Source: Halovivax cerinus
GTDB lineage: Archaea > Halobacteriota > Halobacteria > Halobacteriales > Natrialbaceae
DNA length: 64,000 nt
Assembly (NCBI RefSeq): GCF_024498195.1
Contig: NZ_CP101824.1
Location: forward strand, 930,001 to 994,000
Direction of reading: 5' to 3'
The notes under the pieces were generated by a model. The model saw nothing but the letters and a program-made list of their open reading frames with translations. It had not been told where the DNA came from and searched no databases. This document shows, in pieces, positions 1 to 64,000 of this stretch. The first letter of the stretch is position 1. The number at the start of each line of letters is the position of its first letter. A program made the position numbers and the translations under genes.

Positions 1-1
1 C

Positions 2-1090
2 GCGAGGCGCCAGGCCGCGATGGTCGGCGAGCGACTCGAAGAACGGCGCTACGACGTCGACCTCGTCACGGTCGAGACCACCGGCGACCAACTCGCCGAC
101 GAGTTGATCCACCGGCTGGGAAAGACCGGCGCGTTCGTCCGCGAACTCGACGAGCGCGTCCTGGACGGCGACTGCGACGCGGCCATCCACTCGCTGAAGG
201 ACGTCCCCACCGAGCAACCGGACGAGCTCGTCACCGCGGCCGTCCCCGAGCGCGGTCCCGCCGAAGACGTCCTCGTCACCCCGGACGGGCAGACGCTCGA
301 CGGGCTGCCGGACGGAGCCACCGTCGGCACCTCCAGCCTCCGGCGGCGCGCCCTCCTGCTCGACCGGCGGCCCGATCTCACGGTCGAACCCCTCCGCGGG
401 AACGTCGACACGCGCATCGAGAAACTGCTCGCCCCGAGCCTCCAGGCCGAGCACGAGGCCCGAACCGAGGCGGACAAGGAGCGGAAGGGCCACGCCGGCG
501 AGGAGGACTTCGAACCCGAGTACGACCGGACCGTCGAGGAGTGGTTCGACGACCGCACGGAACTCGAGAAGGCGGCGCTGGGCCGCGACGTCGAGACGGC
601 GTACGACGCCATCGTCCTCGCCCGTGCCGGGCTCGAACGCAGCGGGCTCGCCCACGCCGTCGACTTCCACCCCTTGCCGACGACGACCTTCGTCCCCTCC
701 CCCGGCCAGGGCGCCCTCTGCGTGACGGCGACCGACGGCGAGACCGCCCGCGAGATCCAGTCGGCCATCGACCACCCGCGTAGCCGGGTCGAAGTGACCG
801 TCGAACGGACGATCCTCGCCACCCTCGGCGGGGGCTGCATCGCACCCCTGGGCATCCACGCCGTCGTGCAGGGCGAGTACGTCCACACCGCGGTTGCCGT
901 CTACGATCGCGACGGCGAGACGTCCGTGACCGCGACGCGCGACCTCCCGATCGAGACGCACGCGACCGCTGCCCACGAGTTCGCCCAGGAGCTCGCAGAC
1001 CGCGGCGCCGCCGACCTGATCGCGGACGCCAGGCGGGAACTCGAAGACGACGGCGAACCGGGGCCCGAAGACCAGCCGGAGGGGAAATAG
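2..1090 (+). CDS. hemC: hydroxymethylbilane synthase (porphobilinogen deaminase), 5'-truncated by the window edge
   Basis: HemC condenses four porphobilinogens into hydroxymethylbilane in cytoplasmic tetrapyrrole (haem, cobamide) synthesis. The reading frame is open from base 2, and the first visible residues ARRQAA match the LALRQA segment near the normal N-terminus, so only about ten residues are missing; the ATG at base 20 is internal. Family landmarks are TTGDQ, HSLKDVPT (substrate and cofactor loop), GTSSLRR, and the cofactor-binding cysteine in LGGGCIAPLG (codon 836-838). A charged insertion at roughly bases 430-590 is rich in E, D and K, as expected of a halophilic version. The stop codon directly abuts the ATG of hemD, so the two should be translated together. 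Confidence 0.96.
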   Translation, partial: ARRQAAMVGERLEERRYDVDLVTVETTGDQLADELIHRLGKTGAFVRELDERVLDGDCDAAIHSLKDVPTEQPDELVTAAVPERGPAEDVLVTPDGQTLDGLPDGATVGTSSLRRRALLLDRRPDLTVEPLRGNVDTRIEKLLAPSLQAEHEARTEADKERKGHAGEEDFEPEYDRTVEEWFDDRTELEKAALGRDVETAYDAIVLARAGLERSGLAHAVDFHPLPTTTFVPSPGQGALCVTATDGETAREIQSAIDHPRSRVEVTVERTILATLGGGCIAPLGIHAVVQGEYVHTAVAVYDRDGETSVTATRDLPIETHATAAHEFAQELADRGAADLIADARRELEDDGEPGPEDQPEGK

Positions 1091-1870
1091 ATGACCGACG
1101 GCGCGGCATCGGTCCGTCGGACGGCGGGCGACCGCCCGCGCGTCGCCGTCTTCAGGCCCGACGACGAGCGACTCGACCGCGCGTCCGACATCCTCGGCGA
1201 CCTCGGCGCCGAACCCGTCACCGACCCGATGCTCGCCGTCGAACCGACCGGTGACGCGCCCCGATCGGGCGCGGACTACGTCGTCCTGACGAGCAAGACC
1301 GGCGTCGAACTCGCCGCGGAGGCCGACTGGGTGCCCGGCGACGCCACCATCTGCGCCATCGGTCCGGCGACCGCCGACGCGCTCGAAGCGGCGGGCTACT
1401 CGGTCGACGTCGTCCCGGACGAGTACACGTCGAGCGGCCTCGTCGAGGCGCTCGTCGCCGAACCCGCTCTCGACGGGGCGTCGATCGAGGTCGCTCGGAG
1501 CGATCACGGGAGTCAGGTGCTCACCGACGGGCTCGCGGCTGCGGGCGCCGACGTTCACGAGACGATCCTGTATCGGCTCGTCCGACCCGACGGGAGCGGC
1601 GAGTCAGCCGACCTGGCTGCCGACGGGGACCTCGACGCGGCGTGTTTCACCTCCTCGCTCACGGTCGAGCACTTCCTCGCGGCGGCCGACGAACGCGGCG
1701 TGGGAGCGGCCGCTCGCGACGCGCTCGACGAGATCGTCGTGGGCGTCATCGGCGAACCGACCGCCGAGACCGCTCGCGACCGCGGGATCGACGTCGACGT
1801 CGTCGCGAGTGAGGCCACGTTCGAGGCGCTCGCGCGCGAGACGGTTGCGCGCCTCGGCGACCGGGCGTAA
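1091..1870 (+). CDS. hemD: uroporphyrinogen-III synthase
   Basis: HemD cyclises hydroxymethylbilane and inverts ring D to give uroporphyrinogen III, the next step after HemC. The protein has 259 residues, normal for the family. It shows the two-lobed HemD pattern: an N-terminal stretch (RVAVFRPDDERLD, then DYVVLTSKTGVE) and a second lobe with CAIGPATADAL, ARSDHGSQVLTDGL, ETILYRLVRP, FTSSLTVEHF and VVGVIGEPTAE. Sequence conservation is low in this family, so the call rests on this motif order plus position. It begins with no gap after the hemC stop codon, which supports a two-gene transcript. No promoter of its own is visible. Confidence 0.92.
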   Translation: MTDGAASVRRTAGDRPRVAVFRPDDERLDRASDILGDLGAEPVTDPMLAVEPTGDAPRSGADYVVLTSKTGVELAAEADWVPGDATICAIGPATADALEAAGYSVDVVPDEYTSSGLVEALVAEPALDGASIEVARSDHGSQVLTDGLAAAGADVHETILYRLVRPDGSGESADLAADGDLDAACFTSSLTVEHFLAAADERGVGAAARDALDEIVVGVIGEPTAETARDRGIDVDVVASEATFEALARETVARLGDRA

Positions 1871-1949
1871 CGAGACGCGAAAAACGAACGATTGCCGCGA
1901 TTTTCGAATCAAGTGCGGAACGGATCCGGGCGACCGAGCGCCCGTGCTA

Positions 1950-2606
1950 TCAGCGCTCGTCGGTGAGGTGACCAGTCAGGTACGATGCGGCGGGATCGAC
2001 CATCTTCCACAGTGCCCGACCGATCAGCGCCACCGGGACGAGCGCCACGAGGAGGAAGACGCCATCGTAGAGCCACATCGGGCCGTCGACGAGGGCGGCA
2101 AGCGGGACGAACCCGCGGTGGACGGTCAGGACGGCCGCCAGCACGAACGCCCAGACGGCCGCGGTGACGCCCGGCTCCCGAACCTCGCGAGGGCCGTCGA
2201 ACGCGCTGCGGACGTACCACGGGATAACCAGGGCGACGTACCCCAACACGGCCGCGAACGAGACGGCGAGGACGCCGCTCGCCACCGCCGCGAACGCCTC
2301 CCCGGTCGCGTTCAGACCGGGAAGCAAGCTCAACAGGAACAACACGACGACGATCGCCAGACCGCCCAGGACGGCGCTGGTTACCTTGCGGAGTGCTCGC
2401 TCGTCGTGCAGGGGTTTTCGCCACGATTCGGGTGTGAGCGGACCACGCCCAACCGGCTCGTCGGAGTCGGTCGGTGAGGCGTCGGACCCGGTCGGTGAAG
2501 CGTCGGACCCGGTCGGTGGATCGTCGTTGCCGGTTTCGGTCGGAGGACTATCGGTCGTGGACGTCGCGTCCGTCGACGCGTCGTCAGTGGATTCTGTACG
2601 GGGCAT
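1950..2606 (-). CDS. haloarchaeal integral membrane protein, function unknown
   Basis: I do not recognise the family. The protein (about 218 residues from the chosen start) has a hydrophilic N-terminal tail of roughly 65 residues rich in S, T, D and P, followed by four or five hydrophobic segments, for example AVLGGLAIVVVLFLLSLLPG, VASGVLAVSFAAVLGYVALV, AAVWAFVLAAVLTV and GVFLLVALVPVALIG. The tail contains a repeated GSDASPT unit encoded by a 21-bp tandem repeat. The start at 2606 is preferred over the upstream in-frame ATG at 2624 because the TATA-like box at 2634-2640 lies about 30 nt before 2606 but only about 12 nt before 2624. It converges with hemD, 79 bp away. Confidence 0.7.
   Translation of the reverse strand: MPRTESTDDASTDATSTTDSPPTETGNDDPPTGSDASPTGSDASPTDSDEPVGRGPLTPESWRKPLHDERALRKVTSAVLGGLAIVVVLFLLSLLPGLNATGEAFAAVASGVLAVSFAAVLGYVALVIPWYVRSAFDGPREVREPGVTAAVWAFVLAAVLTVHRGFVPLAALVDGPMWLYDGVFLLVALVPVALIGRALWKMVDPAASYLTGHLTDER
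2474..2533 (-). repeat. coding 21-bp tandem repeat in the membrane protein tail
   Basis: A 21-bp unit (plus strand gtcggtgaggcgtcggaccc plus one g) is present twice with one mismatch, and partly a third time. It encodes repeated Gly-Ser-Asp-Ala-Ser-Pro-Thr. The period is a multiple of three, so copy-number change would keep the frame. Confidence 0.75.
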
Positions 2607-2633
2607 TGCATCTCTTCGGTGCAACTGTGTCGA

Positions 2634-2640
2634 ATAAAAG
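2634..2640 (-). promoter_or_regulatory. TATA-like box for the membrane protein gene
   Basis: Minus-strand CTTTTAT lies 28-34 nt before the ATG at 2606, the spacing of a leaderless haloarchaeal promoter. It rules against the longer start at 2624. Confidence 0.5.
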
Positions 2641-2765
2641 GCACCGATCGTTCAGATGCGTTTTGCACACCGAACGGTCGTGAACGGTCCATCGTGTGCT
2701 AACTCAGGACACTGTCCGGCGACGGGTCGGCATCGACGCGTCCGACGAAGGCGGTGGTCCACGGG

Positions 2766-2772
2766 TTTATGA
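2766..2772 (+). promoter_or_regulatory. TATA-like box for the DHH phosphoesterase gene
   Basis: TTTATGA lies 25-31 nt before the ATG at 2797, consistent with a leaderless transcript and with that start codon. Confidence 0.5.
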
Positions 2773-2796
2773 CCGAAGCCGCCCGATACTCACCCG

Positions 2797-4284
2797 ATGG
2801 CAGGACCGGTGGCAGCCCTCGAAGATCGCGCGGTCGCGTGCGCGAGACGACTGCAGACGGCCGACCGCGTCCTGCTCGCCTCGCACATCGACGCCGACGG
2901 CCTCACGAGCGCGGCGGTCGCGGCGAGCGCACTGGAACGCGCCGGACTCCCGTTCGAAGTCGTCTTCGAGAAGCAACTCGACGAGGACGCGATCGCACAC
3001 GTTGCGCGGACCGACTACGAGACGGTCTGGTTCACCGACTTCGGTAGCGGCCAACTGGACGTCATCACCGACTACGCCGACGAGGCCGGCTTCACCCCCG
3101 TGATCGCGGATCACCACCAGCCCGCCGACGCCGACACCGAGTTTCACTGCAATCCGCTCCTCGAAGGGCTCGACGGTGCGAGCGAACTGTCGGGAGCCGG
3201 TGCCGCGTACCTCGTCGCGAGAGCGATGGCAGAAGAGACCGATCTCGCGACGGCCACCGAAGCGAGGGCCGACGGCGAGACCGTGGCCACGACCGTCCAG
3301 CCGGACAATCGCGACCTGGCCGCTCTCGCCGTCGTCGGCGCCGTCGGCGACATGCAAGCGTCGGGCGGCGAACTCCACGGCGCGAACGCCCAGATCGTGG
3401 CCGAGGGGGTCGACGCCGGCGTCCTGGAGGCCGGCACCGACCTCGCCCTCTACGGCACGCAGACGCGACCCTTGCCGAAGTTACTCGAGTACGCCACCGA
3501 CGTCCGCATTCCCGGTATCTCGAACGACCAGGGTGGCGCCATGCGTTTTCTCGACGGCCTCGATCTCGACCTGCGCGACGGGGGCGAGTGGCGGTGCTGG
3601 GGCGACCTCTCCCCCGACGAGCAGCAAACGGTCGCCAGTGCACTCGTCAAGCACGCCATCTCCCGCGGCGTCCCCGCCGACAAGATCGACGGTCTCGTCG
3701 GGACGAGTTACCAGCTCACCGCCGAATCGCCCGGGACCGAACTCCGGGCCGCGAGCGAGTTCTCGACCCTGTTGAACGCCACGGCCCGGTACGAGCGCGC
3801 CGACGTCGGCCTCGCGGTCTGTCTGGGCGATCGCGGCGACGCGCTCGAACGCGCTCGCGAACTCCTCCGGTCGCACCGGCGCAACCTCTCCGACGGGATC
3901 GATCTCGTGACGACCGAAGGCGTCACCAGAGAGGACCACGTCCAGTGGTTTCACGCCGGCGACCGGATCCGAGAGACGATCGTCGGCATCGTCGCCGGGA
4001 TGGCCCTCGGCAACGACGGCGTCGCTCGCGATCGACCCATCCTCGCCTTCGCCGAGAAGGCCGACGAACCCGACGCAGTGAAGGTTTCCGGTCGCGGCAC
4101 CCACACGCTCGTCCGCCAGGGACTGGACCTCTCCGCCGTCCTCGGCGAGGCCGCACGCCACGTCGACGGCGACGGCGGTGGACACGACGTCGCCGCCGGC
4201 GCGACCGTTCCCGCGGGTCGCGAACCCGACTTTTTACAACGTGCCGACGTGCTCGTCGGCGAGCAACTCGGACGCCGCGGGTGA
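2797..4284 (+). CDS. DHH-family phosphoesterase / RecJ-like single-strand nuclease
   Basis: The 495-residue protein has the DHH metal-binding motifs: HIDADG at residues 30-35, the WFTDFGSG aspartate, and ADHHQP with D105-H106-H107, followed by a C-terminal DHHA1-like half ending in a GGGHDVAAGA motif (GGGH) near residue 460. Proteins of this type in archaea are RecJ-like exonucleases, and some partner GINS and the replicative helicase; others cleave cyclic or nano-oligonucleotides. The length fits the archaeal RecJ-like group. A leaderless promoter fits the chosen start. Which of the several haloarchaeal RecJ paralogues this is cannot be decided from sequence alone. Confidence 0.88.
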   Translation: MAGPVAALEDRAVACARRLQTADRVLLASHIDADGLTSAAVAASALERAGLPFEVVFEKQLDEDAIAHVARTDYETVWFTDFGSGQLDVITDYADEAGFTPVIADHHQPADADTEFHCNPLLEGLDGASELSGAGAAYLVARAMAEETDLATATEARADGETVATTVQPDNRDLAALAVVGAVGDMQASGGELHGANAQIVAEGVDAGVLEAGTDLALYGTQTRPLPKLLEYATDVRIPGISNDQGGAMRFLDGLDLDLRDGGEWRCWGDLSPDEQQTVASALVKHAISRGVPADKIDGLVGTSYQLTAESPGTELRAASEFSTLLNATARYERADVGLAVCLGDRGDALERARELLRSHRRNLSDGIDLVTTEGVTREDHVQWFHAGDRIRETIVGIVAGMALGNDGVARDRPILAFAEKADEPDAVKVSGRGTHTLVRQGLDLSAVLGEAARHVDGDGGGHDVAAGATVPAGREPDFLQRADVLVGEQLGRRG

Positions 4285-4495
4285 GTCGGTCCACGACGAT
4301 CGGACGAAGTCGTCTCGTCGAAGCATCGTCCCGTCTGCTCGCCCCCGATGAATCTCATACCACGATACGAAATGTCGGATCATCCGACGCTACGCCGGTC
4401 ACCGCGGCTCGCCGAACGCGTCTCGCGAGGGTCCGTCAGAGTCGGACGTTCGAACCGTCGTCTTCTCGATGATGACGAAAAACGTTCGTCGTCGG

Positions 4496-4831
4496 CTACG
4501 GATCCCTCCAGATACGGACGAGCGCCAGTAACGAACCGACCCTGACGAACCCGGGCTGGACGGGCAGTACGCCGTCGCCGGGTGTCGAACGGACGTCGAA
4601 CCGTCGCGTCGGCAACGGGGCCGGTCGAACGCGGATGGCAAAGAGTCCGGGCGACCCCGACTCGAGCGCCCCACGCACGAGGGTGTACGGCAACCCCTCA
4701 CCGTCGTCGAGAAGATAGAGCGAGGAAGAGAGTCGCCCGACGGGTACCGTCAGACCTGCATTTCGGTACAGAACAACCTGGACTCGCGCGTGTGTAACGA
4801 CCCCACCCCACTGCAATCGATGTACTCGCAC
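4496..4831 (-). CDS. doubtful small ORF, possibly a gene remnant
   Basis: An uninterrupted frame of 111 codons with a GTG start has mostly GC-ending third positions and an ordinary residue mix, with segments such as VQVVLYRNAGLTVPVGRL and GSPGLFAIRV. No domain is recognised, the isoelectric balance is basic rather than acidic (unusual for this proteome), and there is no clear promoter. It may be a remnant of a longer gene or a chance frame. Confidence 0.2.
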   Translation of the reverse strand: MRVHRLQWGGVVTHARVQVVLYRNAGLTVPVGRLSSSLYLLDDGEGLPYTLVRGALESGSPGLFAIRVRPAPLPTRRFDVRSTPGDGVLPVQPGFVRVGSLLALVRIWRDP

Positions 4832-5297
4832 CGGTCGCCTGCGGACCCGAAATCGTCGCGACTGCCGACCGAGTACGCTTCTTCACGGCGAGGGTCTCGG
4901 TCGAAGCCCTGACCCTCGCTTACGACCGGCCCAGCCGGGGTGAGCGAGCGATCGATGCGGTGATGGCAAGTGGTGTCGTCGATGTCCGACTGGCGTACCC
5001 GCAGTTCGCGGACCGGTTCTGGGCGACACCAAAACGGAGTGAGCGTCCGCATCCCGGTCCGACGAGGTGCTTTCGTACAGACGTGTCATCGCCGACGCAT
5101 CTCCTGTCGGTCGTAGACGACAACGGCACCCCAGGCAACGGCCGAAAGCGAAGCGGCAGGGTCGCCAGTGTGCGCAGGAGGCGTTCGAACGGGATCGTGA
5201 CGGTTCCGATCGTCCCCACAGCACGGCGCGACCACCGTTCCGGTGCCGGCCGTCGATGTGACGATTCCGACCGGAGCGCGGGACGTTCGAAATTCAA

Positions 5298-5332
5298 TAT
5301 AGCAGTATACGATATAATATTTGAGTGAGTGG
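5298..5332 (+). promoter_or_regulatory. AT-rich element A
   Basis: A 35-bp AT-rich block begins TATAGCAGTATACG and ends GAGTGAGTGG. It matches element C (8203-8237, opposite strand) at 24 of 35 positions without gaps and resembles element B at 5852. The arrangement (TATA-like core followed by a GTGAGTG-like end) could be a promoter or an operator; no gene starts just downstream. Confidence 0.35.
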
Positions 5333-5851
5333 TCAGCACTACGGACCGGCTCGCGGAGACCCCGTCCACGGGTACAGCGACTATCGAGCGTAGCGCAACC
5401 GAGCCGACATCTGTAGATCGTCCAAGTCCGACCGAAAGCCGACCAACGTCGGCGTACCCCGGCGAATCCAAGGCCCTACGTCACCCGAGTGAGCGGAGCC
5501 CGATCAACCGGACGGCCACAACCCATCGTGTGTAGTCGACGATGTGCCGATCGTCCGACGTTCGACCGGGTCGCGAGGAGCAACACCGACCGAGCGGGAA
5601 GAGAACGCATCGAGCGCCCTGAGGCCGGAAATCGAGCTACCGGGCAGAGCATACCCAGCCATCGGACGAACAATCCGATAGTCGCCGATCGGCTACGCCT
5701 GCCAGCGAAGGAGCAGGCACTCCGGCACTTCAGACCGCCATTACGAGGGCGTGACAGGTCCCGGAGCCGCATCCGTTGGACCGACACCATCGTGGACGTA
5801 CCCGACGAACAGTGGACGGTCGCGACCATCGGAATCTCTTCACTCGACACT

Positions 5852-5890
5852 TATAGTAAATCGTATATCGCGATATAGAATGTGAGTGGG
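5852..5890 (+). promoter_or_regulatory. AT-rich element B with a 14-bp palindrome
   Basis: The block starts TATAGTAAATCG and ends GTGAGTGGG, like element A with small gaps. It contains the perfect palindrome TATATCGCGATATA at 5864-5877, a plausible site for a dimeric regulator. It lies just beyond the 3' end of the minus-strand gene at 5917-6276. Confidence 0.35.
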
Positions 5891-5916
5891 TACGATCCAG
5901 CGGGGCGTCCAGGCGC

Positions 5917-6276
5917 TCACACCTCGTCGAATTCGGCGCGAAACAGGCGACAGACGCCGATCGGGTCGGCGACGTCGGGAAGTTGCCGGTGCAGGGATTC
6001 GAGGTGCGACCGAAGTTTCGCCTGTAACTCCGCGCGCGTCGCGGCACGTAGAAGCGGGTCGGTCACGGCACACTCGCCAACATCGTACCGGAGTCGCAGC
6101 TCCCAGCACCGATGGACGCCTAGTCGAGCGTCCGGATCATCGGTGGTGACACTGACCAGTTCCAACGAAAAATCGCCATCGTCACACCGGATCACCACAC
6201 GCCCCGGCGATACGGGTCCGACGGACCACCCCGGCGGGAGGAGTTCACCGGGAAACCCGTCCCACTCCAGTGACAT
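5917..6276 (-). CDS. uncharacterised haloarchaeal protein
   Basis: The 119-residue product from the ATG at 6276 (MSLEWDGFPGELLPPGW) has an ordinary soluble-protein composition with a beta-rich first half (GRVVIRCDDGDFSLELVSV, CWELRLRYDVGE) and a helical second half (LLRAATRAELQAKLRSHLES) ending RLFRAEFDEV. I do not recognise a named family. The longer frame upstream to 6462 overlaps the promoter of the next, divergent gene and looks non-coding, so 6276 is preferred. It is divergent from the DUF5783 gene. Confidence 0.6.
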   Translation of the reverse strand: MSLEWDGFPGELLPPGWSVGPVSPGRVVIRCDDGDFSLELVSVTTDDPDARLGVHRCWELRLRYDVGECAVTDPLLRAATRAELQAKLRSHLESLHRQLPDVADPIGVCRLFRAEFDEV

Positions 6277-6396
6277 GGGTCGACCGATGCCAGCAGTCTG
6301 AATGTGGGTTGGGCTTGCGCACGCAACTCGATGGGTAAACAAGTCGTAGTACTCGTCCGACAGCGAGGGGGATGATTGGGCCCGTCCGATCGTCCG

Positions 6397-6404
6397 ACTT
6401 TTAG
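6397..6404 (+). promoter_or_regulatory. TATA-like box for the DUF5783 gene
   Basis: ACTTTTAG lies 24-31 nt before the ATG at 6428, the expected spacing for a leaderless transcript. Confidence 0.45.
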
Positions 6405-6427
6405 CCGACTGGTACGTCGAGACGGAC

Positions 6428-6745
6428 ATGGCCGACTTCGATCCGGAGAAATTCGAGGACAAGTACGCGAACTACTTCCCCGAACTCCAGCAGGCGTACA
6501 AGAACGCGTTCAATCGGATGAACGACCGGTACGATTCGCAGCTGGTCCACGCGATCGACCAGCAGGTGTTGAACGAGAGCGAACCGTTCTACGAGGGTGA
6601 CGGGGAGTTCCGCATCGAATTACCGGATGATCCGTACGATCGGCTTCAGGGCGTCGTCGTCCCCCAAGAGAAGTTCGAGGACGTCCTCGAGGTACACGTC
6701 GAAGAGATCGAGTCGGAACTCCGACGCGTGTTCGGATTCGCCTGA
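6428..6745 (+). CDS. DUF5783 family protein
   Basis: The 105-residue acidic protein has the look of the haloarchaeal DUF5783 family: FDPEKFEDKYANYFPEL at the N-terminus, then YKNAFNRMNDRY, then a C-terminal half with DPYDRLQGVVVPQEKFE and VEEIESELRRVFGF. It is predicted to be small, soluble and largely helical. The biochemical role of the family is unknown. It starts 151 bp from a divergent small gene and precedes a NifU-domain gene by 139 bp on the same strand; whether they share a transcript is unclear. Confidence 0.85.
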   Translation: MADFDPEKFEDKYANYFPELQQAYKNAFNRMNDRYDSQLVHAIDQQVLNESEPFYEGDGEFRIELPDDPYDRLQGVVVPQEKFEDVLEVHVEEIESELRRVFGFA

Positions 6746-6884
6746 TCGGACGACTGGCCTATCGGAACACACGTCCAACCTGCCCCTGCTGACTGCCAAG
6801 AGCTCGAACCGACACCCGACTGTCCGACACCACCCGAACGGGAGCGACGGAAGGCCTAAGGAGGTTCGCGCCCAAGCAAATTCT

Positions 6885-7241
6885 ATGAGCACGGAGACCC
6901 AGGAGGGAGACGACCTGGAAGAGCGCGTCGCCAACTTCCTGCGACGTAACTTCCCGCAGATTCAGATGCACGGCGGCAGTGCCGCGATACAGGACATCGA
7001 TCGCGAGACGGGCGAGGTCTCGATCGCGCTCGGCGGCGCCTGCAGCGGCTGTGGCATCTCGCCGATGACGATCCAGGCGATCAAGAGCCGGATGGTCAAG
7101 GAGATACCGGAGATCACGCAGGTCAACGCCCACACCGGCATGGACGACGGTGGCATGGGAGGCGGCGGGATGAGCCCGTCGTTCCCCGGCGAAACCGTCG
7201 ACGACGAGGACGACGACGAAGGCCCGCAGGCACCGTTCTAG
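6885..7241 (+). CDS. NifU C-terminal-domain iron-sulfur protein
   Basis: The 118-residue protein is a single NifU-like (Nfu) domain. These domains assemble and pass on iron-sulfur clusters in the cytoplasm. It has the expected pattern: an N-terminal helix (LEERVANFLRRNFPQIQMHG), a short strand pair, and the cluster-binding motif GACSGCGISP with Cys53 and Cys56, followed by the MTIQAIKSRMVKEIPEI helix. The C-terminal tail is Gly/Met-rich and then acidic. The ATG at 6885 fits the family N-terminus; the longer frame upstream is not supported. An AAGGAGGT-like string 18-25 nt upstream is too distant for an ordinary ribosome-binding site. Confidence 0.92.
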   Translation: MSTETQEGDDLEERVANFLRRNFPQIQMHGGSAAIQDIDRETGEVSIALGGACSGCGISPMTIQAIKSRMVKEIPEITQVNAHTGMDDGGMGGGGMSPSFPGETVDDEDDDEGPQAPF

Positions 7242-7453
7242 GGTTCGGATCGGTACGGCGGCGTTTTGCCACGATCGAAATCAGCCGAGAGCGGCGCACT
7301 CGTGCGTGCGAGGACGATATTCTCGAACGAGTTGCGTATCGACGAGGGCGTTCACCAGCCGGCGAGTCGAACGACAACCAGCCTTGTAGTCGAAAGAAAC
7401 CCCCGCGCCGAATTCCGTATCGTCGCATAGAGTGTATTCACACCTTCGGGTGA

Positions 7454-7579
7454 CGAAATTCTCGCGCACGCACTCTCGACGTCTTCGAGACCGGCAGGGA
7501 CGACGCAGCAAAGCGTGCGGCGATACGAGCGCTGATCAGAGAAGCGAGGGGAGCCGGCACAGGAGACCCGGAGAGATAG
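7454..7579 (+). pseudogene. possible 3' remnant of a coding sequence
   Basis: A 41-codon open stretch follows an in-frame TGA and lacks any start codon. It reads like a helical C-terminus (DDAAKRAAIRALIREARG) before a TAG stop. No family was recognised, and chance cannot be excluded. Confidence 0.15.
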
Positions 7580-8202
7580 GAGGGGCCCACGTTGTGCAGG
7601 GAGTTTCTGCGATGCACGCAGGAGCTCGCCTTCGCGGCGCTCACGTGGCGGCTTCGTCCCACGGCATTGGCGGTCGGTTTCACCGGCCGCCCTCTCGACG
7701 AACCCCGGCATCCGCAAGAACGGAAGGACCCTTTTCAAGATCACGAGAGGGCTGTGGAGCGTTGGTATGTAGAACGTTGGTAACACGAACGGTTCGCGCG
7801 CGCGTGTGAAACACTACTACCGACCCACGTTACCACCGATCCACGGATGCCCCCAACCGGTACTGCGACCGTCGATCTTCCAACCCTGGGACCCCAGGAT
7901 CGAGTCGGGCCGGATCCCGCACACCCGGGCGAACTAGACGCCAGTCGACCGATCAGCCGAGCACTCCGATCACGACGGTGCCGGCACGAGTACGAGACAG
8001 TTCGTCCGATAACCGATATCGGTCGGTCCCGTTCGCGATCCGCCCGTGTTCGCTTACGAGACCCTCGTCCGCGTCGGAGTCTGGTGATGTCGTTTCGCCC
8101 AGTATCGGCCGTACCACCCACCGTACCTGGTCTGGATCGTTGACACTGCCGTTGAGGTCCTCGAACAATCCGCAGGGAGCGGACCGATACCGGCCAGACG
8201 CG

Positions 8203-8237
8203 CAATCCACTTATATATTGAAGCGTATTCCACTATA
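8203..8237 (-). promoter_or_regulatory. AT-rich element C, inverted relative to A
   Basis: On the minus strand the block begins TATAGTGGAATACG, contains ATATATAAG, and ends GTGGATTG. It aligns with element A at 24 of 35 positions without gaps. If it is a promoter, it would read leftwards into the gene-poor 7.2-8.2 kb stretch. Confidence 0.35.
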
Positions 8238-8436
8238 CCAAAATATGTGGCGAAGCGAACGACGGGTGAGACTGGAGTCGAATTCTGCCCACAACCGAAA
8301 TTCGGCTGGCAGTACAGACCACGGGGGCCGAATTGGTCACTGACGGGCGGGTTCGACCGGAGAGGTGAACGGAGAACGCGGCGTTCGTCGATGATGGTAC
8401 CCGACGGATTCGCGAGCAAGTACACCCGTGGCGTCG

Positions 8437-9336
8437 TTACCGGAGTCCGCGACCGGATTCCCAGGCTCTGATCGCGCCTGCCAGCGTCCGGTTCGTCGGC
8501 GTTTTCACGTCCACCTCTTCCGCACGGTCTACCACGTAGCCCGAGATGGCGTCGACTTCGGTTCGAGAGTCGTTTTCGACGTCCTGAAGCATCGACGAGC
8601 GGTTGTCGGCCGTGGCCGACGCGACGGATTCGAGCGCCGCCACTGCATCGTGATCGGCCAGTTCGACGCCGTCCGCACGAGCGACGCGCGCCGTCTCGCG
8701 GGCCGCCGAAGCGGCGATGTCGGCCGCCGGCGAGTCGAGAATCGCCCCGTTCTCGACCCGTGCGAGTGCGGTGATCGGATTGATCGCGGCGTTGACGGCG
8801 AGTTTACGCCACAGGCGACGGGGCATGTCCGTCGCGACGGTCGTCTCGATCCCGGCAGCGTCGAACGCCGCGCCCGTGTGATCGGCGAGCGGGTCGGTGC
8901 CCCCGTCGCGTGGCCCCACCACGAGGTGGCCGATCCCCGTACACTCGACGCGACCGGGCGCTACGAGCATGGCACCGTACGTTATCGTGCCGGCGAGGAC
9001 GGGACAGTCTATGTGGGACGCGAGCGTCGCCTCGTTTCCCATCCCGTTCTGCAACGAGAGTGCGGCGTCGAACGATCCGGTCGCGAGCGTTCGGGCGGCG
9101 GCGTCCGTGTCGAACGCCTTGACAGCCACGACGGCGAGGTCAGCGGTGAGATCAGTGCCGTCGGTCGTGGCGGTCGGGGTGACGCGGACGTCGAGCTGCC
9201 CGTCGATCGTGAGGCCGTCCCCCTCGATCCGCTCGACGTGTGGATTTCGCCCGACGAGCGTCACGTCGTGCTCGCGCGCGAGCAGTCCCCCGACGAGACT
9301 GCCGAGACTGCCCGCTCCGAACACGACGATGTCCAT
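8437..9336 (-). CDS. panE: 2-dehydropantoate 2-reductase (ketopantoate reductase)
   Basis: PanE reduces ketopantoate to pantoate with NADPH (or NADH) on the way to coenzyme A. The 299-residue protein starts with the Rossmann motif GAGSLGSL (residues 7-14), has Lys73 in AVKAFDT, the LQNGMG loop (about residues 95-100), and the catalytic lysine and asparagine in WRKLAVNAAINP (Lys178, Asn182). The C-terminal helical domain ends with KTPTNRTLAGAIRAWE. A TATA-like TTCTATTGAT at 9358-9367 fits a leaderless start at 9336. The gene appears to be monocistronic. Confidence 0.93.
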   Translation of the reverse strand: MDIVVFGAGSLGSLVGGLLAREHDVTLVGRNPHVERIEGDGLTIDGQLDVRVTPTATTDGTDLTADLAVVAVKAFDTDAAARTLATGSFDAALSLQNGMGNEATLASHIDCPVLAGTITYGAMLVAPGRVECTGIGHLVVGPRDGGTDPLADHTGAAFDAAGIETTVATDMPRRLWRKLAVNAAINPITALARVENGAILDSPAADIAASAARETARVARADGVELADHDAVAALESVASATADNRSSMLQDVENDSRTEVDAISGYVVDRAEEVDVKTPTNRTLAGAIRAWESGRGLR

Positions 9337-9440
9337 ACCGGAGCCTACCGCCCCCGATCAATAGAAGATTCGGTCGCGTCGCCCCGATCCGGCCCTGCCG
9401 GAGGGATTCGGTCCGTGGACGACGTAGCCCTCGAATCGAC

Positions 9441-9773
9441 TCAGTCCTCGGTCCAGTACATCAGGTCTTCCTTCTCGGTGCCACAGTTGGGACAGATTCC
9501 CGGAAGGCCGTCGCTGAGTTCGCCCATCTCGCCGCAATTCGTACAGCGCCACATGAGTTCGGCCTCACCGAACGCCTGCCCGGAGCGGACGTGCTCGACC
9601 GACAGCGAGTCGATTCCCTCCCGCGTCGTCACGTAGAAGCCGTCGTCGTCCACGCCGCGAACGGTGCCCAGAGAGACCCCGCGTTCGTCGTAGATCGACT
9701 GCCCGAGGGCGATCTTCGACGCGTCCTCGACCGGGTCGGGATCAGCCGTCGTGACGTCACCTGCGTCTTCCAT
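9441..9773 (-). CDS. small protein with a PRC-like region and a rubredoxin-like zinc ribbon
   Basis: The 110-residue protein has an N-terminal PRC-barrel-like stretch (SIYDERGVSLGTVRGVDDDG, residues about 26-45) and a C-terminal metal ribbon with Cys77, Cys80, Cys94 and Cys97 (CTNCGEM ... GICPNCGTE), followed by the conserved-looking end EDLMYWTED. This architecture recurs in haloarchaea in proteins annotated as rubredoxin-like domains of unknown function. A TATA-like GGTTTACCC at 9799-9807 lies about 30 nt before the start. No partner gene is implied by the context. Confidence 0.8.
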   Translation of the reverse strand: MEDAGDVTTADPDPVEDASKIALGQSIYDERGVSLGTVRGVDDDGFYVTTREGIDSLSVEHVRSGQAFGEAELMWRCTNCGEMGELSDGLPGICPNCGTEKEDLMYWTED

Positions 9774-9949
9774 GGCCGATGGAACGTCGAACGGCCGGGT
9801 AAACCTCCACCCGGAGTGGGCAAGGAGAAGGGATGTTGCAGCGATCGACGCATCGGTCGTCGATCGACGGGTCTCGATATCGACTCCCTCCGTCGTGTCT
9901 AGTACCTACTCCGTCACGTTTCACCCGCTCCGCCGGTGTCCTGTCGGAC

Positions 9950-10288
9950 CTACACGTCCTCGCCCGAGACGTCCCCGTGGTGGAATTCCCGCGTTCCAAT
10001 GCGGGTGATCTCGAAGATGCCGCCGACGTTCGGATCGGGGCCGGCGACCCTCGCGTCCGTCGACATCCAGTCGTTGTCGGCCGATTCGCGTTGCTTGGCC
10101 GGGAGCAAGGGTAACAGCGACGACAGGGCGTACATCGAGAAGGTCTGTCCCTCCGGGAAGACGAGTTCTTCGCCGTGTACCTCGAAGTAATCTCCCACCT
10201 CGTAGCTGGCGACCGGATCGCCGGTTATCTCGACGCACTCGACCCGCAGATCGTACAGCGTGAACGCGTCGTCGGATGTGTCTGTCAT
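9950..10288 (-). CDS. TIGR04076 family protein
   Basis: The 112-residue product from the ATG at 10288 matches the TIGR04076 pattern: YDLRVECVEITGD, YEVGDYFEVHGEELVFPEG, then MYALSSLLPLLPAKQRESAD and ARVAGPDPNVGGIFEITRIG. Members are small proteins of unknown function found in bacteria and archaea, often with a TRASH- or Fe-S-like context, but no metal motif is visible here apart from one cysteine. The longer frame to 10405 runs into the promoter and is unlikely. A TTAAAG-like box lies at 10322-10328. Confidence 0.8.
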   Translation of the reverse strand: MTDTSDDAFTLYDLRVECVEITGDPVASYEVGDYFEVHGEELVFPEGQTFSMYALSSLLPLLPAKQRESADNDWMSTDARVAGPDPNVGGIFEITRIGTREFHHGDVSGEDV

Positions 10289-10604
10289 GGATCGTCCACC
10301 TCTCGATGGGTCGGTGTGGTACTTTAACGCACGGGCTAGAGTCGGAACGGTCCGGTGGTCGAACGGTCGGCGCGGCCGATGCCGTCGGGGCGTTTCGACT
10401 CCCACAACGAGGGCGACAGCGGTTGAAAGAGGTCGGTGACGTTCGATGCCCTGGTCGGTGGCGTTCGATGCCCTGGTCGGTGGCGTTCGATGCCCTGGTC
10501 GGTGGCGTTCGATGCCCTGGTCGGTGGCGTTCGATGCCCTGGTCGGTGGCGTTCGATGCCCTGGTCGATGGCGTTCGATGCCCTGGTCGACGGCGTTCGG
10601 TGCG
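10289..10604. other. intergenic spacer with a tandem-repeat array
   Basis: This spacer separates the 5' end of the TIGR04076 gene from the 3' end of the amidohydrolase gene, both on the minus strand. It contains the promoter of the TIGR04076 gene and the 22-bp repeat array described separately; I see no gene in it. Confidence 0.7.
10441..10594. repeat. 22-bp tandem repeat, seven units
   Basis: Seven head-to-tail copies of a 22-bp unit, gttcgatgccctggtcggtg followed by gc, fill 10441-10594. Units 1-5 are identical; unit 6 differs at one base and unit 7 at two. An eighth unit starts and degenerates after gttcg. The period is not a multiple of three and there are no spacers, so this is neither a coding repeat nor a CRISPR array. 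It ends 10 bp beyond the amidohydrolase stop codon. Confidence 0.95.
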
Positions 10605-11843
10605 TTACACCACCGTATCGACGCGGTCGCCGCCCTTGTACACGGCGGCGACAGCGTTCCTGGTGGCGCTGATGTCGTCGAGGGGGTTCTCCTCGAGGGC
10701 GACGAGGTCGGCCCGTCGGCCGGGTTCGACGGCGCCGATCGAGTCGTCCTCGATGGCGGCCGCCGCGACGCTCGTCCCCGCTTTGAGCGCGTCCATCCGG
10801 CTCATACCGGCCTGCTCGACGAGCAGTTCGAACTCGATCGCGTTGTCACCGTGTGGGTGCAGGTGTGAACCGTTACAGTCGGTTCCGAGGGCGACGGGGA
10901 CGTCCGCCTCGTAGGCACGGATCACGGCGTCGGCGTGTTTGTCGACGTAGTCTTTCCCTTTCTGGACGTGGTAGTCCGGCAGATCGTGATCCTCACCCTC
11001 GTAGGCGAGACGGTAGATCGCGCTGAGCGTGGGGACGAGGACGGAGCCGTGTTCCCTCGCGAGGTCGACGCCCTCGCCGTGTTCGTCGAAGCCGATCGCG
11101 TGTTCGATCGTGTCGACCCCGTTCCGGATGGCGGCGTTGATGCCGGCCGCGCCCTGAGCGTGGGTGGCGACGGGGACGCCGAGTCGGTGGGCCTCCTCGG
11201 TGAAGACCTCGATTTCGGCGTCTGTGTAGTGGACGTGGTCGGGTGAGTCCTTCTGCGAGGCCATGCCGCCGGTCGTCATGATCTTGACGACGTCGATTCC
11301 GTCCCTGAGTTCCTGGCGGACCTTCTTTCGACACTCCGGAACCCCGTCTGCCAGCACGCCGAGCATGCGCTCGTGTTCGACCCACTCGTGGGGGAGCTGG
11401 TGGGTGTCGACGTGACCGGCCGTCTGGGAGAACGCCCGCCCCGCCGCGTAGATGCGGGGGCCGGGAATCTCGCCGGCGTCGACCGCATCTCGAAGCCCAA
11501 CAGCAGAGCCGCTACCGAGGTCCCTGACGCTCGTAAAGCCCGCCTCGAGAAGTCGACGCAGATCGGCACTCGCCAGGGCCGTCTTGTAGGCCCTGTTCGT
11601 CCCGATCCGTTCCATCGGCTGGAACGAACGGGTTCCTTCGAGATGGATGTGCGCGTCGACGAATCCGGGCGTGACGACCCGGTCGGAGAGATCGACTCGA
11701 TCCGCGCCGTCGGGGGTTTCGACCGCAGATCTGGGTCCGACCGCCCGAATCGTTCCGTCCTCGACGACGACGAGGGCGTCTTCGACGGGGTCGTCGGCCA
11801 ATCCGTCGATCAACGTTCCACACTGAAAGACAGTTACAGCCAT
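10605..11843 (-). CDS. amidohydrolase family protein (Xaa-Pro dipeptidase / imidazolonepropionase-like)
   Basis: The 412-residue metal-dependent hydrolase has a beta-sandwich N-terminal part and a TIM-barrel with the expected ligands: HIH in VDAHIHLEG (about residue 60), a lysine likely carboxylated in DVVKIMTTGG, a histidine in ATHAQG, another in IEHAIGF, and the aspartate in GTDCNG. Closest relatives in this family act on cyclic imides or Xaa-Pro dipeptides. The start at 11843 is preferred over 11855 because the AACTTTACTT box at 11867-11876 is 24-33 nt away. It is divergent from a peptide ABC operon, and a role in peptide breakdown is an inference from that context. Confidence 0.85.
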   Translation of the reverse strand: MAVTVFQCGTLIDGLADDPVEDALVVVEDGTIRAVGPRSAVETPDGADRVDLSDRVVTPGFVDAHIHLEGTRSFQPMERIGTNRAYKTALASADLRRLLEAGFTSVRDLGSGSAVGLRDAVDAGEIPGPRIYAAGRAFSQTAGHVDTHQLPHEWVEHERMLGVLADGVPECRKKVRQELRDGIDVVKIMTTGGMASQKDSPDHVHYTDAEIEVFTEEAHRLGVPVATHAQGAAGINAAIRNGVDTIEHAIGFDEHGEGVDLAREHGSVLVPTLSAIYRLAYEGEDHDLPDYHVQKGKDYVDKHADAVIRAYEADVPVALGTDCNGSHLHPHGDNAIEFELLVEQAGMSRMDALKAGTSVAAAAIEDDSIGAVEPGRRADLVALEENPLDDISATRNAVAAVYKGGDRVDTVV

Positions 11844-11866
11844 GCTGCTGTCCATCGAGGGCCCCC

Positions 11867-11876
11867 AAGTAAAGTT
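11867..11876 (-). promoter_or_regulatory. TATA-like box for the amidohydrolase gene
   Basis: Minus-strand AACTTTACTT lies 24-33 nt before the ATG at 11843 and too close to the ATG at 11855, which decides the start. Confidence 0.45.
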
Positions 11877-12094
11877 CCATCTGAACGTGATTCGTCGTCA
11901 CGTGCCAGAGTAGCACATCAGCGGACATCGATCGTGTCGAACGACGGTATCTCGCTGTTGAACGCTGCCCCCGACCGTCGACGGGCACAAGTGACCTCGA
12001 TTTTATGATAGTATGCGACATTGTATAAAGAGTGTGAAATAAAGTCCCTCGGAATAACAAATATTGCGGCGTAGAACGGTCAGCGGCGGAAGGA

Positions 12095-12115
12095 TTTTAA
12101 CCCTCCAAATATACC
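12095..12115 (+). promoter_or_regulatory. promoter region of the first peptide-transport operon
   Basis: TTTTAACC followed by AAATATACC precedes the ATG at 12144 by about 30-50 nt. The surrounding 11.99-12.12 kb is unusually AT-rich. A GGAG 8 nt before the ATG at 12144 may serve as a ribosome-binding site. Confidence 0.45.
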
Positions 12116-12143
12116 GGATGAGCAGACTGTGGGAGAGAAAACC

Positions 12144-13823
12144 ATGGGAAATGACAGCGATATTCTCGACGGAGATCCCGAGATCACGACTGACGAACTG
12201 AGCGGTCCGGTGATCGACCGACGCACGACGATGAAACTTCTCGGTGTCGCCGGACTCACCGGGCTGGCGGGCTGTACCGGCGGAGATGACCCCGATGACG
12301 GAGGGTCGGGCGGAAGCCCGCAACAGGGCGGAACCCTCTCAGCCGGATGGAACGTCGGGCAATTCGACCAGATCGATCCGCACTACTCGACGTCGACGTA
12401 CCGAACCCAGCTTCTGGGGAACATCTTCAGCGGACTGGTCGAGATCAAATCCGACTACACCGTCCAGGGCGACCTCGCAACGGACTGGGAAGTGACGGAC
12501 GGCGGGCAGACGATCACGTTCACGCTCGTCGAAGACGCGACCTTCCACAACGGTGACGACTTCACCGCCGAGGACGTGAAGTACTCCTTCGAACGCGTCA
12601 TCGACAACGAGACACCGCACACGAGCAAGTTCTCGTCGCTCCGTCCCGTAGATGACGGCGGCATCACGACCAACGGCGAGTACGAACTCGAACTCAACTT
12701 CAGCGAGGCGTTCGCTCCGATTCTCGTCTTCCTGACGCCCGACCTCGGAAACGCGGGGGCGATCGTCAGTCAATCGGCCATCGAGGAGCAGGGCGAGGAT
12801 CAGTTCAAGATCACGCCGGTCGGAACGGGGCCGTTCCGCGTCGCCGAACACGAGCTCGGATCGACACTCGTACTCGAAGCGCACGACGGGTACCACAAGA
12901 CGGACGACGACGGCGAGGCACTCCCGTACCTCGACACGATCGAGCTCGAACCGCTCGCCGAGGCGACGACGCGGACGAACGCGATCACGAGCGGCGACGT
13001 GAGCTTCGTCAACTGGGTCCCCTCCTCGCAGGCGCCCAGCCTCGAGAACAGTCCGGAAGTCACGGTCGAGGACGTCCTCGGCGTGAACTTCGGCGGTCTC
13101 GCGTTTAACACCAGAACCGAACCGTTCGACTCCCGGGACGTCCGCGTAGGAATCGCCAAGGTCATCGACCGCGACCGGTACGTCGAGAGTGCCTTCCGGG
13201 GGCTTGCGGTTCCGGATACGGGCATCTACAGTCCGGCCCACGAATGGGTGTACCGCGACGAGTACGGGGAGTCGGCCGATCAGAAGCCGCCCACGCAGCG
13301 CTACGACCTCGAGGGGGGACGCGAGCTGTTGTCGGACATCGAACCCCCGAGCGATCCGATTACGATCATGATCGGACCCCCGAACGCTCGAAAAGGGCGC
13401 GTCCTGCGAGGGATTCTGAACAACGCCATCGGCGACCTCGGCTGGGAGTTCGAAGTCGAGAGCTTCGACCAGGCGACGATCTTCGAGCGCCTCAGCCAGG
13501 GGCAGTTCGAGTGCATCCCCTTCGGGAACAGCGTCGCGCCGGATCCGGACGAGTTGACCCACGGCGTGTTCGGACCGCTCGAGACGACGAACAACTTCTG
13601 GGGATACGAAGGTGTCGCCGACCTCGCCGTCGAACAGCGGACCCAGCTAGACCGCGAAGAGCGAAAGCAGACACTCTGGGAACTCGAAGACAACGTCATC
13701 GAAGACGCACCGTACGCCCTGTGTGAACACGAGCAGGTGCTATCGGCCCACCGTGACGACGTCAACGGGTACACTCACTACGGGTTCGTCATGCGGTTCC
13801 GCGACGTCTGGCTGGACGGCTAA
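12144..13823 (+). CDS. peptide ABC transporter substrate-binding lipoprotein (first cluster)
   Basis: This extracellular family 5 binding protein (SBP_bac_5) would capture peptides for the permease encoded next. From the ATG at 12144 it has 559 residues. Its N-terminus carries a Tat-type pair Arg26-Arg27 and a lipobox LAGC with Cys44, so export is expected by Tat with lipid anchoring. Domain landmarks include DPHYSTSTYR, DLATDWEVTDGGQTITFTL, FHNGDDFTAEDVKYSFERV and VGTGPFRVAEH. A GTG start 15 bp upstream is possible but less likely. The ligand cannot be deduced; family members bind di- or oligopeptides, nickel or sugars. Confidence 0.92.
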   Translation: MGNDSDILDGDPEITTDELSGPVIDRRTTMKLLGVAGLTGLAGCTGGDDPDDGGSGGSPQQGGTLSAGWNVGQFDQIDPHYSTSTYRTQLLGNIFSGLVEIKSDYTVQGDLATDWEVTDGGQTITFTLVEDATFHNGDDFTAEDVKYSFERVIDNETPHTSKFSSLRPVDDGGITTNGEYELELNFSEAFAPILVFLTPDLGNAGAIVSQSAIEEQGEDQFKITPVGTGPFRVAEHELGSTLVLEAHDGYHKTDDDGEALPYLDTIELEPLAEATTRTNAITSGDVSFVNWVPSSQAPSLENSPEVTVEDVLGVNFGGLAFNTRTEPFDSRDVRVGIAKVIDRDRYVESAFRGLAVPDTGIYSPAHEWVYRDEYGESADQKPPTQRYDLEGGRELLSDIEPPSDPITIMIGPPNARKGRVLRGILNNAIGDLGWEFEVESFDQATIFERLSQGQFECIPFGNSVAPDPDELTHGVFGPLETTNNFWGYEGVADLAVEQRTQLDREERKQTLWELEDNVIEDAPYALCEHEQVLSAHRDDVNGYTHYGFVMRFRDVWLDG

Positions 13824-13847
13824 CGACTCGATCGTTCCTCCATCACA

Positions 13848-14804
13848 ATGAAGAAATACGTACTCAAACGTCTCATCCACGCCGTTTTCATCATGTGGCT
13901 CGTCGCGACGACGCTCTTTTTCGGATTGCGAGCGGTTCCCGGCGGCCCCGCCTACGCGATCCTCGGTCGCGATGCGAGCCAGGAGAACGTCGAAAACCTG
14001 CGAGAACAGCTCGGGTTGACCGATCCGATCCACGAACAGTACGTCGACTGGCTGGTGAACCTCGTACAGCTCGACCTGGGGTCGAGCCTCAGCACGGGGC
14101 AAGCGGTGGCCGACGTGCTGCTGACCGCGGCGCCCAAGACCGTCTCGATCGGAATTCTCGCCATCGGTATCGGGCTGGCCGTGGCGATACCCGCAGGCAT
14201 CGTCAGCGCCACGCGACGCGGCGAACTGCCGGATACGATCGGAACGCTCGTCGCGTTCCTCGGACTCTCCGCGCCGGCGTTTTTCATCGGCATCGTCCTG
14301 ATGGTCGTCTTCGGGGTGTGGTTCGACCTGCTCCCGGTCTTCGGATACACGCCGATCTCGGAGGGGCCGATCCGCTGGTTCCAGAGTATCATCCTGCCGG
14401 CCACGGCGGTCGGCCTCCCGTACGCGGCGATCATCATGCGAATGATGCGTTCGTCGCTGCTGGACGTGCTCAACGAGCCGTACATGAAGTCGGCACGGGC
14501 CAAGGGGATCGACAAACGGGTCCGTCTCTTCAAGCACGCGCTCCAGAATGCGCTCATCCCGGTCGTGACCGTCGCCGGCGTCCAGCTCGCGGTCATCGTC
14601 GGCGGGAGTGTCACCGTCGAGATCGTCTTCGGCATCCGCGGGATGGGGCGAGTGATGGTCGACTCGCTCACCACCCGCGACTATCCGGTGACGCAAGGCG
14701 CCATCCTGCTCATCGCGTTCGGTCTCATCATGATCAACTTGCTCGTCGATATCCTGTACACGATCATCGATCCGCGAATCGGCTACGACGGAGGGAACCG
14801 ATGA
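13848..14804 (+). CDS. dppB: peptide ABC transporter permease, DppB type (first cluster)
   Basis: The 318-residue inner-membrane permease has about six transmembrane segments, starting with VLKRLIHAVFIMWLVATTLF, and the DppB family signature near the N-terminus (RAVPGGPAYAILG). The EAA loop that contacts the ATPases is seen around EPYMKSARAKGIDKRVRLFKH. The gene follows the binding-protein gene by 24 bp, and its stop overlaps the next ATG in an ATGA, so translation with dppC is probably coupled. Substrate range is inferred from homology only. Confidence 0.93.
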   Translation: MKKYVLKRLIHAVFIMWLVATTLFFGLRAVPGGPAYAILGRDASQENVENLREQLGLTDPIHEQYVDWLVNLVQLDLGSSLSTGQAVADVLLTAAPKTVSIGILAIGIGLAVAIPAGIVSATRRGELPDTIGTLVAFLGLSAPAFFIGIVLMVVFGVWFDLLPVFGYTPISEGPIRWFQSIILPATAVGLPYAAIIMRMMRSSLLDVLNEPYMKSARAKGIDKRVRLFKHALQNALIPVVTVAGVQLAVIVGGSVTVEIVFGIRGMGRVMVDSLTTRDYPVTQGAILLIAFGLIMINLLVDILYTIIDPRIGYDGGNR

Positions 14805-15787
14805 CCGACGACGGCGGTGACGCAGCCGAGTACGCCGCGTCGGGCGTCGAGATCCCACCCGAGTATCGAGAACGAGAGTACGTCGAGACACACCGACCGC
14901 TCTGGCGCCGGTTCGTCGCCGGCGTCCGGACGGACTGGCTTCGCACCCTGAGCGCAGGGTTCATCCTCGGCGTGATCGTCGTCGCGATCTTCGCCCCGGA
15001 GATCGCTCCACACGACCCGGACGCCACGTTCGGCCTCTTCCAGGAGCCGAACACCTACTCCGAGATGGACTACGACTACGACGGGACCGTAGAGCGTACG
15101 TGGCACCCGCTCGGAACTGATTCGTACGGCCACGACATCCTCTCGCGCATCATCTTCGGGACGCGAGTGTCCCTGTTGGTCGCACTCGCGACCGTCTCGT
15201 TCGCGTTCGTCGTGGGAACGACGATCGGCCTGCTCGCGGGCTTTTACGGCGGGTGGATCGACTCCCTGTTGATGCGATACATCGACTTCCAGTGGGCGTT
15301 CCCCGAGATCGTCCTGGCCATCGCGATCATCGCGTTCTCGGGCGGGATCGGCGTGTGGAACGTCATCATCGCCATCGGCATCGCGTACGTCGACGACTTC
15401 GCCAGGCTGGTCCGCGGCGAGGTGCTCTGGATTCGCGAAGAGGAGTACATCAAGGCCGCCCGCTCGATCGGGATGCCCGATCGACGGATCATGAGCCGCG
15501 AGATCCTCCCCATGTCGATCGGCCCGATCGTCGTCCAGGCGACGGTTCTGCTCCCGCTGGCCATCCTCTGGGAGGCGAGCCTCTCGTTCCTCGGACTCGG
15601 CGTGAAACCGACCACGCCGACGTGGGGACTGCTCATCGCCGACGGCCGGGACTTCATCGTCGAGGCCTGGTGGATCGCGATGATGCCCGGACTCGCCATC
15701 ATGTTCACCGTCCTCGCGTTCAACATCATCGGTGACGGATTGCGCGACGCCTTCGACGTCCACGAAGGGGAGGGGATCGAACGATGA
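14801..15787 (+). CDS. dppC: peptide ABC transporter permease, DppC type (first cluster)
   Basis: The 328-residue permease pairs with DppB. It has a hydrophilic N-terminal extension of about 50 residues, a first membrane segment (LSAGFILGVIVVAIFAPEI), the family motif HPLGTDSYGHDILSR, and the EAA loop EEYIKAARSIGMPDRRIMSR. The C-terminal part has SLSFLGLGVKPTTPTWG. The ATG at 14801 overlaps the dppB stop, with a GGAGG-type ribosome-binding site a few bases upstream. The stop overlaps the start of the ATPase gene. The long frame upstream (from 13895) is out of frame over dppB and was discarded. Confidence 0.93.
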   Translation: MTDDGGDAAEYAASGVEIPPEYREREYVETHRPLWRRFVAGVRTDWLRTLSAGFILGVIVVAIFAPEIAPHDPDATFGLFQEPNTYSEMDYDYDGTVERTWHPLGTDSYGHDILSRIIFGTRVSLLVALATVSFAFVVGTTIGLLAGFYGGWIDSLLMRYIDFQWAFPEIVLAIAIIAFSGGIGVWNVIIAIGIAYVDDFARLVRGEVLWIREEEYIKAARSIGMPDRRIMSREILPMSIGPIVVQATVLLPLAILWEASLSFLGLGVKPTTPTWGLLIADGRDFIVEAWWIAMMPGLAIMFTVLAFNIIGDGLRDAFDVHEGEGIER

Positions 15788-16824
15788 CGCTGGTAGAGGT
15801 CGAGAACCTGCAGACGCACTTTCACACGGACCGTGGTATCGTACGCGCCGTCGACGGGGTGGACCTGGCGATCGGTGAAGGCGAGATCGTCGGCCTCGTC
15901 GGCGAGAGCGGCAGCGGAAAGAGCGTGCTCGCCGAGAGCATGATGGGGTTCATCGACGAACCGGGCGAGATCGTGAGCGGGGACATCCGACTGGCCGGGG
16001 ATTCACTCCCCGTCGACTCGGAAACGCAAATGCAGTCGATCAGAGGCGATCGGATATCCATCATCTTTCAGGACCCGATGAACAGCCTCAATCCGACGCT
16101 ATCGGTCGGCGAGCAGATCGCTGAAGCGGTCAGACTCCACCAGGACGTCGGCGAGTCCGTCAGTCTGTCCGCGGAGGTAAAACGGCGCATCTTCGGCGCC
16201 GTCACGGACAGCGAGTCCTGGCGTCGCGCCATCGAGATGCTGGAGACGGTGAAGATACCGGAACCCTCCAGTCGGGCGGCGGACCTGCCCCACCAGTTCT
16301 CCGGCGGAATGCGACAACGCGCGGCCATCGCGATGGCACTGTCGTGTGAACCCGACCTGCTCATCGCCGACGAGCCGACGACGGCGCTCGACGTGACGGT
16401 CCAGGCCCAGATCTTAGACGAGTTGCGTCTGCTCAAGGAGGAGTTCGACACATCGATCCTGTTGATCACGCACAACCTGGCGCTCGTCGCAGAGACGTGC
16501 GATCAGGTCAACGTGATGTACGCTGGCGAGATCGTCGAGCGGGCCGACGCGCAGGAACTGTTCGACAACCCACAGCATCCCTACACGCAGAGCCTGCTCG
16601 AGACCATTCCCAGGCTCGACGATCCCGAGCGATCTCTGACGGCGATTCCCGGCTCGATCCCGGACCTCATAGACATCCCGTACGCGTGTCACTTCGCGCC
16701 GCGGTGTCCGGAAGCGACGGAAGCGTGTTTCGAGACGCCGCCGGACTTTCGCTCCGTCGGCGAGGACCACGACGCCGCCTGTCTGTATCGCGGCGTCGAA
16801 CAAGACCACCAGCACCCACAATGA
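15784..16824 (+). CDS. dppD: peptide ABC transporter ATPase, DppD type (first cluster)
   Basis: One of two cytoplasmic ATPases that power the permease. The 346-residue protein has Walker A GESGSGKS (about residues 39-46), a Q-loop in IIFQDPMNSLNP, signature FSGGMRQR, Walker [13 protein letters not shown] and switch histidine in LLITHNLA. The C-terminal oligo-HPY domain ends with the normal compact cysteine set (ACHFAPRCP ... EACFE ... AACLY). Both ends overlap neighbouring genes by four bases. Confidence 0.94.
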   Translation: MTLVEVENLQTHFHTDRGIVRAVDGVDLAIGEGEIVGLVGESGSGKSVLAESMMGFIDEPGEIVSGDIRLAGDSLPVDSETQMQSIRGDRISIIFQDPMNSLNPTLSVGEQIAEAVRLHQDVGESVSLSAEVKRRIFGAVTDSESWRRAIEMLETVKIPEPSSRAADLPHQFSGGMRQRAAIAMALSCEPDLLIADEPTTALDVTVQAQILDELRLLKEEFDTSILLITHNLALVAETCDQVNVMYAGEIVERADAQELFDNPQHPYTQSLLETIPRLDDPERSLTAIPGSIPDLIDIPYACHFAPRCPEATEACFETPPDFRSVGEDHDAACLYRGVEQDHQHPQ

Positions 16825-18158
16825 GTCAGACAGCACATCCACCGAGCGACGACGGGCCGCTGCTCGAAGTGAGCGGCCTCCGAAAGCACTTCGTCCAGAA
16901 CGACGACTTCCTCGACCGCCTGTTCGGCGACGCGGAGACCGTCAAGGCGGTCGACGGGGTCGATCTCACCGTCGACGCCGGCGAGACCGTCGGCATCGTC
17001 GGGGAGAGCGGGTGCGGAAAGAGCACGCTCGCGGAGACCGTGGCCCGGCTCCAGAACCCGACGGACGGCACCATCCGGTACAAGGGGACCGCCCTCGAGG
17101 AGCTCTCGGGTCGAAAGATGAAGCCGTACCGACGGGAGATCCAGATGATCTTCCAGGACCCCCTGTCGTCGCTGCACCCCCGGCAGACGGTCGGGGAGAT
17201 ACTGACGGCGCCGCTGGAAGTCCACGGAATCGGTGACAGCGACGAGGAGCGCCTCGATATCGCGAAATCGCACATCGAACGCGTCGGACTCGACCCGAGC
17301 CACCTGGATCGGTACCCGAACCAGTTCAGCGGGGGCCAGCAACAGCGGATCGGAATCGCCCGCGCGCTAACGCTCGAACCGGAATTGATTATCGCAGACG
17401 AACCGGTCAGCGGCCTGGACGTGAGCGTGCAGGCCCAGATCCTGTCGTTGCTGAACGACATCCAGTCGGAACTGGGGATCTCGATCGTCTTCATCGCCCA
17501 CGACCTCTCCGTCATCCGATACGTGGCCGACCGTGTCGCGGTCATGTACCTCGGCGAGATCGTCGAGCGAGCCCCGACGGACGCCCTCTTCGAGGATCCA
17601 GCCCACCCCTACACGAGGGCACTGCTGTCGTCAGTCCCCCGGATCGAACCGGAGAAGCGGACCGACCGCATTCGCCTCCGCGGAACGGTTCCCTCGCCGC
17701 TCGATCCACCGAGCGGCTGTCACTTCCACCCCCGCTGTCCGGCCGTCATCCCGCCCGACGACTGGCCGGGCGACCAGGAGGCGTTCCGGGCGGGCCTCGA
17801 GTTCCGCAAGCAGTTACGCGTCGAAGAGATCGACCTGGACGCGCTCCGGGGCCGTCTCGACGCGTCGACCGAACGGATAACCGATGCCGACCTCCGCGAC
17901 GAGTTGATCGCCGAGACGCTGTCCGTCCCGCTCGACCGACTCCCCGTGCCGGCCAGGGAGAGCGTCCAGGAGGCCGCGACTGCCGTCGTAGACGGAGAGG
18001 CGGAACGGGCGGCGTCGCTGCTCGCGGACCGGTTTTACACGCCCTGTGAGGAGCGGAAACCGGAGACGGTCGAGCCGACGCCCGGACACCGCGTCGCGTG
18101 TCACCGCGTCGATCCCGACGCGCCGGGCGACCCGAACCGGCCGGAGGGTGACCGGTGA
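16821..18158 (+). CDS. dppF: peptide ABC transporter ATPase, DppF type, with an inserted segment (first cluster)
   Basis: The second ATPase, 445 residues from the ATG at 16821. It has Walker [22 protein letters not shown]-like Q-loop region, signature FSGGQQQR, Walker B LIIADEPVSGLD and switch AHDLSV. The C-terminal domain normally has four cysteines close together; here they are Cys300, Cys306, Cys409 and Cys427, because about 100 mostly helical residues are inserted between the pairs. The same arrangement is seen in the second cluster's DppF. The start overlaps the dppD stop, and the stop overlaps the GTG of the next gene. Confidence 0.92.
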   Translation: MSQTAHPPSDDGPLLEVSGLRKHFVQNDDFLDRLFGDAETVKAVDGVDLTVDAGETVGIVGESGCGKSTLAETVARLQNPTDGTIRYKGTALEELSGRKMKPYRREIQMIFQDPLSSLHPRQTVGEILTAPLEVHGIGDSDEERLDIAKSHIERVGLDPSHLDRYPNQFSGGQQQRIGIARALTLEPELIIADEPVSGLDVSVQAQILSLLNDIQSELGISIVFIAHDLSVIRYVADRVAVMYLGEIVERAPTDALFEDPAHPYTRALLSSVPRIEPEKRTDRIRLRGTVPSPLDPPSGCHFHPRCPAVIPPDDWPGDQEAFRAGLEFRKQLRVEEIDLDALRGRLDASTERITDADLRDELIAETLSVPLDRLPVPARESVQEAATAVVDGEAERAASLLADRFYTPCEERKPETVEPTPGHRVACHRVDPDAPGDPNRPEGDR

Positions 18159-18595
18159 CGGGGTCCTCGACGGGCGACGAGCGCTTCGATCACCTTCGGG
18201 CGTTTCTGTACGCCATGTTCGACGAGGACGGCGTCCCGGACCTCGAGGCGTTCTGTACCGACTCGTTTCGACTGCACGACGGCGACGCCACGGCGACGAG
18301 GGACGAACTGGCGGCGAACCTTCGCGAGTCCGGTGACGTGTTCGATAAGCGCGTCGAGGACGTTCACGGGTTCGGCTGCGACGACTGGGCCGCCGCCCGG
18401 TTGGTGCGGACGTACGAACAGCACGGAACGCACCTCGGTGTCGAACAGTACGGCACGGCGGCGCGGTTCACGGCGACACTCATGGCCCGGTTCGACGGCG
18501 AGTCGATCGACGAACTGTGGGTCGACAACGACGCGCTCGGCTTGCTCCAGCGGCTCGACATCGTGGACCTGCCGGCGGAGGACGAACCCGAATGA
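18155..18595 (+). CDS. SnoaL-like / nuclear transport factor 2-fold protein
   Basis: The 146-residue protein resembles the SnoaL-like (NTF2-fold) superfamily: an N-terminal helix pair (FDHLRAFLYAMFDEDGVPDL), FRLHDGDATATRDELAANL, and beta strands TAARFTATLMARFDGESIDE leading to LWVDNDALGLLQRLDI. Members may be polyketide cyclases, isomerases, ester cyclases or binding proteins, so the activity here is open. Its GTG start overlaps the dppF stop codon, making it the sixth gene of the transport operon and implying a role tied to the imported compound. That role is inference. Confidence 0.75.
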   Translation: MTGSSTGDERFDHLRAFLYAMFDEDGVPDLEAFCTDSFRLHDGDATATRDELAANLRESGDVFDKRVEDVHGFGCDDWAAARLVRTYEQHGTHLGVEQYGTAARFTATLMARFDGESIDELWVDNDALGLLQRLDIVDLPAEDEPE

Positions 18596-18604
18596 CCACC
18601 GAGT

Positions 18605-18658
18605 CACACGGCTGCCTCCGGGCACACGGCCGCCTTCGAGCACACGGCCGCCTCCGAA
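18605..18658. repeat. 18-bp tandem repeat, three units
   Basis: Three adjacent 18-bp units (cacacggccgcctccgaa and variants) fill 18605-18658 just after the stop codon of the SnoaL-like gene and 64 bp before the M24 peptidase ATG. Units differ from each other at two to four positions. Confidence 0.8.
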
Positions 18659-18722
18659 CGGGAGTCGCTGTGATCGCGCCACCGGGAGGACCCACGGAGC
18701 GGTCCCCGCGGAAGCGTTTGGT

Positions 18723-19907
18723 ATGACGGACCGCCGAGACCGGATCGTCGACGCCGCGTCCGCGCTCGACGCGGACGGGTACCTCGTCGACGCCAGCACC
18801 CGGTCGGCCACCCAGCACTATCTCGCCGGTTTCGACGCCGGCGAACCGTTCCTCTCGCTCGTGACTGCGGACGGGATCGCCCAGCTCTTCTGGGGCGTCG
18901 ATCACGAAACCGCGAGAACGGACGGACTCGCGGACGACGTCTACCGAGGGAGCGACTTCGGGTACGACGGCTACGGCGACGCCGACGCGCGAAATCGCGT
19001 CGCCCGTCGGTTCGTCGACCACCACGACGTCGGTTCCGTGGCCGTACCCGATCGGTTCCCGCTCGGGACGGCACGCACGATCGAGCGCATCGCTCGGGTC
19101 GACGTGGTCGAGTCGGATCCGATCGCCGACCTGCGGGCGCGGAAGTCACCCGCCGAATGCGAGGCGATACGGGCGGCCGCCGGCGCGGTCGACGCCGCTC
19201 ACGAACGCGTCGCGTCGGCGCTGGCCGCGGCAGCCGTATCGGACGGGCGACTGACGCTCGGCGGCGAGCCCCTCACCGGCCGATCCGTCGAACGACGAAT
19301 TCGCGAGGCCGTCCTGGCCGAGCACTGCACGCTCGCCGACGCGGTGGTGGCCAGCGGGCCGGACGCCGCGAACCCACACGGCAGCACTGACGGGGCCCTC
19401 GGTGCCCGCGTTCCGATCGTCGTCGACGTCGTGGCCCGACACCGAGACAGTGGCTACCACGCCGACGGCTGTCGAACGTTCGTCGTCGGCGAACCGCCCT
19501 CGATCGTCCGCGACAGGCACGAAACGGTCAGGAACGCGCTCGACGAGGTCGCGTCGGTGCTCCGACCGGGGGTCGCCACCGCCGCCGTGAACGACACCCT
19601 CTGTGCGTTCTTCGAGGAGCGAGGGTTCGCCACGCCCCGAACCGATCCGGACGCCGAGGCCGGCGTCCTGCACTACATGGCACACGGCGTCGGACTCGAC
19701 GTTCACGAGCGACCGCTGTGTACCCCGGACGGTGACGGCGTCGTAGAACGGGGACACGTCCTCGCGGTTGAACCAGCCGTGTACGGGCCCGACTGGGGCG
19801 GAGTCCGTATCGAGGACGTGTTCGCGATCACCGAAGACGGCTGTCGACGACTGAGTACATCCGATCGCGACCCGGAACCGCGCCCATCGTCCCGCAGCGA
19901 CGGGTGA
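18723..19907 (+). CDS. M24 family metallopeptidase (Xaa-Pro aminopeptidase / prolidase-like)
   Basis: The 394-residue protein has an N-terminal creatinase-like domain and a C-terminal pita-bread fold. Metal ligands expected for M24 can be placed: two aspartates in VDVVARHRDSGYHADGCRTF, a histidine in HYMAHGVGLDVHE, and glutamates in AVEPAVYG and VRIEDVFAI. Such enzymes remove residues next to proline or split Xaa-Pro dipeptides in the cytoplasm. It follows the peptide transporter operon by 127 bp on the same strand, so use of imported proline-containing peptides is a reasonable inference. Creatinase-type hydrolases are an alternative. Confidence 0.87.
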   Translation: MTDRRDRIVDAASALDADGYLVDASTRSATQHYLAGFDAGEPFLSLVTADGIAQLFWGVDHETARTDGLADDVYRGSDFGYDGYGDADARNRVARRFVDHHDVGSVAVPDRFPLGTARTIERIARVDVVESDPIADLRARKSPAECEAIRAAAGAVDAAHERVASALAAAAVSDGRLTLGGEPLTGRSVERRIREAVLAEHCTLADAVVASGPDAANPHGSTDGALGARVPIVVDVVARHRDSGYHADGCRTFVVGEPPSIVRDRHETVRNALDEVASVLRPGVATAAVNDTLCAFFEERGFATPRTDPDAEAGVLHYMAHGVGLDVHERPLCTPDGDGVVERGHVLAVEPAVYGPDWGGVRIEDVFAITEDGCRRLSTSDRDPEPRPSSRSDG

Positions 19908-19971
19908 CGACGCCTCCGCGGTCGACGACCGGACGCGTGGCCGGTCGCTCTGTGTCGATCCGCCCTGGCAT

Positions 19972-20086
19972 GGCGCCAGCCACTCCTCGGTACGGTTGGC
20001 AGTCTCTCCTCTGTACGGTTGGCAGCCACCCCTCGTTCGGGTTGGCAGTCTCTCCTCGGTACGGTTGGCAGTCACTCCTCGTTCAG
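19972..20086. repeat. 23-bp tandem repeat, five units, overlapping a gene end
   Basis: Five 23-bp units (gttggcagtctctcctcggt plus acg and variants) run from 19972 to 20086. The first unit is degenerate, and the others differ at one to seven positions. The array fills the space between the convergent M24 peptidase and aldo/keto reductase genes; its last unit includes the final codons and stop of the reductase gene. Confidence 0.9.
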
Positions 20087-21109
20087 ATTGTACTTCATGA
20101 TCCGGGCGTGTTTTCCGGTCCCCCGTTCGAGGTCGTACACCCCGCCGGGCAGTTCGTCGAGGTTCGACCGGGCGTCCTCGATGCGGCGGTGATCCGCCTC
20201 GTCCAGGGAGAACTCGAGCGTTCGGAGGTTGTCGTCCAGGTGGGAGGTGTCTCGGGCTCCGACGATGGCCGCACAGACCTGGGGTCGTTCGAGGATGTAC
20301 CGCGTGGCCACGTTCGCGATCGAGACGTCGTGTTTGTCGGCGATGGACTCGACGGTATCGAGCAGGTCCTGGTACGGGCCCCACCCGCCGGCGTCCTCGA
20401 TGACGAGCTTGTACTTCGTCAGCGACCGGTTCTCGAGTGTCTCGGCCGCGCCCGGGTCCGGTTCACCGTGGTATTGCCCGGTGAGGAATCCGCCGGCGAG
20501 CGTCCCGAAGCACAGCATCTGAACGCCTTCCTCCCGGCAGCACTCGACCAGGTCCCGTTCCGGGCGGTCGTCGAGCAGCGAGTACTGGACCTGGTTGCTG
20601 ACGACGGGGACGCCGGCGTCGAGCAGTTCTCGCAGGTGCGAGACGTCGAAGTTCGTCACGCCGACGTGGCGTATCTTCCCCTCGTCGTGCAGGTCGGCGA
20701 GGATCTCGGCCGTCTCGACGTAGTTGTCGACCGAGAAGTCCCACCAGTGAAACTGGACCAGGTCCAGCGCCTCGACGCCGAGGCGCTCGCGCGAACGATC
20801 GATGATCTGTTCGACGTAGGAGCGATCCACGGTCTCGAGTCGACCCCGGTCGGGGACGAACTTCGTGTGGACCTGGACGGGCGCGTCCTCGCCGCGCTGG
20901 CGGCGGTACTCCGCGCGGAACTCGCCGATCAGTTCCTCGACGCCGGTGTAGATGTCGGCGCAGTCGAACGTGGTGATGCCGGCGTCGACGAACGCGAACA
21001 TGTCGTCGATCGGCGTCGCGCTCTTGTCGTCGCTGTGGCTCTCGGAGAGTTGCCACCCTCCTTTCAGAATCGGCGAGACCTCGTAGCCGTCCGTGAGTTC
21101 GCGTCTCAT
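20072..21109 (-). CDS. aldo/keto reductase
   Basis: The 345-residue protein is an NADPH-dependent TIM-barrel oxidoreductase. The catalytic tetrad is visible: Asp49 and Tyr54 in TTFDCADIYTG, Lys83 in HTKFVPD, and His121 in QFHWWDF. Further family blocks are GKIRHVGVTNFDVSHLREL and the cofactor-binding SIANVATRYILERPQVCAAI region. The start at 21109 is set by a TATA-like AGATAAGT at 21133-21140. Its substrate is unknown; a link with the peptide cluster beyond adjacency is not shown. The last codons lie within a tandem repeat. Confidence 0.93.
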   Translation of the reverse strand: MRRELTDGYEVSPILKGGWQLSESHSDDKSATPIDDMFAFVDAGITTFDCADIYTGVEELIGEFRAEYRRQRGEDAPVQVHTKFVPDRGRLETVDRSYVEQIIDRSRERLGVEALDLVQFHWWDFSVDNYVETAEILADLHDEGKIRHVGVTNFDVSHLRELLDAGVPVVSNQVQYSLLDDRPERDLVECCREEGVQMLCFGTLAGGFLTGQYHGEPDPGAAETLENRSLTKYKLVIEDAGGWGPYQDLLDTVESIADKHDVSIANVATRYILERPQVCAAIVGARDTSHLDDNLRTLEFSLDEADHRRIEDARSNLDELPGGVYDLERGTGKHARIMKYNLNEE

Positions 21110-21132
21110 GTGCGCCAAATTCGCACACCACC

Positions 21133-21140
21133 ACTTATCT
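21133..21140 (-). promoter_or_regulatory. TATA-like box for the aldo/keto reductase gene
   Basis: Minus-strand AGATAAGT lies 24-31 nt before the ATG at 21109, consistent with a leaderless start. Confidence 0.45.
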
Positions 21141-21582
21141 CTGGCGCGTGGGCGCTCACCGGGTCCGAACACCGGCGTCCCGATTCGGATACCAGCGAAC
21201 AGACCAGTACGGTGATCTGGGGGGAACGACCCGGGAGCAGCGCGGATTAGTGCGTGCACGGTTCGGAGGAAACGAGATACGGAGCGAGCGTAGCGACGTG
21301 AGAATATCGGACGCGCGAACGAGGAGGGACAGCGAGGCCGAGCGATAGCGAGGCCTCGAGTGGTGAACGGCGACCTGCGGGAGCCGTGAACAGCGACCCG
21401 TGAGCGCCGAAGGTGCGGGAACCGCGGAACAGCGAGTGAAGAGGACCGGCCTGTGAACGAAATGTGTGAGAACCGCGAGCGAAGCGAGCGGGCCGACGAG
21501 CGACCAACGGGAGCGAGGAGGCTTTTCATCGAAGTTTTCCCGAGGGCGCGACGTCGTCGCGCCCGCAGAGGAAAAGTTCGTT
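21141..21582. other. purine-biased intergenic stretch
   Basis: About 440 bp between two minus-strand genes has no credible gene. On the plus strand it is rich in G and A and repeats short words such as GAGCGA, GCGAGC, GTGAACGGCGACC, GTGAACAGCGACC and GGAACAGCGAGTG. Similar GAGCGAAGCGAG-type DNA is common in haloarchaeal intergenic regions. It may be a degenerate array of short repeats; no RNA gene was recognised. Confidence 0.6.
21544..21564. repeat. 21-bp perfect palindrome downstream of polD
   Basis: GGGCGCGACG, a central T, then CGTCGCGCCC form a perfect inverted repeat 19 bp beyond the PolD large-subunit stop codon. It could form a strong RNA hairpin at the transcript end. No poly-T follows on the minus strand, so a role in termination is uncertain. 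Confidence 0.7.
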
Positions 21583-24500
21583 CTACATGAAGTCCTCGAT
21601 GCCGGACTGCTTGTTCTTGTCGTTTTCGAAGATACTCTCCAAGGATTTCTCGAGGACTTCGAGGCGCTGTTTGGTGTAGTCGCGACAGCCGAACTCCTCG
21701 GCGACCCTGATGGCGGTGTCCATGTACTTGTTCACCGAGCCCTCGTGGACGGTCAGGTTGACGTTGCCGCCGCACTCCCGGCAGACCTCGGTCAGGGGCA
21801 TCCGGCGGAACTTCTCGCCGCAGTCGAGACAGCGCGTCTCCTGGCGCGAGAAGGCCCGGAGGTTGCCGATCAGGTCCGGTAGGAAGTGATACTCGATGAC
21901 GCGTTCGGCGACGTCGGTCTCGTCGACGGCCCGGAGTTTGCGCGAGATCTCGAGCTGGGCATCCATCTTGTCCATCATCGAGCCCAGCGTCTTGTACGCC
22001 GAGAGGTCGGGCCCCATCGCGATGTCGGTCGTGTCGTGGGTGTGCTCGAAACCGGTGTATTCGCCGTCGGTCCCGAGCGTATCCTCGCCGATTTGGATGT
22101 CGACCTCTCCCGGATCGGCCATCTCGAGGCTCGCCTCGTAGAACTCGCGGGGGTAGCGCGAGACGATGTCCATGTTGTGGGCCTCGTCGTCGATCTCCGA
22201 GGGATCGATTCGCGAGGACATAACCAGCGGGGCGTCCATCCGCCCACCGCGTTTGTCCGGGAGGAAGGCTTTGCTAAAGTTCAACAGTCCATCTAACAGG
22301 AGCATCACACAATCTTCGTCCCCGTCGCACTGGCCGACGAACAGGTCGTTTGCGACGAGTGTGTTCGTTTCGTCGACGGTGAGACAATACGTGTACTCAA
22401 TATCACTCTCTACGATTTCGGTAGAGACGACTTCGTCAAGCCATATATCGCCTCCATCGGCGAACAACCGCTGGGTACGGACCTCTGTCGTCTCGAGAAC
22501 GTTCTCCAGCGAACGTTGTTTCCGATCCAGGTGGAAGCCAATCTGCTCTGCAAAGCGTTCAGCATTCTGCGACGTGATTTTGAGAACGGTCGATTCAAAT
22601 TCCGGTACTATTTCCTTGTCTTCGTAGTATTCCGCAACCACTCCGGTAGATGGACAGCGAGTCTCCTGATACGTCTTCATAGCGATTCCAAATCGCTTGA
22701 GGGCAGCTACGAGGTCCGACGCAAGTTCGTCGCTCACCGTGTGTGCTCGAATATCGATCCGGTCACCTGACGTGCTCCCATCGCCACTAAAGTAAGATGA
22801 GAGGAACGCCCGGAGGAGTGGACGTGGACTGTCGATGATACAATCTGGAATGCATTTCTCGTCGGCTGCCGAACCGACGCCGAGCACGTCCGAAAAGAGG
22901 GTAGAAACAAGGCGGCTCGATACCGTCACTTTCCATTCGTTTTCCTCGAAGGCATCAACCGATAGCGCATCGTCGAACGTGCCGATAATCACGTCGCGAG
23001 CGGCACGGTCTGGTATGCAGATGGTTGTTTGATAGAACGAACCTTCCTCTTTCCGTGTAAACCCTTCTGCGGCGTAATACCCAAGCAGAGTCGCAACTGC
23101 TTCATCGACTTCGAAGTGGCGTTGAATAGTTGCCGTATCCCGTTTAACACCGAGAGATGCGTCGTCAGGGACGAGTTCGAGAATCTCATCCCGAGAGAAG
23201 AGATCGAGGAGTGGACCGACAGGAATGCTGTCCCGATTGACCCAATTATAGACAGTTGATTGGGATACGTTCAGTTCCTGGGCAACGGGCTTGAGATACG
23301 CTTTTGCAGGAGTCGCGCGGTCGAGTAATTCCTTGATCCGGTCGGATCCGAGTCCGCGAACGACCAGTGACTCGCTTGGGAGCGAATCAATCTCGATGAA
23401 TGCATCGAGCAAGTCGATCGTGGTATCGGCCCCGTCAAACTCAATCTTCTTTGGAGTGGGCAGTTCGTCTCCCGTCGAAAGAGAACGGGCATCTATTGCT
23501 TCCAGTCCGGACGGAGTCCACCGACGGAACGTGTGATCGGGTGTTACCGTCAACGACCGCCCGCTTCTCGTCTCGACTTCGATCAAATGATCAGGGGCTG
23601 GATGTTTCGAAATTGCTTCGACAGGGCGCGTGGATGTCGTACCGTCAACGGCGACCGACGGAACTGATACTCCGTCAACCTGTTGAACGAGGGCGCCAAA
23701 GTCGTCTTCTTGGGGATTCGTTAACCGGGACTCCACAATCGATTCGATCGAATTGTGTCGCCATCTCTCGTTTTCATCGCCAATCCACAGCTTTGTCTCA
23801 GGGTGGAAACAATTGCGTCTTTTTGCCGCGTGGAAGTACGGGTGTGCATACCCCACCGCCGCGCTCGTAAAGCCGATCACGCGGCCGACGGTCGCGGCGC
23901 TGGTATGTGGCGCCATCCCGAAGACGAGTTCGCCGACGAGTTCGTCGCGACCCTCGAGTTCGTAGTAGGGCTCTAGCCCGTAGTACTGTTCTAAGAGGTC
24001 GTCGATGAAGTCGGCGGTCTGCAGCATGTGCTCTGCGGCGCCGTCGGAGAGGACGAGGTCCTGGACCTTGAGCTCGACCAGCTGGTCCTCGTGAGTGAGC
24101 GACTGGCCGTGGATGTCTTCCTCGTAGCCGAGCGCCTCGAGTTGGCCGACGGTGACGTCGAGTTCGCTTGCACGGACGGATGTCACCGGGAGGTCGGTCA
24201 TGTCGTAGCGGACGGTGCCGTCTTTGAACGAGGAGACGTCGTGTTTCGCCCGGAGGATGCCCTTCTCGATGGGTTCTGGGAGTTTGTCCGTCGAGGTGAG
24301 GCCCTTGACGCCTTTCAGGATGTCGTAGGCGTTCTCGCGCTCGCCGACGGACTCGAGGGCGTCCCGGTAGGCCGCGTTGAGGTCGATCGGTCGGGGCTCG
24401 ACGCAGGTTGCGGTTTTCTCACAGCGGTCACACTCGACGCGACCCGCCTCGTCCGGCCGGATGCGTTCGTCGCACGACGGACAGCGGTAGTCGGGTTCGG

Positions 24501-26682
24501 TGCGGGCATCACACTCCGGACACCGATGGTCGTAGGATTCAGTGTCACACTCGGGACAGCGGGTGCGCCCGACCTGGATCTCGACGACGCCGGGCGTGTC
24601 CGACATGGTGTCCGCGTGCGACCCGGCCTTCGCCATATCGCGCTGGGCGCCGCCGGCCTCGCCGATGGGAAAGAGCGTGTGGACGGCGGGGCTCATGTCC
24701 CGGCTCTCTGACTTCTCCGGGCGACCCATCCGGTTGCCGACGCGCGTCGGCGCTCGCTCGCGGATCTCGAACGGCGCGACCTCGGTGACGGCCTCGACAG
24801 CGTTGTCGCCGGGTTCGGCCGTCCCCCACGTGCGTGCATGTTCCGAGAGATCGTCGTCGGCCCAGTCGCGCTCGATGCGGCCGGTCTTCGTGATTCGACA
24901 GCCCAGCGAGCGGACGAACGGGCGCGGGTCGTCGATTTCGATGTGGTCCTCGCGCTGCCGGTGCTCGATCACGATCGTCTCGAGCGCCGCGCGCGTGGCG
25001 TCTGTGTGGTCGAGTTCGAGCACGGGACCCGCGTCGGTGTCCTCGATCCGACCCGCGGCGACGGCGGCCGCCAGGTCGCAGAAGGCCTCGACCGAGAGGT
25101 CGTGCCAGAGGTAGGTGTAGGCGGGGTGCAGCGGCGCGTCGTAGGTCTCGGCCCACTCCAGCGCGCGCTCGACCGTCGGGTGTTCGAGGTCGATCGCCGG
25201 GTCGTCTCGCAGCGCCTGTACGTCGGCGCCCGCAGCCTTCAGATCCTGTATCCACCACTCGGGGACGTACGAAGCGGGCGCGAGTGGGTGGTTGTTCTCG
25301 ACGAACTCGCCGTAGTTGACGAGGTACTCGCCCAGATCGAGGATCTTCTCGACGCCGTTTCTAAGTTCGAGGGCGACCTCGGGGTCGTCGATCTGCCGGA
25401 CGTCGCCGTTGGCCAGCTTGACCGTCGGTCCCTCGATCGAGTCGACGGGGACGACGCCCGCCGCCTTCCCCGGGCGCTCGGTCTTGATCTGGGTCCCCGT
25501 CGCGAGGAAGTCGTCGAGCAAGTGCATCGCGGCCGGGTGGACGCCCGCGGTCGCGAACCCGTGATTGCGCGCACGGCCGTATCGCAGGCGAAACCCGCCT
25601 TCCGCACAGGGGTGCGAGAAAACCGGCCGGCCGGCGATCAGGTCCCGCAGGAACTTCGTCGACTCCTCGACGCGCTCGGGGCCGTCGAAGTCGACCGCTT
25701 CGGCCGGAGCGTCGTCCTCGGATTTCGTCGCCGCCTCGTCGTCACTCGGGTCGTCCTCGTCGCTGTCACCTCCCTCATCGCCGTCACCGTCTGCGTCGTC
25801 CGCCTCACCGTCCGCCTCGACCGCCCCATCGTCCGCGTCGTCGAAGTAGGTGCCGTCGATCAGGTCCTGCAGCCAGGGCCAGTCGACTTCGTCCAGCTGG
25901 GACGTGTATCGCTGTATCTTCGGCGCCTTGAGCGCGATCCCTTCCGCGAGGACGAGACACATCCCGCCGCGGGCGGAGTTGGTGTCGACGCGTTCCAGGT
26001 CGCGAAAGCCCGAGACCTCCTCGTCGCCGGTGGCCTCGCCGTCCAGCATGATCGGGAGGTTCTTCGCGATGAACTTCGTCTCCGCGTCCTTCGGCGTGTA
26101 CTGGAGGCCCGTCTCGGAGTCGTACAGCGAGATCTCCTCGGCGTAGCGCTCGATCTCGTCGTCGCGGGCCTGGTAGGTTTCGAGGCCAACCAGTGCGCGC
26201 GTGTAGTCGGCGACGAGGACCGAGAGTGCCTGGGCGGTCCCGCCAGCAGATCGGATCGGCCCGGCGTAGTAGACGTTGACGAACTCCGTGCCGTCGCTAT
26301 TTTCGAGGAACTCGACGCGGTCGATGCCCTCGATCGGTGCCGCGACGACACCCTCGGTAAGCAGGGCGACCGCGGTGCGGACCGCTCCTTCGACCTTGCC
26401 CGCCTTCGTCTCGTAGTCGCCAACGCGACCCTCCGCGAAGTCGACCGCGAGTTCGAGCGCGGCTTCTTCCCTGCTCATCTCGCCTTCCAGTTCGCGGACG
26501 CGCTCGGCCACGCCGTCGATGCCGAGGATGTTCTCGACGCGGTCGGCCATGTCGCGCGCGACCGGAATCTCGACTTCAGGTTCCGGATCGCCGCCGCGAG
26601 AGCGAGCGCGCTCGGCGACGTCGAGCGCCTCGTCGAGTTCGGCCTCCAGCGACTCGAAGTAGCGTTCGTCTTCCGCCCGCAT
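21583..26682 (-). CDS. polD2: DNA polymerase D large subunit (DP2) with an intein
   Basis: PolD is the replicative polymerase of euryarchaea, and DP2 holds the polymerising site. The 1,699-residue precursor contains a 494-residue intein, leaving 1,205 extein residues, normal for haloarchaea. Landmarks are the N-terminal YYAGPIRSAGGTAQALSVL, a halophile-typical acidic insertion around residues 285-330, Cys-rich zinc motifs (CPECDTESYDHRCPECD and following, and later CLDCGEKF ... CRECGG), and the catalytic motif N-CDGDEDC-VMLL, which is interrupted between N and C. A PPC-domain gene ends one base upstream, so the two are probably co-transcribed. The C-terminal IEDFM may be a PCNA-contact peptide. 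Confidence 0.97.
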   Translation of the reverse strand: MRAEDERYFESLEAELDEALDVAERARSRGGDPEPEVEIPVARDMADRVENILGIDGVAERVRELEGEMSREEAALELAVDFAEGRVGDYETKAGKVEGAVRTAVALLTEGVVAAPIEGIDRVEFLENSDGTEFVNVYYAGPIRSAGGTAQALSVLVADYTRALVGLETYQARDDEIERYAEEISLYDSETGLQYTPKDAETKFIAKNLPIMLDGEATGDEEVSGFRDLERVDTNSARGGMCLVLAEGIALKAPKIQRYTSQLDEVDWPWLQDLIDGTYFDDADDGAVEADGEADDADGDGDEGGDSDEDDPSDDEAATKSEDDAPAEAVDFDGPERVEESTKFLRDLIAGRPVFSHPCAEGGFRLRYGRARNHGFATAGVHPAAMHLLDDFLATGTQIKTERPGKAAGVVPVDSIEGPTVKLANGDVRQIDDPEVALELRNGVEKILDLGEYLVNYGEFVENNHPLAPASYVPEWWIQDLKAAGADVQALRDDPAIDLEHPTVERALEWAETYDAPLHPAYTYLWHDLSVEAFCDLAAAVAAGRIEDTDAGPVLELDHTDATRAALETIVIEHRQREDHIEIDDPRPFVRSLGCRITKTGRIERDWADDDLSEHARTWGTAEPGDNAVEAVTEVAPFEIRERAPTRVGNRMGRPEKSESRDMSPAVHTLFPIGEAGGAQRDMAKAGSHADTMSDTPGVVEIQVGRTRCPECDTESYDHRCPECDARTEPDYRCPSCDERIRPDEAGRVECDRCEKTATCVEPRPIDLNAAYRDALESVGERENAYDILKGVKGLTSTDKLPEPIEKGILRAKHDVSSFKDGTVRYDMTDLPVTSVRASELDVTVGQLEALGYEEDIHGQSLTHEDQLVELKVQDLVLSDGAAEHMLQTADFIDDLLEQYYGLEPYYELEGRDELVGELVFGMAPHTSAATVGRVIGFTSAAVGYAHPYFHAAKRRNCFHPETKLWIGDENERWRHNSIESIVESRLTNPQEDDFGALVQQVDGVSVPSVAVDGTTSTRPVEAISKHPAPDHLIEVETRSGRSLTVTPDHTFRRWTPSGLEAIDARSLSTGDELPTPKKIEFDGADTTIDLLDAFIEIDSLPSESLVVRGLGSDRIKELLDRATPAKAYLKPVAQELNVSQSTVYNWVNRDSIPVGPLLDLFSRDEILELVPDDASLGVKRDTATIQRHFEVDEAVATLLGYYAAEGFTRKEEGSFYQTTICIPDRAARDVIIGTFDDALSVDAFEENEWKVTVSSRLVSTLFSDVLGVGSAADEKCIPDCIIDSPRPLLRAFLSSYFSGDGSTSGDRIDIRAHTVSDELASDLVAALKRFGIAMKTYQETRCPSTGVVAEYYEDKEIVPEFESTVLKITSQNAERFAEQIGFHLDRKQRSLENVLETTEVRTQRLFADGGDIWLDEVVSTEIVESDIEYTYCLTVDETNTLVANDLFVGQCDGDEDCVMLLLDGLLNFSKAFLPDKRGGRMDAPLVMSSRIDPSEIDDEAHNMDIVSRYPREFYEASLEMADPGEVDIQIGEDTLGTDGEYTGFEHTHDTTDIAMGPDLSAYKTLGSMMDKMDAQLEISRKLRAVDETDVAERVIEYHFLPDLIGNLRAFSRQETRCLDCGEKFRRMPLTEVCRECGGNVNLTVHEGSVNKYMDTAIRVAEEFGCRDYTKQRLEVLEKSLESIFENDKNKQSGIEDFM
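22330..23811 (-). mobile_element. PolD intein, 494 residues, LAGLIDADG type
   Basis: The intein spans precursor residues 958-1451 and starts with Cys (CFHPETKLWIG). It has a block-B histidine (TVTPDHTFRRW), two endonuclease motifs (LLGYYAAEGF and LRAFLSSYFSGDGS) and the end NTLVANDLFVGQ before extein Cys. The last residue is Gln rather than Asn, and the one before it is Gly rather than His. Gln-ending PolD inteins are known at the same site in Pyrococcus. A helix-turn-helix-like stretch (VAQELNVSQSTVYNWVNRDS) precedes the endonuclease. Codons are clearly richer in A/T than those of the extein, suggesting transfer. Confidence 0.95.
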
Positions 26683-26683
26683 G

Positions 26684-27106
26684 TCAGAGCGGCCAGAGAT
26701 CGAGGTCGGTCGTCTCGTCGTGTTCGCGTTCGAGCGGCGTGTCGAACGCGCGCATATAGACCTCGCCGGCGAAGACCGTCGCGGCGTTGAGGTGGCCGGC
26801 GATCGACTCGCCGTCGGGACGCGAGAGGACGGCGTGCGTGTGGGCGAATCGCTCGCCGTCGAGAGAGGAGACGTTACCGACGCAGCTCGCCACCTCGAGT
26901 TCCTCGTCGAACGTGATCGGGTCGTAGGATTTCTCGTCCTGGTCGTAGAACCAGAGTTCGGCGTCCTGGACGGCGCCCAGCGCCGTGAACCACGCCGCGT
27001 CCGCGTCGACGTCGGCGGCGAGTGCTTCGATCTCCGCTCGCCAGTCCGCCCCCGTCTCGAGTCGGGCGACGTACTCGCCCGCGGTCTCGACCGATCGGTA
27101 GTGCAT
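26684..27106 (-). CDS. PPC (DUF296) domain protein
   Basis: The 140-residue protein is a single plants-and-prokaryotes-conserved (PPC, DUF296) domain: EIEALAADVDADAAWFTALG, AELWFYDQDEKSY, EVASCVGNVS, FAHTHAVLSRPDG, and AGHLNAATVFAGEVYMRAF. PPC domains form trimers; their function in archaea is unclear, though some relatives are linked to DNA-binding AT-hook proteins in plants. The start at ATG 27106 is preferred over GTG 27118, because AGACTTTTTC at 27131-27140 lies 25-34 nt before it. Only one base separates its stop from the polD2 ATG. Confidence 0.88.
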   Translation of the reverse strand: MHYRSVETAGEYVARLETGADWRAEIEALAADVDADAAWFTALGAVQDAELWFYDQDEKSYDPITFDEELEVASCVGNVSSLDGERFAHTHAVLSRPDGESIAGHLNAATVFAGEVYMRAFDTPLEREHDETTDLDLWPL

Positions 27107-27130
27107 GGGAACAGTCACCCGCGCAGGGTG

Positions 27131-27140
27131 GAAAAAGTCT
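27131..27140 (-). promoter_or_regulatory. TATA-like box of the PPC-polD2 transcript
   Basis: Minus-strand AGACTTTTTC lies 25-34 nt before the ATG at 27106 and is the only promoter-like sequence upstream of polD2, which suggests that it drives both genes. Confidence 0.4.
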
Positions 27141-27508
27141 CCGCTTGGACTCCAGCCGACGGAACGGAGTCCGTCCGAGTGCGTCGATCGGGGTCCGTTC
27201 GTCCGGATGCGTTCGTTCAGATACCTTCACCCGGGGCGGACGAGACACCGAAGCGGTGGGTGGCGGGAGGGGCGTCGATACGCCGATCGGCTGCGCCGGG
27301 TCGTCGTGACGAGTTCGGCGGCGGTAGCCACCGATTACCGACGTGAGACGGCTCGATTGCGCCGGTGAGGGTGCGAAACTGTGCGTGATCGGGCAACCGT
27401 GCAGACCACCGGACGGCCGCCGCAGTACGCCCGGCGTACCCGGGAGAAGTCTCGCGTTTACCGTCCGTTTCTAAAATTACGGATTCGATACACCTTGAGT
27501 AATAATAT
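27141..27508. other. intergenic stretch between divergent promoters
   Basis: About 370 bp separates the PPC-polD2 promoter from the promoter of the second peptide operon. No gene-like frame is visible. The right end becomes AT-rich from 27468 onward as it approaches the TATA element. Confidence 0.5.
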
Positions 27509-27518
27509 CATATATAAG
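27509..27518 (+). promoter_or_regulatory. TATA-like box of the second peptide-transport operon
   Basis: CATATATAAG lies 26-35 nt before the ATG at 27544 but only 8-17 nt before the in-frame ATG at 27526, which excludes the longer start. Confidence 0.55.
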
Positions 27519-27543
27519 ACCATCGATGTTGGGAGTGTGTGGC

Positions 27544-29295
27544 ATGGTACGTCCGACAACGGTGTCGCGGCGGCGGCTGCTGGCCACCGGCGCGGCGGTC
27601 TCAGGTGCTGCGGTCGCTGGTTGCATCGGTGGAGACGGGAACGGCAGTGGTCCCGGTGATGGCGACGGGCTCGTCGACCCGGAAGACTTCCAGTACGATC
27701 GCGAGGAGCCCGACGACGAGGAGGCGGTCCGGGACAGCGAGATTCACTACACGCAAGAACAAGCACGTGCCGAGGACTTCGATCCGATCGTCTCGAACGA
27801 CGCCTACAGTTTCCAGGTGTTCACCCAGGTGTTCGACGGGTTGTACGAGTACGACGACGGCCTCGGCCTCACACCCAAGCTGGCGACTGGCGAGCCAGCG
27901 GTCGAGAACGACGGGACCCGGTTCGTGTACGAGATCGTCGACGGGGCGGAGTTTAGCAACGGCAACCCGGTGACCGCGGCGGACGTCGAACACTCGTTCA
28001 TCGCTCCCGTCCTGGAACAGACCGAGAACGCGCCGACCTACAGCGTCATCGAGTCGACGGAGGTCGTCGACGACCGCACTCTGCAAGTCGACCTGGCCGA
28101 GCCGTTCGGTCCGTGGCAGATCATGACCCAGGCCGTCACCGTCGTCAGCAAGGAAGACCGCCTGACCGACGTCGAGGCGTACGACGAGGCGACGCCCGAT
28201 ACCATCGAGGCGGCGCCCGACGCGGTGACCGAGTACGTCGACACGGCGTACAACGACGATCCGGTCGAGAACACGATCGGGAGCGGGCCGTTCGAGTTCG
28301 AGTCGTTCGAACTCAACGGACCGGCTACGCTCGTTCGCCGGGACGACTACTGGGGCGACCCGACGCCGTACCTGCAACGGGTCACGTTCGAAGCCGCTGC
28401 GGATCCGTCGAGCCGCGTCAGCCAGATCCAGGCGGACGATACGGACGTCATCTCGGGAATCCCCGACAACACGTGGCCGGAACTGGATCAGGACGGGATC
28501 CGTCGACACATGAGCGAGAGTCCCTCGTACATGTACCTGGCGTTTAACTGTACGGACGAGGCCGACACGAGTTCGCCCGAGGTGCGCCGGGCCGTCTGCC
28601 AGTCGTTCTCGATGCAGGACTTCGTCGAGACGAACGCCTCGAACACCGCTCAGCCCATCACGACGCCGGTCCCGCCGATCACCAACGAACAGTGGGGCTT
28701 CCCGATGGACGAGTGGAACGACGAGTACTACCCCGAGTACGATCCCGACAACGCCGAGTCGCTGCTCAACGAGCACGCACCCGACGACTTCAACCCGACG
28801 ATCATCTGTCCGGAGGGGATTCGCGCGGATCTCGCCGAGCGCATCGCCACTCGCCTCGACGAACTCGGCTACGGTGCCCAGGTGCAGGTGCTCGACTTCG
28901 GCACGCTGGTGGATACGTACGTCACCGGTAACCCGGACGACTACGAGATGTACCTGCTGGGCTGGACCGGCGGCCCGGATCCGGATACCTACCTCTACAA
29001 CCTCTTCCACGAGGATTCAGCCGGGTTGAATCAGGGCCACTTCTACGAGGGGAGTGATACGTTCCACGAGAACATCCTCGCCGCGCGCCAGACGGCAGAC
29101 CAGGAGGAGCGCTACGACCTCTACGAGCCGGTCCTCATCGAGATCCTGGAGGAGTTGCCGGCACTCCCGGCGTTCACTCAGCACAACACGATGGCGGCCG
29201 GCACGCACGTCAAGGACCTCCACGCCCACCCCGACGTCAGCACAAACCCGCAGCTCGCCCGCGAGTACGGGAACGTCTGGGTCGACGACTCGTGA
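27544..29295 (+). CDS. peptide ABC transporter substrate-binding lipoprotein (second cluster)
   Basis: This family 5 binding protein has 583 residues from the ATG at 27544. The N-terminus has a Tat signal (SRRRLLATG, Arg9-Arg11) and lipobox VAGC with Cys27, then a Gly/Asp-rich linker. Landmarks include FQVFTQVFDGLYEYDDG, FVYEIVDGAEFSNGNPVTAADVEHSF split over two segments, GSGPFEFESFELNGPATL, and LLGWTGGPDPDTYLYNLFH. It is only distantly similar to the binding protein at 12.1 kb, so the two systems probably take different peptides. It starts the operon 92 bp ahead of the permease genes. Confidence 0.92.
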   Translation: MVRPTTVSRRRLLATGAAVSGAAVAGCIGGDGNGSGPGDGDGLVDPEDFQYDREEPDDEEAVRDSEIHYTQEQARAEDFDPIVSNDAYSFQVFTQVFDGLYEYDDGLGLTPKLATGEPAVENDGTRFVYEIVDGAEFSNGNPVTAADVEHSFIAPVLEQTENAPTYSVIESTEVVDDRTLQVDLAEPFGPWQIMTQAVTVVSKEDRLTDVEAYDEATPDTIEAAPDAVTEYVDTAYNDDPVENTIGSGPFEFESFELNGPATLVRRDDYWGDPTPYLQRVTFEAAADPSSRVSQIQADDTDVISGIPDNTWPELDQDGIRRHMSESPSYMYLAFNCTDEADTSSPEVRRAVCQSFSMQDFVETNASNTAQPITTPVPPITNEQWGFPMDEWNDEYYPEYDPDNAESLLNEHAPDDFNPTIICPEGIRADLAERIATRLDELGYGAQVQVLDFGTLVDTYVTGNPDDYEMYLLGWTGGPDPDTYLYNLFHEDSAGLNQGHFYEGSDTFHENILAARQTADQEERYDLYEPVLIEILEELPALPAFTQHNTMAAGTHVKDLHAHPDVSTNPQLAREYGNVWVDDS

Positions 29296-29387
29296 GGGGC
29301 AGATCGGGGCGACGGTCGTGATTCAGACGAGAGAGCGACGATCCGATCGACGACACACGACACGACTCACAGACACGCTACCAACCA

Positions 29388-30386
29388 ATGGGACTCCTAC
29401 GCTACACGCTGTTCCGGTTCGCACAGGCGATCCCGGTGCTGCTCGGCATCACCGTAATCCTGTTTCTGTTCATCAACATGACGCCGGGCGATCCGATCCG
29501 GATAATGACGGCCGGCCAGGAAGTCTCGGAGGCACACCTCGCGTACTTAGAGGAGCGCTACGGACTGGATCGGCCAATATACATCAGGTACTGGGACTAC
29601 CTGTCCGGGTTCCTCACGGGCGACCTCGGACGGAGTATCCACTACGACCGGCCGGTCAGCGAGGTCATGTTGAGCCGCGTCGGTCCGACGCTGTTGCTGG
29701 TGCTCTCGGCCTTCCTCTTCGCCATCGTGACGGCAATTCCGCTCGGCATACTCGCGGCGAAGCGGCGGAACCAGCCGGCCGACCACGTCTCACGGGTCGT
29801 GGCGCTCTTCGGCGTGAGCACCCCGTCGTTCTGGATCGGCATCATGCTCATCATCATCTTCGCCGTCCAACTCGGCTGGTTCCCCTCCGCGGGACTGGTC
29901 ATGCCGTGGGACGCCCCCAGCGACGCCGGCCTGTCCGGCTACTTTTGGCACATGGTCGACGTTCTCCATCACCTGTTCCTGCCGATGATCGCGCTGGGAA
30001 CCCTCCAGATGGCGACGATCATGCGGGTCGAACGGACGCAGATGATCGGCTCGTTGCAGGGCGAGTACGTCAAACTCGCCCGGGCCTACGGCGTCTCGGA
30101 GCGGACGATCCTTCGCAAGCACGCCTTCCAGGTCGCCCAGCTCCCGGTCATTACGCTGGTCGGGCTGGGACTGTCGACGGCGCTTGGCGGCGCCGTGTTG
30201 ACCGAGACCGTCTTCAACATCAACGGGATGGGACGCCTGCTCATCGACTCCATCCAGCAGAAAGACTACCAGGTCGTGATGAGCGTCGCGACGGTGCTCG
30301 CGGTCATCTTCGTCGTCGGCGTCATCATCACGGACATCGCGTACGCGTACGTCGACCCGCGCGTCACCTACGGGGAGGGTGAGTGA
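29388..30386 (+). CDS. dppB: peptide ABC transporter permease, DppB type (second cluster)
   Basis: The 332-residue integral membrane protein has the DppB start LRYTLFRFAQAIPVLLGITV, the conserved NMTPGDPIRIM, and an EAA loop around GEYVKLARAYGVSERTILRK. About six membrane segments are predicted. It begins 92 bp after the binding-protein gene with no separate promoter recognised. Its stop codon overlaps the GTG of the next gene. Confidence 0.93.
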   Translation: MGLLRYTLFRFAQAIPVLLGITVILFLFINMTPGDPIRIMTAGQEVSEAHLAYLEERYGLDRPIYIRYWDYLSGFLTGDLGRSIHYDRPVSEVMLSRVGPTLLLVLSAFLFAIVTAIPLGILAAKRRNQPADHVSRVVALFGVSTPSFWIGIMLIIIFAVQLGWFPSAGLVMPWDAPSDAGLSGYFWHMVDVLHHLFLPMIALGTLQMATIMRVERTQMIGSLQGEYVKLARAYGVSERTILRKHAFQVAQLPVITLVGLGLSTALGGAVLTETVFNINGMGRLLIDSIQQKDYQVVMSVATVLAVIFVVGVIITDIAYAYVDPRVTYGEGE

Positions 30387-31387
30387 CGATGGCGGCCTCC
30401 AGCGAATCTCAGGTCGAAGGCGGTGACGGCGCACGCGGCGAAGTCGCGGCGAAGACGTGGCGCGACACGCTCGGCCGGATCAAACGCGACACGACGGCGC
30501 GGTGGGGGTTGTACGTCATTGGTGTCGTACTGGTCGTCGGCCTCTACGCCTTCGTCGACACGTACCTGTCGACGCTCACCTTCGGCGCCCTGGACAGCTA
30601 CACGATGGCGGAGGCGATCCCGTTCTTCGAGCACCCGGAACACCTCCCCGCACCGGGCGAATCGCAGCCGAACCAGCCGCCATTCTTCCACGTCGACGGC
30701 TCCGTCGAGTACCCGCTCGGGACGGACCCGGAAGGGCGCGACTACTTCACGAGACTGGTGTACGGGAGCCAGGTGTCGGTCAGCGTCGGGATCGCCGCGA
30801 CGCTGCTCGGGACCGTCGGCGGGACGATCGTGGGCGCGGTATCGGGATACTACGGCGGCCGGGTCGACGACATCCTGATGCGCAGCGTCGAGACGCTCTA
30901 CGCGATCCCGGGGCTGATCCTGATCATCGTCTTCACCGAGTTCGCGAGCGGCGGCGAACGGAACATCCAGTTCGCGATCATCGGCGTCTCGCTGACGACG
31001 ATCCCGATCTTCGCCCGGATCATCCGCTCACGCGTTCTATCGGTCCGCGAGATGGACTACATCGAGGCCGCGCGGGCGGCCGGCGTGACGGACCGCTACA
31101 TCATCGCAAAACACATCATCCCGAACAGTTTCGCACCGGTGCTGGTCTACGCGACGCTCGAGATCGGCGTCGTCATCCTCATCGTGGCCGGACTCTCGTT
31201 CCTCGGCTACGGCGCCCAGCCGCCGACGCCCGACTGGGGGCGAATGCTCGCCCAGTCGCACCGCTACATGCACTCGAACATCTGGCTCTCGATCTGGCCG
31301 GGACTCGCGATCGTATTCACGATTATGGGATTCAACCTCTTCGGCGACGGGCTCCAGGACGCCCTCGACCCGCGAATCGACGACTGA
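30383..31387 (+). CDS. dppC: peptide ABC transporter permease, DppC type (second cluster)
   Basis: The 334-residue permease has an N-terminal hydrophilic stretch, a first membrane helix ([18 protein letters not shown]), a periplasm-side loop of about 80 residues, [19 protein letters not shown], and the EAA loop [20 protein letters not shown] 30383 overlaps the dppB stop (GTGA); ATG 30389 is two codons downstream and about 10 nt from a GGAGG, and could equally be used. The C-terminus has [16 protein letters not shown], typical of DppC. Confidence 0.92.
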
Positions 31388-31399
31388 CACCAACAGACA

Positions 31400-32533
31400 A
31401 TGAGCTCCGAACCACTGCTACGCGTCGAGAATCTGAAGACGCAGTTCTTCACCGAGAGCGGTACCGTTCGCGCCGTCGACGGCATCTCCTTCGAGGTCTA
31501 CGAGGGCGAGATCGTGGGCATCGTCGGCGAGAGCGGCGCTGGAAAGAGCGTCGCCTCGATGAGCCTCCTCAGGCTCATCGACAACCCCGGCGAGATCGTC
31601 GACGGCGAGATCACCTACAAGGGACAGACGATCTTCGCGGTCTCCGAGACCGCCGACGGCGAGCTCGAACCGCGTGCGGACATGCTCTCGAACGAGGCCG
31701 TCCGCCGGGAGATCCGCGGCAACGAGATCGCCGTCATCTTCCAGGACCCGATGGAGTCGCTCAACCCCGTCTTCACGATCGGGGGGCAGCTTCGCGAGTT
31801 CATCGAACTCAATCGCGACCTGGAGGGGAAGGCGGCCCGCGAAGAGGCGATCGACATGCTCCGGGAGGTCGGCATCCCCGACGCCGAGGAGCGCTACGAC
31901 GAGTACCCCCACCAGTTCTCCGGCGGGATGCGCCAGCGCGTGCTCATCGCGATGGCGCTGGCCTGCCAGCCGAGCCTGATCATCGCCGACGAGCCGACGA
32001 CCGCGCTCGACGTCACCGTCGAGGGCCAGATCCTAGATCTCGTCGACGAACTCCAGGCGAAGTACGGCACGAGTTTCATCTGGGTCACCCACGACATGGG
32101 TGTCGTCGCCGAGATCTGCGACCGCGTCAACGTCATGTACCTCGGCGAAATCGTCGAGCAGGCACCCGTCGACGAGCTGTTCCACGAGACCGGCCATCCC
32201 TACACGTCGGCCCTGCTCGACTCGATGCCGCGACCCGATCGGACGGTCGCGGACTTAGATCCAATCCGCGGCGTCATGCCCGAGGCGATCGATCCGCCGT
32301 CCGGCTGCCGGTTCCACCCGCGCTGTCCCGACGCGAGAGAGGTCTGTCGACGCGTCCACCCCGAACCGACGGAGATCGATCGGATCGACGGGTTCGCCCA
32401 CCGATCAGCGTGTTTCAAGCGCGACGTCTTCGACGTCGGCTACGACGAGAGTCCGCCGATCGACAACCTGGCGCGGGGCGAGCGCGAACCGGACCGCGGC
32501 ACGACGGAGATCGCCAGGGGGAGGGACGAATGA
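31400..32533 (+). CDS. dppD: peptide ABC transporter ATPase, DppD type (second cluster)
   Basis: The 377-residue ATPase has Walker [10 protein letters not shown]-loop [12 protein letters not shown], signature FSGGMRQR, Walker [13 protein letters not shown] and the switch motif WVTHDMGV. The oligo-HPY domain shows [18 protein letters not shown] and a later Cys in HRSACFK, close together as usual. A C-terminal tail of about 45 residues after that is charged. It starts 12 bp after dppC and overlaps the next ATG. Confidence 0.94.
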
Positions 32534-33891
32534 GTAGCGACTCGACGAGAGGCGGTGAATCGGTTCGCCAAGACCAGACGGACCAGGACGCCGGCACCGG
32601 GGAGGCCATGGTTCGCGTCGACGGCCTGAAGAAGTACTTCAGTTCGTCGTCCGGCATGTTCGGCGGCGTCACGGTCGACACGAGTACCTTCCCACCGATT
32701 CGCGTCGAGCGCGAGCCGGTCAAGGCCGTCGACGACGTCTCGTTCGACATTCGCGAAGGCGAGACGCTCGGCCTCGTCGGCGAGTCCGGCTGCGGGAAGA
32801 GTACGCTCGGGCGGACGATCCTCCGCCTGCTGACGCCGACCGATGGGAACATCTACTACAAGGGACGCAACCTGGCCGAACTGAGCGGCTCCGACCTGCG
32901 CGAGATGCGGTCGGACATCCAGATGATCTTCCAGGATCCACAGTCCTCGCTGGACCCGCGAATGCGCGTCGGCGATATCGTCGAGGAGCCGATGAACGCC
33001 CACGGCATGCTGGACGCCGAGGGGCGCGAGGACCGGGCGAAGATGCTCCTGGAGAAGGTCGGTCTCGATCCACACCACTACAACCGGTTTCCCCACGCCT
33101 TCTCGGGCGGCCAGCGCCAGCGGATCAACCTCGCGCGGGCGCTGTCGGTCGATCCGGACTTCATCGTCTGTGACGAACCCGTCTCGGCGCTCGACGTCTC
33201 GATCCAGGCGCAGGTGTTGAACACGATGGAGGAACTCCAGGACGAGTTCGGGCTCACCTACCTCTTCATCGCACACGACCTCTCCGTCATCCGCCACATC
33301 TCGGACCGCGTCGCGGTGATGTACCTCGGGAACATCGTCGAACTCGCGGAGAAAGAAGAACTCTTCGAGAATCCCGCACACCCCTACACGCAGGCGCTGC
33401 TGGAGTCGATCCCGGTTCCGGACCCGCGCGAAAGCGAGACGCGGGGCGTCCTCGAAGGGGAGGTACCGAGTCCGACCAATCCGCCGTCAGGCTGTCGGTT
33501 CCGAACCCGCTGCCCGAAGCTCATCGCACCCGAGACGTACGACCTGACCGACCGGGAGTGGGACGACGTCAGGCGCTTCACGCGGGCGGTCGAGCGCCAC
33601 ACGTTCGACACTGCACCGGCGGCCGACCTCCGGGCGACATTCTTCGAGCGCGGGGTCCCCGGCGGCGAGGCGGGCGCCATCGTCGAAGAGGCGATCGATC
33701 TCGTCGCGAGCGACACCGCGGACGGCGACGGAAAGCACACAGACGACCGTATGAAGTGGGACGAGGCGACCTCGTTGCTCGTCGGCTCGTTCGCCGAAGC
33801 GAGCATCTGTGCGCGCGAACGGCCCGCCTACGAGGTCGAGCCGGAGTACGGCGACGGGCGCCACGTTTCGGCCTGTCACCTCCACCAGTGA
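32530..33891 (+). CDS. dppF: peptide ABC transporter ATPase, DppF type, with an inserted segment (second cluster)
   Basis: The 453-residue ATPase starts at ATG 32530, overlapping the dppD stop. It has a Ser/Gln/Asp-rich N-terminus, an extra loop before the first strand ([19 protein letters not shown]), Walker A GESGCGKS, signature FSGGQRQR and Walker [13 protein letters not shown]. The four C-terminal cysteines are Cys322, Cys328, Cys427 and Cys449, so about 98 residues are inserted between the pairs. The insertion is helical and acidic and unlike ordinary bacterial OppF. The last gene of this operon; no peptidase follows. Confidence 0.92.
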
Positions 33892-33978
33892 CGGCGAACC
33901 GGCGCCCCGTCGGTCGAACTCGTCGCCAGGGCCGACACACGACGGTCATCAGTGCGTTACGACGCATACACAGCCGTC

Positions 33979-34482
33979 TCAGGCGTCGGCCTCGACGAGC
34001 GTGATCGTCGTCGCGTCGCTCGGTCGCGTCTCCGGGGAGCCTGTGGCCAGGAAGGCCGTGATCTCGCAGGGACCGGCCGGCGGCGCGATCGACTCGTCGC
34101 GATCACCGACGTGGCGGATCCGTCCGTTCCACTCGACGGTGAAGCGACGCCGCTCGCCGGGACGAAGCGCGAACGTGGCCGGGCGATCGCGGTGATAGCG
34201 TCGTTCCGTGGTCGCCTCCAGATGGCCGTCGACGGCCCACCCCCAGCGGCGCTGGGTCGGCGTCAACAGCGAGAGGGCGACGGGGAGCGGGTTGTGAATC
34301 GACACCGTGATATCGACCGGGCGACCGCGAACGTACCGCTCGCGCTCCGTCGAGACGGTCACGTCGACGACACGGCGTGCGATAGTGTCGGGAACGAAGC
34401 GACCCAGAAAGCGCGTCATACGGCCGGTACGGTGTTCGAGTTCTCGCTCTTCCCACGTGTACTCACGGCGACCGGTGGTCAT
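33979..34482 (-). CDS. uncharacterised haloarchaeal protein with a beta-sandwich-like domain
   Basis: The 167-residue product begins with a charged helix-like stretch (REYTWEERELEHRTGR), then RFVPDTIARRVVDVTVSTER, VDITVSIHNPLPVALSLLTP, RRWGWAVDGHLEATTERRY, LRPGERRRFTVEWNGRIRHV and CEITAFLATG. The alternation of strands and the wording of the motifs suggest an immunoglobulin-like fold seen in other haloarchaeal proteins of unknown function. The start at 34482 is chosen because a TTTG-containing GAATTTGTCC at 34507-34516 is about 30 nt upstream; ATG 34419 is an alternative. Confidence 0.6.
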   Translation of the reverse strand: MTTGRREYTWEERELEHRTGRMTRFLGRFVPDTIARRVVDVTVSTERERYVRGRPVDITVSIHNPLPVALSLLTPTQRRWGWAVDGHLEATTERRYHRDRPATFALRPGERRRFTVEWNGRIRHVGDRDESIAPPAGPCEITAFLATGSPETRPSDATTITLVEADA

Positions 34483-34538
34483 CGGTTGCAGAAACATCGG
34501 CGACGGACAAATTCGTGCACACGCCTCGGCGATGGGCC

Positions 34539-34706
34539 CTATCGCCAGGCCGAGAGGGCGGGCGCCGCGTCCGCCGACATCGAGAGCCAGGCGTCGTCTG
34601 TGGAGATATCCGCGATTACGTACTCGTCTCCTGCGGTATCGGGGTCTATCGACGCGACGACCGTGTCGACGTCCGCGGACACGTCGGGAAGCGGATCCAG
34701 CGCCAT
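34539..34706 (-). CDS. small acidic haloarchaeal protein (DUF7556-like)
   Basis: The 55-residue protein reads MALDPLPDVSADVDTVVASI, then DPDTAGDEYVIADISTDDAW and LSMSADAAPALSAWR. Small proteins with the VVASI...EYVIADI...DAWLSM pattern recur in haloarchaea and have no known function. The start at 34706 is supported by a CGGGTTTATA box at 34731-34740. It is divergent from the CBS-domain gene; the two promoters face away from each other within 118 bp. Confidence 0.7.
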   Translation of the reverse strand: MALDPLPDVSADVDTVVASIDPDTAGDEYVIADISTDDAWLSMSADAAPALSAWR

Positions 34707-34730
34707 GAGAGAAAGTCTCACGCAAGAGCG

Positions 34731-34740
34731 TATAAACCCG
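34731..34740 (-). promoter_or_regulatory. TATA-like box for the 55-residue protein
   Basis: Minus-strand CGGGTTTATA lies 25-34 nt before the ATG at 34706 and rules out the longer frame. Confidence 0.55.
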
Positions 34741-34792
34741 TCGAAATCGTGGTGTCGGTTCGCACGGGGTGCGGGCACGCGGAAACACTGGC

Positions 34793-34800
34793 TTTATACG
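34793..34800 (+). promoter_or_regulatory. TATA-like box of the CBS-glyS transcript
   Basis: TTTATACG lies 24-31 nt before the ATG at 34824, typical of a leaderless start. Since the CBS and glyS genes overlap, this is probably the promoter for both. Confidence 0.55.
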
Positions 34801-34823
34801 GGTTTTGACCGTATCCCGTCGAC

Positions 34824-35678
34824 ATGAAGGTAGCCGACGCGATGACGCCTCGTGACGAGGTGGTGACGGCGGTGCTTCCGGGGACGCGCAGTGACGTCCT
34901 CGAGTACCTCCAGGAGCGGTCGTTCTCCTCGGTGCCGGTGATCTCGGAGACCGACGACGGTCCCGAGTACCGCGGTCTCATCTCCCGCCAGTCGCTGATC
35001 GACCGGCCCGACGAGGACCAGCTGGTGATGCTGATGGAGGACGTCCCGACGACGACGGCCGACACCGACGTCGAGGACGTCGCCGAGCTCATGGTGGAAG
35101 CGGGCGCTCGCCGAGTGCCCGTCGTCGACGGCGAGTTCGAGGGAATCGTCACCGTGACCGACGTCGTCGCCGCGATCGCCAGAGGGAACGTCGACGTCGA
35201 CGCCGAGGTGGGCGACTACGCGTCCCCCGACGTCAACACGACCTACGCACAGACGCCGCTGCTCGTCGCCGAGGCCGAACTCTCGTACGCGAACGCTCCC
35301 TACGCGGTCGTCCTCGACGACGAGGGCACGATGTGCGGCGTCATCACCGAGGTCGACATCCTCGACGTCGCCCGCATCGTCGAGGGCGAGGAGTCGACCG
35401 GTGACAACTTCCCCGACCAGGACGCCGAGTGGTCCTGGGAGGGAATCAAGGCCGTCGGAAGCCGGTCGCTCCCGACCCGCGACATCGAACTGCCGACCGG
35501 ACCGGTCAGCGAGTTCATGTCCGACGACGTCGTGACCGTGACGAAGCGCCGCGGTGTCGAGACGGCCGCCCAGGAGATGATCTCGAACGACATCGAACAG
35601 ATCCCGCTGGTGACGGGCGAGCGGCTCGTCGGCGTGGTCCGGGACGTCGACCTGTTGAGGGCGCTCTATGACGACTGA
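34824..35678 (+). CDS. four-CBS-domain protein
   Basis: The 284-residue soluble protein consists of four CBS motifs in two Bateman pairs, beginning MKVADAMTPRDEVVTA, with repeats at about residues 75-125 (EDVPTTTADTDVEDVAELMV ... GIVTVTDVVAAI), 135-190 and 225-284 (VSEFMSDDVVTVTKRRGVET ... VGVVRDVDLLRAL). CBS pairs bind adenine nucleotides or S-adenosyl compounds and sense energy state. Its last 11 bases overlap the start of glyS, so expression of the tRNA synthetase may be tied to this protein. Ligand and partner are unknown. Confidence 0.92.
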   Translation: MKVADAMTPRDEVVTAVLPGTRSDVLEYLQERSFSSVPVISETDDGPEYRGLISRQSLIDRPDEDQLVMLMEDVPTTTADTDVEDVAELMVEAGARRVPVVDGEFEGIVTVTDVVAAIARGNVDVDAEVGDYASPDVNTTYAQTPLLVAEAELSYANAPYAVVLDDEGTMCGVITEVDILDVARIVEGEESTGDNFPDQDAEWSWEGIKAVGSRSLPTRDIELPTGPVSEFMSDDVVTVTKRRGVETAAQEMISNDIEQIPLVTGERLVGVVRDVDLLRALYDD

Positions 35679-37452
35679 CGGCGACCCCGACCAGGCGGCG
35701 GGAGCGCCAGCCGACGACCGGACCGGCGAGAAACTCGTGGAACTCGCAAAGCGACGGGGGTACTTCTTCCAGGCGTCGGGCGCCTACGGTGGCGTCGGCG
35801 GCTTCTACACGTTCGGTCCGCAGGGTGCCGCGCTGAAGGGGAACGTCGAGGACGCCTGGCGCGAGCGATTCGCCGTCGCCGAAGGGAACATGGAGATCGA
35901 CGCGCCGACGATCATGCCCGAACCCGTCTTCGAGGCGTCGGGCCACCTCGACACCTTCGACGACATGCTCGTCGAGTGTCCCGACTGCGGCGAGAGCCAC
36001 CGCGCCGACCACGTCGTCGAGGACGACACTGAGTACGAAGACGCAGAGAGCCTCCCGATCCCAGAGGTCGAGGAGGTCATCGCCGAGTACGAACTCATCT
36101 GTCCGGACTGCGGGGCGGGCCTGGCAGGCCAGGCGGTCGAACCGTTCAACCTCATGTTCGCGACGACCATCGGTCCCGGCGACTCCCAGCCGGGCTACCT
36201 CCGCCCGGAGACCGCACAGGGCATCTTCGTCGAGTTCCCCCGCCTCAAAGAGTACGCACGCAACCAGCTTCCCTTCGGCGTCGCCCAGGTCGGCCGGGCC
36301 TACCGCAACGAGATCAGCCCTCGCCGGTCGATCATCCGTACCCGGGAGTTCACCCAGGCCGAACTGGAGTACTTCGTCGATCCCGAGGGCGAGGAACCGG
36401 ATATCGACGACGTCGCGGACGTCGACGTTCGACTCTATCCGGCGGCCGAGCAAACGGCCGACGACGGCACCGTTCTCGAGACGACGATCGGCGAAGCGGT
36501 CGACGACGGAACGATCGCCGATCCGTGGATCGCCTACTACCTCGGAATCGCCCGCGAGTGGTACGAGTCGGTCGGCGTCGACATGGACCGATTCCGGTTC
36601 CGCCAGCACCTCGCGGGTGAGCGTTCACACTACGCCAGCGACTGCTGGGACGCCGAGGCCGAGCTCGACGGTAACTGGATCGAGCTGGCCGGTTTCGCCC
36701 ACCGCGGCGACTACGACCTCTCGAAGCACGACGAGTACTCCGAGGATCGGTACACGATCTTCCAGCAGTACGACGAACCGAAGACCGTCGAGCGCGCCGT
36801 CGTCGACCCCGACATGAGCTACCTCGGGCCCGAGTTCGGCGCCGACGCGGGGGCGATCGTGGACGAACTCGAGACGCTCGCCGAGCGAGATCGGACCGCA
36901 TTCGAGGGCGAGGCCGTCGAGGTCGACATCGAGGGCGAGAGCCACGAGATCCCGGTCGAGAAGACCGGGTTTGCGGTCGAAGAGCGGACCGAGGCCGGCG
37001 AACACGTGATCCCGCACGTGATCGAACCCTCCTTCGGCGTCGATCGCCTCGTTTACACCGTCTGCCACCACGCCTACCGCGAGGACGAGGTCGACGGCGA
37101 GGCGCGGACGTACCTCGCGCTCGATCCGAAAGTCGCCCCCACGTTCGTCGGCGTCTTCCCGCTACAGTCCGACGACGAACTGGAGGCGACGGCCCGTGAG
37201 ATCGTCGACGAGTTGCGCGAGGCGGGGCTGGCCGTCACCTACGACGACTCGGGCAACATCGGTCGGCGCTACCGCCGCCAGGACGAGGTCGGCACGCCGT
37301 TCTGCGTGACGATCGACTACGAGAGCCTGGAGGACGACGCGGTGACCGTCAGAGAACGCGACTCGACCACCCAGAAGCGCCTCCCGATCGAGGAACTGGG
37401 GGACACCGTAGCCGCGCTTCGAGCGGGGGACGCCTCGTTCGAGGACCTGTAG
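35668..37452 (+). CDS. glyS: glycine-tRNA ligase
   Basis: This class II synthetase charges tRNA-Gly. The 594-residue protein has the eukaryal/archaeal alpha2 layout: RGYFFQASGAYGGVGGFYTF near the N-terminus, a zinc-binding pair with Cys104, Cys107, Cys145 and Cys148, motif 2 around YRNEISPRRSIIRTREFTQ, motif 3 near HVIEPSFGVDRLVY, and a C-terminal anticodon-binding domain (LALDPKVAPTFVGVFPL to the end). The acidic insertion at about residues 240-280 is halophile-typical. The ATG at 35668 lies inside the upstream CBS gene; translation is probably coupled. Confidence 0.97.
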   Translation: MTTDGDPDQAAGAPADDRTGEKLVELAKRRGYFFQASGAYGGVGGFYTFGPQGAALKGNVEDAWRERFAVAEGNMEIDAPTIMPEPVFEASGHLDTFDDMLVECPDCGESHRADHVVEDDTEYEDAESLPIPEVEEVIAEYELICPDCGAGLAGQAVEPFNLMFATTIGPGDSQPGYLRPETAQGIFVEFPRLKEYARNQLPFGVAQVGRAYRNEISPRRSIIRTREFTQAELEYFVDPEGEEPDIDDVADVDVRLYPAAEQTADDGTVLETTIGEAVDDGTIADPWIAYYLGIAREWYESVGVDMDRFRFRQHLAGERSHYASDCWDAEAELDGNWIELAGFAHRGDYDLSKHDEYSEDRYTIFQQYDEPKTVERAVVDPDMSYLGPEFGADAGAIVDELETLAERDRTAFEGEAVEVDIEGESHEIPVEKTGFAVEERTEAGEHVIPHVIEPSFGVDRLVYTVCHHAYREDEVDGEARTYLALDPKVAPTFVGVFPLQSDDELEATAREIVDELREAGLAVTYDDSGNIGRRYRRQDEVGTPFCVTIDYESLEDDAVTVRERDSTTQKRLPIEELGDTVAALRAGDASFEDL

Positions 37453-37579
37453 CCAGCGCGTGAGACGGGGAGACGCTCCGCGTCCCGACCCGTCGAAGCG
37501 GACGCCGATCGCGACCGTTTGTGCCCCTCCCCGACCACGATCGATTGACTGAAGGGACCTCCGACGAAGCGTCGGGACG

Positions 37580-38173
37580 ATGGCGGACGAACTGAAGCGC
37601 CGGCTGGTGCACGCGAGCGGGTCCGGACTCGTCGCACTCTACCTCCTCGCAGGAGTGCTCTCGCTCGGGCTCACCTGGCAGCGGTTCCAGTGGCTGGTCG
37701 GCCTGCTGGCCGCCGGCGCGGTCGGACTCGAGGTCCTCCGCTTGCTCTTCGGGATCGAGTGGTGGCTCTTCGACAAACTCACGCGCGAGTACGAGGCGGA
37801 GACGGTCGCCGGCTACGTCTGGTACATGGTCAGCATGGCCGTCGTCGTGCTGGTCTTTTCCGCCAACATCGCCCTGCCCGCGATGTTGATGCTCTCACTC
37901 GGCGACCCGATCAGTGGAATCATCTCCGCGGACTCGCTCCAGCGGGTCAAGGACCGGCGCACGCTCGTCGGTATGTTCGTCCTCTGCGCCGCGATCGCGA
38001 CCCCCTTCCTCTACGAGTACCCCCTCGCCGTCCTCGCGGCCGCGTTCGGCGCGACGGTCGCCGACGGCGTGACGGTCAAACGCGGCGACTTCGTCCTGGA
38101 CGACAACCTCACGATCCCGATCTACGCCGGGGTCGCGGCCTGGATCGCGATCCAGATCGGCCCGTTCTGGTAG
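37580..38173 (+). CDS. dolichol kinase-like membrane protein
   Basis: The 197-residue protein starts ELKRRLVHASGSGLVALYLL and has about six membrane segments, with the phosphatidate cytidylyltransferase/dolichol-kinase-like signature LMLSLGDPISGIISAD, KDRRTLVGMFVL and AFGATVADGVTVKRGDFVLD. Relatives in haloarchaea are annotated dolichol kinase (CTP-dependent), consistent with a role in lipid-linked glycan carriers for N-glycosylation. VTE5-type phytol kinases share the fold, so the substrate is inferred. It sits 127 bp after glyS on the same strand. Confidence 0.8.
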   Translation: MADELKRRLVHASGSGLVALYLLAGVLSLGLTWQRFQWLVGLLAAGAVGLEVLRLLFGIEWWLFDKLTREYEAETVAGYVWYMVSMAVVVLVFSANIALPAMLMLSLGDPISGIISADSLQRVKDRRTLVGMFVLCAAIATPFLYEYPLAVLAAAFGATVADGVTVKRGDFVLDDNLTIPIYAGVAAWIAIQIGPFW

Positions 38174-38320
38174 CCGGTCTCGTCCGTAAACCGGTGCGAG
38201 CGTGGACCACGTCGGCGTACCGGATCGGTCCGCACGGCCCGGTTCGCCCCTCGACACCGATCACCTCGAATCGACTACGGCCGATTCGCTTATTCCCATC
38301 GGAAACGCACCGTCGGTCGA

Positions 38321-38971
38321 ATGACCATCGTGGTTACCTTCTCCTCGGCGAACACCGACACGGCCCCCGATACCGTCACCCGTCGGCTCGTCACGCGTTT
38401 CGAGTCGATCGTCGTCGACGTCATCCACATCGAGCGAGACGGCTCGATGGCGATACCGTACGTCTGGATGGAAGGTGCTCCGTGCGACGCTGTCGAAGCG
38501 GAGCTAACCGCCGACTCCGATATCGCGATCGCCGAACGGATCGAGCGAACGGGCGACGGCGCCTTCTACAAACTGGCGTGGACGATAGACAGTCCGCTCG
38601 TCCAGTGCGTAAACGACGCTGACGGCATCATCCTCGAGGCACGGGGTACCCCGGAACGGTGGCGACTGCAGGTCTGGTTCGAGGACCGGGCGTCGGCGTC
38701 CGAATTTCAGGCGTGTTGTCGCGAGTGCGGCGTCCCGCTGACGATCGACCGCCTGACGTCGGTCGCAGAGCACTTCGAGAGGAAGACCGTTCGGCTCTCC
38801 GCACCCCAGCGCGAGACGCTCGCTCTCGCCCACGAACACGGCTACTTCGACGAGCCACGCGGGACCACCCAGGACGAACTCGCGTCGAAGCTCGGGATCT
38901 CGGCGTCGGCAGTCGGCAAGCGACTCCGACGCGGACTGGACTCGCTCGTCGACGAAGCCGTCGTCGAGTGA
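38321..38971 (+). CDS. bat-type helix-turn-helix regulator
   Basis: The 216-residue protein has an N-terminal sensor-like region of haloarchaeal bacterio-opsin-activator relatives and a C-terminal HTH-10 domain (residues about 158-212): RLSAPQRETLALAHEHGYFD, then PRGTTQDELASKLGISASAV and GKRLRRGLDSLVDE. Such proteins are local transcription factors unique to haloarchaea. The first 120 residues have an uncommon start (IVVTFSSANTDTAPDTVTRR). GCTTATTCCC at 38288-38297 fits the promoter position. Target genes are unknown. Confidence 0.88.
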   Translation: MTIVVTFSSANTDTAPDTVTRRLVTRFESIVVDVIHIERDGSMAIPYVWMEGAPCDAVEAELTADSDIAIAERIERTGDGAFYKLAWTIDSPLVQCVNDADGIILEARGTPERWRLQVWFEDRASASEFQACCRECGVPLTIDRLTSVAEHFERKTVRLSAPQRETLALAHEHGYFDEPRGTTQDELASKLGISASAVGKRLRRGLDSLVDEAVVE

Positions 38972-39058
38972 CGAACACAGACGATTTTAGTAACCCCTGC
39001 TTGAATGGGTGTCTAACTTAACGTCCATTCTATTGGTGCGGGAGAAATATCGAAATCC

Positions 39059-39316
39059 ATGAGTTCGAGTTCGGCGAACGACGGCGACCGCGGTGAGAGC
39101 CTGGCGATCGCGGTCGTCGACGCCGTCGCCGAGGCGGCGGGCTGCGACCCGATCCAGCTCGACCCGCTCTACGACGCCGTCGATCCCGACGCACTGAACG
39201 CCCTGTTCGACGGGCGTCGGGAGACGACGGGACAGTTCCGCTTCGAGTATCACGGCTACACCGTCGTCGTCGATGCGAACGGGTGCGTCACCCTCGAGGA
39301 CGGTCACGACGTCTGA
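39059..39316 (+). CDS. HalOD1 output-domain protein
   Basis: The 85-residue protein is a stand-alone HalOD1 domain: LAIAVVDAVAEAAGCDPIQL, DPLYDAVDPDALNALFDG and FRFEYHGYTVVVDANGCVTL. HalOD1 is a small domain found in haloarchaeal signal-output proteins. Its mechanism is unknown. It lies 87 bp after the bat-type regulator on the same strand, with AT-rich sequence containing CTTAACG and TCTATTGG upstream of its ATG. Confidence 0.85.
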   Translation: MSSSSANDGDRGESLAIAVVDAVAEAAGCDPIQLDPLYDAVDPDALNALFDGRRETTGQFRFEYHGYTVVVDANGCVTLEDGHDV

Positions 39317-39445
39317 GACGCCGGACGCGACGACCGGAACGCGAGTTCCGACCCCACCGGCACCCACGGTGGGAATCGATCGACACACCCATCGGGAACC
39401 CGCCGGCACGACCGCCGAGTTCACGTTAATGCGCCCGGGATGGCC

Positions 39446-40039
39446 TCAGAACTGGCGTTCGAGGTCGATCGGGTCCGAGTCGGTGTAGTAGGGTCCGCCG
39501 AGTCGGCCCACGGTCTCGAGTTTCGTCGCGTCGATCTGTCCGTCCGTCTGGACGGCCTCGTCGACGTGAACGTGGCGGACGTCGCCGAGCGTCAAGAGAC
39601 GGTCGTGGACGGTCATCGTCCCGTAGAGCGTACACTCCATCGTGACGGCGGCGTCGGCCACGCGCGGCGCGTCGATCGTCTCGCAGGGCGCGCGCTCGAC
39701 CCCCGCGAAGTCGAACTCGTTCTCGTCCGCCTCGAGCGTCGCCGAGGTGGCGTCCATCTCCTCGGCGAGGGCCGCCGTGGCGACGTTCACCGCGAACTCA
39801 CCGGTCTCCAGGACGTTCCGCGGCGTGTCCTTCAGGTCGGCGCGGTCGCCCGCCGGGACGCTGAACGAGACGACCGGCTCGGCCGAGGAGACGTAGTTGT
39901 ACGCCGAGAACGGCGCGAGGTTGTCCACCCCGTCCGGACTCCGCGTCGAGATCCAGGCGATCGGGCGCGGCGAGACGGCGGTCTTGATGATGCGAGCGCG
40001 TTCGCGGGGCGAGAGGTCGGCGACGTCGTGTTCGGTCAC
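39446..40039 (-). CDS. flavin reductase family protein
   Basis: The 197-residue protein has the flavin-reductase-like (FMN-binding split barrel) pattern: SPRPIAWISTRSPDGVDNLA, PFSAYNYVSSAEPVVSFSVP, KDTPRNVLETGEFAVNVATA, and later CTLYGTMTVHDRLLTLGDVR with a GGPYYTD end. It probably binds FMN in the cytoplasm; whether it reduces free flavin is not shown. The start is GTG at 40039, supported by a GCTTTGTAG box at 40061-40069. It is convergent with the HalOD1 gene. Confidence 0.9.
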   Translation of the reverse strand: MTEHDVADLSPRERARIIKTAVSPRPIAWISTRSPDGVDNLAPFSAYNYVSSAEPVVSFSVPAGDRADLKDTPRNVLETGEFAVNVATAALAEEMDATSATLEADENEFDFAGVERAPCETIDAPRVADAAVTMECTLYGTMTVHDRLLTLGDVRHVHVDEAVQTDGQIDATKLETVGRLGGPYYTDSDPIDLERQF

Positions 40040-40060
40040 GCGCGTGGATAGCGCCCGTGG

Positions 40061-40069
40061 CTACAAAGC
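40061..40069 (-). promoter_or_regulatory. TATA-like box for the flavin reductase gene
   Basis: Minus-strand GCTTTGTAG lies 22-30 nt before the GTG at 40039, supporting use of this GTG in a leaderless mRNA. Confidence 0.4.
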
Positions 40070-40554
40070 GGTTGTCGAGGCGGGGATCGGAGCGGTCGAT
40101 CGTCGAGGTGGATCGAGGCGTACATTGTCGAGCGGCGGGTACCGAGACAGCCGGTCGTCGAGGCGGCCGTCGAGCGGCCAGACCCGGACGAAACGGTGGC
40201 ATCTCCAGTTGAAACGAAGGGGTCGTCGGCGTCACGTGGCGTTATATTGGTGGCTTCAGAACATTGATTCCGCGCTCATACCAGTAACTATATTGTCCAT
40301 CACGTCAATCACCCACACGGAAGCCGCGTCCACACGGGCACGAAGTGCCCCGGGTGTTTGGGCACCCGAGGCGTGGCTTCCAAACCCACACGAGGGTTCT
40401 GGCAGCCATGATTGCGTACACACCACCACGACAAAAAGGTCTCGCCCGCTCTCGATCTAGAGAGTCGAAACGCTGTCCGCCGTTCACGTTCGATTTCCAA
40501 AGTCGGTGGTCGAGAGTCACCGAGTGGTCGGACGACCCCTCGGGGTGACCGCGG
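40070..40554. other. intergenic stretch holding a structured element
   Basis: About 490 bp without a credible gene. The middle part (40245-40310) is AT-rich, and 40311-40392 contains the hairpin element with flanking direct repeats described separately. A second small inverted repeat, CTCTCGATCTAGAGAG, occurs at 40451-40466. Confidence 0.6.
40311..40392. repeat. compact multi-hairpin element flanked by a 9-bp direct repeat
   Basis: GGAAGCCGCG (40319-40328) can pair with CGTGGCTTCC (40372-40381) through ten pairs, one G-U. Enclosed are two hairpins: GGGCAC/GTGCCC with loop GAA (40336-40350) and CGGGTG/CACCCG with loop TTTGGG (40351-40368). The 9-mer ACCCACACG flanks the structure at 40311-40319 and 40384-40392. 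This could be a miniature mobile element with a target duplication, an IS200/IS605-type end, or a small structured RNA; none is proven. Confidence 0.7.
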
Positions 40555-40809
40555 ATGACGGCCGCCGACGCATCGAGCGACGCACCCGAGTACAAACCCC
40601 GAGGACGCGAGTGGTACCGGTGTAATCGCGACGTGGCGCCTCACTTCCTCTTTCGGGTCACCGTCGAGTCGCCGGCCACACTGTCGGAGAAGTACGCCGA
40701 CGGCGTCCGATACTGCTGTGAGCACTGTGCGGCCGCGATGAACCTCTCGGACTTCTCCCGGCGGATGAAGCGACACGCCGGACGCGGCGACGAGGGGTCT
40801 GGCGCCTGA
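40555..40809 (+). CDS. small cysteine-containing protein, function unknown
   Basis: The 84-residue protein has a polar N-terminus, YKPRGREWYRCNRD, VAPHFLFRVTVES, and a cysteine cluster YCCEHCAAAMNLSDFSRRMK that together with Cys near residue 23 could bind zinc. It is positively charged compared with most proteins here, as expected of a small nucleic-acid-binding or zinc protein. The family was not identified and the start (ATG 40555) is the only one available near the frame's beginning. Confidence 0.5.
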   Translation: MTAADASSDAPEYKPRGREWYRCNRDVAPHFLFRVTVESPATLSEKYADGVRYCCEHCAAAMNLSDFSRRMKRHAGRGDEGSGA

Positions 40810-41047
40810 GGTCGACCGCCAATCGCCGTGGAACGCGGTTGAAACCGCCCTCTGACACGATACTCGAACGGTTGAACGAGGCAGGATGGCGACCGACGTG
40901 CTCAGTCGACCCGTATCCCGTCGAAAGGCGTGGTCGCGAACGTCGTCCGAAACACGAGCGCCCGTCCGGGGGACACGGTTCGACGGACCGACCGAACGGT
41001 CCGACCGTACGCACGACTCGCGATTCACTTTCACCGGGATACGCGAA

Positions 41048-41056
41048 CCCTTATCC
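41048..41056 (+). promoter_or_regulatory. TATA-like box for hef
   Basis: CCCTTATCC lies 24-32 nt before the ATG at 41080, which supports that start rather than the much longer frame beginning at 40930. Confidence 0.45.
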
Positions 41057-41079
41057 ACCGAGACGGCCAACGCCGTCCA

Positions 41080-43578
41080 ATGGCAGTGACGGACGAGGAC
41101 GTGCCCTCCATCGACCACCCCTTGCTGGCGCCGGACTTTCTGGAGCGGCGGCTCTACCAACTCCAGCTCGCGGGGACCGCAGCGGCCGACCACACGCTCG
41201 TCTGTCTTCCCACCGGCCTCGGGAAGACGACCGTCAGCCTGCTGGTGACCGCCCGGCGGCTCGACGAGGTCGGCGGTACGTCGCTCATGCTGGCCCCGAC
41301 GAAGCCACTCGTCCAGCAGCACGCCGACTTCTACCGGGAAGCCCTGCAGATCCCCGACGAGGAGATCGTGGTGTTTACGGGCGAGGTGAGCCCGGACGAC
41401 CGGTCGGCACTGTGGGCGGAGGCGACGGTCGTGATGGCCACGCCGCAGGTGATCGAGAACGACCTCGTAGGGGGGCGCATCTCCATGGCCGACGTCACGC
41501 ACCTCACCTTCGACGAGTGTCACCGCGCGACCGGCGACTACGCGTACAACTACATCGCCGAGCGCTACCACGCCGACGCGGCGGATCCGCTCGTCACGGG
41601 CATGTCGGCCTCGCCGGGCGGCGACGAGGAGGCCATCCTCGAGGTCTGTGACAACCTCGGCCTCCGCGACGTCGCGGTGATGACCCGCGAGGACGCCGAC
41701 GTCGAGGAGTTCACCCACGACACCGACGTCGAGTGGGAGCGGATCGACCTCCCCGACGAGGTGCTGGAGATCCGCGACGCGCTGAACGAGGTGATCACCG
41801 ACCGACTGGAGACGTTGAAGGAACTCGGCGTCGCCTCCTCGACCCAGCCCGACCAGTCCCAGAAGGACCTCAACCGGATGCGCGCGGAGTTGCAGAAACT
41901 GATCAACAACGACCAGTCGGAGGGCTACGAGGGGATGTCCGCCCACGCGGAGGTGATGAAGCTCCGCCAGGCGGTGACGCTGGTCGAGACCCAGAGCGTC
42001 GAGGCGCTCCGGCGGTACTTCGAACGTCAGCGCAACCAGGCCCGGACGTCGGGGGCGTCGAAGGCGAGCCAGCGGATGGTCTCGGATCCCCGGGTCCGCG
42101 AAGCGATGCGCAAGGCGGAGTCCTTCGACGAGCTGCACCCCAAGTACGGAAAGACGCGGATGTTACTCGCCGAAACGCTCGGCCTCGAGGGCGGCGAGCG
42201 CGTCATCGTCTTCACCGAATCCCGGGACACTGCGGAGGCGCTCACGGAGTTCCTGTCGGAGAGTTTCGACGCGCGCCGGTTCGTCGGCCAGGGCGACCGC
42301 GAGGGTTCGGACGGCATGACCCAGACGGAACAGCAGGCCGTCCTCGATGATTTTCGCGCCGGCGAGTTCGAGGTGCTGGTCTCCACCTCCGTCGCCGAGG
42401 AGGGCCTGGACGTCCCCGAGGTGGACCTCGTCCTGTTCTACGAACCCGTCCCGACCGCCATCCGCTCGATCCAGCGCAAGGGACGAACGGGTCGCCAGTC
42501 CGAGGGCCGCGTCGTCGTCCTGATGGCCGAGGACACCCGCGACGAGGCGTACTTCTGGATCTCTCGACGACGTGAGAAGGAGATGGAGTCCGAGCTGCGC
42601 CAGCTCAAGGGCATGGCCGACGACCTGGCCGACGAGCTAGACGAATCCCAGCGGTCGCTCGCGGACTTCGAGGCCGCAACGCACGAGGGGGACGCGACCG
42701 ACGCGTCGTCGACCGACGCCGGTGACGGCTCGGCAGGCGATGGCGAGACGGCTGCCGGGACGAAACCGGGCCGTGTCGATGGCGACGGCTCCAGTCGAAA
42801 CGGAGGGGTCGGCGCGCAACCTGGCCTGCAGGATTTCGCGGCAGAAACTGACGGCGACTCGGACGCAAACCCCTCCGTTTCGGGTGGAGATTCGACGGAC
42901 ACCCCGACGCCATCGGGCGATTCCGGCGCAGTCGAAATCGTCGCCGACCAGCGCGAGATGGACGCGAACATCGCGCGCGACCTCTCGAAACGCGAGGACG
43001 CCTCGGTTCGACTGGAGACCTTAGACGTCGGCGACTACGTCTGCTCCGACCGCGTCGTCGTCGAGCGCAAGTCGACGGCGGACTTCGTGGACTCGCTGGT
43101 CGGCGGCGAGCGCTCTGTCTTCGAACAGGTCGGTGCGATGGCGCGCCACTACAGCCGCCCCGTCGTCGTGATCGAGGGCGAGGGACTCTACGAGCAACGC
43201 GACCTCCACCCGAACGCGATCCGCGGCGCGCTCTCCAGTCTCGCCGTCGACTTCGGCGCGAGCGTACTCCGGACCGAGAGCGAGGACGACACGACCGAAC
43301 TCCTGGCCGTCATCGCCAGCCGAGAGCAGGAAGTCTCGGATCGCGAGATCTCGGTCCACGGCGAGAAACAGGACAAGACCCTCGGCGAGCAGCAAGAGTA
43401 CGTGGTCGGTTCGATCGCGGAGATCGGACCCGTGACCGCGCGGGCACTCCTCGACGAGTTCGGCACCGTCGAGGCCGTCATGACCGCCCGGGAGGACGAC
43501 CTCCTCGAGGTCGACGGTGTCGGGCCAGTGACCGCCGAGCGGATTCGGGAGGTCGTTGGGAGCGACTATACCGGGTAG
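41080..43578 (+). CDS. hef: Hef helicase/nuclease (FANCM/XPF family)
   Basis: Hef processes stalled replication forks. The 832-residue protein has an SF2 helicase with Walker A TGLGKTT (about residues 45-51), DECH box FDECHRATGDYAY, and motif VI QRKGRTGRQ; then a flexible Asp/Gly/Ser-rich linker (about residues 545-630); then an XPF-type nuclease with ERKSTADFVDSL (Glu662, Arg663, Lys664) and a tandem helix-hairpin-helix (IGPVTARALLDEFGTV ... VDGVGPVTAERI) at the C-terminus. All catalytic parts look intact. In haloarchaea Hef works alongside Hjc in fork repair. The start follows from the promoter position. Confidence 0.97.
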   Translation: MAVTDEDVPSIDHPLLAPDFLERRLYQLQLAGTAAADHTLVCLPTGLGKTTVSLLVTARRLDEVGGTSLMLAPTKPLVQQHADFYREALQIPDEEIVVFTGEVSPDDRSALWAEATVVMATPQVIENDLVGGRISMADVTHLTFDECHRATGDYAYNYIAERYHADAADPLVTGMSASPGGDEEAILEVCDNLGLRDVAVMTREDADVEEFTHDTDVEWERIDLPDEVLEIRDALNEVITDRLETLKELGVASSTQPDQSQKDLNRMRAELQKLINNDQSEGYEGMSAHAEVMKLRQAVTLVETQSVEALRRYFERQRNQARTSGASKASQRMVSDPRVREAMRKAESFDELHPKYGKTRMLLAETLGLEGGERVIVFTESRDTAEALTEFLSESFDARRFVGQGDREGSDGMTQTEQQAVLDDFRAGEFEVLVSTSVAEEGLDVPEVDLVLFYEPVPTAIRSIQRKGRTGRQSEGRVVVLMAEDTRDEAYFWISRRREKEMESELRQLKGMADDLADELDESQRSLADFEAATHEGDATDASSTDAGDGSAGDGETAAGTKPGRVDGDGSSRNGGVGAQPGLQDFAAETDGDSDANPSVSGGDSTDTPTPSGDSGAVEIVADQREMDANIARDLSKREDASVRLETLDVGDYVCSDRVVVERKSTADFVDSLVGGERSVFEQVGAMARHYSRPVVVIEGEGLYEQRDLHPNAIRGALSSLAVDFGASVLRTESEDDTTELLAVIASREQEVSDREISVHGEKQDKTLGEQQEYVVGSIAEIGPVTARALLDEFGTVEAVMTAREDDLLEVDGVGPVTAERIREVVGSDYTG

Positions 43579-43631
43579 TTCGGCCGATCGGTAGCGCGAT
43601 CCGAGTGGCACCCCACCGGCCGAATCGGTCG

Positions 43632-44618
43632 TCACCACTCGCGTTCCGTCAGCGGGAGGTATCGCACGAGATCCGCACCGGGAATGGGTATCCGTCCGAT
43701 CGTCGTCCAGTCACCATCACGCCGGCCCAGGAGCGTTCCCCGGTGCGTCGCGCCCAGCAGGTCGTCGTCCAGGCTCTCCCAGCCCACGACGACCTCGTCG
43801 GGAACCGGCGACGAGAGTCGGTCCAGCGGTTCGTCGTCCCGAGCGGCGAACAGTCCGTGATCCGCGTCGTCCTCGTTCCACGAGGACGCCGAGCTTGGCG
43901 CCAGACCGGCGTAGATGTCACCGTCGTGAACGAACGATTCGCGCGCGTAGCGCTGGGAGTGGTCGGTGTCCAGCCGTCGCCAGGTCCGACCGACGTCCGT
44001 CGAGCGGTAGAGGCCGCTCCCGGTGGAGGCAACGATCGTCTCGCTATCGCCCAGTGCGAGGTGGTGAACGTCGTCGGTGTGCGGCGCGTCGAATCCCTCG
44101 ATAGGACGGGCCACCCAGGTCTCGCCCTCGTCGTCGCTGACGTGGACGCCGCCCACCTCGACGCCGGCGATCAGTCGGTTCGGCGCGCCGGGGTGAATTC
44201 GGAGGCTCCGAACCTGCGAGAGACCGTCGTGGCGAGGAATGCCCCAGTCCTCGCGGTCGGCGAGAGCGCGAAAACCTGCGACCGGTTCCCAGTCGGCTTC
44301 GTCGGCCGGAACGGACTCGCCGCACTCGGCGACGTAGAGGTCGCTCGGCCGCGTGCCGGCGTACACTCGCTCGCCCGACGGCGAGATGGCCACGGCGTAG
44401 ACCTGCCGTTTCGGCACGGGAAGCCGCGTCCAGTTCCGACCGTCGACGGTGTGGTACAGTCCCGATTCTCCGGCGGCGAGTAGGCCCGATAGCGCGCCCG
44501 TCGTAACGGAGTAGAGTCGATAGACCGGTTCCGTCTCGACGACGCGTTCGGTCTCGAACGATGACCCGGCGTCGAGACTGGAAATCCTGTAGACGCCGTC
44601 CGTACTCCCAGCGTACAT
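43632..44618 (-). CDS. beta-propeller (BNR/WD40/YVTN-like) protein
   Basis: The 328-residue protein has repeated strands of a propeller with sialidase-type Asp-box-like turns: MYAGSTDGVYRISS, AAGESGLYHTVDGRNWTRLP, VHVSDDEGETWVAR, ASTGSGLYRSTDVGRTWRRL. Such repeats mark BNR/photosynthesis-stability-factor-like propellers in haloarchaea. No signal peptide or catalytic residues are seen, so it is probably a cytoplasmic binding or scaffold protein. The start at 44618 begins directly with the first strand. Confidence 0.8.
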   Translation of the reverse strand: MYAGSTDGVYRISSLDAGSSFETERVVETEPVYRLYSVTTGALSGLLAAGESGLYHTVDGRNWTRLPVPKRQVYAVAISPSGERVYAGTRPSDLYVAECGESVPADEADWEPVAGFRALADREDWGIPRHDGLSQVRSLRIHPGAPNRLIAGVEVGGVHVSDDEGETWVARPIEGFDAPHTDDVHHLALGDSETIVASTGSGLYRSTDVGRTWRRLDTDHSQRYARESFVHDGDIYAGLAPSSASSWNEDDADHGLFAARDDEPLDRLSSPVPDEVVVGWESLDDDLLGATHRGTLLGRRDGDWTTIGRIPIPGADLVRYLPLTEREW

Positions 44619-44812
44619 CGTGGCAGACGGTACAATCTCGTCCGGGGAAAGGGTTCCCGAAACCGAAGTTTTGTACGGCCGTTGAGAGGTTCGCGCCGGC
44701 AGACCCGGGCGCGATCGACGGCTACGTCGCACGGGTTTCGAGGCAGGCCGCCGATATCGGACACCCCGATCGCGCCGAAACGGTTTCGGCGCTGGTCGGA
44801 GAGAACCCGGGC

Positions 44813-45763
44813 ATGGACGACGAGACACGCCTGACCTACGGCTCGCTTCCGCCAGAGGCGGCGCTGTCGCTGCTCGGAAACGACGTCCGGACGACGATCC
44901 TGTGGACGTTGAGCGAGGCCCGCGGCGGCGACGGCCCGCCACCGATTCTCCCGTTCTCGACCCTCAAGGAGCGAACCGGTCTCGATATCGACAGCAGCCG
45001 ATTCAACTACCACCTCCAGGAACTCACGGGAACGTTCGTCGAACGCGTCGATCCCGATACCCGTGACGACGCCCAGCTCGTCTCCGGGATGGCGGGTCCG
45101 AAAACCGACGGGTTCCGGCTCCGGCCCGAAGGAACGACCCTCATCCGAACCGTTCGGGCGTGGTCGATCGACGGGGACGGGTCGCGAGCGCGGGTCGAAC
45201 TCGACCAGGAGTGTCACCACTGCGACGGGACGCTGATCGGGCGGTACGAAAACGCCATCTTCGCCGTCCAGTGTGACGATTGCGACTACCTCTACGACTA
45301 CAACCTGACGCCGCCGGGGATCGTCGCGGCGTCGGACGGGCGACTCGACCGCGTCGCCGCCTTCAATCGCCAGCAGCGACGGGCGTTCGCGAGCGGTATC
45401 TGTCCGCTGTGTGCCGGCCCGCTCGATAGCGAATTCCAGGAACCGGCCGAGACCGGATATCCCCGCTCCGACCTGCGATCGGTGCTGATCAGACGCGGCT
45501 GTGCCCACTGCGGGAACAAGGACAACCTGACCGTCGGCGAGTTCCTGTGCGCCGACGCCGGACTGATCGCGTTCTGCCACGAGCGGGGACTCGACGTCAC
45601 CACCACGCCGCTCTGGGAACTCCCGTTCGCCGCGACCGACCGCGCGGTGACCGTCGAGACGACCGATCCGTGGACCGTGACGCTGCAGATCGACCTGGCC
45701 GGCGATCGTCTCGTCCTCGGCGTCGACGAGTCACTCGCCGTGGTGAAACGCCGTCGGGCGTGA
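44813..45763 (+). CDS. winged-helix protein with zinc ribbons
   Basis: The 316-residue protein starts with an ArsR-like winged helix (PPEAALSLLGNDVRTTILWT, FSTLKERTGLDIDSSRFNYH, LQELTGTFVERV) followed by two Cys-rich ribbons: CHHCDG ... CDDCDY, then CPLCAG ... CAHCGN. The rest is alpha/beta with VGEFLCADAGLIAFCHERG. It is probably a DNA-binding regulator of a haloarchaeal family; its target is unknown. The ATG at 44813 fits the domain start; the upstream frame is not protein-like. It is divergent from the propeller gene. Confidence 0.8.
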   Translation: MDDETRLTYGSLPPEAALSLLGNDVRTTILWTLSEARGGDGPPPILPFSTLKERTGLDIDSSRFNYHLQELTGTFVERVDPDTRDDAQLVSGMAGPKTDGFRLRPEGTTLIRTVRAWSIDGDGSRARVELDQECHHCDGTLIGRYENAIFAVQCDDCDYLYDYNLTPPGIVAASDGRLDRVAAFNRQQRRAFASGICPLCAGPLDSEFQEPAETGYPRSDLRSVLIRRGCAHCGNKDNLTVGEFLCADAGLIAFCHERGLDVTTTPLWELPFAATDRAVTVETTDPWTVTLQIDLAGDRLVLGVDESLAVVKRRRA

Positions 45764-45769
45764 TCGGGC

Positions 45770-45803
45770 CGTCGGCTATCGTGGCGGGCGTCGGCTATCG
45801 TGG
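45770..45803. repeat. 19-bp repeat, nearly two units, between convergent genes
   Basis: The 15-mer CGTCGGCTATCGTGG occurs at 45770-45784 and 45789-45803 (period 19) in the 42-bp gap between two convergent stop codons. Confidence 0.7.
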
Positions 45804-45805
45804 TT

Positions 45806-46750
45806 TCAGCGGTCCGTTCGGACCGACGCGTCGATCGTCCTGGCGAGGCGGTTCGCGGCGCCGTCTGGAAGGTTCAGGTACGGTTCGATCAGTTCGAGTT
45901 CCATGAGGAGGCGGTCGGCGTCCCGACGCAGGAAGTCGACCCGGGCGTAGGGAAGGACAGCGGGATCGACGTCGAGCAGTTCGGTCGCCGTCAGGAGGAC
46001 CGTTCTGGCCCACGAAATCGTGGCGTCCGTCGGTTCGTAAGGGTCGCTCTCGTCGAAGGTCGGCGAGAGGCCGAACGACTCGGGCGTCCGTAAACCCCGC
46101 CACGCGTGGCTGTACTCGCCGCCGAAGAACACGATCGAGTGCTCGCCGTCGGCCACCTCGGGGACGAACTCCTGGACGAGGGCCCCGCGTCGAGAGAGGC
46201 GAGCGCCGTCGTTGCTCCCTGCTGCGGTACCGGAGCGACGGGCGGCGGCGAACGGCCGTTCGAACCGGTCCTGATCCTCCGGGGCCGTCTCGCGCGTCGT
46301 CTTCCACGCGCCCGCGCCGCTCGTCCCGACGACTGGTTTCACCACCGCCGCGTCCCAGCCCCGGTGCTCGAGAATCCCCGCGAGACGCCGATCACGGGGC
46401 GGCGCGACGAACTCCGTCGGGACGACCGAGACGCCCGCCCCGGCCAGCGCTTCGAGGTACGATTTGTGGAGGTTCCAGCGGACGGCCGCCGGTGGGTTTC
46501 GAACCGTCACATCCACCTCCTCGAGTCCGTCGAGCCACTCGCGAAAGCGCTCCGGGTCGACGTAGTACTTCCAGCACGACCGCAACACGGCGACGTCGTA
46601 GCGCTCCCACGAGACGGTCTCGTCGTCCCACTGCACGCCGTCGACGCGATGGCCTCGCTCCCGTAGCGACCGAAGCAGCCGTCTCCCGTCGTCGGTCAGC
46701 GTCGGTGCGTCGGCCCCCGTGACGATGGCGATCCGGAATTCGTCGCGCAT
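45806..46750 (-). CDS. ATP-grasp family ligase
   Basis: The 314-residue protein has a pre-ATP-grasp domain (RIAIVTGADAPTLTDDG), an ATP-grasp core with AAVVKPVVGTSGAGAWKT, LVQEFVPEVADGEHSIVFFG and the metal-binding end YARVDFLRRDADRLLMELEL with EPYLNLPD. This is the layout of RimK/cycloserine-ligase-like enzymes that join a carboxylate to an amine using ATP. The substrates are unknown. A GCTTTTTCC box at 46774-46782 fits a leaderless start. It is convergent with the winged-helix gene. Confidence 0.88.
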   Translation of the reverse strand: MRDEFRIAIVTGADAPTLTDDGRRLLRSLRERGHRVDGVQWDDETVSWERYDVAVLRSCWKYYVDPERFREWLDGLEEVDVTVRNPPAAVRWNLHKSYLEALAGAGVSVVPTEFVAPPRDRRLAGILEHRGWDAAVVKPVVGTSGAGAWKTTRETAPEDQDRFERPFAAARRSGTAAGSNDGARLSRRGALVQEFVPEVADGEHSIVFFGGEYSHAWRGLRTPESFGLSPTFDESDPYEPTDATISWARTVLLTATELLDVDPAVLPYARVDFLRRDADRLLMELELIEPYLNLPDGAANRLARTIDASVRTDR

Positions 46751-47015
46751 GTGGACACAGAGTCACGCAATCGGAAAAAGCGCTCCCGGTAGTCAGTTTG
46801 TGTTACGGACTCAACCGTTTGGCGGCCGGCGCGTTTCGCCACTGTATCAGACTCGGGCGGCGGTGAGATCGTCTGTCTTCGACTCGGTCGACGTATCGAT
46901 CCACGATGATCGAGGTCCAAATTTGTGAGAAGTGAGATCCAATGGCGCTGCAATTTTCACAGCAACGGGACACCGCCGGTTTCAGTCCGATCGTTTCATT
47001 TCAACCGAGACCAAT

Positions 47016-47027
47016 AAATTTATTATG
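47016..47027 (+). promoter_or_regulatory. AT-rich promoter for the tfb gene
   Basis: AAATTTATTATG lies 26-37 nt before the ATG at 47053, inside a strongly AT-rich stretch (47007-47050). It shows that the transcript starts downstream of the earlier ATG at 46942, so the shorter protein is real. Confidence 0.5.
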
Positions 47028-47052
47028 TATTAATATCTACAAGCAATTGTGT

Positions 47053-47922
47053 ATGGGAGTTGGTAACGGGGATGTGTGTCCCGAGTGTGGCGGGCGGCTC
47101 CGACGTGAGGAGATCGAAATTTGCTGTGAGGAGTGTGGCCTCGTCGTCGGCGAGGACGCCATCGATCGCGGACCCGAGTGGCGGTCGTTCGAAGACGGTC
47201 CGGATCGGCGACGGACTGGCGCCCCGCTGACCAGATCCCGCCACGACCGCGGCCTCTCGACGGAGATCGGGTACGAGGCACGCGGTCGCATCACCGGGCG
47301 AAAACGCCGCCAGCTCGCGCGGATGCGCCGCGAGCACGACCGGGCGCGGATCGCGACGAAGGCCGAACGCAATCGCGTCTCCGGGTTTTCGAACATCGCC
47401 GGGCTCGTCGACCGACTCTCCCTGCCGCTGGACGCCCGGGATCAGGCCTGCTGTCTCTTCGAATCCGCGCAGAACGAGAAGCTCCTCCAGGGGCGATCGG
47501 TCGAGGGGTTCGTCGCCGCCTGCGTCTACGCCGTCGCCAGAACGCTCGGCGTTCCGCGGACGATGGACGAGGTCGTCGCCCAGGCGGACGCCACCGCCGA
47601 CGAACTGCAAGCCGCCTACGGTGCACTGAATCGCGAGCTCGACGTCCCGACAGGGCCGATCGAACCCGCGTCGTACCTCCCACGCTTCGCCTCGGAACTC
47701 GACCTGACGATCGACGAGGAACGACTCGCGAAGGAGTTCGTCGATCGGCTCGCGGAGACCGGCGCCATCTGTGGGCGCAACCCCAGCGGCGTCGCCGCCG
47801 CCTGCCTGTACGAGGCGGCGAAGCGACGGGACCGTCCGATCACCCAGGCCGACGCCGGCGACGTTGCCGACGTCGCCCCCGTCACGATTCGCAAGACCAC
47901 CCAGGCGCTCGCCGAGCTATAG
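47053..47922 (+). CDS. tfb: transcription initiation factor TFB
   Basis: TFB bridges TBP-bound promoter DNA and RNA polymerase. The 289-residue protein has an N-terminal zinc ribbon (Cys9, Cys12, Cys25, Cys28: CPECGG ... CEECGLVV), the B-finger region RGPEWRSFEDG, and two cyclin folds (about residues 110-190 and 200-285), the second ending with ADVAPVTIRKTTQAL. The region between ribbon and core is short, as in haloarchaeal paralogues. Haloarchaea have several TFBs that may direct different promoter sets; which one this is cannot be decided here. Confidence 0.95.
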   Translation: MGVGNGDVCPECGGRLRREEIEICCEECGLVVGEDAIDRGPEWRSFEDGPDRRRTGAPLTRSRHDRGLSTEIGYEARGRITGRKRRQLARMRREHDRARIATKAERNRVSGFSNIAGLVDRLSLPLDARDQACCLFESAQNEKLLQGRSVEGFVAACVYAVARTLGVPRTMDEVVAQADATADELQAAYGALNRELDVPTGPIEPASYLPRFASELDLTIDEERLAKEFVDRLAETGAICGRNPSGVAAACLYEAAKRRDRPITQADAGDVADVAPVTIRKTTQALAEL

Positions 47923-47987
47923 ACCGATCACACCCGATCGCTCAGCCGACCACAACGGCTTTTTCAGTGCCATACGAACGGTGTACC

Positions 47988-48377
47988 ATGCGCCGGTCCG
48001 ACGCCAGCCTGATCGAACCCCTCATTCCGGTGATCGCCGTCGCGACGCTGCCGATCGGAGCCCTCGCACTCATCTTTCTGGATTCGTCGATCGGGATCGC
48101 CGTCTTCATCGTCGGCTGGTTCCTGCTCGTTCCCCTCCTCAGCGTGCTCTCCGGACACACCGACGAGGAGTGGGACACCGAATCGGGAGCGCGAACGGTC
48201 GACGACTCCAGCGAGCGACAAGATCCGCTCGAGACGCTCCGTGAGCGCTACGCCCGCGGCGAGATCGACGAAGCCGAGTTCGAACGACGCGTCGACGACC
48301 TGCTCGAAACCGACGCGACGGAACCGGATAGTCGCGTCCCCGATCGCTCGCGGGATCGGAACGTGGACGTAGAATAG
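47988..48377 (+). CDS. membrane protein with a C-terminal SHOCT-like segment
   Basis: The 129-residue protein has two hydrophobic helices (IPVIAVATLPIGALALIFL and IGIAVFIVGWFLLVPLLSVL) followed by a charged cytoplasmic tail containing DPLETLRERYARGEIDEAEF, which is a SHOCT motif (short helical oligomerisation segment). Proteins of this design are abundant in haloarchaea and their function is unknown. GCTTTTTCA at 47958-47966 fits the promoter position. Its 3' end faces the end of mcm, 26 bp away. Confidence 0.8.
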   Translation: MRRSDASLIEPLIPVIAVATLPIGALALIFLDSSIGIAVFIVGWFLLVPLLSVLSGHTDEEWDTESGARTVDDSSERQDPLETLRERYARGEIDEAEFERRVDDLLETDATEPDSRVPDRSRDRNVDVE

Positions 48378-48403
48378 TGCGGCCGTAGGTGGACGGACGA
48401 GCG

Positions 48404-51400
48404 CTACGTCGTCCGCAGGTGGTCCGTCTTGGGCTCGTAGACCTCGCCTTTCTGCTTGAGTTTCTCGATCTCGTGTTCGGCCTTCGACTCGTCCATGCCG
48501 ATCTCGCCGGCGCGTTCTACGACGACGTCGATGGGGGCGCCGTCGTCGTACTCCTCCTCGACGTCGGCGATGAGCGCCTTGATGTTCTTGATTCGGTCGC
48601 GCTGGGACTTCGAGGTGCCGGCCTCGACGATGTCGGCGTCGAACTCGCCCGTCTCGGGGTCGACACCGATGTCCTGCAGACACGCGCGCGTTATCTCGAT
48701 GATACGCTCGGCGTCGTCACGGCTGACGGTGTCGGAGAGGCGGATTCGCGCGCTGGCCTCCGCCAGTCGGACGAGCGCCTCGAGCTGGCGGGCGGTGACC
48801 GGGACCGGGGCATCCTCGTCGACACCCTTCGAACGGAGGTCGACGTAAAATTGCTGGATGGCCTCGCGGGCCTCCTCGGTCATCCGCGGGTGGCAGTTCT
48901 GCTTCGCGTAGGCGACGTACTTCCGGAGGAGGTCGGCGTCGATCGCCGGATCCACCGACGCGGTCATCTCGTCGATCTCCTCCGTACTGACGTCGGGCGA
49001 GGTCATCTCGGCCTGCTGGGTGGTCAACTCGCCGGCGTAGTTCGTCCGTAAGATGTGTTCCGCGAGGTTGGCGTCCTTCTCCTCGTCGGGCTGGTCCGTG
49101 ACCGTGAAGATGAGGTCGAATCGCGAGATGAGCGCCGGTTCGAGGTCGATCTGCTCGCCGATCGGTTCGTACTGGTCGAACCGGCCGTACTTCGGGTTCG
49201 CCGCGCCCAGCAGCGAACAGCGAGATTTTAAGGTTGCATTGATCCCTGCTTTGGAAATCGAAATTTTTTGCTGTTCTAGTGCCTCGTGCATGGCCGACCG
49301 GTCCTCGGAATTGTGAACGACGATACCGTTCGCGACGAAGTTGTGCGTCCCCTCGACCGTGAGATCGTAGACACGGGGACGGTCCCGACGGTCGAGTTCG
49401 GCGAGGAGTTCGTCGATATTCCGTCGTTTCTCATCGATCAGTCGGACGCACGTGCGCTTTACTTCCTCGAAGTTGTTCACGTCTACAGCGCCAGAGAACC
49501 AGCGGGAGACGGTCGACCCATCGACCCCTACCTCACGAGCTACCGCCTGAAACGAGATATTGTATCGTTCGAGTTCCGAACGGAGCGATGTCCAGTCTGT
49601 CGCCTCGATCGGCTCGTTCACGAGAGACCGCGCCCGGGAGACCGCCTCAGCCGTTTCACGAACGTCGACGAGATCGGCGAGTCGCGACTTACAGACGTCG
49701 ATCATCGTATCGCGGTGGTCTCGCGAGTCGATCTGTTGCACAGAATCGATACGTCGCCACTTGACGTCGGCTTCGATCAGTTGTTGGAGTGGCGAAAGAT
49801 CGACAGCACGGACCGGATCCAGCACGTCACGAAGCCTGTGGCGAACCCGATTCCGCAGTTCGGTGTCGGTGCCCCAGCGCCGGGACAGTTGCTGCTGTGA
49901 GAGGGGCAATTCGGTGGCAAGTTCTCGCTGAGAGACGTGATAGCGATTCCGTAGCTCCTCTAGCCGCTCCCACGTCGTTTCAGATTCGAGTTCGTCGTAG
50001 TGGGCAGTTGCCTCTACGTTCCGCTCCTCGAACGCCTGGAGAATCGAGTCGGACAGGCGGAGTGACGCGTTCGCGTCGTCGTTTTCGAAGTTACAATAGG
50101 TTGCATCGCTCGCTATCCCGCATTCGGACTGATGAAGTCGGAGTGCACCCCTTGCCTGTTCGAAAAGATGTCCACACTCCGGAAGGACGTCGATGATAGT
50201 TCGCGTGCCTGTCGTCCGGCCACAGGCAGCATCCAGTTTGGTACGTTTTCGATCCAACGTGAACCCGATGTGACGTTCGAACGCTGCGAGAGAGGCGTCC
50301 GACGTTATTGTGAGCGCGTACACGTCACGGCCGCCGTCACGTTGTCGGGTCTGAATTTGGCTGGAGATTCCGAACTCGAGAAGGAGCATCTTCGTACCGA
50401 GGAGGAGTTCGTAGCTCGACGAATAGATTCTCACGAATCGCTCGTCGACCGTCCCCTCGGAGTCGGCAAGGGCCCGGACGAACGCCGCTTTCGTCTCACG
50501 CGAAGCCCGCGTGACCGCCTCGGGAAGACGCTTTCCGTCGAAAATCTCGAGGTTCGCACCCAGTTCGAGTAACTCGTCGACGTAGCGTTTTCCGTGAAGA
50601 CGAACCGTCTCGACGCCGTCGTCACGCCGTTCACTGGGGTGACGAACCGGTTCCGCGTCGAAGGCGTCGCGACAGGCGCGTTCGAAATCGGCGAGCAACT
50701 GCTCTTCTTTGTTGATAAAACGGACGCCACAGCTCCCCTCAGTCCGGTCGTAGTATATATTCCCGTCACCGGCAACGTAACCGAGAATCGCCCCGTGCGC
50801 GGGCGAAACACTGTCGTCGTGGTCGGACCGATCGTCGGTCGATGGCAGCGTGGAGACGGCCCCACCGTCGGCGAGCGGTGTCGGTAACTCCCTCGGAACG
50901 TACGTCCAGTCGCCTTCGGATAGTTCCTCGGCCGGAACTTCCGTTCGTTCACCCCGTTCGAGGACGAAGAACGGGTGATCCGCGGTCGTCGTGATCCGCT
51001 CGCCCGATTCGAGCTCGACCCTCCAGAGTTCGGCTGGGGCATCGTATTCGTGGACGGCGCGGACCGGACGTCGTACGAGCGATCCGTCCTCGGACATCGT
51101 CCAGACGTCGACGTCGACATCCCGGATCGTGCGGCCGTTTTCGAGTGTTTCGACTGAACCGTCTCCGATTGCTTCGTGGGCCAGTTCACGGATCGGTTCG
51201 ATACCAGTGCCAGTGTGAACGAGCGTCTCTCCCGTCACGCATCGCATCTTATCGAGTTCGTCGACTGCCGCAATCCCCTTGTCCGCGAGGACGAGCGCGC
51301 CCGCCTCGAGCGACCACTGATCGCCGTCGCCGAAGTCGTCTCTCACCGCGGCTGCGGTATTGTGTGTCACGATTCCGTTCCCGATGAAGTTGTGCGTCTC

Positions 51401-54010
51401 GGGAACGGATAGATCGAAGACTTCCTTCGTGCCGGAATCGGTCGCGGCGACTACTTCGTCCCATCGGAGGTCCGCGTCGATCACGTCTCCGACGGTCCGC
51501 TGTACAGAACCGAGGTCGATATCTTCGAGCATCCGGCGAGCCCGGGCCCGACTTGGATTGTCGCCCCTGCGAACGTTATTGTAATATTCGCCGACGACGC
51601 CTCCATCGGCAGCGACGAGTGCAGGGCCGACCGGCATCGTTTCGCCACGTCGGTGTCCGTCTTCGACGATTCGTTCGAGTGCACGACGTTTCGCCGTGGA
51701 TTCGAACCCTATCGCGGCGGCGTATCTATCGATATCCGCACCAAACATCTCGACGAAGTACTGGACGCTCTTCGATTCGATCGTGCGGCCATCGGTCAGT
51801 TCGTAGGTCCCTCGTCGGTCCCGCTCTCGGATCCGAGCGCGGATACCGTACGATTCTAGCATGTGCAGAATCTGGGTCGCAAGACGGTCGCTAATAGTCG
51901 ATATGAGGACGCTCGACCCGCCAGCGTCTCGCTCGGATACCGATCCATCCGCGTCCATCAACCCGCGGAGGAACGCGTCGGCATGTTCCGCGGTCGTCAA
52001 TTCGGGTGCGAGCGAGAGTTCACGCTTCGGCGTCACCATCCCGACGTTCGCAAACAGTCTGGCGATCGTCGCGCTGCAGACGCGAATACAGGGGACACGG
52101 TCGGCTTGCCGTTCGATCTCCGGTCGTTTATCGAACTTCTCGGCAAAGATGTCCGCAGCTCGCTCGAGAAGTGCTTCGTTCCCGTTCGAGATTCGGACCA
52201 GTCCGCGATTGGCGTTCCGCCGGTTGAGTGAAATGTCACCGTCGCCGAATACGAGCCCGAGGAGATACAACAGGTCCGAATCGAACCGCTCGGGGATCGT
52301 TATGGAATCCCCGTGTCGAATCATCAATCGGTCGAACTCGACGTCCTCGCGACTCGCATCGATCGCATCGAGCATCCGATCTAGCTTCTCGAGCGGGACG
52401 TGTCGGTTCTTCAGGTGAAGGTAGATGAAGTCCTCGGAGAGATCGAGCTCGGTGGCGGCATCGCGGAGCGACCCGAACTCGTCGGTGAGCGACGTTCTGA
52501 GGAACTCGATGGAGTCGTCCCCGAGTTTGATCTTCTCCGTGCTGAGTTCTAGGAAGTCACGTACCGACGGGTCCGACCGGTCGAGATCGTCGTATTTCGG
52601 AACTGCGACGTGATCTCCCGGTTGGACGTCGGAAATTTCGGTCCATTCCATACCCGCCTCACCACAGGTCAGCACGGGCGTGTTGACCGACGCTTCGAGT
52701 TCCTTTCCACAACGTGTCTTTATTCGGCGACACGGCTTTTCGGGCATTCGCCAGACGTGCGAAGAGGTCGTATCGGCCATCTCTCCCGTGTCTCGGTCGA
52801 ACGTCTGCAGGCCGATGCCCCGCGCGACCGCAGTTTCTTCCGAAACCGGTTCGGGGAGAGACTCAGACACGATGTCCTCGATCCGACGGAATCCACTGTC
52901 GGTGTGGATCATCGTGTCACCGGTAACGCAGAGCCCTGCGCTCGAACTGCCTTTCCCGGAGGTGTAGACCGACCGGGGCGCGATATTCTGTATATATGAC
53001 AACATCTGGCTTTTTCCCGTACCAGGGTCACCGATCAACAGCATGTGGAGGTCGCCGCGAATGCGCGAGCCGTCGGGGAGGTGCTTGGTCACACCCGAGA
53101 ACAGCTGGAGGATCATCGAGAGCTTCTCCTGGTCGTAGCCGTAGATCGAGGGGGCGATGGAGTCGACCATCGTCTCGTAGATATCGTCGCGTTGGGAGAG
53201 GTCGACGATCTCCGCTTTGTCCGCCTCGGTGATGTCCATGTCCTCGAACTGTTCTTCGTCGATTTCGACGGACATCCCCTCCATGTAGAAGTCGAAGACG
53301 GGCGATTTGTCCTGGTCCGAGCCCTGCTGTTCGAGGCGCAGGACGCCCGCCGCAGAGACGTGGTCGCCGGGTGTCACCTTCCCGGTGATGTCGTCCTCGA
53401 TGTGGACGTCGACGGACTGAGGCGTCTCGCCGCCGCGGAGGCCCTCTGGACTCTCCTGGATGCGCAGCTTCTGGGAGTCGACGAACTCGGACTGGTCGAA
53501 GTTGACCTGGAAGGGTCCCTGTCGCTCACAGCCCTGACACTCGTGGGGCTCCTGGAAGTCGCTCGTCGACTGTGGTATGCGCGTCAGGGTCCCACAGAGC
53601 TGGCACTCGAAGGCCGCTTCCTCGACTTTGGGGCGCACGTCCGTCGCCTTCCGAACGATGCCGTGGACCTCCACGAGGCGGTTCATGTGCTCGGCGCGAA
53701 TCTCGCGGATCTCCGGCGTCTCCGCCTCCGGCAGGTTCCGGATGCGGACGTGTGCCCGACCCAGGCTCACGTCGATCGGTAGGTCGTACAGTCGCAGCGC
53801 CTCCTCGGCGTAGCGCTGGAGCTGTTCGGGCTGGGCCAGGTAGTCGTCCGCCAGATCCGGGTCGAACCGGTAGAGGGCGTCCCAGTCGACGAACAGCGAG
53901 CGCCGTTCGGTCGGGTAGCGCTGGGCGAGTTCCTTGATCTCGGTGTCGTAGTAACTGCGGAAGAAGTCCTCGAAGGCGTCGATGAGTTCCGCATTCCCCG
54001 CTTGCGCCAT
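48404..54010 (-). CDS. mcm: replicative DNA helicase MCM with two inteins
   Basis: MCM is the ring helicase that unwinds DNA at forks. The 1,868-residue precursor minus inteins of 524 and 644 residues gives a 700-residue protein, normal for haloarchaea. It has a zinc motif (Cys136, Cys139, Cys158, Cys161), Walker A GDPGTGKS (residues 327-334), Walker B VDELDKM just before the second intein, the arginine finger in LISRFDLIF, and a C-terminal winged helix. Intein sites are AGL/TAAAV and DKMR/SEDR. Two short blocks of A/T-ending codons (49217-49282 and 52982-53032) contrast with the rest. A GGGTTTATACC box sets the start. Confidence 0.97.
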   Translation of the reverse strand: MAQAGNAELIDAFEDFFRSYYDTEIKELAQRYPTERRSLFVDWDALYRFDPDLADDYLAQPEQLQRYAEEALRLYDLPIDVSLGRAHVRIRNLPEAETPEIREIRAEHMNRLVEVHGIVRKATDVRPKVEEAAFECQLCGTLTRIPQSTSDFQEPHECQGCERQGPFQVNFDQSEFVDSQKLRIQESPEGLRGGETPQSVDVHIEDDITGKVTPGDHVSAAGVLRLEQQGSDQDKSPVFDFYMEGMSVEIDEEQFEDMDITEADKAEIVDLSQRDDIYETMVDSIAPSIYGYDQEKLSMILQLFSGVTKHLPDGSRIRGDLHMLLIGDPGTGKSQMLSYIQNIAPRSVYTSGKGSSSAGLCVTGDTMIHTDSGFRRIEDIVSESLPEPVSEETAVARGIGLQTFDRDTGEMADTTSSHVWRMPEKPCRRIKTRCGKELEASVNTPVLTCGEAGMEWTEISDVQPGDHVAVPKYDDLDRSDPSVRDFLELSTEKIKLGDDSIEFLRTSLTDEFGSLRDAATELDLSEDFIYLHLKNRHVPLEKLDRMLDAIDASREDVEFDRLMIRHGDSITIPERFDSDLLYLLGLVFGDGDISLNRRNANRGLVRISNGNEALLERAADIFAEKFDKRPEIERQADRVPCIRVCSATIARLFANVGMVTPKRELSLAPELTTAEHADAFLRGLMDADGSVSERDAGGSSVLISTISDRLATQILHMLESYGIRARIRERDRRGTYELTDGRTIESKSVQYFVEMFGADIDRYAAAIGFESTAKRRALERIVEDGHRRGETMPVGPALVAADGGVVGEYYNNVRRGDNPSRARARRMLEDIDLGSVQRTVGDVIDADLRWDEVVAATDSGTKEVFDLSVPETHNFIGNGIVTHNTAAAVRDDFGDGDQWSLEAGALVLADKGIAAVDELDKMRCVTGETLVHTGTGIEPIRELAHEAIGDGSVETLENGRTIRDVDVDVWTMSEDGSLVRRPVRAVHEYDAPAELWRVELESGERITTTADHPFFVLERGERTEVPAEELSEGDWTYVPRELPTPLADGGAVSTLPSTDDRSDHDDSVSPAHGAILGYVAGDGNIYYDRTEGSCGVRFINKEEQLLADFERACRDAFDAEPVRHPSERRDDGVETVRLHGKRYVDELLELGANLEIFDGKRLPEAVTRASRETKAAFVRALADSEGTVDERFVRIYSSSYELLLGTKMLLLEFGISSQIQTRQRDGGRDVYALTITSDASLAAFERHIGFTLDRKRTKLDAACGRTTGTRTIIDVLPECGHLFEQARGALRLHQSECGIASDATYCNFENDDANASLRLSDSILQAFEERNVEATAHYDELESETTWERLEELRNRYHVSQRELATELPLSQQQLSRRWGTDTELRNRVRHRLRDVLDPVRAVDLSPLQQLIEADVKWRRIDSVQQIDSRDHRDTMIDVCKSRLADLVDVRETAEAVSRARSLVNEPIEATDWTSLRSELERYNISFQAVAREVGVDGSTVSRWFSGAVDVNNFEEVKRTCVRLIDEKRRNIDELLAELDRRDRPRVYDLTVEGTHNFVANGIVVHNSEDRSAMHEALEQQKISISKAGINATLKSRCSLLGAANPKYGRFDQYEPIGEQIDLEPALISRFDLIFTVTDQPDEEKDANLAEHILRTNYAGELTTQQAEMTSPDVSTEEIDEMTASVDPAIDADLLRKYVAYAKQNCHPRMTEEAREAIQQFYVDLRSKGVDEDAPVPVTARQLEALVRLAEASARIRLSDTVSRDDAERIIEITRACLQDIGVDPETGEFDADIVEAGTSKSQRDRIKNIKALIADVEEEYDDGAPIDVVVERAGEIGMDESKAEHEIEKLKQKGEVYEPKTDHLRTT
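49310..51241 (-). mobile_element. MCM intein 2, 644 residues, LAGLIDADG type
   Basis: The intein covers precursor residues 924-1567, between DKMR and SEDR, directly after Walker B. It starts CVTGETLVHTG, has a block-B motif TTTADHPFFVL, endonuclease motifs AILGYVAGDGNI and FVRALADSEGTV, and ends GTHNFVANGIVVHN before extein Ser. After the endonuclease lie about 200 further residues with two helix-turn-helix-like segments (YHVSQRELATELPLSQQQLS and VAREVGVDGSTVSRWFSGAV). All splicing residues look intact. Confidence 0.95.
51359..52930 (-). mobile_element. MCM intein 1, 524 residues, LAGLIDADG type
   Basis: The intein covers precursor residues 361-884, between SSSAGL and TAAAVRDD. It starts CVTGDTMIHTDSG, has endonuclease motifs LLGLVFGDGDIS and FLRGLMDADGSVS, and ends THNFIGNGIVTHN before extein Thr. 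A helix-turn-helix-like stretch, LRDAATELDLSEDFIYLHLK, precedes the endonuclease, in the same relative place as in the PolD intein. The splicing residues look intact. Confidence 0.95.
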
Positions 54011-54034
54011 TGCACTGGCCTAGGGTCCCCATCC

Positions 54035-54045
54035 GGTATAAACCC
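54035..54045 (-). promoter_or_regulatory. TATA-like box for mcm
   Basis: Minus-strand GGGTTTATACC lies 25-35 nt before the ATG at 54010, consistent with a leaderless transcript. Confidence 0.55.
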
Positions 54046-54238
54046 GCGTGAATCGTGGCGGTACTAGAGCGCGAGACTGTCCCGTCGACGGACACAACGT
54101 CGAGAGAGCATATCGAGAGTGCGTGAGCGGGTTTGAGGTGTATGCGGATGTGAGATGTTCGTGGGTAAAACCTCGTCCACGCAGGGGACGGCTAGCACGG
54201 TGGGATCACGACTCCAGCGTAGCGGGACCTGGCAACAG

Positions 54239-54250
54239 GCTTAAATAGGC
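54239..54250 (+). promoter_or_regulatory. TATA-like box for the cmi4-like gene
   Basis: GCTTAAATAGGC lies 22-33 nt before the ATG at 54272, supporting that start. Confidence 0.5.
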
Positions 54251-54271
54251 GCCCGTCGGGAGTTCCCACCC

Positions 54272-54859
54272 ATGAACGAGAAGACGGAGGAACTGCGGGA
54301 GATCTTCACCGAGGTGACCGACGAAGAGACGGTTACCGAGTCCCAGGAGGCGGGGCGCGGGTCACTCGAACAGGACGAACGCGACATCGAGGACCGGCTC
54401 GAGGGCGTCATCGAACGAATGCGCGAGCGGTACGAGTTCGATACGTCACTGACGACAGCCGAGTTACAGACGGTCGCGCGTGCGTTTTACGAGGGGGCAG
54501 AGGACGACGAGATCGCCGACGACCTCGACGTCGAACCCGGCGAGGTCTTCGATGCGCGACTGGCACTCCACCTGACGCGGACCGACGAGGTCGACGAGGT
54601 CGACCTGGTCGCCCTCCGAGAACACGACGGCACACCGACGGAGATCGCCGCGGAGTTCGACTGCGACGTCGACGAAGTCACCCGCTACCGGGCCATCGCC
54701 GAGGCCAGAGCCGAATCGCGCGCGGCGAACGACCGCTACCGCGACGAGTTCGACAGTATCCTGGCCGACACGGAACTGTCGACGCGCATGGCCAGTGACG
54801 TGCGCGAGGACGGTCTCGAGGACGCGACCGAGGGCATGGAAACCGACGTCTCGTTCTAG
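54272..54859 (+). CDS. conditioned medium-induced protein 4-like
   Basis: The 195-residue acidic protein matches a haloarchaeal family annotated as conditioned medium-induced protein 4: MNEKTEELREIFTEVTDEET, RGSLEQDERDIEDRL, RERYEFDTSLTTAELQTVAR and a helix-turn-helix-like region IADDLDVEPGEVFDARLALH, repeated in form at EIAAEFDCDVDEVTRYRAIA. The name comes from growth-phase experiments in a related archaeon, not from known biochemistry. A DNA-binding role is possible from the two HTH-like units. It is divergent from mcm, 261 bp away. Confidence 0.82.
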   Translation: MNEKTEELREIFTEVTDEETVTESQEAGRGSLEQDERDIEDRLEGVIERMRERYEFDTSLTTAELQTVARAFYEGAEDDEIADDLDVEPGEVFDARLALHLTRTDEVDEVDLVALREHDGTPTEIAAEFDCDVDEVTRYRAIAEARAESRAANDRYRDEFDSILADTELSTRMASDVREDGLEDATEGMETDVSF

Positions 54860-54940
54860 TCTGGCGGTCCGGCAACCGGCCCCTCGCCGCGACGAACCAT
54901 CCGTGTCCGGCACCGACGGTGACGGGGAGCGGGTCGAGGG

Positions 54941-54948
54941 TTTATACC
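54941..54948 (+). promoter_or_regulatory. TATA-like box for the Cas4-like gene
   Basis: TTTATACC lies 24-31 nt before the ATG at 54972, typical of a leaderless start. Confidence 0.55.
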
Positions 54949-54971
54949 GAAAGACGCGCCCAGCCGGGCCC

Positions 54972-55637
54972 ATGTCCGACGTCACGTTCGGCGACCTCCG
55001 CTCGGCGGCGTACTGTCCACGCCAGTGTTACTACGACTGGGTCGAGGGCGACCGCGAACCGCCGCCACGTATCGAGCGGATCACGTCGCTCGCGTTCCGA
55101 TACGAGGAGCTCCTCGCCGCGGACCGGCTCTCGCTCGCTGCGGAGCCGATCGAGGTCGACCCCGCGATCTACCAGCGTCGACTCGCCGATGCGAAGGCTC
55201 GTCACGAGCGGTGGGGCGACTGCTGCCAGCCGACCCGTCGACGCGCACTGGTCGACGGTCGCGAGTGTCGCGGTATCGTCGACAAAGTGTTCGAAGGGCC
55301 GCTTGAGCCCGCCGTCGTCGCCGCGGGATCGCCGCCCGAGCGGGGCGTCTGGGAGAGTCACTCGATCGTCGCCGTCGCCGCGGCGAAAGGGCTCGCCTGG
55401 GAGTGTGAAGCACCCGTCGAGACCGCTTACGTCGAGTACCCCGCCCACGGTGTGATCAGGCGGATCGACCTCACGACTCGGCGCAAGGCCGCCTATCGGC
55501 GCACGCTCCGGACCGTCCGCGAGATAGACGGCCCGCCGCCGCGGACCGACGATCGTTCGAAGTGCGACCACTGTGAGTACGCGCCGAAGTGCGGTGTCCG
55601 GACGCGAACCCTCCGGTCACTGCTCCGGCGACGGTAG
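54972..55637 (+). CDS. Cas4-like (DUF83) protein, probably without nuclease residues
   Basis: The 221-residue protein has the frame of a Cas4-family Fe-S nuclease: FGDLRSAAYCPRQCYYD (Cys15, Cys19) and a C-terminal set CDHCEYAPKCG (Cys198, Cys201, Cys207), expected to hold a 4Fe-4S cluster. The aspartate of a PD-(D/E)xK core may be Asp104 in RGIVDKVFEG. The following strand, where Cas4 has E-x-K, reads LEPAVVAAG without the acid and lysine, though the downstream HSIVAVAAAKGLAWE helix is present. No CRISPR array or other cas gene is in the window. It may be a DNA-binding or structural relative. Confidence 0.8.
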   Translation: MSDVTFGDLRSAAYCPRQCYYDWVEGDREPPPRIERITSLAFRYEELLAADRLSLAAEPIEVDPAIYQRRLADAKARHERWGDCCQPTRRRALVDGRECRGIVDKVFEGPLEPAVVAAGSPPERGVWESHSIVAVAAAKGLAWECEAPVETAYVEYPAHGVIRRIDLTTRRKAAYRRTLRTVREIDGPPPRTDDRSKCDHCEYAPKCGVRTRTLRSLLRRR

Positions 55638-55684
55638 CCGACCGACACCCCGAGGTCAGGGGACACCGACGCCGCGACCGGCGC

Positions 55685-56269
55685 TCAGTGCGTCGAGAGC
55701 CAGTGGTCGACGTCGGTCGCACGCGCTCCGCGTCGGTGAATCGTGTCCGTCGAGACGTCGACGACGGTGCTCTCGGCGCCGTCGGTCTCACCGCCGTCGA
55801 CGACGACCGCGACCGCGTCGCGGATCGATTCGTCGAGGTCGGCGACTCGGCGAGCGTTCGGCCGGCCGCTCACGTTCGCGCTCGTCGCCGTGAGTGGCGT
55901 CCCGGCGCGTTCACACAGTCGCAACGCCAGTGGGTGGTCGGGAACACGAATCCCGACGCGCTCTCGGTCGGCCGTGAGGACGTCCGGAACCGACGGTTTC
56001 CGGCGGCAGAGGACCGTGACCGGACCGGGCAAGAACGTCGCCATGAACCGACGTTCGCGATCGGTCGCCGTGACGTACTCGAGCGCCGACGGAACCGAGG
56101 GGACGGCCATCGAGAGCGGATTCTCCCGGTCCCGCTCCTTGGCCTCGAACACGCGTTCGACCGCACCAGGGTCGAGCGCGTCCGCACCGAGACCGTAGAC
56201 CGTCTCGGTCGGATAGACGACGAGCTCGCCGTCTCCGATCGCGTCGGCGGCGTCCCGAATTGCTGGCAT
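55685..56269 (-). CDS. L-threonylcarbamoyladenylate synthase (TsaC/Sua5/YrdC)
   Basis: This enzyme makes threonylcarbamoyl-AMP from threonine, bicarbonate and ATP for the t6A37 tRNA modification. The 194-residue protein is a single YrdC domain, without the extra C-terminal Sua5 domain: VVYPTETVYGLGADALDPG, VFEAKERDRENPLSMAV, LPGPVTVLCRRK, VGIRVPDHPLALRLCERAGT and TATSANVSGRPN. The start at 56269 is preferred over 56296 because a CTTTTTGCCG box at 56291-56300 lies 22-31 nt upstream. It is convergent with the Cas4-like gene. Confidence 0.92.
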   Translation of the reverse strand: MPAIRDAADAIGDGELVVYPTETVYGLGADALDPGAVERVFEAKERDRENPLSMAVPSVPSALEYVTATDRERRFMATFLPGPVTVLCRRKPSVPDVLTADRERVGIRVPDHPLALRLCERAGTPLTATSANVSGRPNARRVADLDESIRDAVAVVVDGGETDGAESTVVDVSTDTIHRRGARATDVDHWLSTH

Positions 56270-56347
56270 ATCCCTCACTCCGGCGATTCGCGGCAAAAAG
56301 GTAGCGCTCCGGGGTGCGCGGCGATCGACCGTCCCGGGGCTCTCCGG

Positions 56348-56929
56348 CTACCGGTCATCCAGGACGGCTTCGAGTTCGTCGTAGTCGGGGAAGTCGGGCC
56401 ACTCCGTGGCGACCCACGCGTACTCGATGGTTCGGTCCCCGTCGAGGACGAAGATCGCGGGTCTCGGTTCGGCGACGCCGGTCATCCCGTCGAGATCGTG
56501 GACGACACCGTAGGATTCGGCGACCGCGTTCGACGGGTCACTGAAGACGCCGTAGGGGAGGTCGTGTTCGCGCAGGAACGGCGCGAGTTCGTAGGGACTG
56601 GAGATGGAGACGGCGAGGACCGTCGCGTCGGCGAGCGCGGTCAGGGTACCGGAGTCGGCGGCGGATTCGGTTCGGGTGGCCCCGTCGTCGATGGCGGTGG
56701 ATTCGCCGACGCCGATTCCTCGGTCCCAGAGTTCGGTCAGGGTGTACTCCGCCAGGAACGCGCCGGCCATCGTGGTGAAGACGAGGACGGTCGGCGAGCC
56801 GGCGGCGTCGGCGAACGATCGGTCTTCCCAGCCCTCGTCGGTGACCAGCGGGCGGGTGAAGTCGGATGCCGTCTCCCCGACGGAGACGTGGTCGGTCGGG
56901 CCGAGGTCGACGACGTCGAAGTCGACCAT
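56348..56929 (-). CDS. peroxiredoxin-like (redoxin) protein without cysteine
   Basis: The 193-residue protein has the thioredoxin/peroxiredoxin fold layout: VGETASDFTRPLVTDEG, SPTVLVFTTMAGAFLAEYTL, TVLAVSISSPYELAPFLREH, PYGVFSDPSNAVAESYGVVH and RPAIFVLDGDRTIEYAWV. The position where the peroxidatic Cys would fall reads TTMAGAF, and the whole protein contains no cysteine, so classical peroxidase chemistry is not possible. Its ATG shares a base with the glutaredoxin stop, implying joint expression. It may bind or regulate rather than catalyse. Confidence 0.82.
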   Translation of the reverse strand: MVDFDVVDLGPTDHVSVGETASDFTRPLVTDEGWEDRSFADAAGSPTVLVFTTMAGAFLAEYTLTELWDRGIGVGESTAIDDGATRTESAADSGTLTALADATVLAVSISSPYELAPFLREHDLPYGVFSDPSNAVAESYGVVHDLDGMTGVAEPRPAIFVLDGDRTIEYAWVATEWPDFPDYDELEAVLDDR

Positions 56930-57198
56930 CAGGTCTCACCCTCGCCGTAGGTGCGTTCCAGGTACGAGACGATGTTCGCGCTTTCCGCCATCGTGACGCC
57001 CGTCTCGTCGTCGACGACGACCGGGACCGTCCGGACGCCGGCGACGCGTTTGACCGCGTTCCGTCGGGAGTGAAGCGGTTCGACGAACCGGGAGTGGTAC
57101 TCGAGATCGAGTTCGTCGAGGACGCGTACGACGCGTTCGCAGTAGGGACAGCCCTGCAGGCGATAGAGCGTGATCGGTGCGGCGTCGTCCGTGGTCAT
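56929..57198 (-). CDS. glutaredoxin-family protein
   Basis: The 89-residue protein has a glutaredoxin/GST N-terminal fold: ITLYRLQGCPYCERVVRVLD with the CPYC redox pair (Cys17, Cys20), then HSRRNAVKRVAGVRTVPVVV, DDETGVTMAESANIVSYLER. It would reduce disulfides or handle thiols (haloarchaea often use gamma-glutamylcysteine). The start at 57198 is backed by a CGTTTTCGG box at 57223-57231; longer frames are not supported. It is the first gene of a pair with the redoxin protein. Confidence 0.9.
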   Translation of the reverse strand: MTTDDAAPITLYRLQGCPYCERVVRVLDELDLEYHSRFVEPLHSRRNAVKRVAGVRTVPVVVDDETGVTMAESANIVSYLERTYGEGET

Positions 57199-57432
57199 GG
57201 GATCGACTAGGTGGGTCACGGCCGAAAACGGTTGGCTTCCGGCACGGCTCGCCGGCTCGGTGCGGCTGCGGTCCTGGAGTATGTCCCGTGCCGAGCGTGG
57301 TGGCGGACCCCACGTCAGCGATAGACACTCCGAATTGGGGAATCGGACGCGTACACGGTCGATTCGAGTGTAAACGGTTGGTTTCCCACATGACAAACGT
57401 TAATCGGGGCGAGTGCAAACTCCAGACAGCCA

Positions 57433-58824
57433 ATGGTGCTTCGATCGCTTTCAGGGGTGGTCCTCGCGGCGTACGAGATTCCGTTCGTCGGAATCGGCCT
57501 GGATACGACGATGGTCACAGTCCTCGGGAGCGTCGCCGTCGTCGTCCTCCTGCTTGGCTCTGCCTTCTTCTCCTCGTCGGAGATTGCGATGTTCTCGCTC
57601 CCGAAACACCGGGTCGACGGGCTGGTCGAGGAGGGCGTCCCGGGCGCCGACCGCGTGAAGGCGTTGAAGCAGGATCCACACCGCCTGCTCGTGACGATCC
57701 TCGTCGGGAACAACATCGTGAACATCGCGATGTCCTCGATCGCGACGGCCGTCCTGTCGATCCACTTCGGCGGACTCCTCGGCGTGGTGCTCGCGACGTT
57801 CGGAATCACGGCCATCGTCCTCCTGTTCGGCGAGAGCGCGCCGAAGTCCTACGCGGTCGAAAACACCGAAACGTGGTCGGTCCGGGTCGCCGCACCCCTG
57901 AAAGCGACGGAGTACCTCCTGCTCCCGTTGGTCGTCCTCTTCGACTACCTCACCCGCCAGATAAACCGCCTGACCGGCTCGGGCGGCGAGATCGAGTCGC
58001 CGTACGTCACGCGCGACGAGATCCAGGAGATGATCGAGTCGGGAGAGCGAGAGGGCGTCCTGGAGGAAGACGAACACGAGATGCTCCAGCGCATCTTCCG
58101 GTTCAACAACACCATCGTCAAGGAGGTGATGACGCCGCGGCTCGACGTGACCGCCGTCGCCGTCGACGACAGCATCGACGAGGCCATCGAAACGTGCATC
58201 CAGAGCGGCCACGCGCGCATCCCCGTCTACGAGAACAGCCTCGACAACATCCTCGGCGTGGTCAACATCCGCGACCTGGTTCGCGATCGCAACTACGGCG
58301 AAACTGACGACGGCGATCTCGATATCGACGACGTCATCCAACCGACGTTGCACGTCCCCGAGTCGAAGAACGTCGACGAGCTCCTGACAGAGATGCGCGA
58401 GAACCGCCTGCACATGGCCATCGTCATCGACGAGTTCGGGACCACGGAGGGACTCGTGACGATGGAGGACATGATTGAAGAGATCGTCGGGGAGATCCTG
58501 GAGGGCGGGGAGGACGAACCCATCGAGACGGTCGACGACCGCACGATGCTCGTCCGCGGCGAGGTCAACATCGAGGACGTCAACGAGGCACTCGGCGTCG
58601 ATCTCCCCGAAGGCGAGGAGTTCGAGACCATCGCCGGGTTCATCTTCAATCGCGCCGGCCGACTGGTCGAGGAGGGCGAATCCATCGACTTCGACGGCAT
58701 CGAGATCCGCGTCGAGCGCGTCGAGAACACGCGCATTTTGAAGGCACGGCTTCGAAAACCCGAGGCGGCCGGACACGACGGAGACGCCGACGAGGTCGCC
58801 GCAGAGAACGGCGAGAGCGGGTGA
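57433..58824 (+). CDS. CNNM/HlyC-CorC family membrane protein
   Basis: The 463-residue protein has an N-terminal DUF21 (CNNM) membrane domain of three or four helices (MVTVLGSVAVVVLLLGSAFF, SSSEIAMFSLPKHRVDGLVE, FGITAIVLLFGESAPKSYAV), a CBS pair (about residues 215-350; FNNTIVKEVMTPRLDVTAVA, IVIDEFGTTEGLVTMEDMIE) and a C-terminal CorC_HlyC domain (about 360-445). Relatives transport or regulate Mg2+/Co2+ or Na+ exchange. A TTAATCGG-type box about 30 nt upstream fits the start. It is divergent from the glutaredoxin gene. Confidence 0.92.
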   Translation: MVLRSLSGVVLAAYEIPFVGIGLDTTMVTVLGSVAVVVLLLGSAFFSSSEIAMFSLPKHRVDGLVEEGVPGADRVKALKQDPHRLLVTILVGNNIVNIAMSSIATAVLSIHFGGLLGVVLATFGITAIVLLFGESAPKSYAVENTETWSVRVAAPLKATEYLLLPLVVLFDYLTRQINRLTGSGGEIESPYVTRDEIQEMIESGEREGVLEEDEHEMLQRIFRFNNTIVKEVMTPRLDVTAVAVDDSIDEAIETCIQSGHARIPVYENSLDNILGVVNIRDLVRDRNYGETDDGDLDIDDVIQPTLHVPESKNVDELLTEMRENRLHMAIVIDEFGTTEGLVTMEDMIEEIVGEILEGGEDEPIETVDDRTMLVRGEVNIEDVNEALGVDLPEGEEFETIAGFIFNRAGRLVEEGESIDFDGIEIRVERVENTRILKARLRKPEAAGHDGDADEVAAENGESG

Positions 58825-58847
58825 GTCGCGACCGCGGGTGAACGGCG

Positions 58848-59525
58848 TTACTCGACGATCGATTCGAGTTCGCGAGCGACGCGTCGCGGCACGAGGAGTC
58901 GTCGTGGACCCGGGACGTACTCACCGTCCGGTGTCCGGTAGCGGAGTCGAACGAGCGACGTCCCGCCGATGGACCGAGAAGAGACGCCCGACAGTGTGTC
59001 GAGGGCGATCACGTCCTCGGGGTCGTAGAGGTAGAGGACGCCCTCCTCTCGGTCGAGGACGCCGGTCGAGCGCATGAAGACGGCAGCGAGCAAGAACGCG
59101 AGTGAAACCGGGATCGTCGCGGCCGCGAAAAACTGGCCAACGTTGCCGCCGACGACGGTGTCGAGCGCGAAGATGAGGCCGCCCACGAACACCGCCCCGA
59201 CCGCGGCGTCGACGCCGCGCGAGAGGCGCGCGTCGACGTCGTCGCTCGGCGTGTAGTCGATGCCGGGAACGTACCGTGTCACCGCTGCCAGGCTGGCCGC
59301 GGGATCGTCCGTGAGCGCGAGGGCGAGGATCGTCACCGCGAGCCCCGCCAGGGCGGCCAACAGGAGCGATCGGCCGCCGACCTGCGAGGTGAGTCCGAGC
59401 AGTCGACCGAACACGACGAGCGTCAACGCGCCGAACAGCGTGCCGGCGCCGAGGCCCCAGCAGAGCCGGATCAGCGCCGACGTGTCCGCGTCACGGTGCC
59501 ACTGGAGGCGTGCCGCCTGAGTCAT
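58848..59525 (-). CDS. haloarchaeal membrane protein, function unknown
   Basis: The 225-residue protein has four predicted membrane segments (for example CWGLGAGTLFGALTLVVFGR, LLLAALAGLAVTILALAL, AVGAVFVGGLIFALDTVV, AATIPVSLAFLLAAVF) and a soluble C-terminal part with strands VLYLYDPEDVIALDTLSGVS and SLVRLRYRTPDGEYVPGPRR. The family was not identified. It converges with the CNNM gene and lies 51 bp after a phosphate-transporter gene on the same strand, so it may be in its transcript. Confidence 0.7.
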   Translation of the reverse strand: MTQAARLQWHRDADTSALIRLCWGLGAGTLFGALTLVVFGRLLGLTSQVGGRSLLLAALAGLAVTILALALTDDPAASLAAVTRYVPGIDYTPSDDVDARLSRGVDAAVGAVFVGGLIFALDTVVGGNVGQFFAAATIPVSLAFLLAAVFMRSTGVLDREEGVLYLYDPEDVIALDTLSGVSSRSIGGTSLVRLRYRTPDGEYVPGPRRLLVPRRVARELESIVE

Positions 59526-59576
59526 ACCACATCTCGTCGGCGAGGGAGGGTAGGCCCTTCGGTCCGCGGCCGATGG

Positions 59577-60767
59577 TCAGCCGACGAGCGCCCGGAATGC
59601 GGCGAAGCCACCGAAGCCGACGGCGAGGGCGCCGAGGAACGACAGAACCCACGCGAGGATCGTGAAGCCGACCTTCCTGGCGCTGACGCCGCCCCCGGCG
59701 CCGGCCGCCGCGAAGCCGCTGCCGATGATCGAGCTGACGACGATCTCGTTGAACGAGACGGGAATGCCGAACAGGACGGCGACCTGCGCGAGCGCGAACG
59801 AGGGGATGAGCGCCGCGATGGAGCGACGCGGTCCGAGCGAGGAGTAGTCCTGCGAGATCGCCTTGATCATGCGGGGTGCGCCGGTCCACGACCCGACGAG
59901 CAGGCCGACGCCCCCGCCGGCGAGTAAGGCGACGAGCGGGAGCCCGATGTCTTCGCCGAGCGGAACGAGCGGGCCGACCGCGAGGCCGACCTGGCTGCCA
60001 CCGGCCGAGAACGCGACGAGTCCGCCCATGACGAGGAGGAACGTCCGTTCGGTCCGGACGGGATCGTTCCCCATCCCCACCGCGGTAGGAGCGGCCCAGA
60101 CGAGGGCGACCAGAATCGTCACGAGGAGGGACCCGACGATCGCCGGCCCTGGAATCGGACCGCCACCGGCCACGGCGATCGAGGCGGCCTCGCCGCTGCT
60201 CGCGAGGACGGCGAACTCGATGTTGGCGACGATGATTCCGATCAGCGCGGCGAGGACGGTCACCATCGCGCGCTCGGAGATCGGCTCGTCCCGCAGAGCG
60301 CGCGCGATGAGGTAGGCGACGAAGCCGCCGACGAACGGCGTGAGGAGCCACATCGCCCCGATCTCGGTGTACTTCGCCCACGCCGGGTCGCCGCCGAGGG
60401 CGAGCCCGACGCCGATCACCGATCCGGTGACGGTAAAGGCGGTGGCGATCGGGTAGCCGGTGAAGACGCCGGTGGCGACGAGAACCGCCGCGATGGAGAG
60501 CGCGAGCGTCGCCGCGGCGGGGGTGAGCGAGACACCGGCGATGAGGTCGCGACCCATCGCCTCGGAGACGTTCTGTCCCTGCAAGATCGCCCCGGAGATG
60601 CCGAGCAGCCCGACGAGAAAGCCCGCTCGCATCACCGAGATGGCGTTTGCGCCGACGGCCGGGGCGAACGGCGTCGACCCACTGGACCCGGCACCGATCG
60701 ACCACGCCATGAAGAGGCTGGCACCGGCGGCGAGGAGGAACGTCCCGAGCGTCGCTACGTCGACCAT
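59577..60767 (-). CDS. PiT family inorganic phosphate transporter
   Basis: The 396-residue integral membrane protein has about ten helices and the twin PiT signatures: GANAISVMRAGFLVGLLGIS in the first half and SFNEIVVSSIIGSGFAAAG in the second. Further family blocks are TVTGSVIGVGLALGG and WLLTPFVGGFVAYLIARAL. PiT proteins import phosphate (or metal phosphate) with H+ or Na+. No regulatory protein of the PhoU type is next to it; the neighbouring membrane gene is unknown. Confidence 0.92.
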   Translation of the reverse strand: MVDVATLGTFLLAAGASLFMAWSIGAGSSGSTPFAPAVGANAISVMRAGFLVGLLGISGAILQGQNVSEAMGRDLIAGVSLTPAAATLALSIAAVLVATGVFTGYPIATAFTVTGSVIGVGLALGGDPAWAKYTEIGAMWLLTPFVGGFVAYLIARALRDEPISERAMVTVLAALIGIIVANIEFAVLASSGEAASIAVAGGGPIPGPAIVGSLLVTILVALVWAAPTAVGMGNDPVRTERTFLLVMGGLVAFSAGGSQVGLAVGPLVPLGEDIGLPLVALLAGGGVGLLVGSWTGAPRMIKAISQDYSSLGPRRSIAALIPSFALAQVAVLFGIPVSFNEIVVSSIIGSGFAAAGAGGGVSARKVGFTILAWVLSFLGALAVGFGGFAAFRALVG

Positions 60768-60942
60768 CTACCCGCCCGTACCGGTGGATCGTACAAGTGT
60801 GTGCCGACCGACGTGCGATAGTACGTGGAAAATCGCCGAGCCGAACGAGTCCGATGGTGCGTTCGCAGTGGTCCCGAACCCGCAGGCGCCCACGTGTCGA
60901 GTCGACGGCAGTCACCGCCGTCTCCGGTCGGGATGGCCGACA

Positions 60943-61662
60943 CTACGTCGTGGTCGAGCGCGAACTGTCCTCCGGTTCCGGCGGCGGTTCGACCCCTTCG
61001 GCGGCCTCGACGGTCTCGGTGTCCTTCTCGGTCTCGACGTGCCAGCGGTCGACCTCGTCGTCGAGGTCGGCGAGCGTGTTCGAAACCCGTTCTTTGAGGT
61101 CGTCGTCGTTGACGTTGACCTCGAAGACGAACTCCTCGCCCCCGTTTCCCCGCCCGGATTGCTGGACGTTGGCGCTGATCAGTTCGTTGTCGAAGTAGTA
61201 GGGCGCGAGCTGTGTCATCACGCGCTGGTAGACGGTATCCTCGACGCGGCGGATCGCCTTCCGGCCGGCGGAGTCGGCCGCGCGGGCGACGTAGTCGATC
61301 GAGCGCCTCCAGTTGTCGACGGCTTCGTCCGCCTCGTCCTCTTCCAGGGCCTTGTAGGACTCCGAGAGTTTCTCACCGGCAGTCTTGATGTCGTCGTCGG
61401 GGCCCTTCCCGGCTTTCTCGCCCTTTCCCTCCTCGACGCGGGCCTGTTCGGCGGTCTTCTCGCTGACGTCGCTGTCGAGGCGCTCGTGGGTCTTCGGCCG
61501 CCACTCGTCCCACTCGGCGAAGGCGTCGGCGTACTGGCTGCCGACGTCAATCTCGGCGTCGTGGGCGCCCGCCTCCCGGAGGGCAGCAGTGATCCGTTCG
61601 CCGTGCTCGACGACGTCGCCCCAGTCGCCGCGGATCTTGAACCCGGAGATGCTCTCTTCCAT
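60943..61662 (-). CDS. DUF5828 family protein
   Basis: The 239-residue, very acidic protein matches the haloarchaeal DUF5828 family: MEESISGFKIRGDWGDVVEH, GERITAALREAGAHDAEIDV, EWDEWRPKTHERLDSDVSEK, and a central charged helix followed by AGRKAIRRVEDTVYQRVMTQ and LAPYYFDNELISANVQQ. The C-terminus is a low-complexity Glu/Pro/Ser/Thr tail. Its function is unknown. A TTTATATC-like sequence at 61694-61701 fits the promoter. It lies 175 bp from the PiT gene on the same strand. Confidence 0.85.
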   Translation of the reverse strand: MEESISGFKIRGDWGDVVEHGERITAALREAGAHDAEIDVGSQYADAFAEWDEWRPKTHERLDSDVSEKTAEQARVEEGKGEKAGKGPDDDIKTAGEKLSESYKALEEDEADEAVDNWRRSIDYVARAADSAGRKAIRRVEDTVYQRVMTQLAPYYFDNELISANVQQSGRGNGGEEFVFEVNVNDDDLKERVSNTLADLDDEVDRWHVETEKDTETVEAAEGVEPPPEPEDSSRSTTT

Positions 61663-61876
61663 CCGATTGGCGCGGGTCTATGAGTCGCGTCGATATAAAC
61701 TTCGTCGCCGAAAGGGCCGGGCGTGGCATATGTGCGCACGGTCGTCGCCCCCGCGTCCGACCCGCGGTGCGTTGCGACGAGACTGCAAATCGCTCGTGAG
61801 CTCGCCGCCTCGGCGTGGAACCGGCCCGTAGCGGGAGACCGCAAGGTTGAGGCAGATACTGTTCGGAGTACCCTCC

Positions 61877-62554
61877 ATGCCGATCGAAGATCGCGACGAC
61901 GCCTACCTCGTCACGCACGCCCTGGCCAGGGACACGCTCTCTCGACTCCGATCGATCGAGACCGAACAGGTCGCGTTCCGGAAGGGTCTGGTGAAGCTCG
62001 GCCGGCTCTGTGGCTACGAGATCATCGACGGGCGGATGGAGACCGAGTACGTCGAGATCGAGACGCCGCTCGAACCGACGATGGGCGAGCGCGTCAAGGG
62101 CCTCGACGACGTCGTCATCATCAACGTCCTCCGCGCGGCGACGCCGTTCGTCGAAGGGCTACTGAAGGCGTTCCCGCGCGCCCGCCAGGGCGTCATCAGC
62201 GCCAGTCGCGACGAGGAAGGCGGGCGAACCGAGGATGGCTCGTTCCCGATCACCATCGACTACGTCAAGCTCCCCGAGATCACCGAAGACGACACCGTCA
62301 TCGTCGCCGATCCGATGCTCGCGACCGGGTCGACCATGAACGCCGTCCTGGACCACGTCGTCGACAGCGCGCCCGACCCGGAGCACCTGATCGTTCTCTC
62401 GGCCGTCTCGGCTCCCGAGGGGCTGCTCCGCGTCGGCGACGCGTTCCCGCAGGCCGACCTGCTTACCGTCTCGATCGACGACTACCTCGACGACGACGGC
62501 TACATCGTCCCCGGCCTCGGCGACGCCGGAGATCGGGCGTTCCGGACGACCTAA
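61877..62554 (+). CDS. upp: uracil phosphoribosyltransferase
   Basis: This salvage enzyme makes UMP from uracil and PRPP. The 225-residue protein has the UPRT pattern: [36 protein letters not shown], the PRPP-binding [20 protein letters not shown] (around residue 145), and the uracil-binding end [17 protein letters not shown]. The start at 61877 is the only ATG matching the family N-terminus. It is divergent from DUF5828, with 214 bp between. Confidence 0.96.
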
Positions 62555-62686
62555 GGGCGGTCGCCGTCGAGAGTGGATCCACCCTCTCGGACCCGCGGCC
62601 GCCCACGATCGGCCGTTACGTTCGAGCGCCAGAGTGTACCCAGCCGACGTTCTTCCCCGGGACGCGTGTCAGAGAGCAATGAGAAA

Positions 62687-62695
62687 AGTTATACC
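62687..62695 (+). promoter_or_regulatory. TATA-like box for the DUF4234 gene
   Basis: AGTTATACC lies 23-31 nt before the ATG at 62718 but only about 14-22 nt before the GTG at 62709, which favours the ATG. Confidence 0.5.
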
Positions 62696-62717
62696 AATTG
62701 TGTAACCAGTGGGCGAC

Positions 62718-63062
62718 ATGGGTGCAAACACAACCTCGGTGACGAACGCGGGAGCGTTCAGGACGCGATCGCTCGGGAAGCAAGTACTGTTCTCGGTGCT
62801 CACGCTCGGGTTTTACTGGATATACTGGTACCACGTCACACACACGCAGCTAAACGACGGGACCGACGCCAATTTCGCCCCCCTGATGCGTACGGTCGGG
62901 CTGTTCATCCCGATTTACAACCTGATCGTCATGTGGCGGACGTCACACGACTGCGAGGCCGTCACCGACCAGGATGGTGTCCTCCTGTTCGTCCTGACCC
63001 TCGTCTTCCCCCCGGCGTTCTGGTTCCTCGTCCAGAGCGGCATCAACGACGTCGCGAAGTGA
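62718..63062 (+). CDS. DUF4234 family membrane protein
   Basis: The 114-residue protein has about three membrane segments (LGKQVLFSVLTLGFYWIYW, VGLFIPIYNLIVMW, LLFVLTLVFPPAFWFLV) and the YWIYWYHVTHTQLND word typical of DUF4234. The family has no known role. The start at ATG 62718 is set by the TATA-like box; the in-frame GTG at 62709 would be too close to it. It faces the S9 peptidase end 60 bp away. Confidence 0.8.
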   Translation: MGANTTSVTNAGAFRTRSLGKQVLFSVLTLGFYWIYWYHVTHTQLNDGTDANFAPLMRTVGLFIPIYNLIVMWRTSHDCEAVTDQDGVLLFVLTLVFPPAFWFLVQSGINDVAK

Positions 63063-63122
63063 GGCGCCGGGACGACCGTCCAGGACGGTCACCGGTGTGA
63101 GACTGCGCCGACAGTCGCTCCG

Positions 63123-64000
63123 TCAACCGTCTACATCGGCGTCCTCGCCGTCGGCGGCGTCCTCGTCGGCGTCGCCAGCGGCCGACAGATCGGCGTTCGG
63201 GTCGCGTTCGAGTGCCGGTGGGACGTCTTTCCGGTCGGAGTAGCCGTCGAACCAGCGGACGATGCGCTCGATGCGGTCGACGACGTGGCCCGGCTCGCCC
63301 GAGCGCGACAGTTCGTGTCCTTCGCGAGGATAGCGGACGAGACGGGTTTCGACGCGGTGTTTCTTCAGCCCGGTGTAGTAAAGTTCGGCGCCGTTGGCGG
63401 GCGTCCGGTAGTCACGATCGGAGTGGATGAGCAGCGTGGGCGTGTCGATCTCGGGCACGAGCGAGACCGGCGAGTGGTCCCAGAGGAAGTCGGGTTCCTC
63501 CCACGGCGTGGTGCCGAAGTCGTACTCGACGAGCTTGTAGGCGCCGTCGGTCGACCCGTAGAAACCGGTGAGGTCGTAGACGCCGCGCTGTGAGACCGCG
63601 GCGGTGAAGCGGTCGGTGCGCCCGACGGCCCAGGCGGTCATGTAGCCGCCGAAACTGCCGCCGGTGACGTACTGCTCGTCGGCGTCGATCTCGGGGCGCT
63701 CGCTCACTGCGTCGGCGCCCGCGAGAACGTCCTCGAGCGTCTTGTCGCCCCAGTCGCGATACGTGGAGACGGCGTGGTCTTCGCCGTATCCCGTCGATCC
63801 CCGCGGGTTCGACCAGAAGACGGCGTAGCCGTTGGCGGCGAGTGTCTGGAACTCGTGCCACATCGTGCCCGACGTGGTCCACTGGACGTGCGGGCCGCCG
63901 TGGATCTCGACGACGAGGGGATACGGTTCCTCGCCGATGCGGTCGACGGCTGCGCCCGACGCGTCGACGTCCGTCGGTGGCGTCAGCAGCCACCCCTGGC
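63123..64000 (-). CDS. S9 family peptidase (prolyl oligopeptidase-like), 5'-truncated by the window edge
   Basis: Only the C-terminal catalytic alpha/beta-hydrolase domain is visible (about 292 residues). It shows YPLVVEIHGGPHVQWTTSGT (oxyanion region), VFWSNPRGSTGYGEDH, the nucleophile Ser in VTGGSFGGYMTAW, the acid Asp in LLIHSDRDYRTP, and the histidine in RYPREGHELSRSG. The C-terminal tail is strongly acidic. S9 enzymes cut peptides, often after proline or basic residues, or remove acyl-amino acids. The frame is open to the last base of the window, so the propeller domain lies outside. Confidence 0.94.
   Translation of the reverse strand, partial: QGWLLTPPTDVDASGAAVDRIGEEPYPLVVEIHGGPHVQWTTSGTMWHEFQTLAANGYAVFWSNPRGSTGYGEDHAVSTYRDWGDKTLEDVLAGADAVSERPEIDADEQYVTGGSFGGYMTAWAVGRTDRFTAAVSQRGVYDLTGFYGSTDGAYKLVEYDFGTTPWEEPDFLWDHSPVSLVPEIDTPTLLIHSDRDYRTPANGAELYYTGLKKHRVETRLVRYPREGHELSRSGEPGHVVDRIERIVRWFDGYSDRKDVPPALERDPNADLSAAGDADEDAADGEDADVDG

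Follow-up and report, generated by a model that had tools for sequence, protein, structure and literature searches.

The element at positions 40311 to 40392 of the Halovivax cerinus sequence studied here (a stretch of 64,000 nucleotides, hereafter the window) is likely the 5' end of a structured mRNA leader that works as a translational switch by masking the start codon, derived from the early-gene control of viruses or plasmids and multiplied in the Natrialbaceae. The leader family is so far unlisted as an RNA structure, and about thirty copies of it are found in the Halovivax genome before genes of small zinc-finger-like proteins. Many haloarchaeal mRNAs have no leader and, to our knowledge, natural RNA switches are hardly known in haloarchaea. 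The leader is present in about half of the Halobacteria genomes sampled, without an Rfam match in the sequences tried. Plasmid-borne members occur in Halobacterium salinarum and Haloarcula marismortui, and weaker ones in haloviruses. It provides a handle both on the work of the 1990s on the early genes and antisense RNA of phiH1 and on the many unassigned small proteins with Cys motifs.

In the mechanism that we propose, transcription would start on the + strand at the first G of a stem, P1. With P1 closed the start codon would be free, and when P1 is opened or invaded its 3' strand would pair with the start region, hiding the start codon. The short ORF of the leader would be coupled to, or fused with, a small Cys-motif protein, probably zinc-binding. 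The source would have been a module of haloviruses and plasmids made of a divergent winged-helix regulator, a promoter, the leader and a small SWIM/CxxC gene, later multiplied in the Natrialbaceae (Halovivax), mostly without the divergent gene. The parts found in the window are the following.

40289..40294, + strand: TATA-like box TATATT, its first T exactly 30 nt ahead of the first G of P1.
40319-40381, + strand: structured core of the leader, 63 nt, matched by the covariance model R2 (fold and covariance model).
40319..40331, + strand: 5' strand of P1 plus extension, GGAAGCCGCGTCC (fold and covariation).
40336..40350, + strand: P2 hairpin GGGCAC-GAA-GTGCCC, whose arm in longer copies is a likely H-type pseudoknot.
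40352..40367, + strand: P3 hairpin GGGTG/CACCC with a variable loop (fold and covariation).
40368..40381, + strand: 3' strand of P1, in which CGTGGCT at 40372-40378 complements the start region.
40382..40398, + strand: P4 hairpin AACCC/GGGTT, judged by eye and uncounted, its 5' arm and loop holding the right-hand ACCCACACG.
40404..40410, + strand: start-codon region AGCCATG, a partial repeat of the P1 5' strand.
40408..40548, + strand: first ORF, short, 46 aa (MIAYTPPRQKGLARSRS...), with a conserved AAA as codon 10 at 40435-40437.
40555..40809, + strand: second ORF, 84 aa, a Cys-motif protein of a paralogous family, with the first Cys changed to Trp here.

The initial annotation had described an outer stem, two inner hairpins and a 9-mer on both sides, and this description is exact base for base. 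The outer stem GGAAGCCGCG/CGTGGCTTCC spans 40319 to 40381 and encloses GGGCAC/GTGCCC and CGGGTG/CACCCG as hairpins, and ACCCACACG stands at 40311-40319 and again at 40384-40392. The + strand RNA of 40300-40400 folds with -49.5 kcal/mol (z -4.3, none of 200 shuffles equal), and the - strand RNA of the same region has a z of -2.0, equalled by 5 of 200 shuffles.

The same annotation proposed a miniature inverted-repeat element with target duplication or the end of an IS200/IS605/IS1341 element, with a small structured RNA as another option. The latter is supported by our comparisons, in which the element appears as the structured 5' part of an mRNA. A mobile element would fit the many dispersed copies and the presence or absence between species. 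The 9-bp repeat is indeed present on both sides, but it does not form one unit with the element; the left ACCCACACG lies inside the spacer between TATA box and transcript start and shares the first G of the stem, and the right one belongs to a separate hairpin beyond it. A flanking 9-bp pair with at most one mismatch was found in only one of 30 own-genome rows (L057, one of the 30, was read on the wrong strand), namely that of the window itself, and the repeat is a chance one. No duplication is shared by the copies. The search of the genome and its relatives suggested by the annotation found matches recurring in both, so that the element is not single copy, and the covariance analysis of homologues, also suggested there, found compensatory changes in the stems. 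Conservation extends over the promoter, the leader and the first codons of the gene, and the position of the element is tied to promoter and reading frame by the fixed TATA spacing and the conserved start codon. At the locus itself, the genomes G000, G004 and G003 carry the element between the same two neighbours, which from their sequences we take to be a flavin-reductase-like gene and Hef. The closest match in G002 is found 2.2 kb ahead of Hef. The interval measures 149 bp in G001 and 1,037 bp in the window, about 0.9 kb being missing at this one locus; the whole cassette of leader and genes is absent there, and what remains is not an empty site that has lost the 82-bp element and kept a single ACCCACACG. 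Both mobile-element readings are extremely improbable and, as formulated, refuted.

Searched with a 101-base query, the own genome yielded 20 places at E <= 0.001, and with a 201-base query 27 at E <= 1. A covariance model built from 23 own-genome copies (R1) gave 36 matches there at E <= 0.1, two of them reverse-strand echoes, and 31 at E <= 1e-5, which include the 23 seeds by construction. Five Halovivax genomes contained 24-35 matches each at E <= 0.01, and the weak R1 matches beyond Natrialbaceae had mostly the same architecture. A second model, R2, was built from 42 cores including diverged ones, which came from the R1 search, a procedure that favours the structure. The window core scores 66.3 bits with R2, its genome copy (L052) being among the 42 seeds. 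With strict filters, at which weak matches are lost, R2 matched in 191 of 391 sampled Halobacteria genomes and 65 of 86 genera. In the sample of the phylum 20 of 294 genomes matched, all from the order of the window, the share of the 294 from outside the class not being given.

A pattern scan of genome contigs retrieved at least 119 stretches, some bacterial. Run on 80 of these, R1 picked up 66 haloarchaeal cores, distributed over 65 loci (E <= 2e-7), and no core in the bacterial contigs among those 80; there were two reverse-strand echoes. The family f1 was taken as Natrialbaceae from its named copies (Halovivax, Natrinema, Natrialba, Halopiger, Halostagnicola, Natronorubrum, Natrarchaeobius and others). 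These named copies were picked with an exact sequence pattern and, because of this selection, the invariant P3 and GAGACG seen in them prove nothing. The covariance models of Rfam 15 gave one chance-level match only on window positions 39900-40700 and, on 13 loci, a neighbouring tRNA and no family for the leader. In titles and abstract openings of the mainly open-access literature we found no description of such a leader.

The 143 Natrialbaceae copies collected reduced to 132 unique ones, L048, L065, L073 and L091 having been omitted by the regular expression, as was L072, which was moved to the diverged set. Alignment A4 holds 122 of the 132 (eight were dropped, then L068 and L162 by hand), and A3 (31 copies) and A5 (42) are chosen subsets. 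The 57 diverged rows include one locus twice (L293 and L317_9161). Loci L243, L248, L255, L288 and L298, near contig ends, and L257, a reverse echo beside L236, were not used. Some loci had arrangements of their own. In the own genome L022 (1407-1541) and L034 (1536-1670) share an almost identical stretch of about 50 nt inserted into the P2 arm, which adds two hairpins, and L024 and L027 (2400272 and 2401415), separated by 1.1 kb, each have the same 76-aa ORF and represent a recent tandem duplication of the leader. Two leaders of Natrinema pallidum (L161, 2858-2925 and 3352-3419) stand about 0.5 kb apart, with P1 GGAGGCC and start region GGAAGCATG. L310, L311 and L312 hold three to four leaders within 3-8 kb, and the ORFs behind several of them open with M..NE.SGQE or a like sequence.

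The aligned copies share a common order of TATA box, P1 around P2 and P3, P4, (A)GCCATG and short ORF. In 111 of 127 Natrialbaceae copies the distance from the first T of the TATA-like box to the first G of P1 is exactly 30 nt; of the 57 diverged rows, 51 have a T-rich 5-mer at 29-38 nt upstream (a raw count without shuffled control). Since this fixed spacing fits the usual archaeal distance between TATA box and start, transcription probably begins at the first base of P1, which would make 40319 the first base of a + strand transcript. Between the TATA box and the start, dyads with a score of at least 8 were found in 8 of 57 diverged rows versus 0.23% of shuffles, and in none of 131 Natrialbaceae rows (L057 on the wrong strand among them). 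In this position, upstream of diverged leaders such as L286, L285 and L242, there are perfect 22-bp dyads of more than one sequence, and L297 has a related dyad upstream of the TATA box as well. These dyads look operator-like.

The structure was examined in A3, aligned with MAFFT. P1, P2, P3, P5 (a hairpin in the first codons) and the H-type pseudoknot were paired in 94.1% of cells, with double changes at 11 of 31 pairs, and none of 500 shuffles was as good on any of five measures; here and below the aligned sequences are related, so that shuffle counts are not probabilities. P5 itself was paired in 84.4% of cells and broken in several rows. In A5, whose 42 cores include diverged ones, both sides change at 15 of 21 pairs, and on each of the measures none of 500 shuffles did as well. 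P3 covaries in this alignment, which it cannot do in the pattern-selected copies. A conserved structured core with covariation was found in this way for P1 and for P2/P3, and the loops of P3 differ among copies. The pseudoknot alone has double changes at 4 of 4 pairs (reached by 1 of 500 shuffles; 7 of 500 for further pair types), and it is a likely feature of the P2 arm of the longer copies. Sliding the partner by +2 is nearly as good (3 pairs, and 7 double-change cells versus 6), because the arm is CG-repetitive.

Ahead of the ATG, part of the P1 5' strand recurs, and this repeat is consequently complementary to the P1 3' strand. Among the Natrialbaceae, 109 of 128 copies have at least 6 consecutive pairs of this kind, with G-U counted, and in these 128 the mean run was 6.91 with the own partner versus 6.68 with permuted ones, a value reached in none of 2,000 permutations. 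The diverged copies gave a clearer difference (mean run 6.6 versus 4.9 permuted, the largest of 1,500 permuted means being 5.4 and none reaching the observed one) in 56 rows with 30 different P1 octamers, L308 having no ATG in range; 15 of the 56 had a run of 5 pairs or fewer. In these copies P1 ends such as GGTCTTCC, GGGTTCCC, GGTTTGTC, GGCTGTT and GGCCTTC are matched by GAAGACC, GAACCC, GACAAACC, AACAGCC and AAGGCC before the ATG. On A3 alone the start-region pairing was weak, being equalled by 16 of 500 shuffles for cells paired and for covariation score and by 346 of 500 for the number of covarying pairs, and 6 of 31 copies have a C-A mismatch at one central pair. The sequences, weakly in the case of A3, contain an alternative pairing at the start codon of the sort found in expression platforms. 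Being longer than the alternative helix, P1 should prevail as long as nothing opens it.

A covarying core, an A-rich stretch before the P2 3' strand, the likely pseudoknot and the alternative pairing at the start codon are also what a riboswitch would have, with a small molecule or a metal ion, perhaps zinc in view of the genes, binding the P1/P2/P3 core and setting the balance between P1 and the start-region helix. We consider this unlikely, given about thirty copies per genome and the drift of the sequences of P1, P2 and P3 outside the Natrialbaceae, all three of them unlike a conserved pocket.

The genes behind the leaders code in most cases for small proteins with a Cys or SWIM motif. In 74 of the 104 Natrialbaceae copies with 700 nt downstream (L057 being counted on the wrong strand), a short first ORF is followed by one with a zinc-like Cys motif, whose start overlaps the first by 4 nt in 53 of the 74. 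Of the others, 11 have a single ORF with the motif, 18 have neither and one has unread bases, so that the motif appears in the first or adjacent ORF in 85 of 104 copies, a count without shuffled control. In the window the second ORF begins 6 nt past the stop of the first. Among the 57 diverged rows the first ORF was SWIM-like in 18, had another CxxC in 20 and neither in 19; three SWIM-like proteins reach the Pfam cut-off, one exactly at it. The window protein is below all Pfam and NCBIfam cut-offs and has no PHROGs match. It carries WYRC (40555-40809), with Trp for the first motif Cys that seven aligned relatives have; because of this replacement its zinc site may be broken. The steady association with small Cys-motif/SWIM proteins could reflect autoregulation, with translation blocked or released when such a protein, or some other trans factor, attaches to the leader. 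One leader type stands in front of different protein families, and in the ORF or ORFs checked the motif is missing from 18 of the 104 Natrialbaceae rows and from 19 of the 57 diverged ones, all of which speaks against this model, and we give it a low probability.

Within the first ORF, codon 10 is AAA in 123 of 128 Natrialbaceae copies, against a background of 68 AAA versus 154 AAG in 21 ORFs of the window; a p-value for this would not be literal, the copies being related. Because AAA is kept against an AAG-rich background, the constraint is on bases and not on residues. One role of the codon might be that of a TATA box read in reverse, driving an antisense RNA, and another that of the P5 loop. 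The former would make the trigger of the switch a cis-antisense RNA similar to phiH1 Tant, with its promoter in the first codons and the RNA running from the start codon over the leader, the duplex deciding processing or translation. The reverse reading of the codon gives TTTAT/TTTTT some 27 nt from the start codon, the P3 loops vary from copy to copy, and the phiH1 record places the start of Tant 1 nt before the start codon behind T1. Against it, the corresponding hexamers beyond Natrialbaceae, CTTGAA and CAAGAA, are poor TATA boxes, and the AAA may only serve P5. Such a trigger is a real possibility, somewhat short of an even chance.

Returning to the start-codon-masking leader, its probable descent from virus or plasmid early-gene control is suggested by the neighbours of the diverged copies. 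Outside the Natrialbaceae a divergent winged-helix gene is common: searching the 700 nt upstream with an HMM detected one in 38 of the 57 diverged rows (20 seeds, and 18 of the 37 others). The 57 downstream controls had none, the 127 Natrialbaceae rows (L057 on the wrong strand among them) had it in 3 cases, and none was seen at the window copy. Plasmid members scoring 42-64 bits are present in Halobacterium salinarum pHSAL1, Haloarcula marismortui pNG500 and Haladaptatus pallidirubidus, the last with a SWIM zinc finger gene directly after the leader. The gene table of pHSAL1, known to be incomplete, shows nothing on the leader's strand behind it; the 57-bit leader there (L318, 3003-3260) is followed by a 43-aa ORF missing from that table.

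A SWIM-like query found relatives in six halovirus records. The best R2 matches per stretch in BJ1, Humcor1 and DL1, with filters off, reached 22.5, 17.3 and 16.0 bits (E 6e-4, 0.015 and 0.034), and with default filters BJ1 was the only one of the three reported. All three precede an operon with a SWIM-like gene. A fourth-best match (15.7 bits, E 0.039) lies between the BJ1 regulators gp20 and gp21. Matching start regions were found in all four, GACAGC with GCTGTC thrice (BJ1, Humcor1 and DL1) and GACCC with GGGTC once. The BJ1 neighbour gp06 is annotated as a winged-helix repressor, the leftward neighbour in Humcor1 is unnamed, and the one in DL1 is annotated rightward, yet leftward in a sister record. 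Viral pattern scans gave one core-like match, in an IMG/VR contig (L115, 8514-8577), a 36-bit core within an open frame, where the TATA-like box stands too near and the start region does not match. Five contigs from later scans looked like chance on inspection, one further scan had no matches, and BLASTN of one leader against phages found three bacterial phages only (E 0.2-0.7). A much wider reading is a class-wide archaeal RNA switch of viral origin, in which every leader could conceal its start codon with the 3' strand of P1. Since loops and P1 sequence differ from copy to copy, the thirty or so domesticated Halovivax leaders, each with a private antisense RNA at its start codon, would act as mutually insulated sense/antisense switches for small zinc proteins. 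We regard this as speculative and rather improbable.

The system most similar in plan is that of phiH1. Its record has mapped starts for the early transcripts T4 and T1-T3, whose leaders measure 174 and 151 nt, and divergent genes RepR (with T4) and Imm (with T1-T3). The T4 leader starts exactly with a long stem enclosing two hairpins, and the T1 leader starts AGAGCAGG..CCTGCTC and has AGAGCATG as its start region. As far as the consulted parts of PMC4284463, PMC8707807 and PMC6210493 describe it, phiH1 has a repressor and an antisense RNA that exposes T1 to an RNase. The two systems share the stem-and-hairpin arrangement and, in many of the diverged copies, a divergent regulator gene. This is a likeness of plan and not a demonstrated homology, since R2 gave no match at the T4 or T1 leader of phiH1. 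Unlike phiH1, the Natrialbaceae copies mostly miss the divergent gene. Small haloarchaeal proteins with CxxC pairs are also known as the C(P)XCG zinc-finger micro-proteins of Haloferax (PMC11241148), although the opening of that abstract names no leader and the window protein falls under the family cut-offs. Translational riboswitches share with our family the covarying core and the alternative pairing at the start codon, but the leaders differ from them in having many copies per genome, no Rfam match and no known ligand. Finally, the S15 ribosomal leader of Halobacteria is, from the portion of PMC7247131 consulted, another structured mRNA leader from the same class of archaea; it precedes rpsO, whereas the family described here precedes small Cys-motif proteins.
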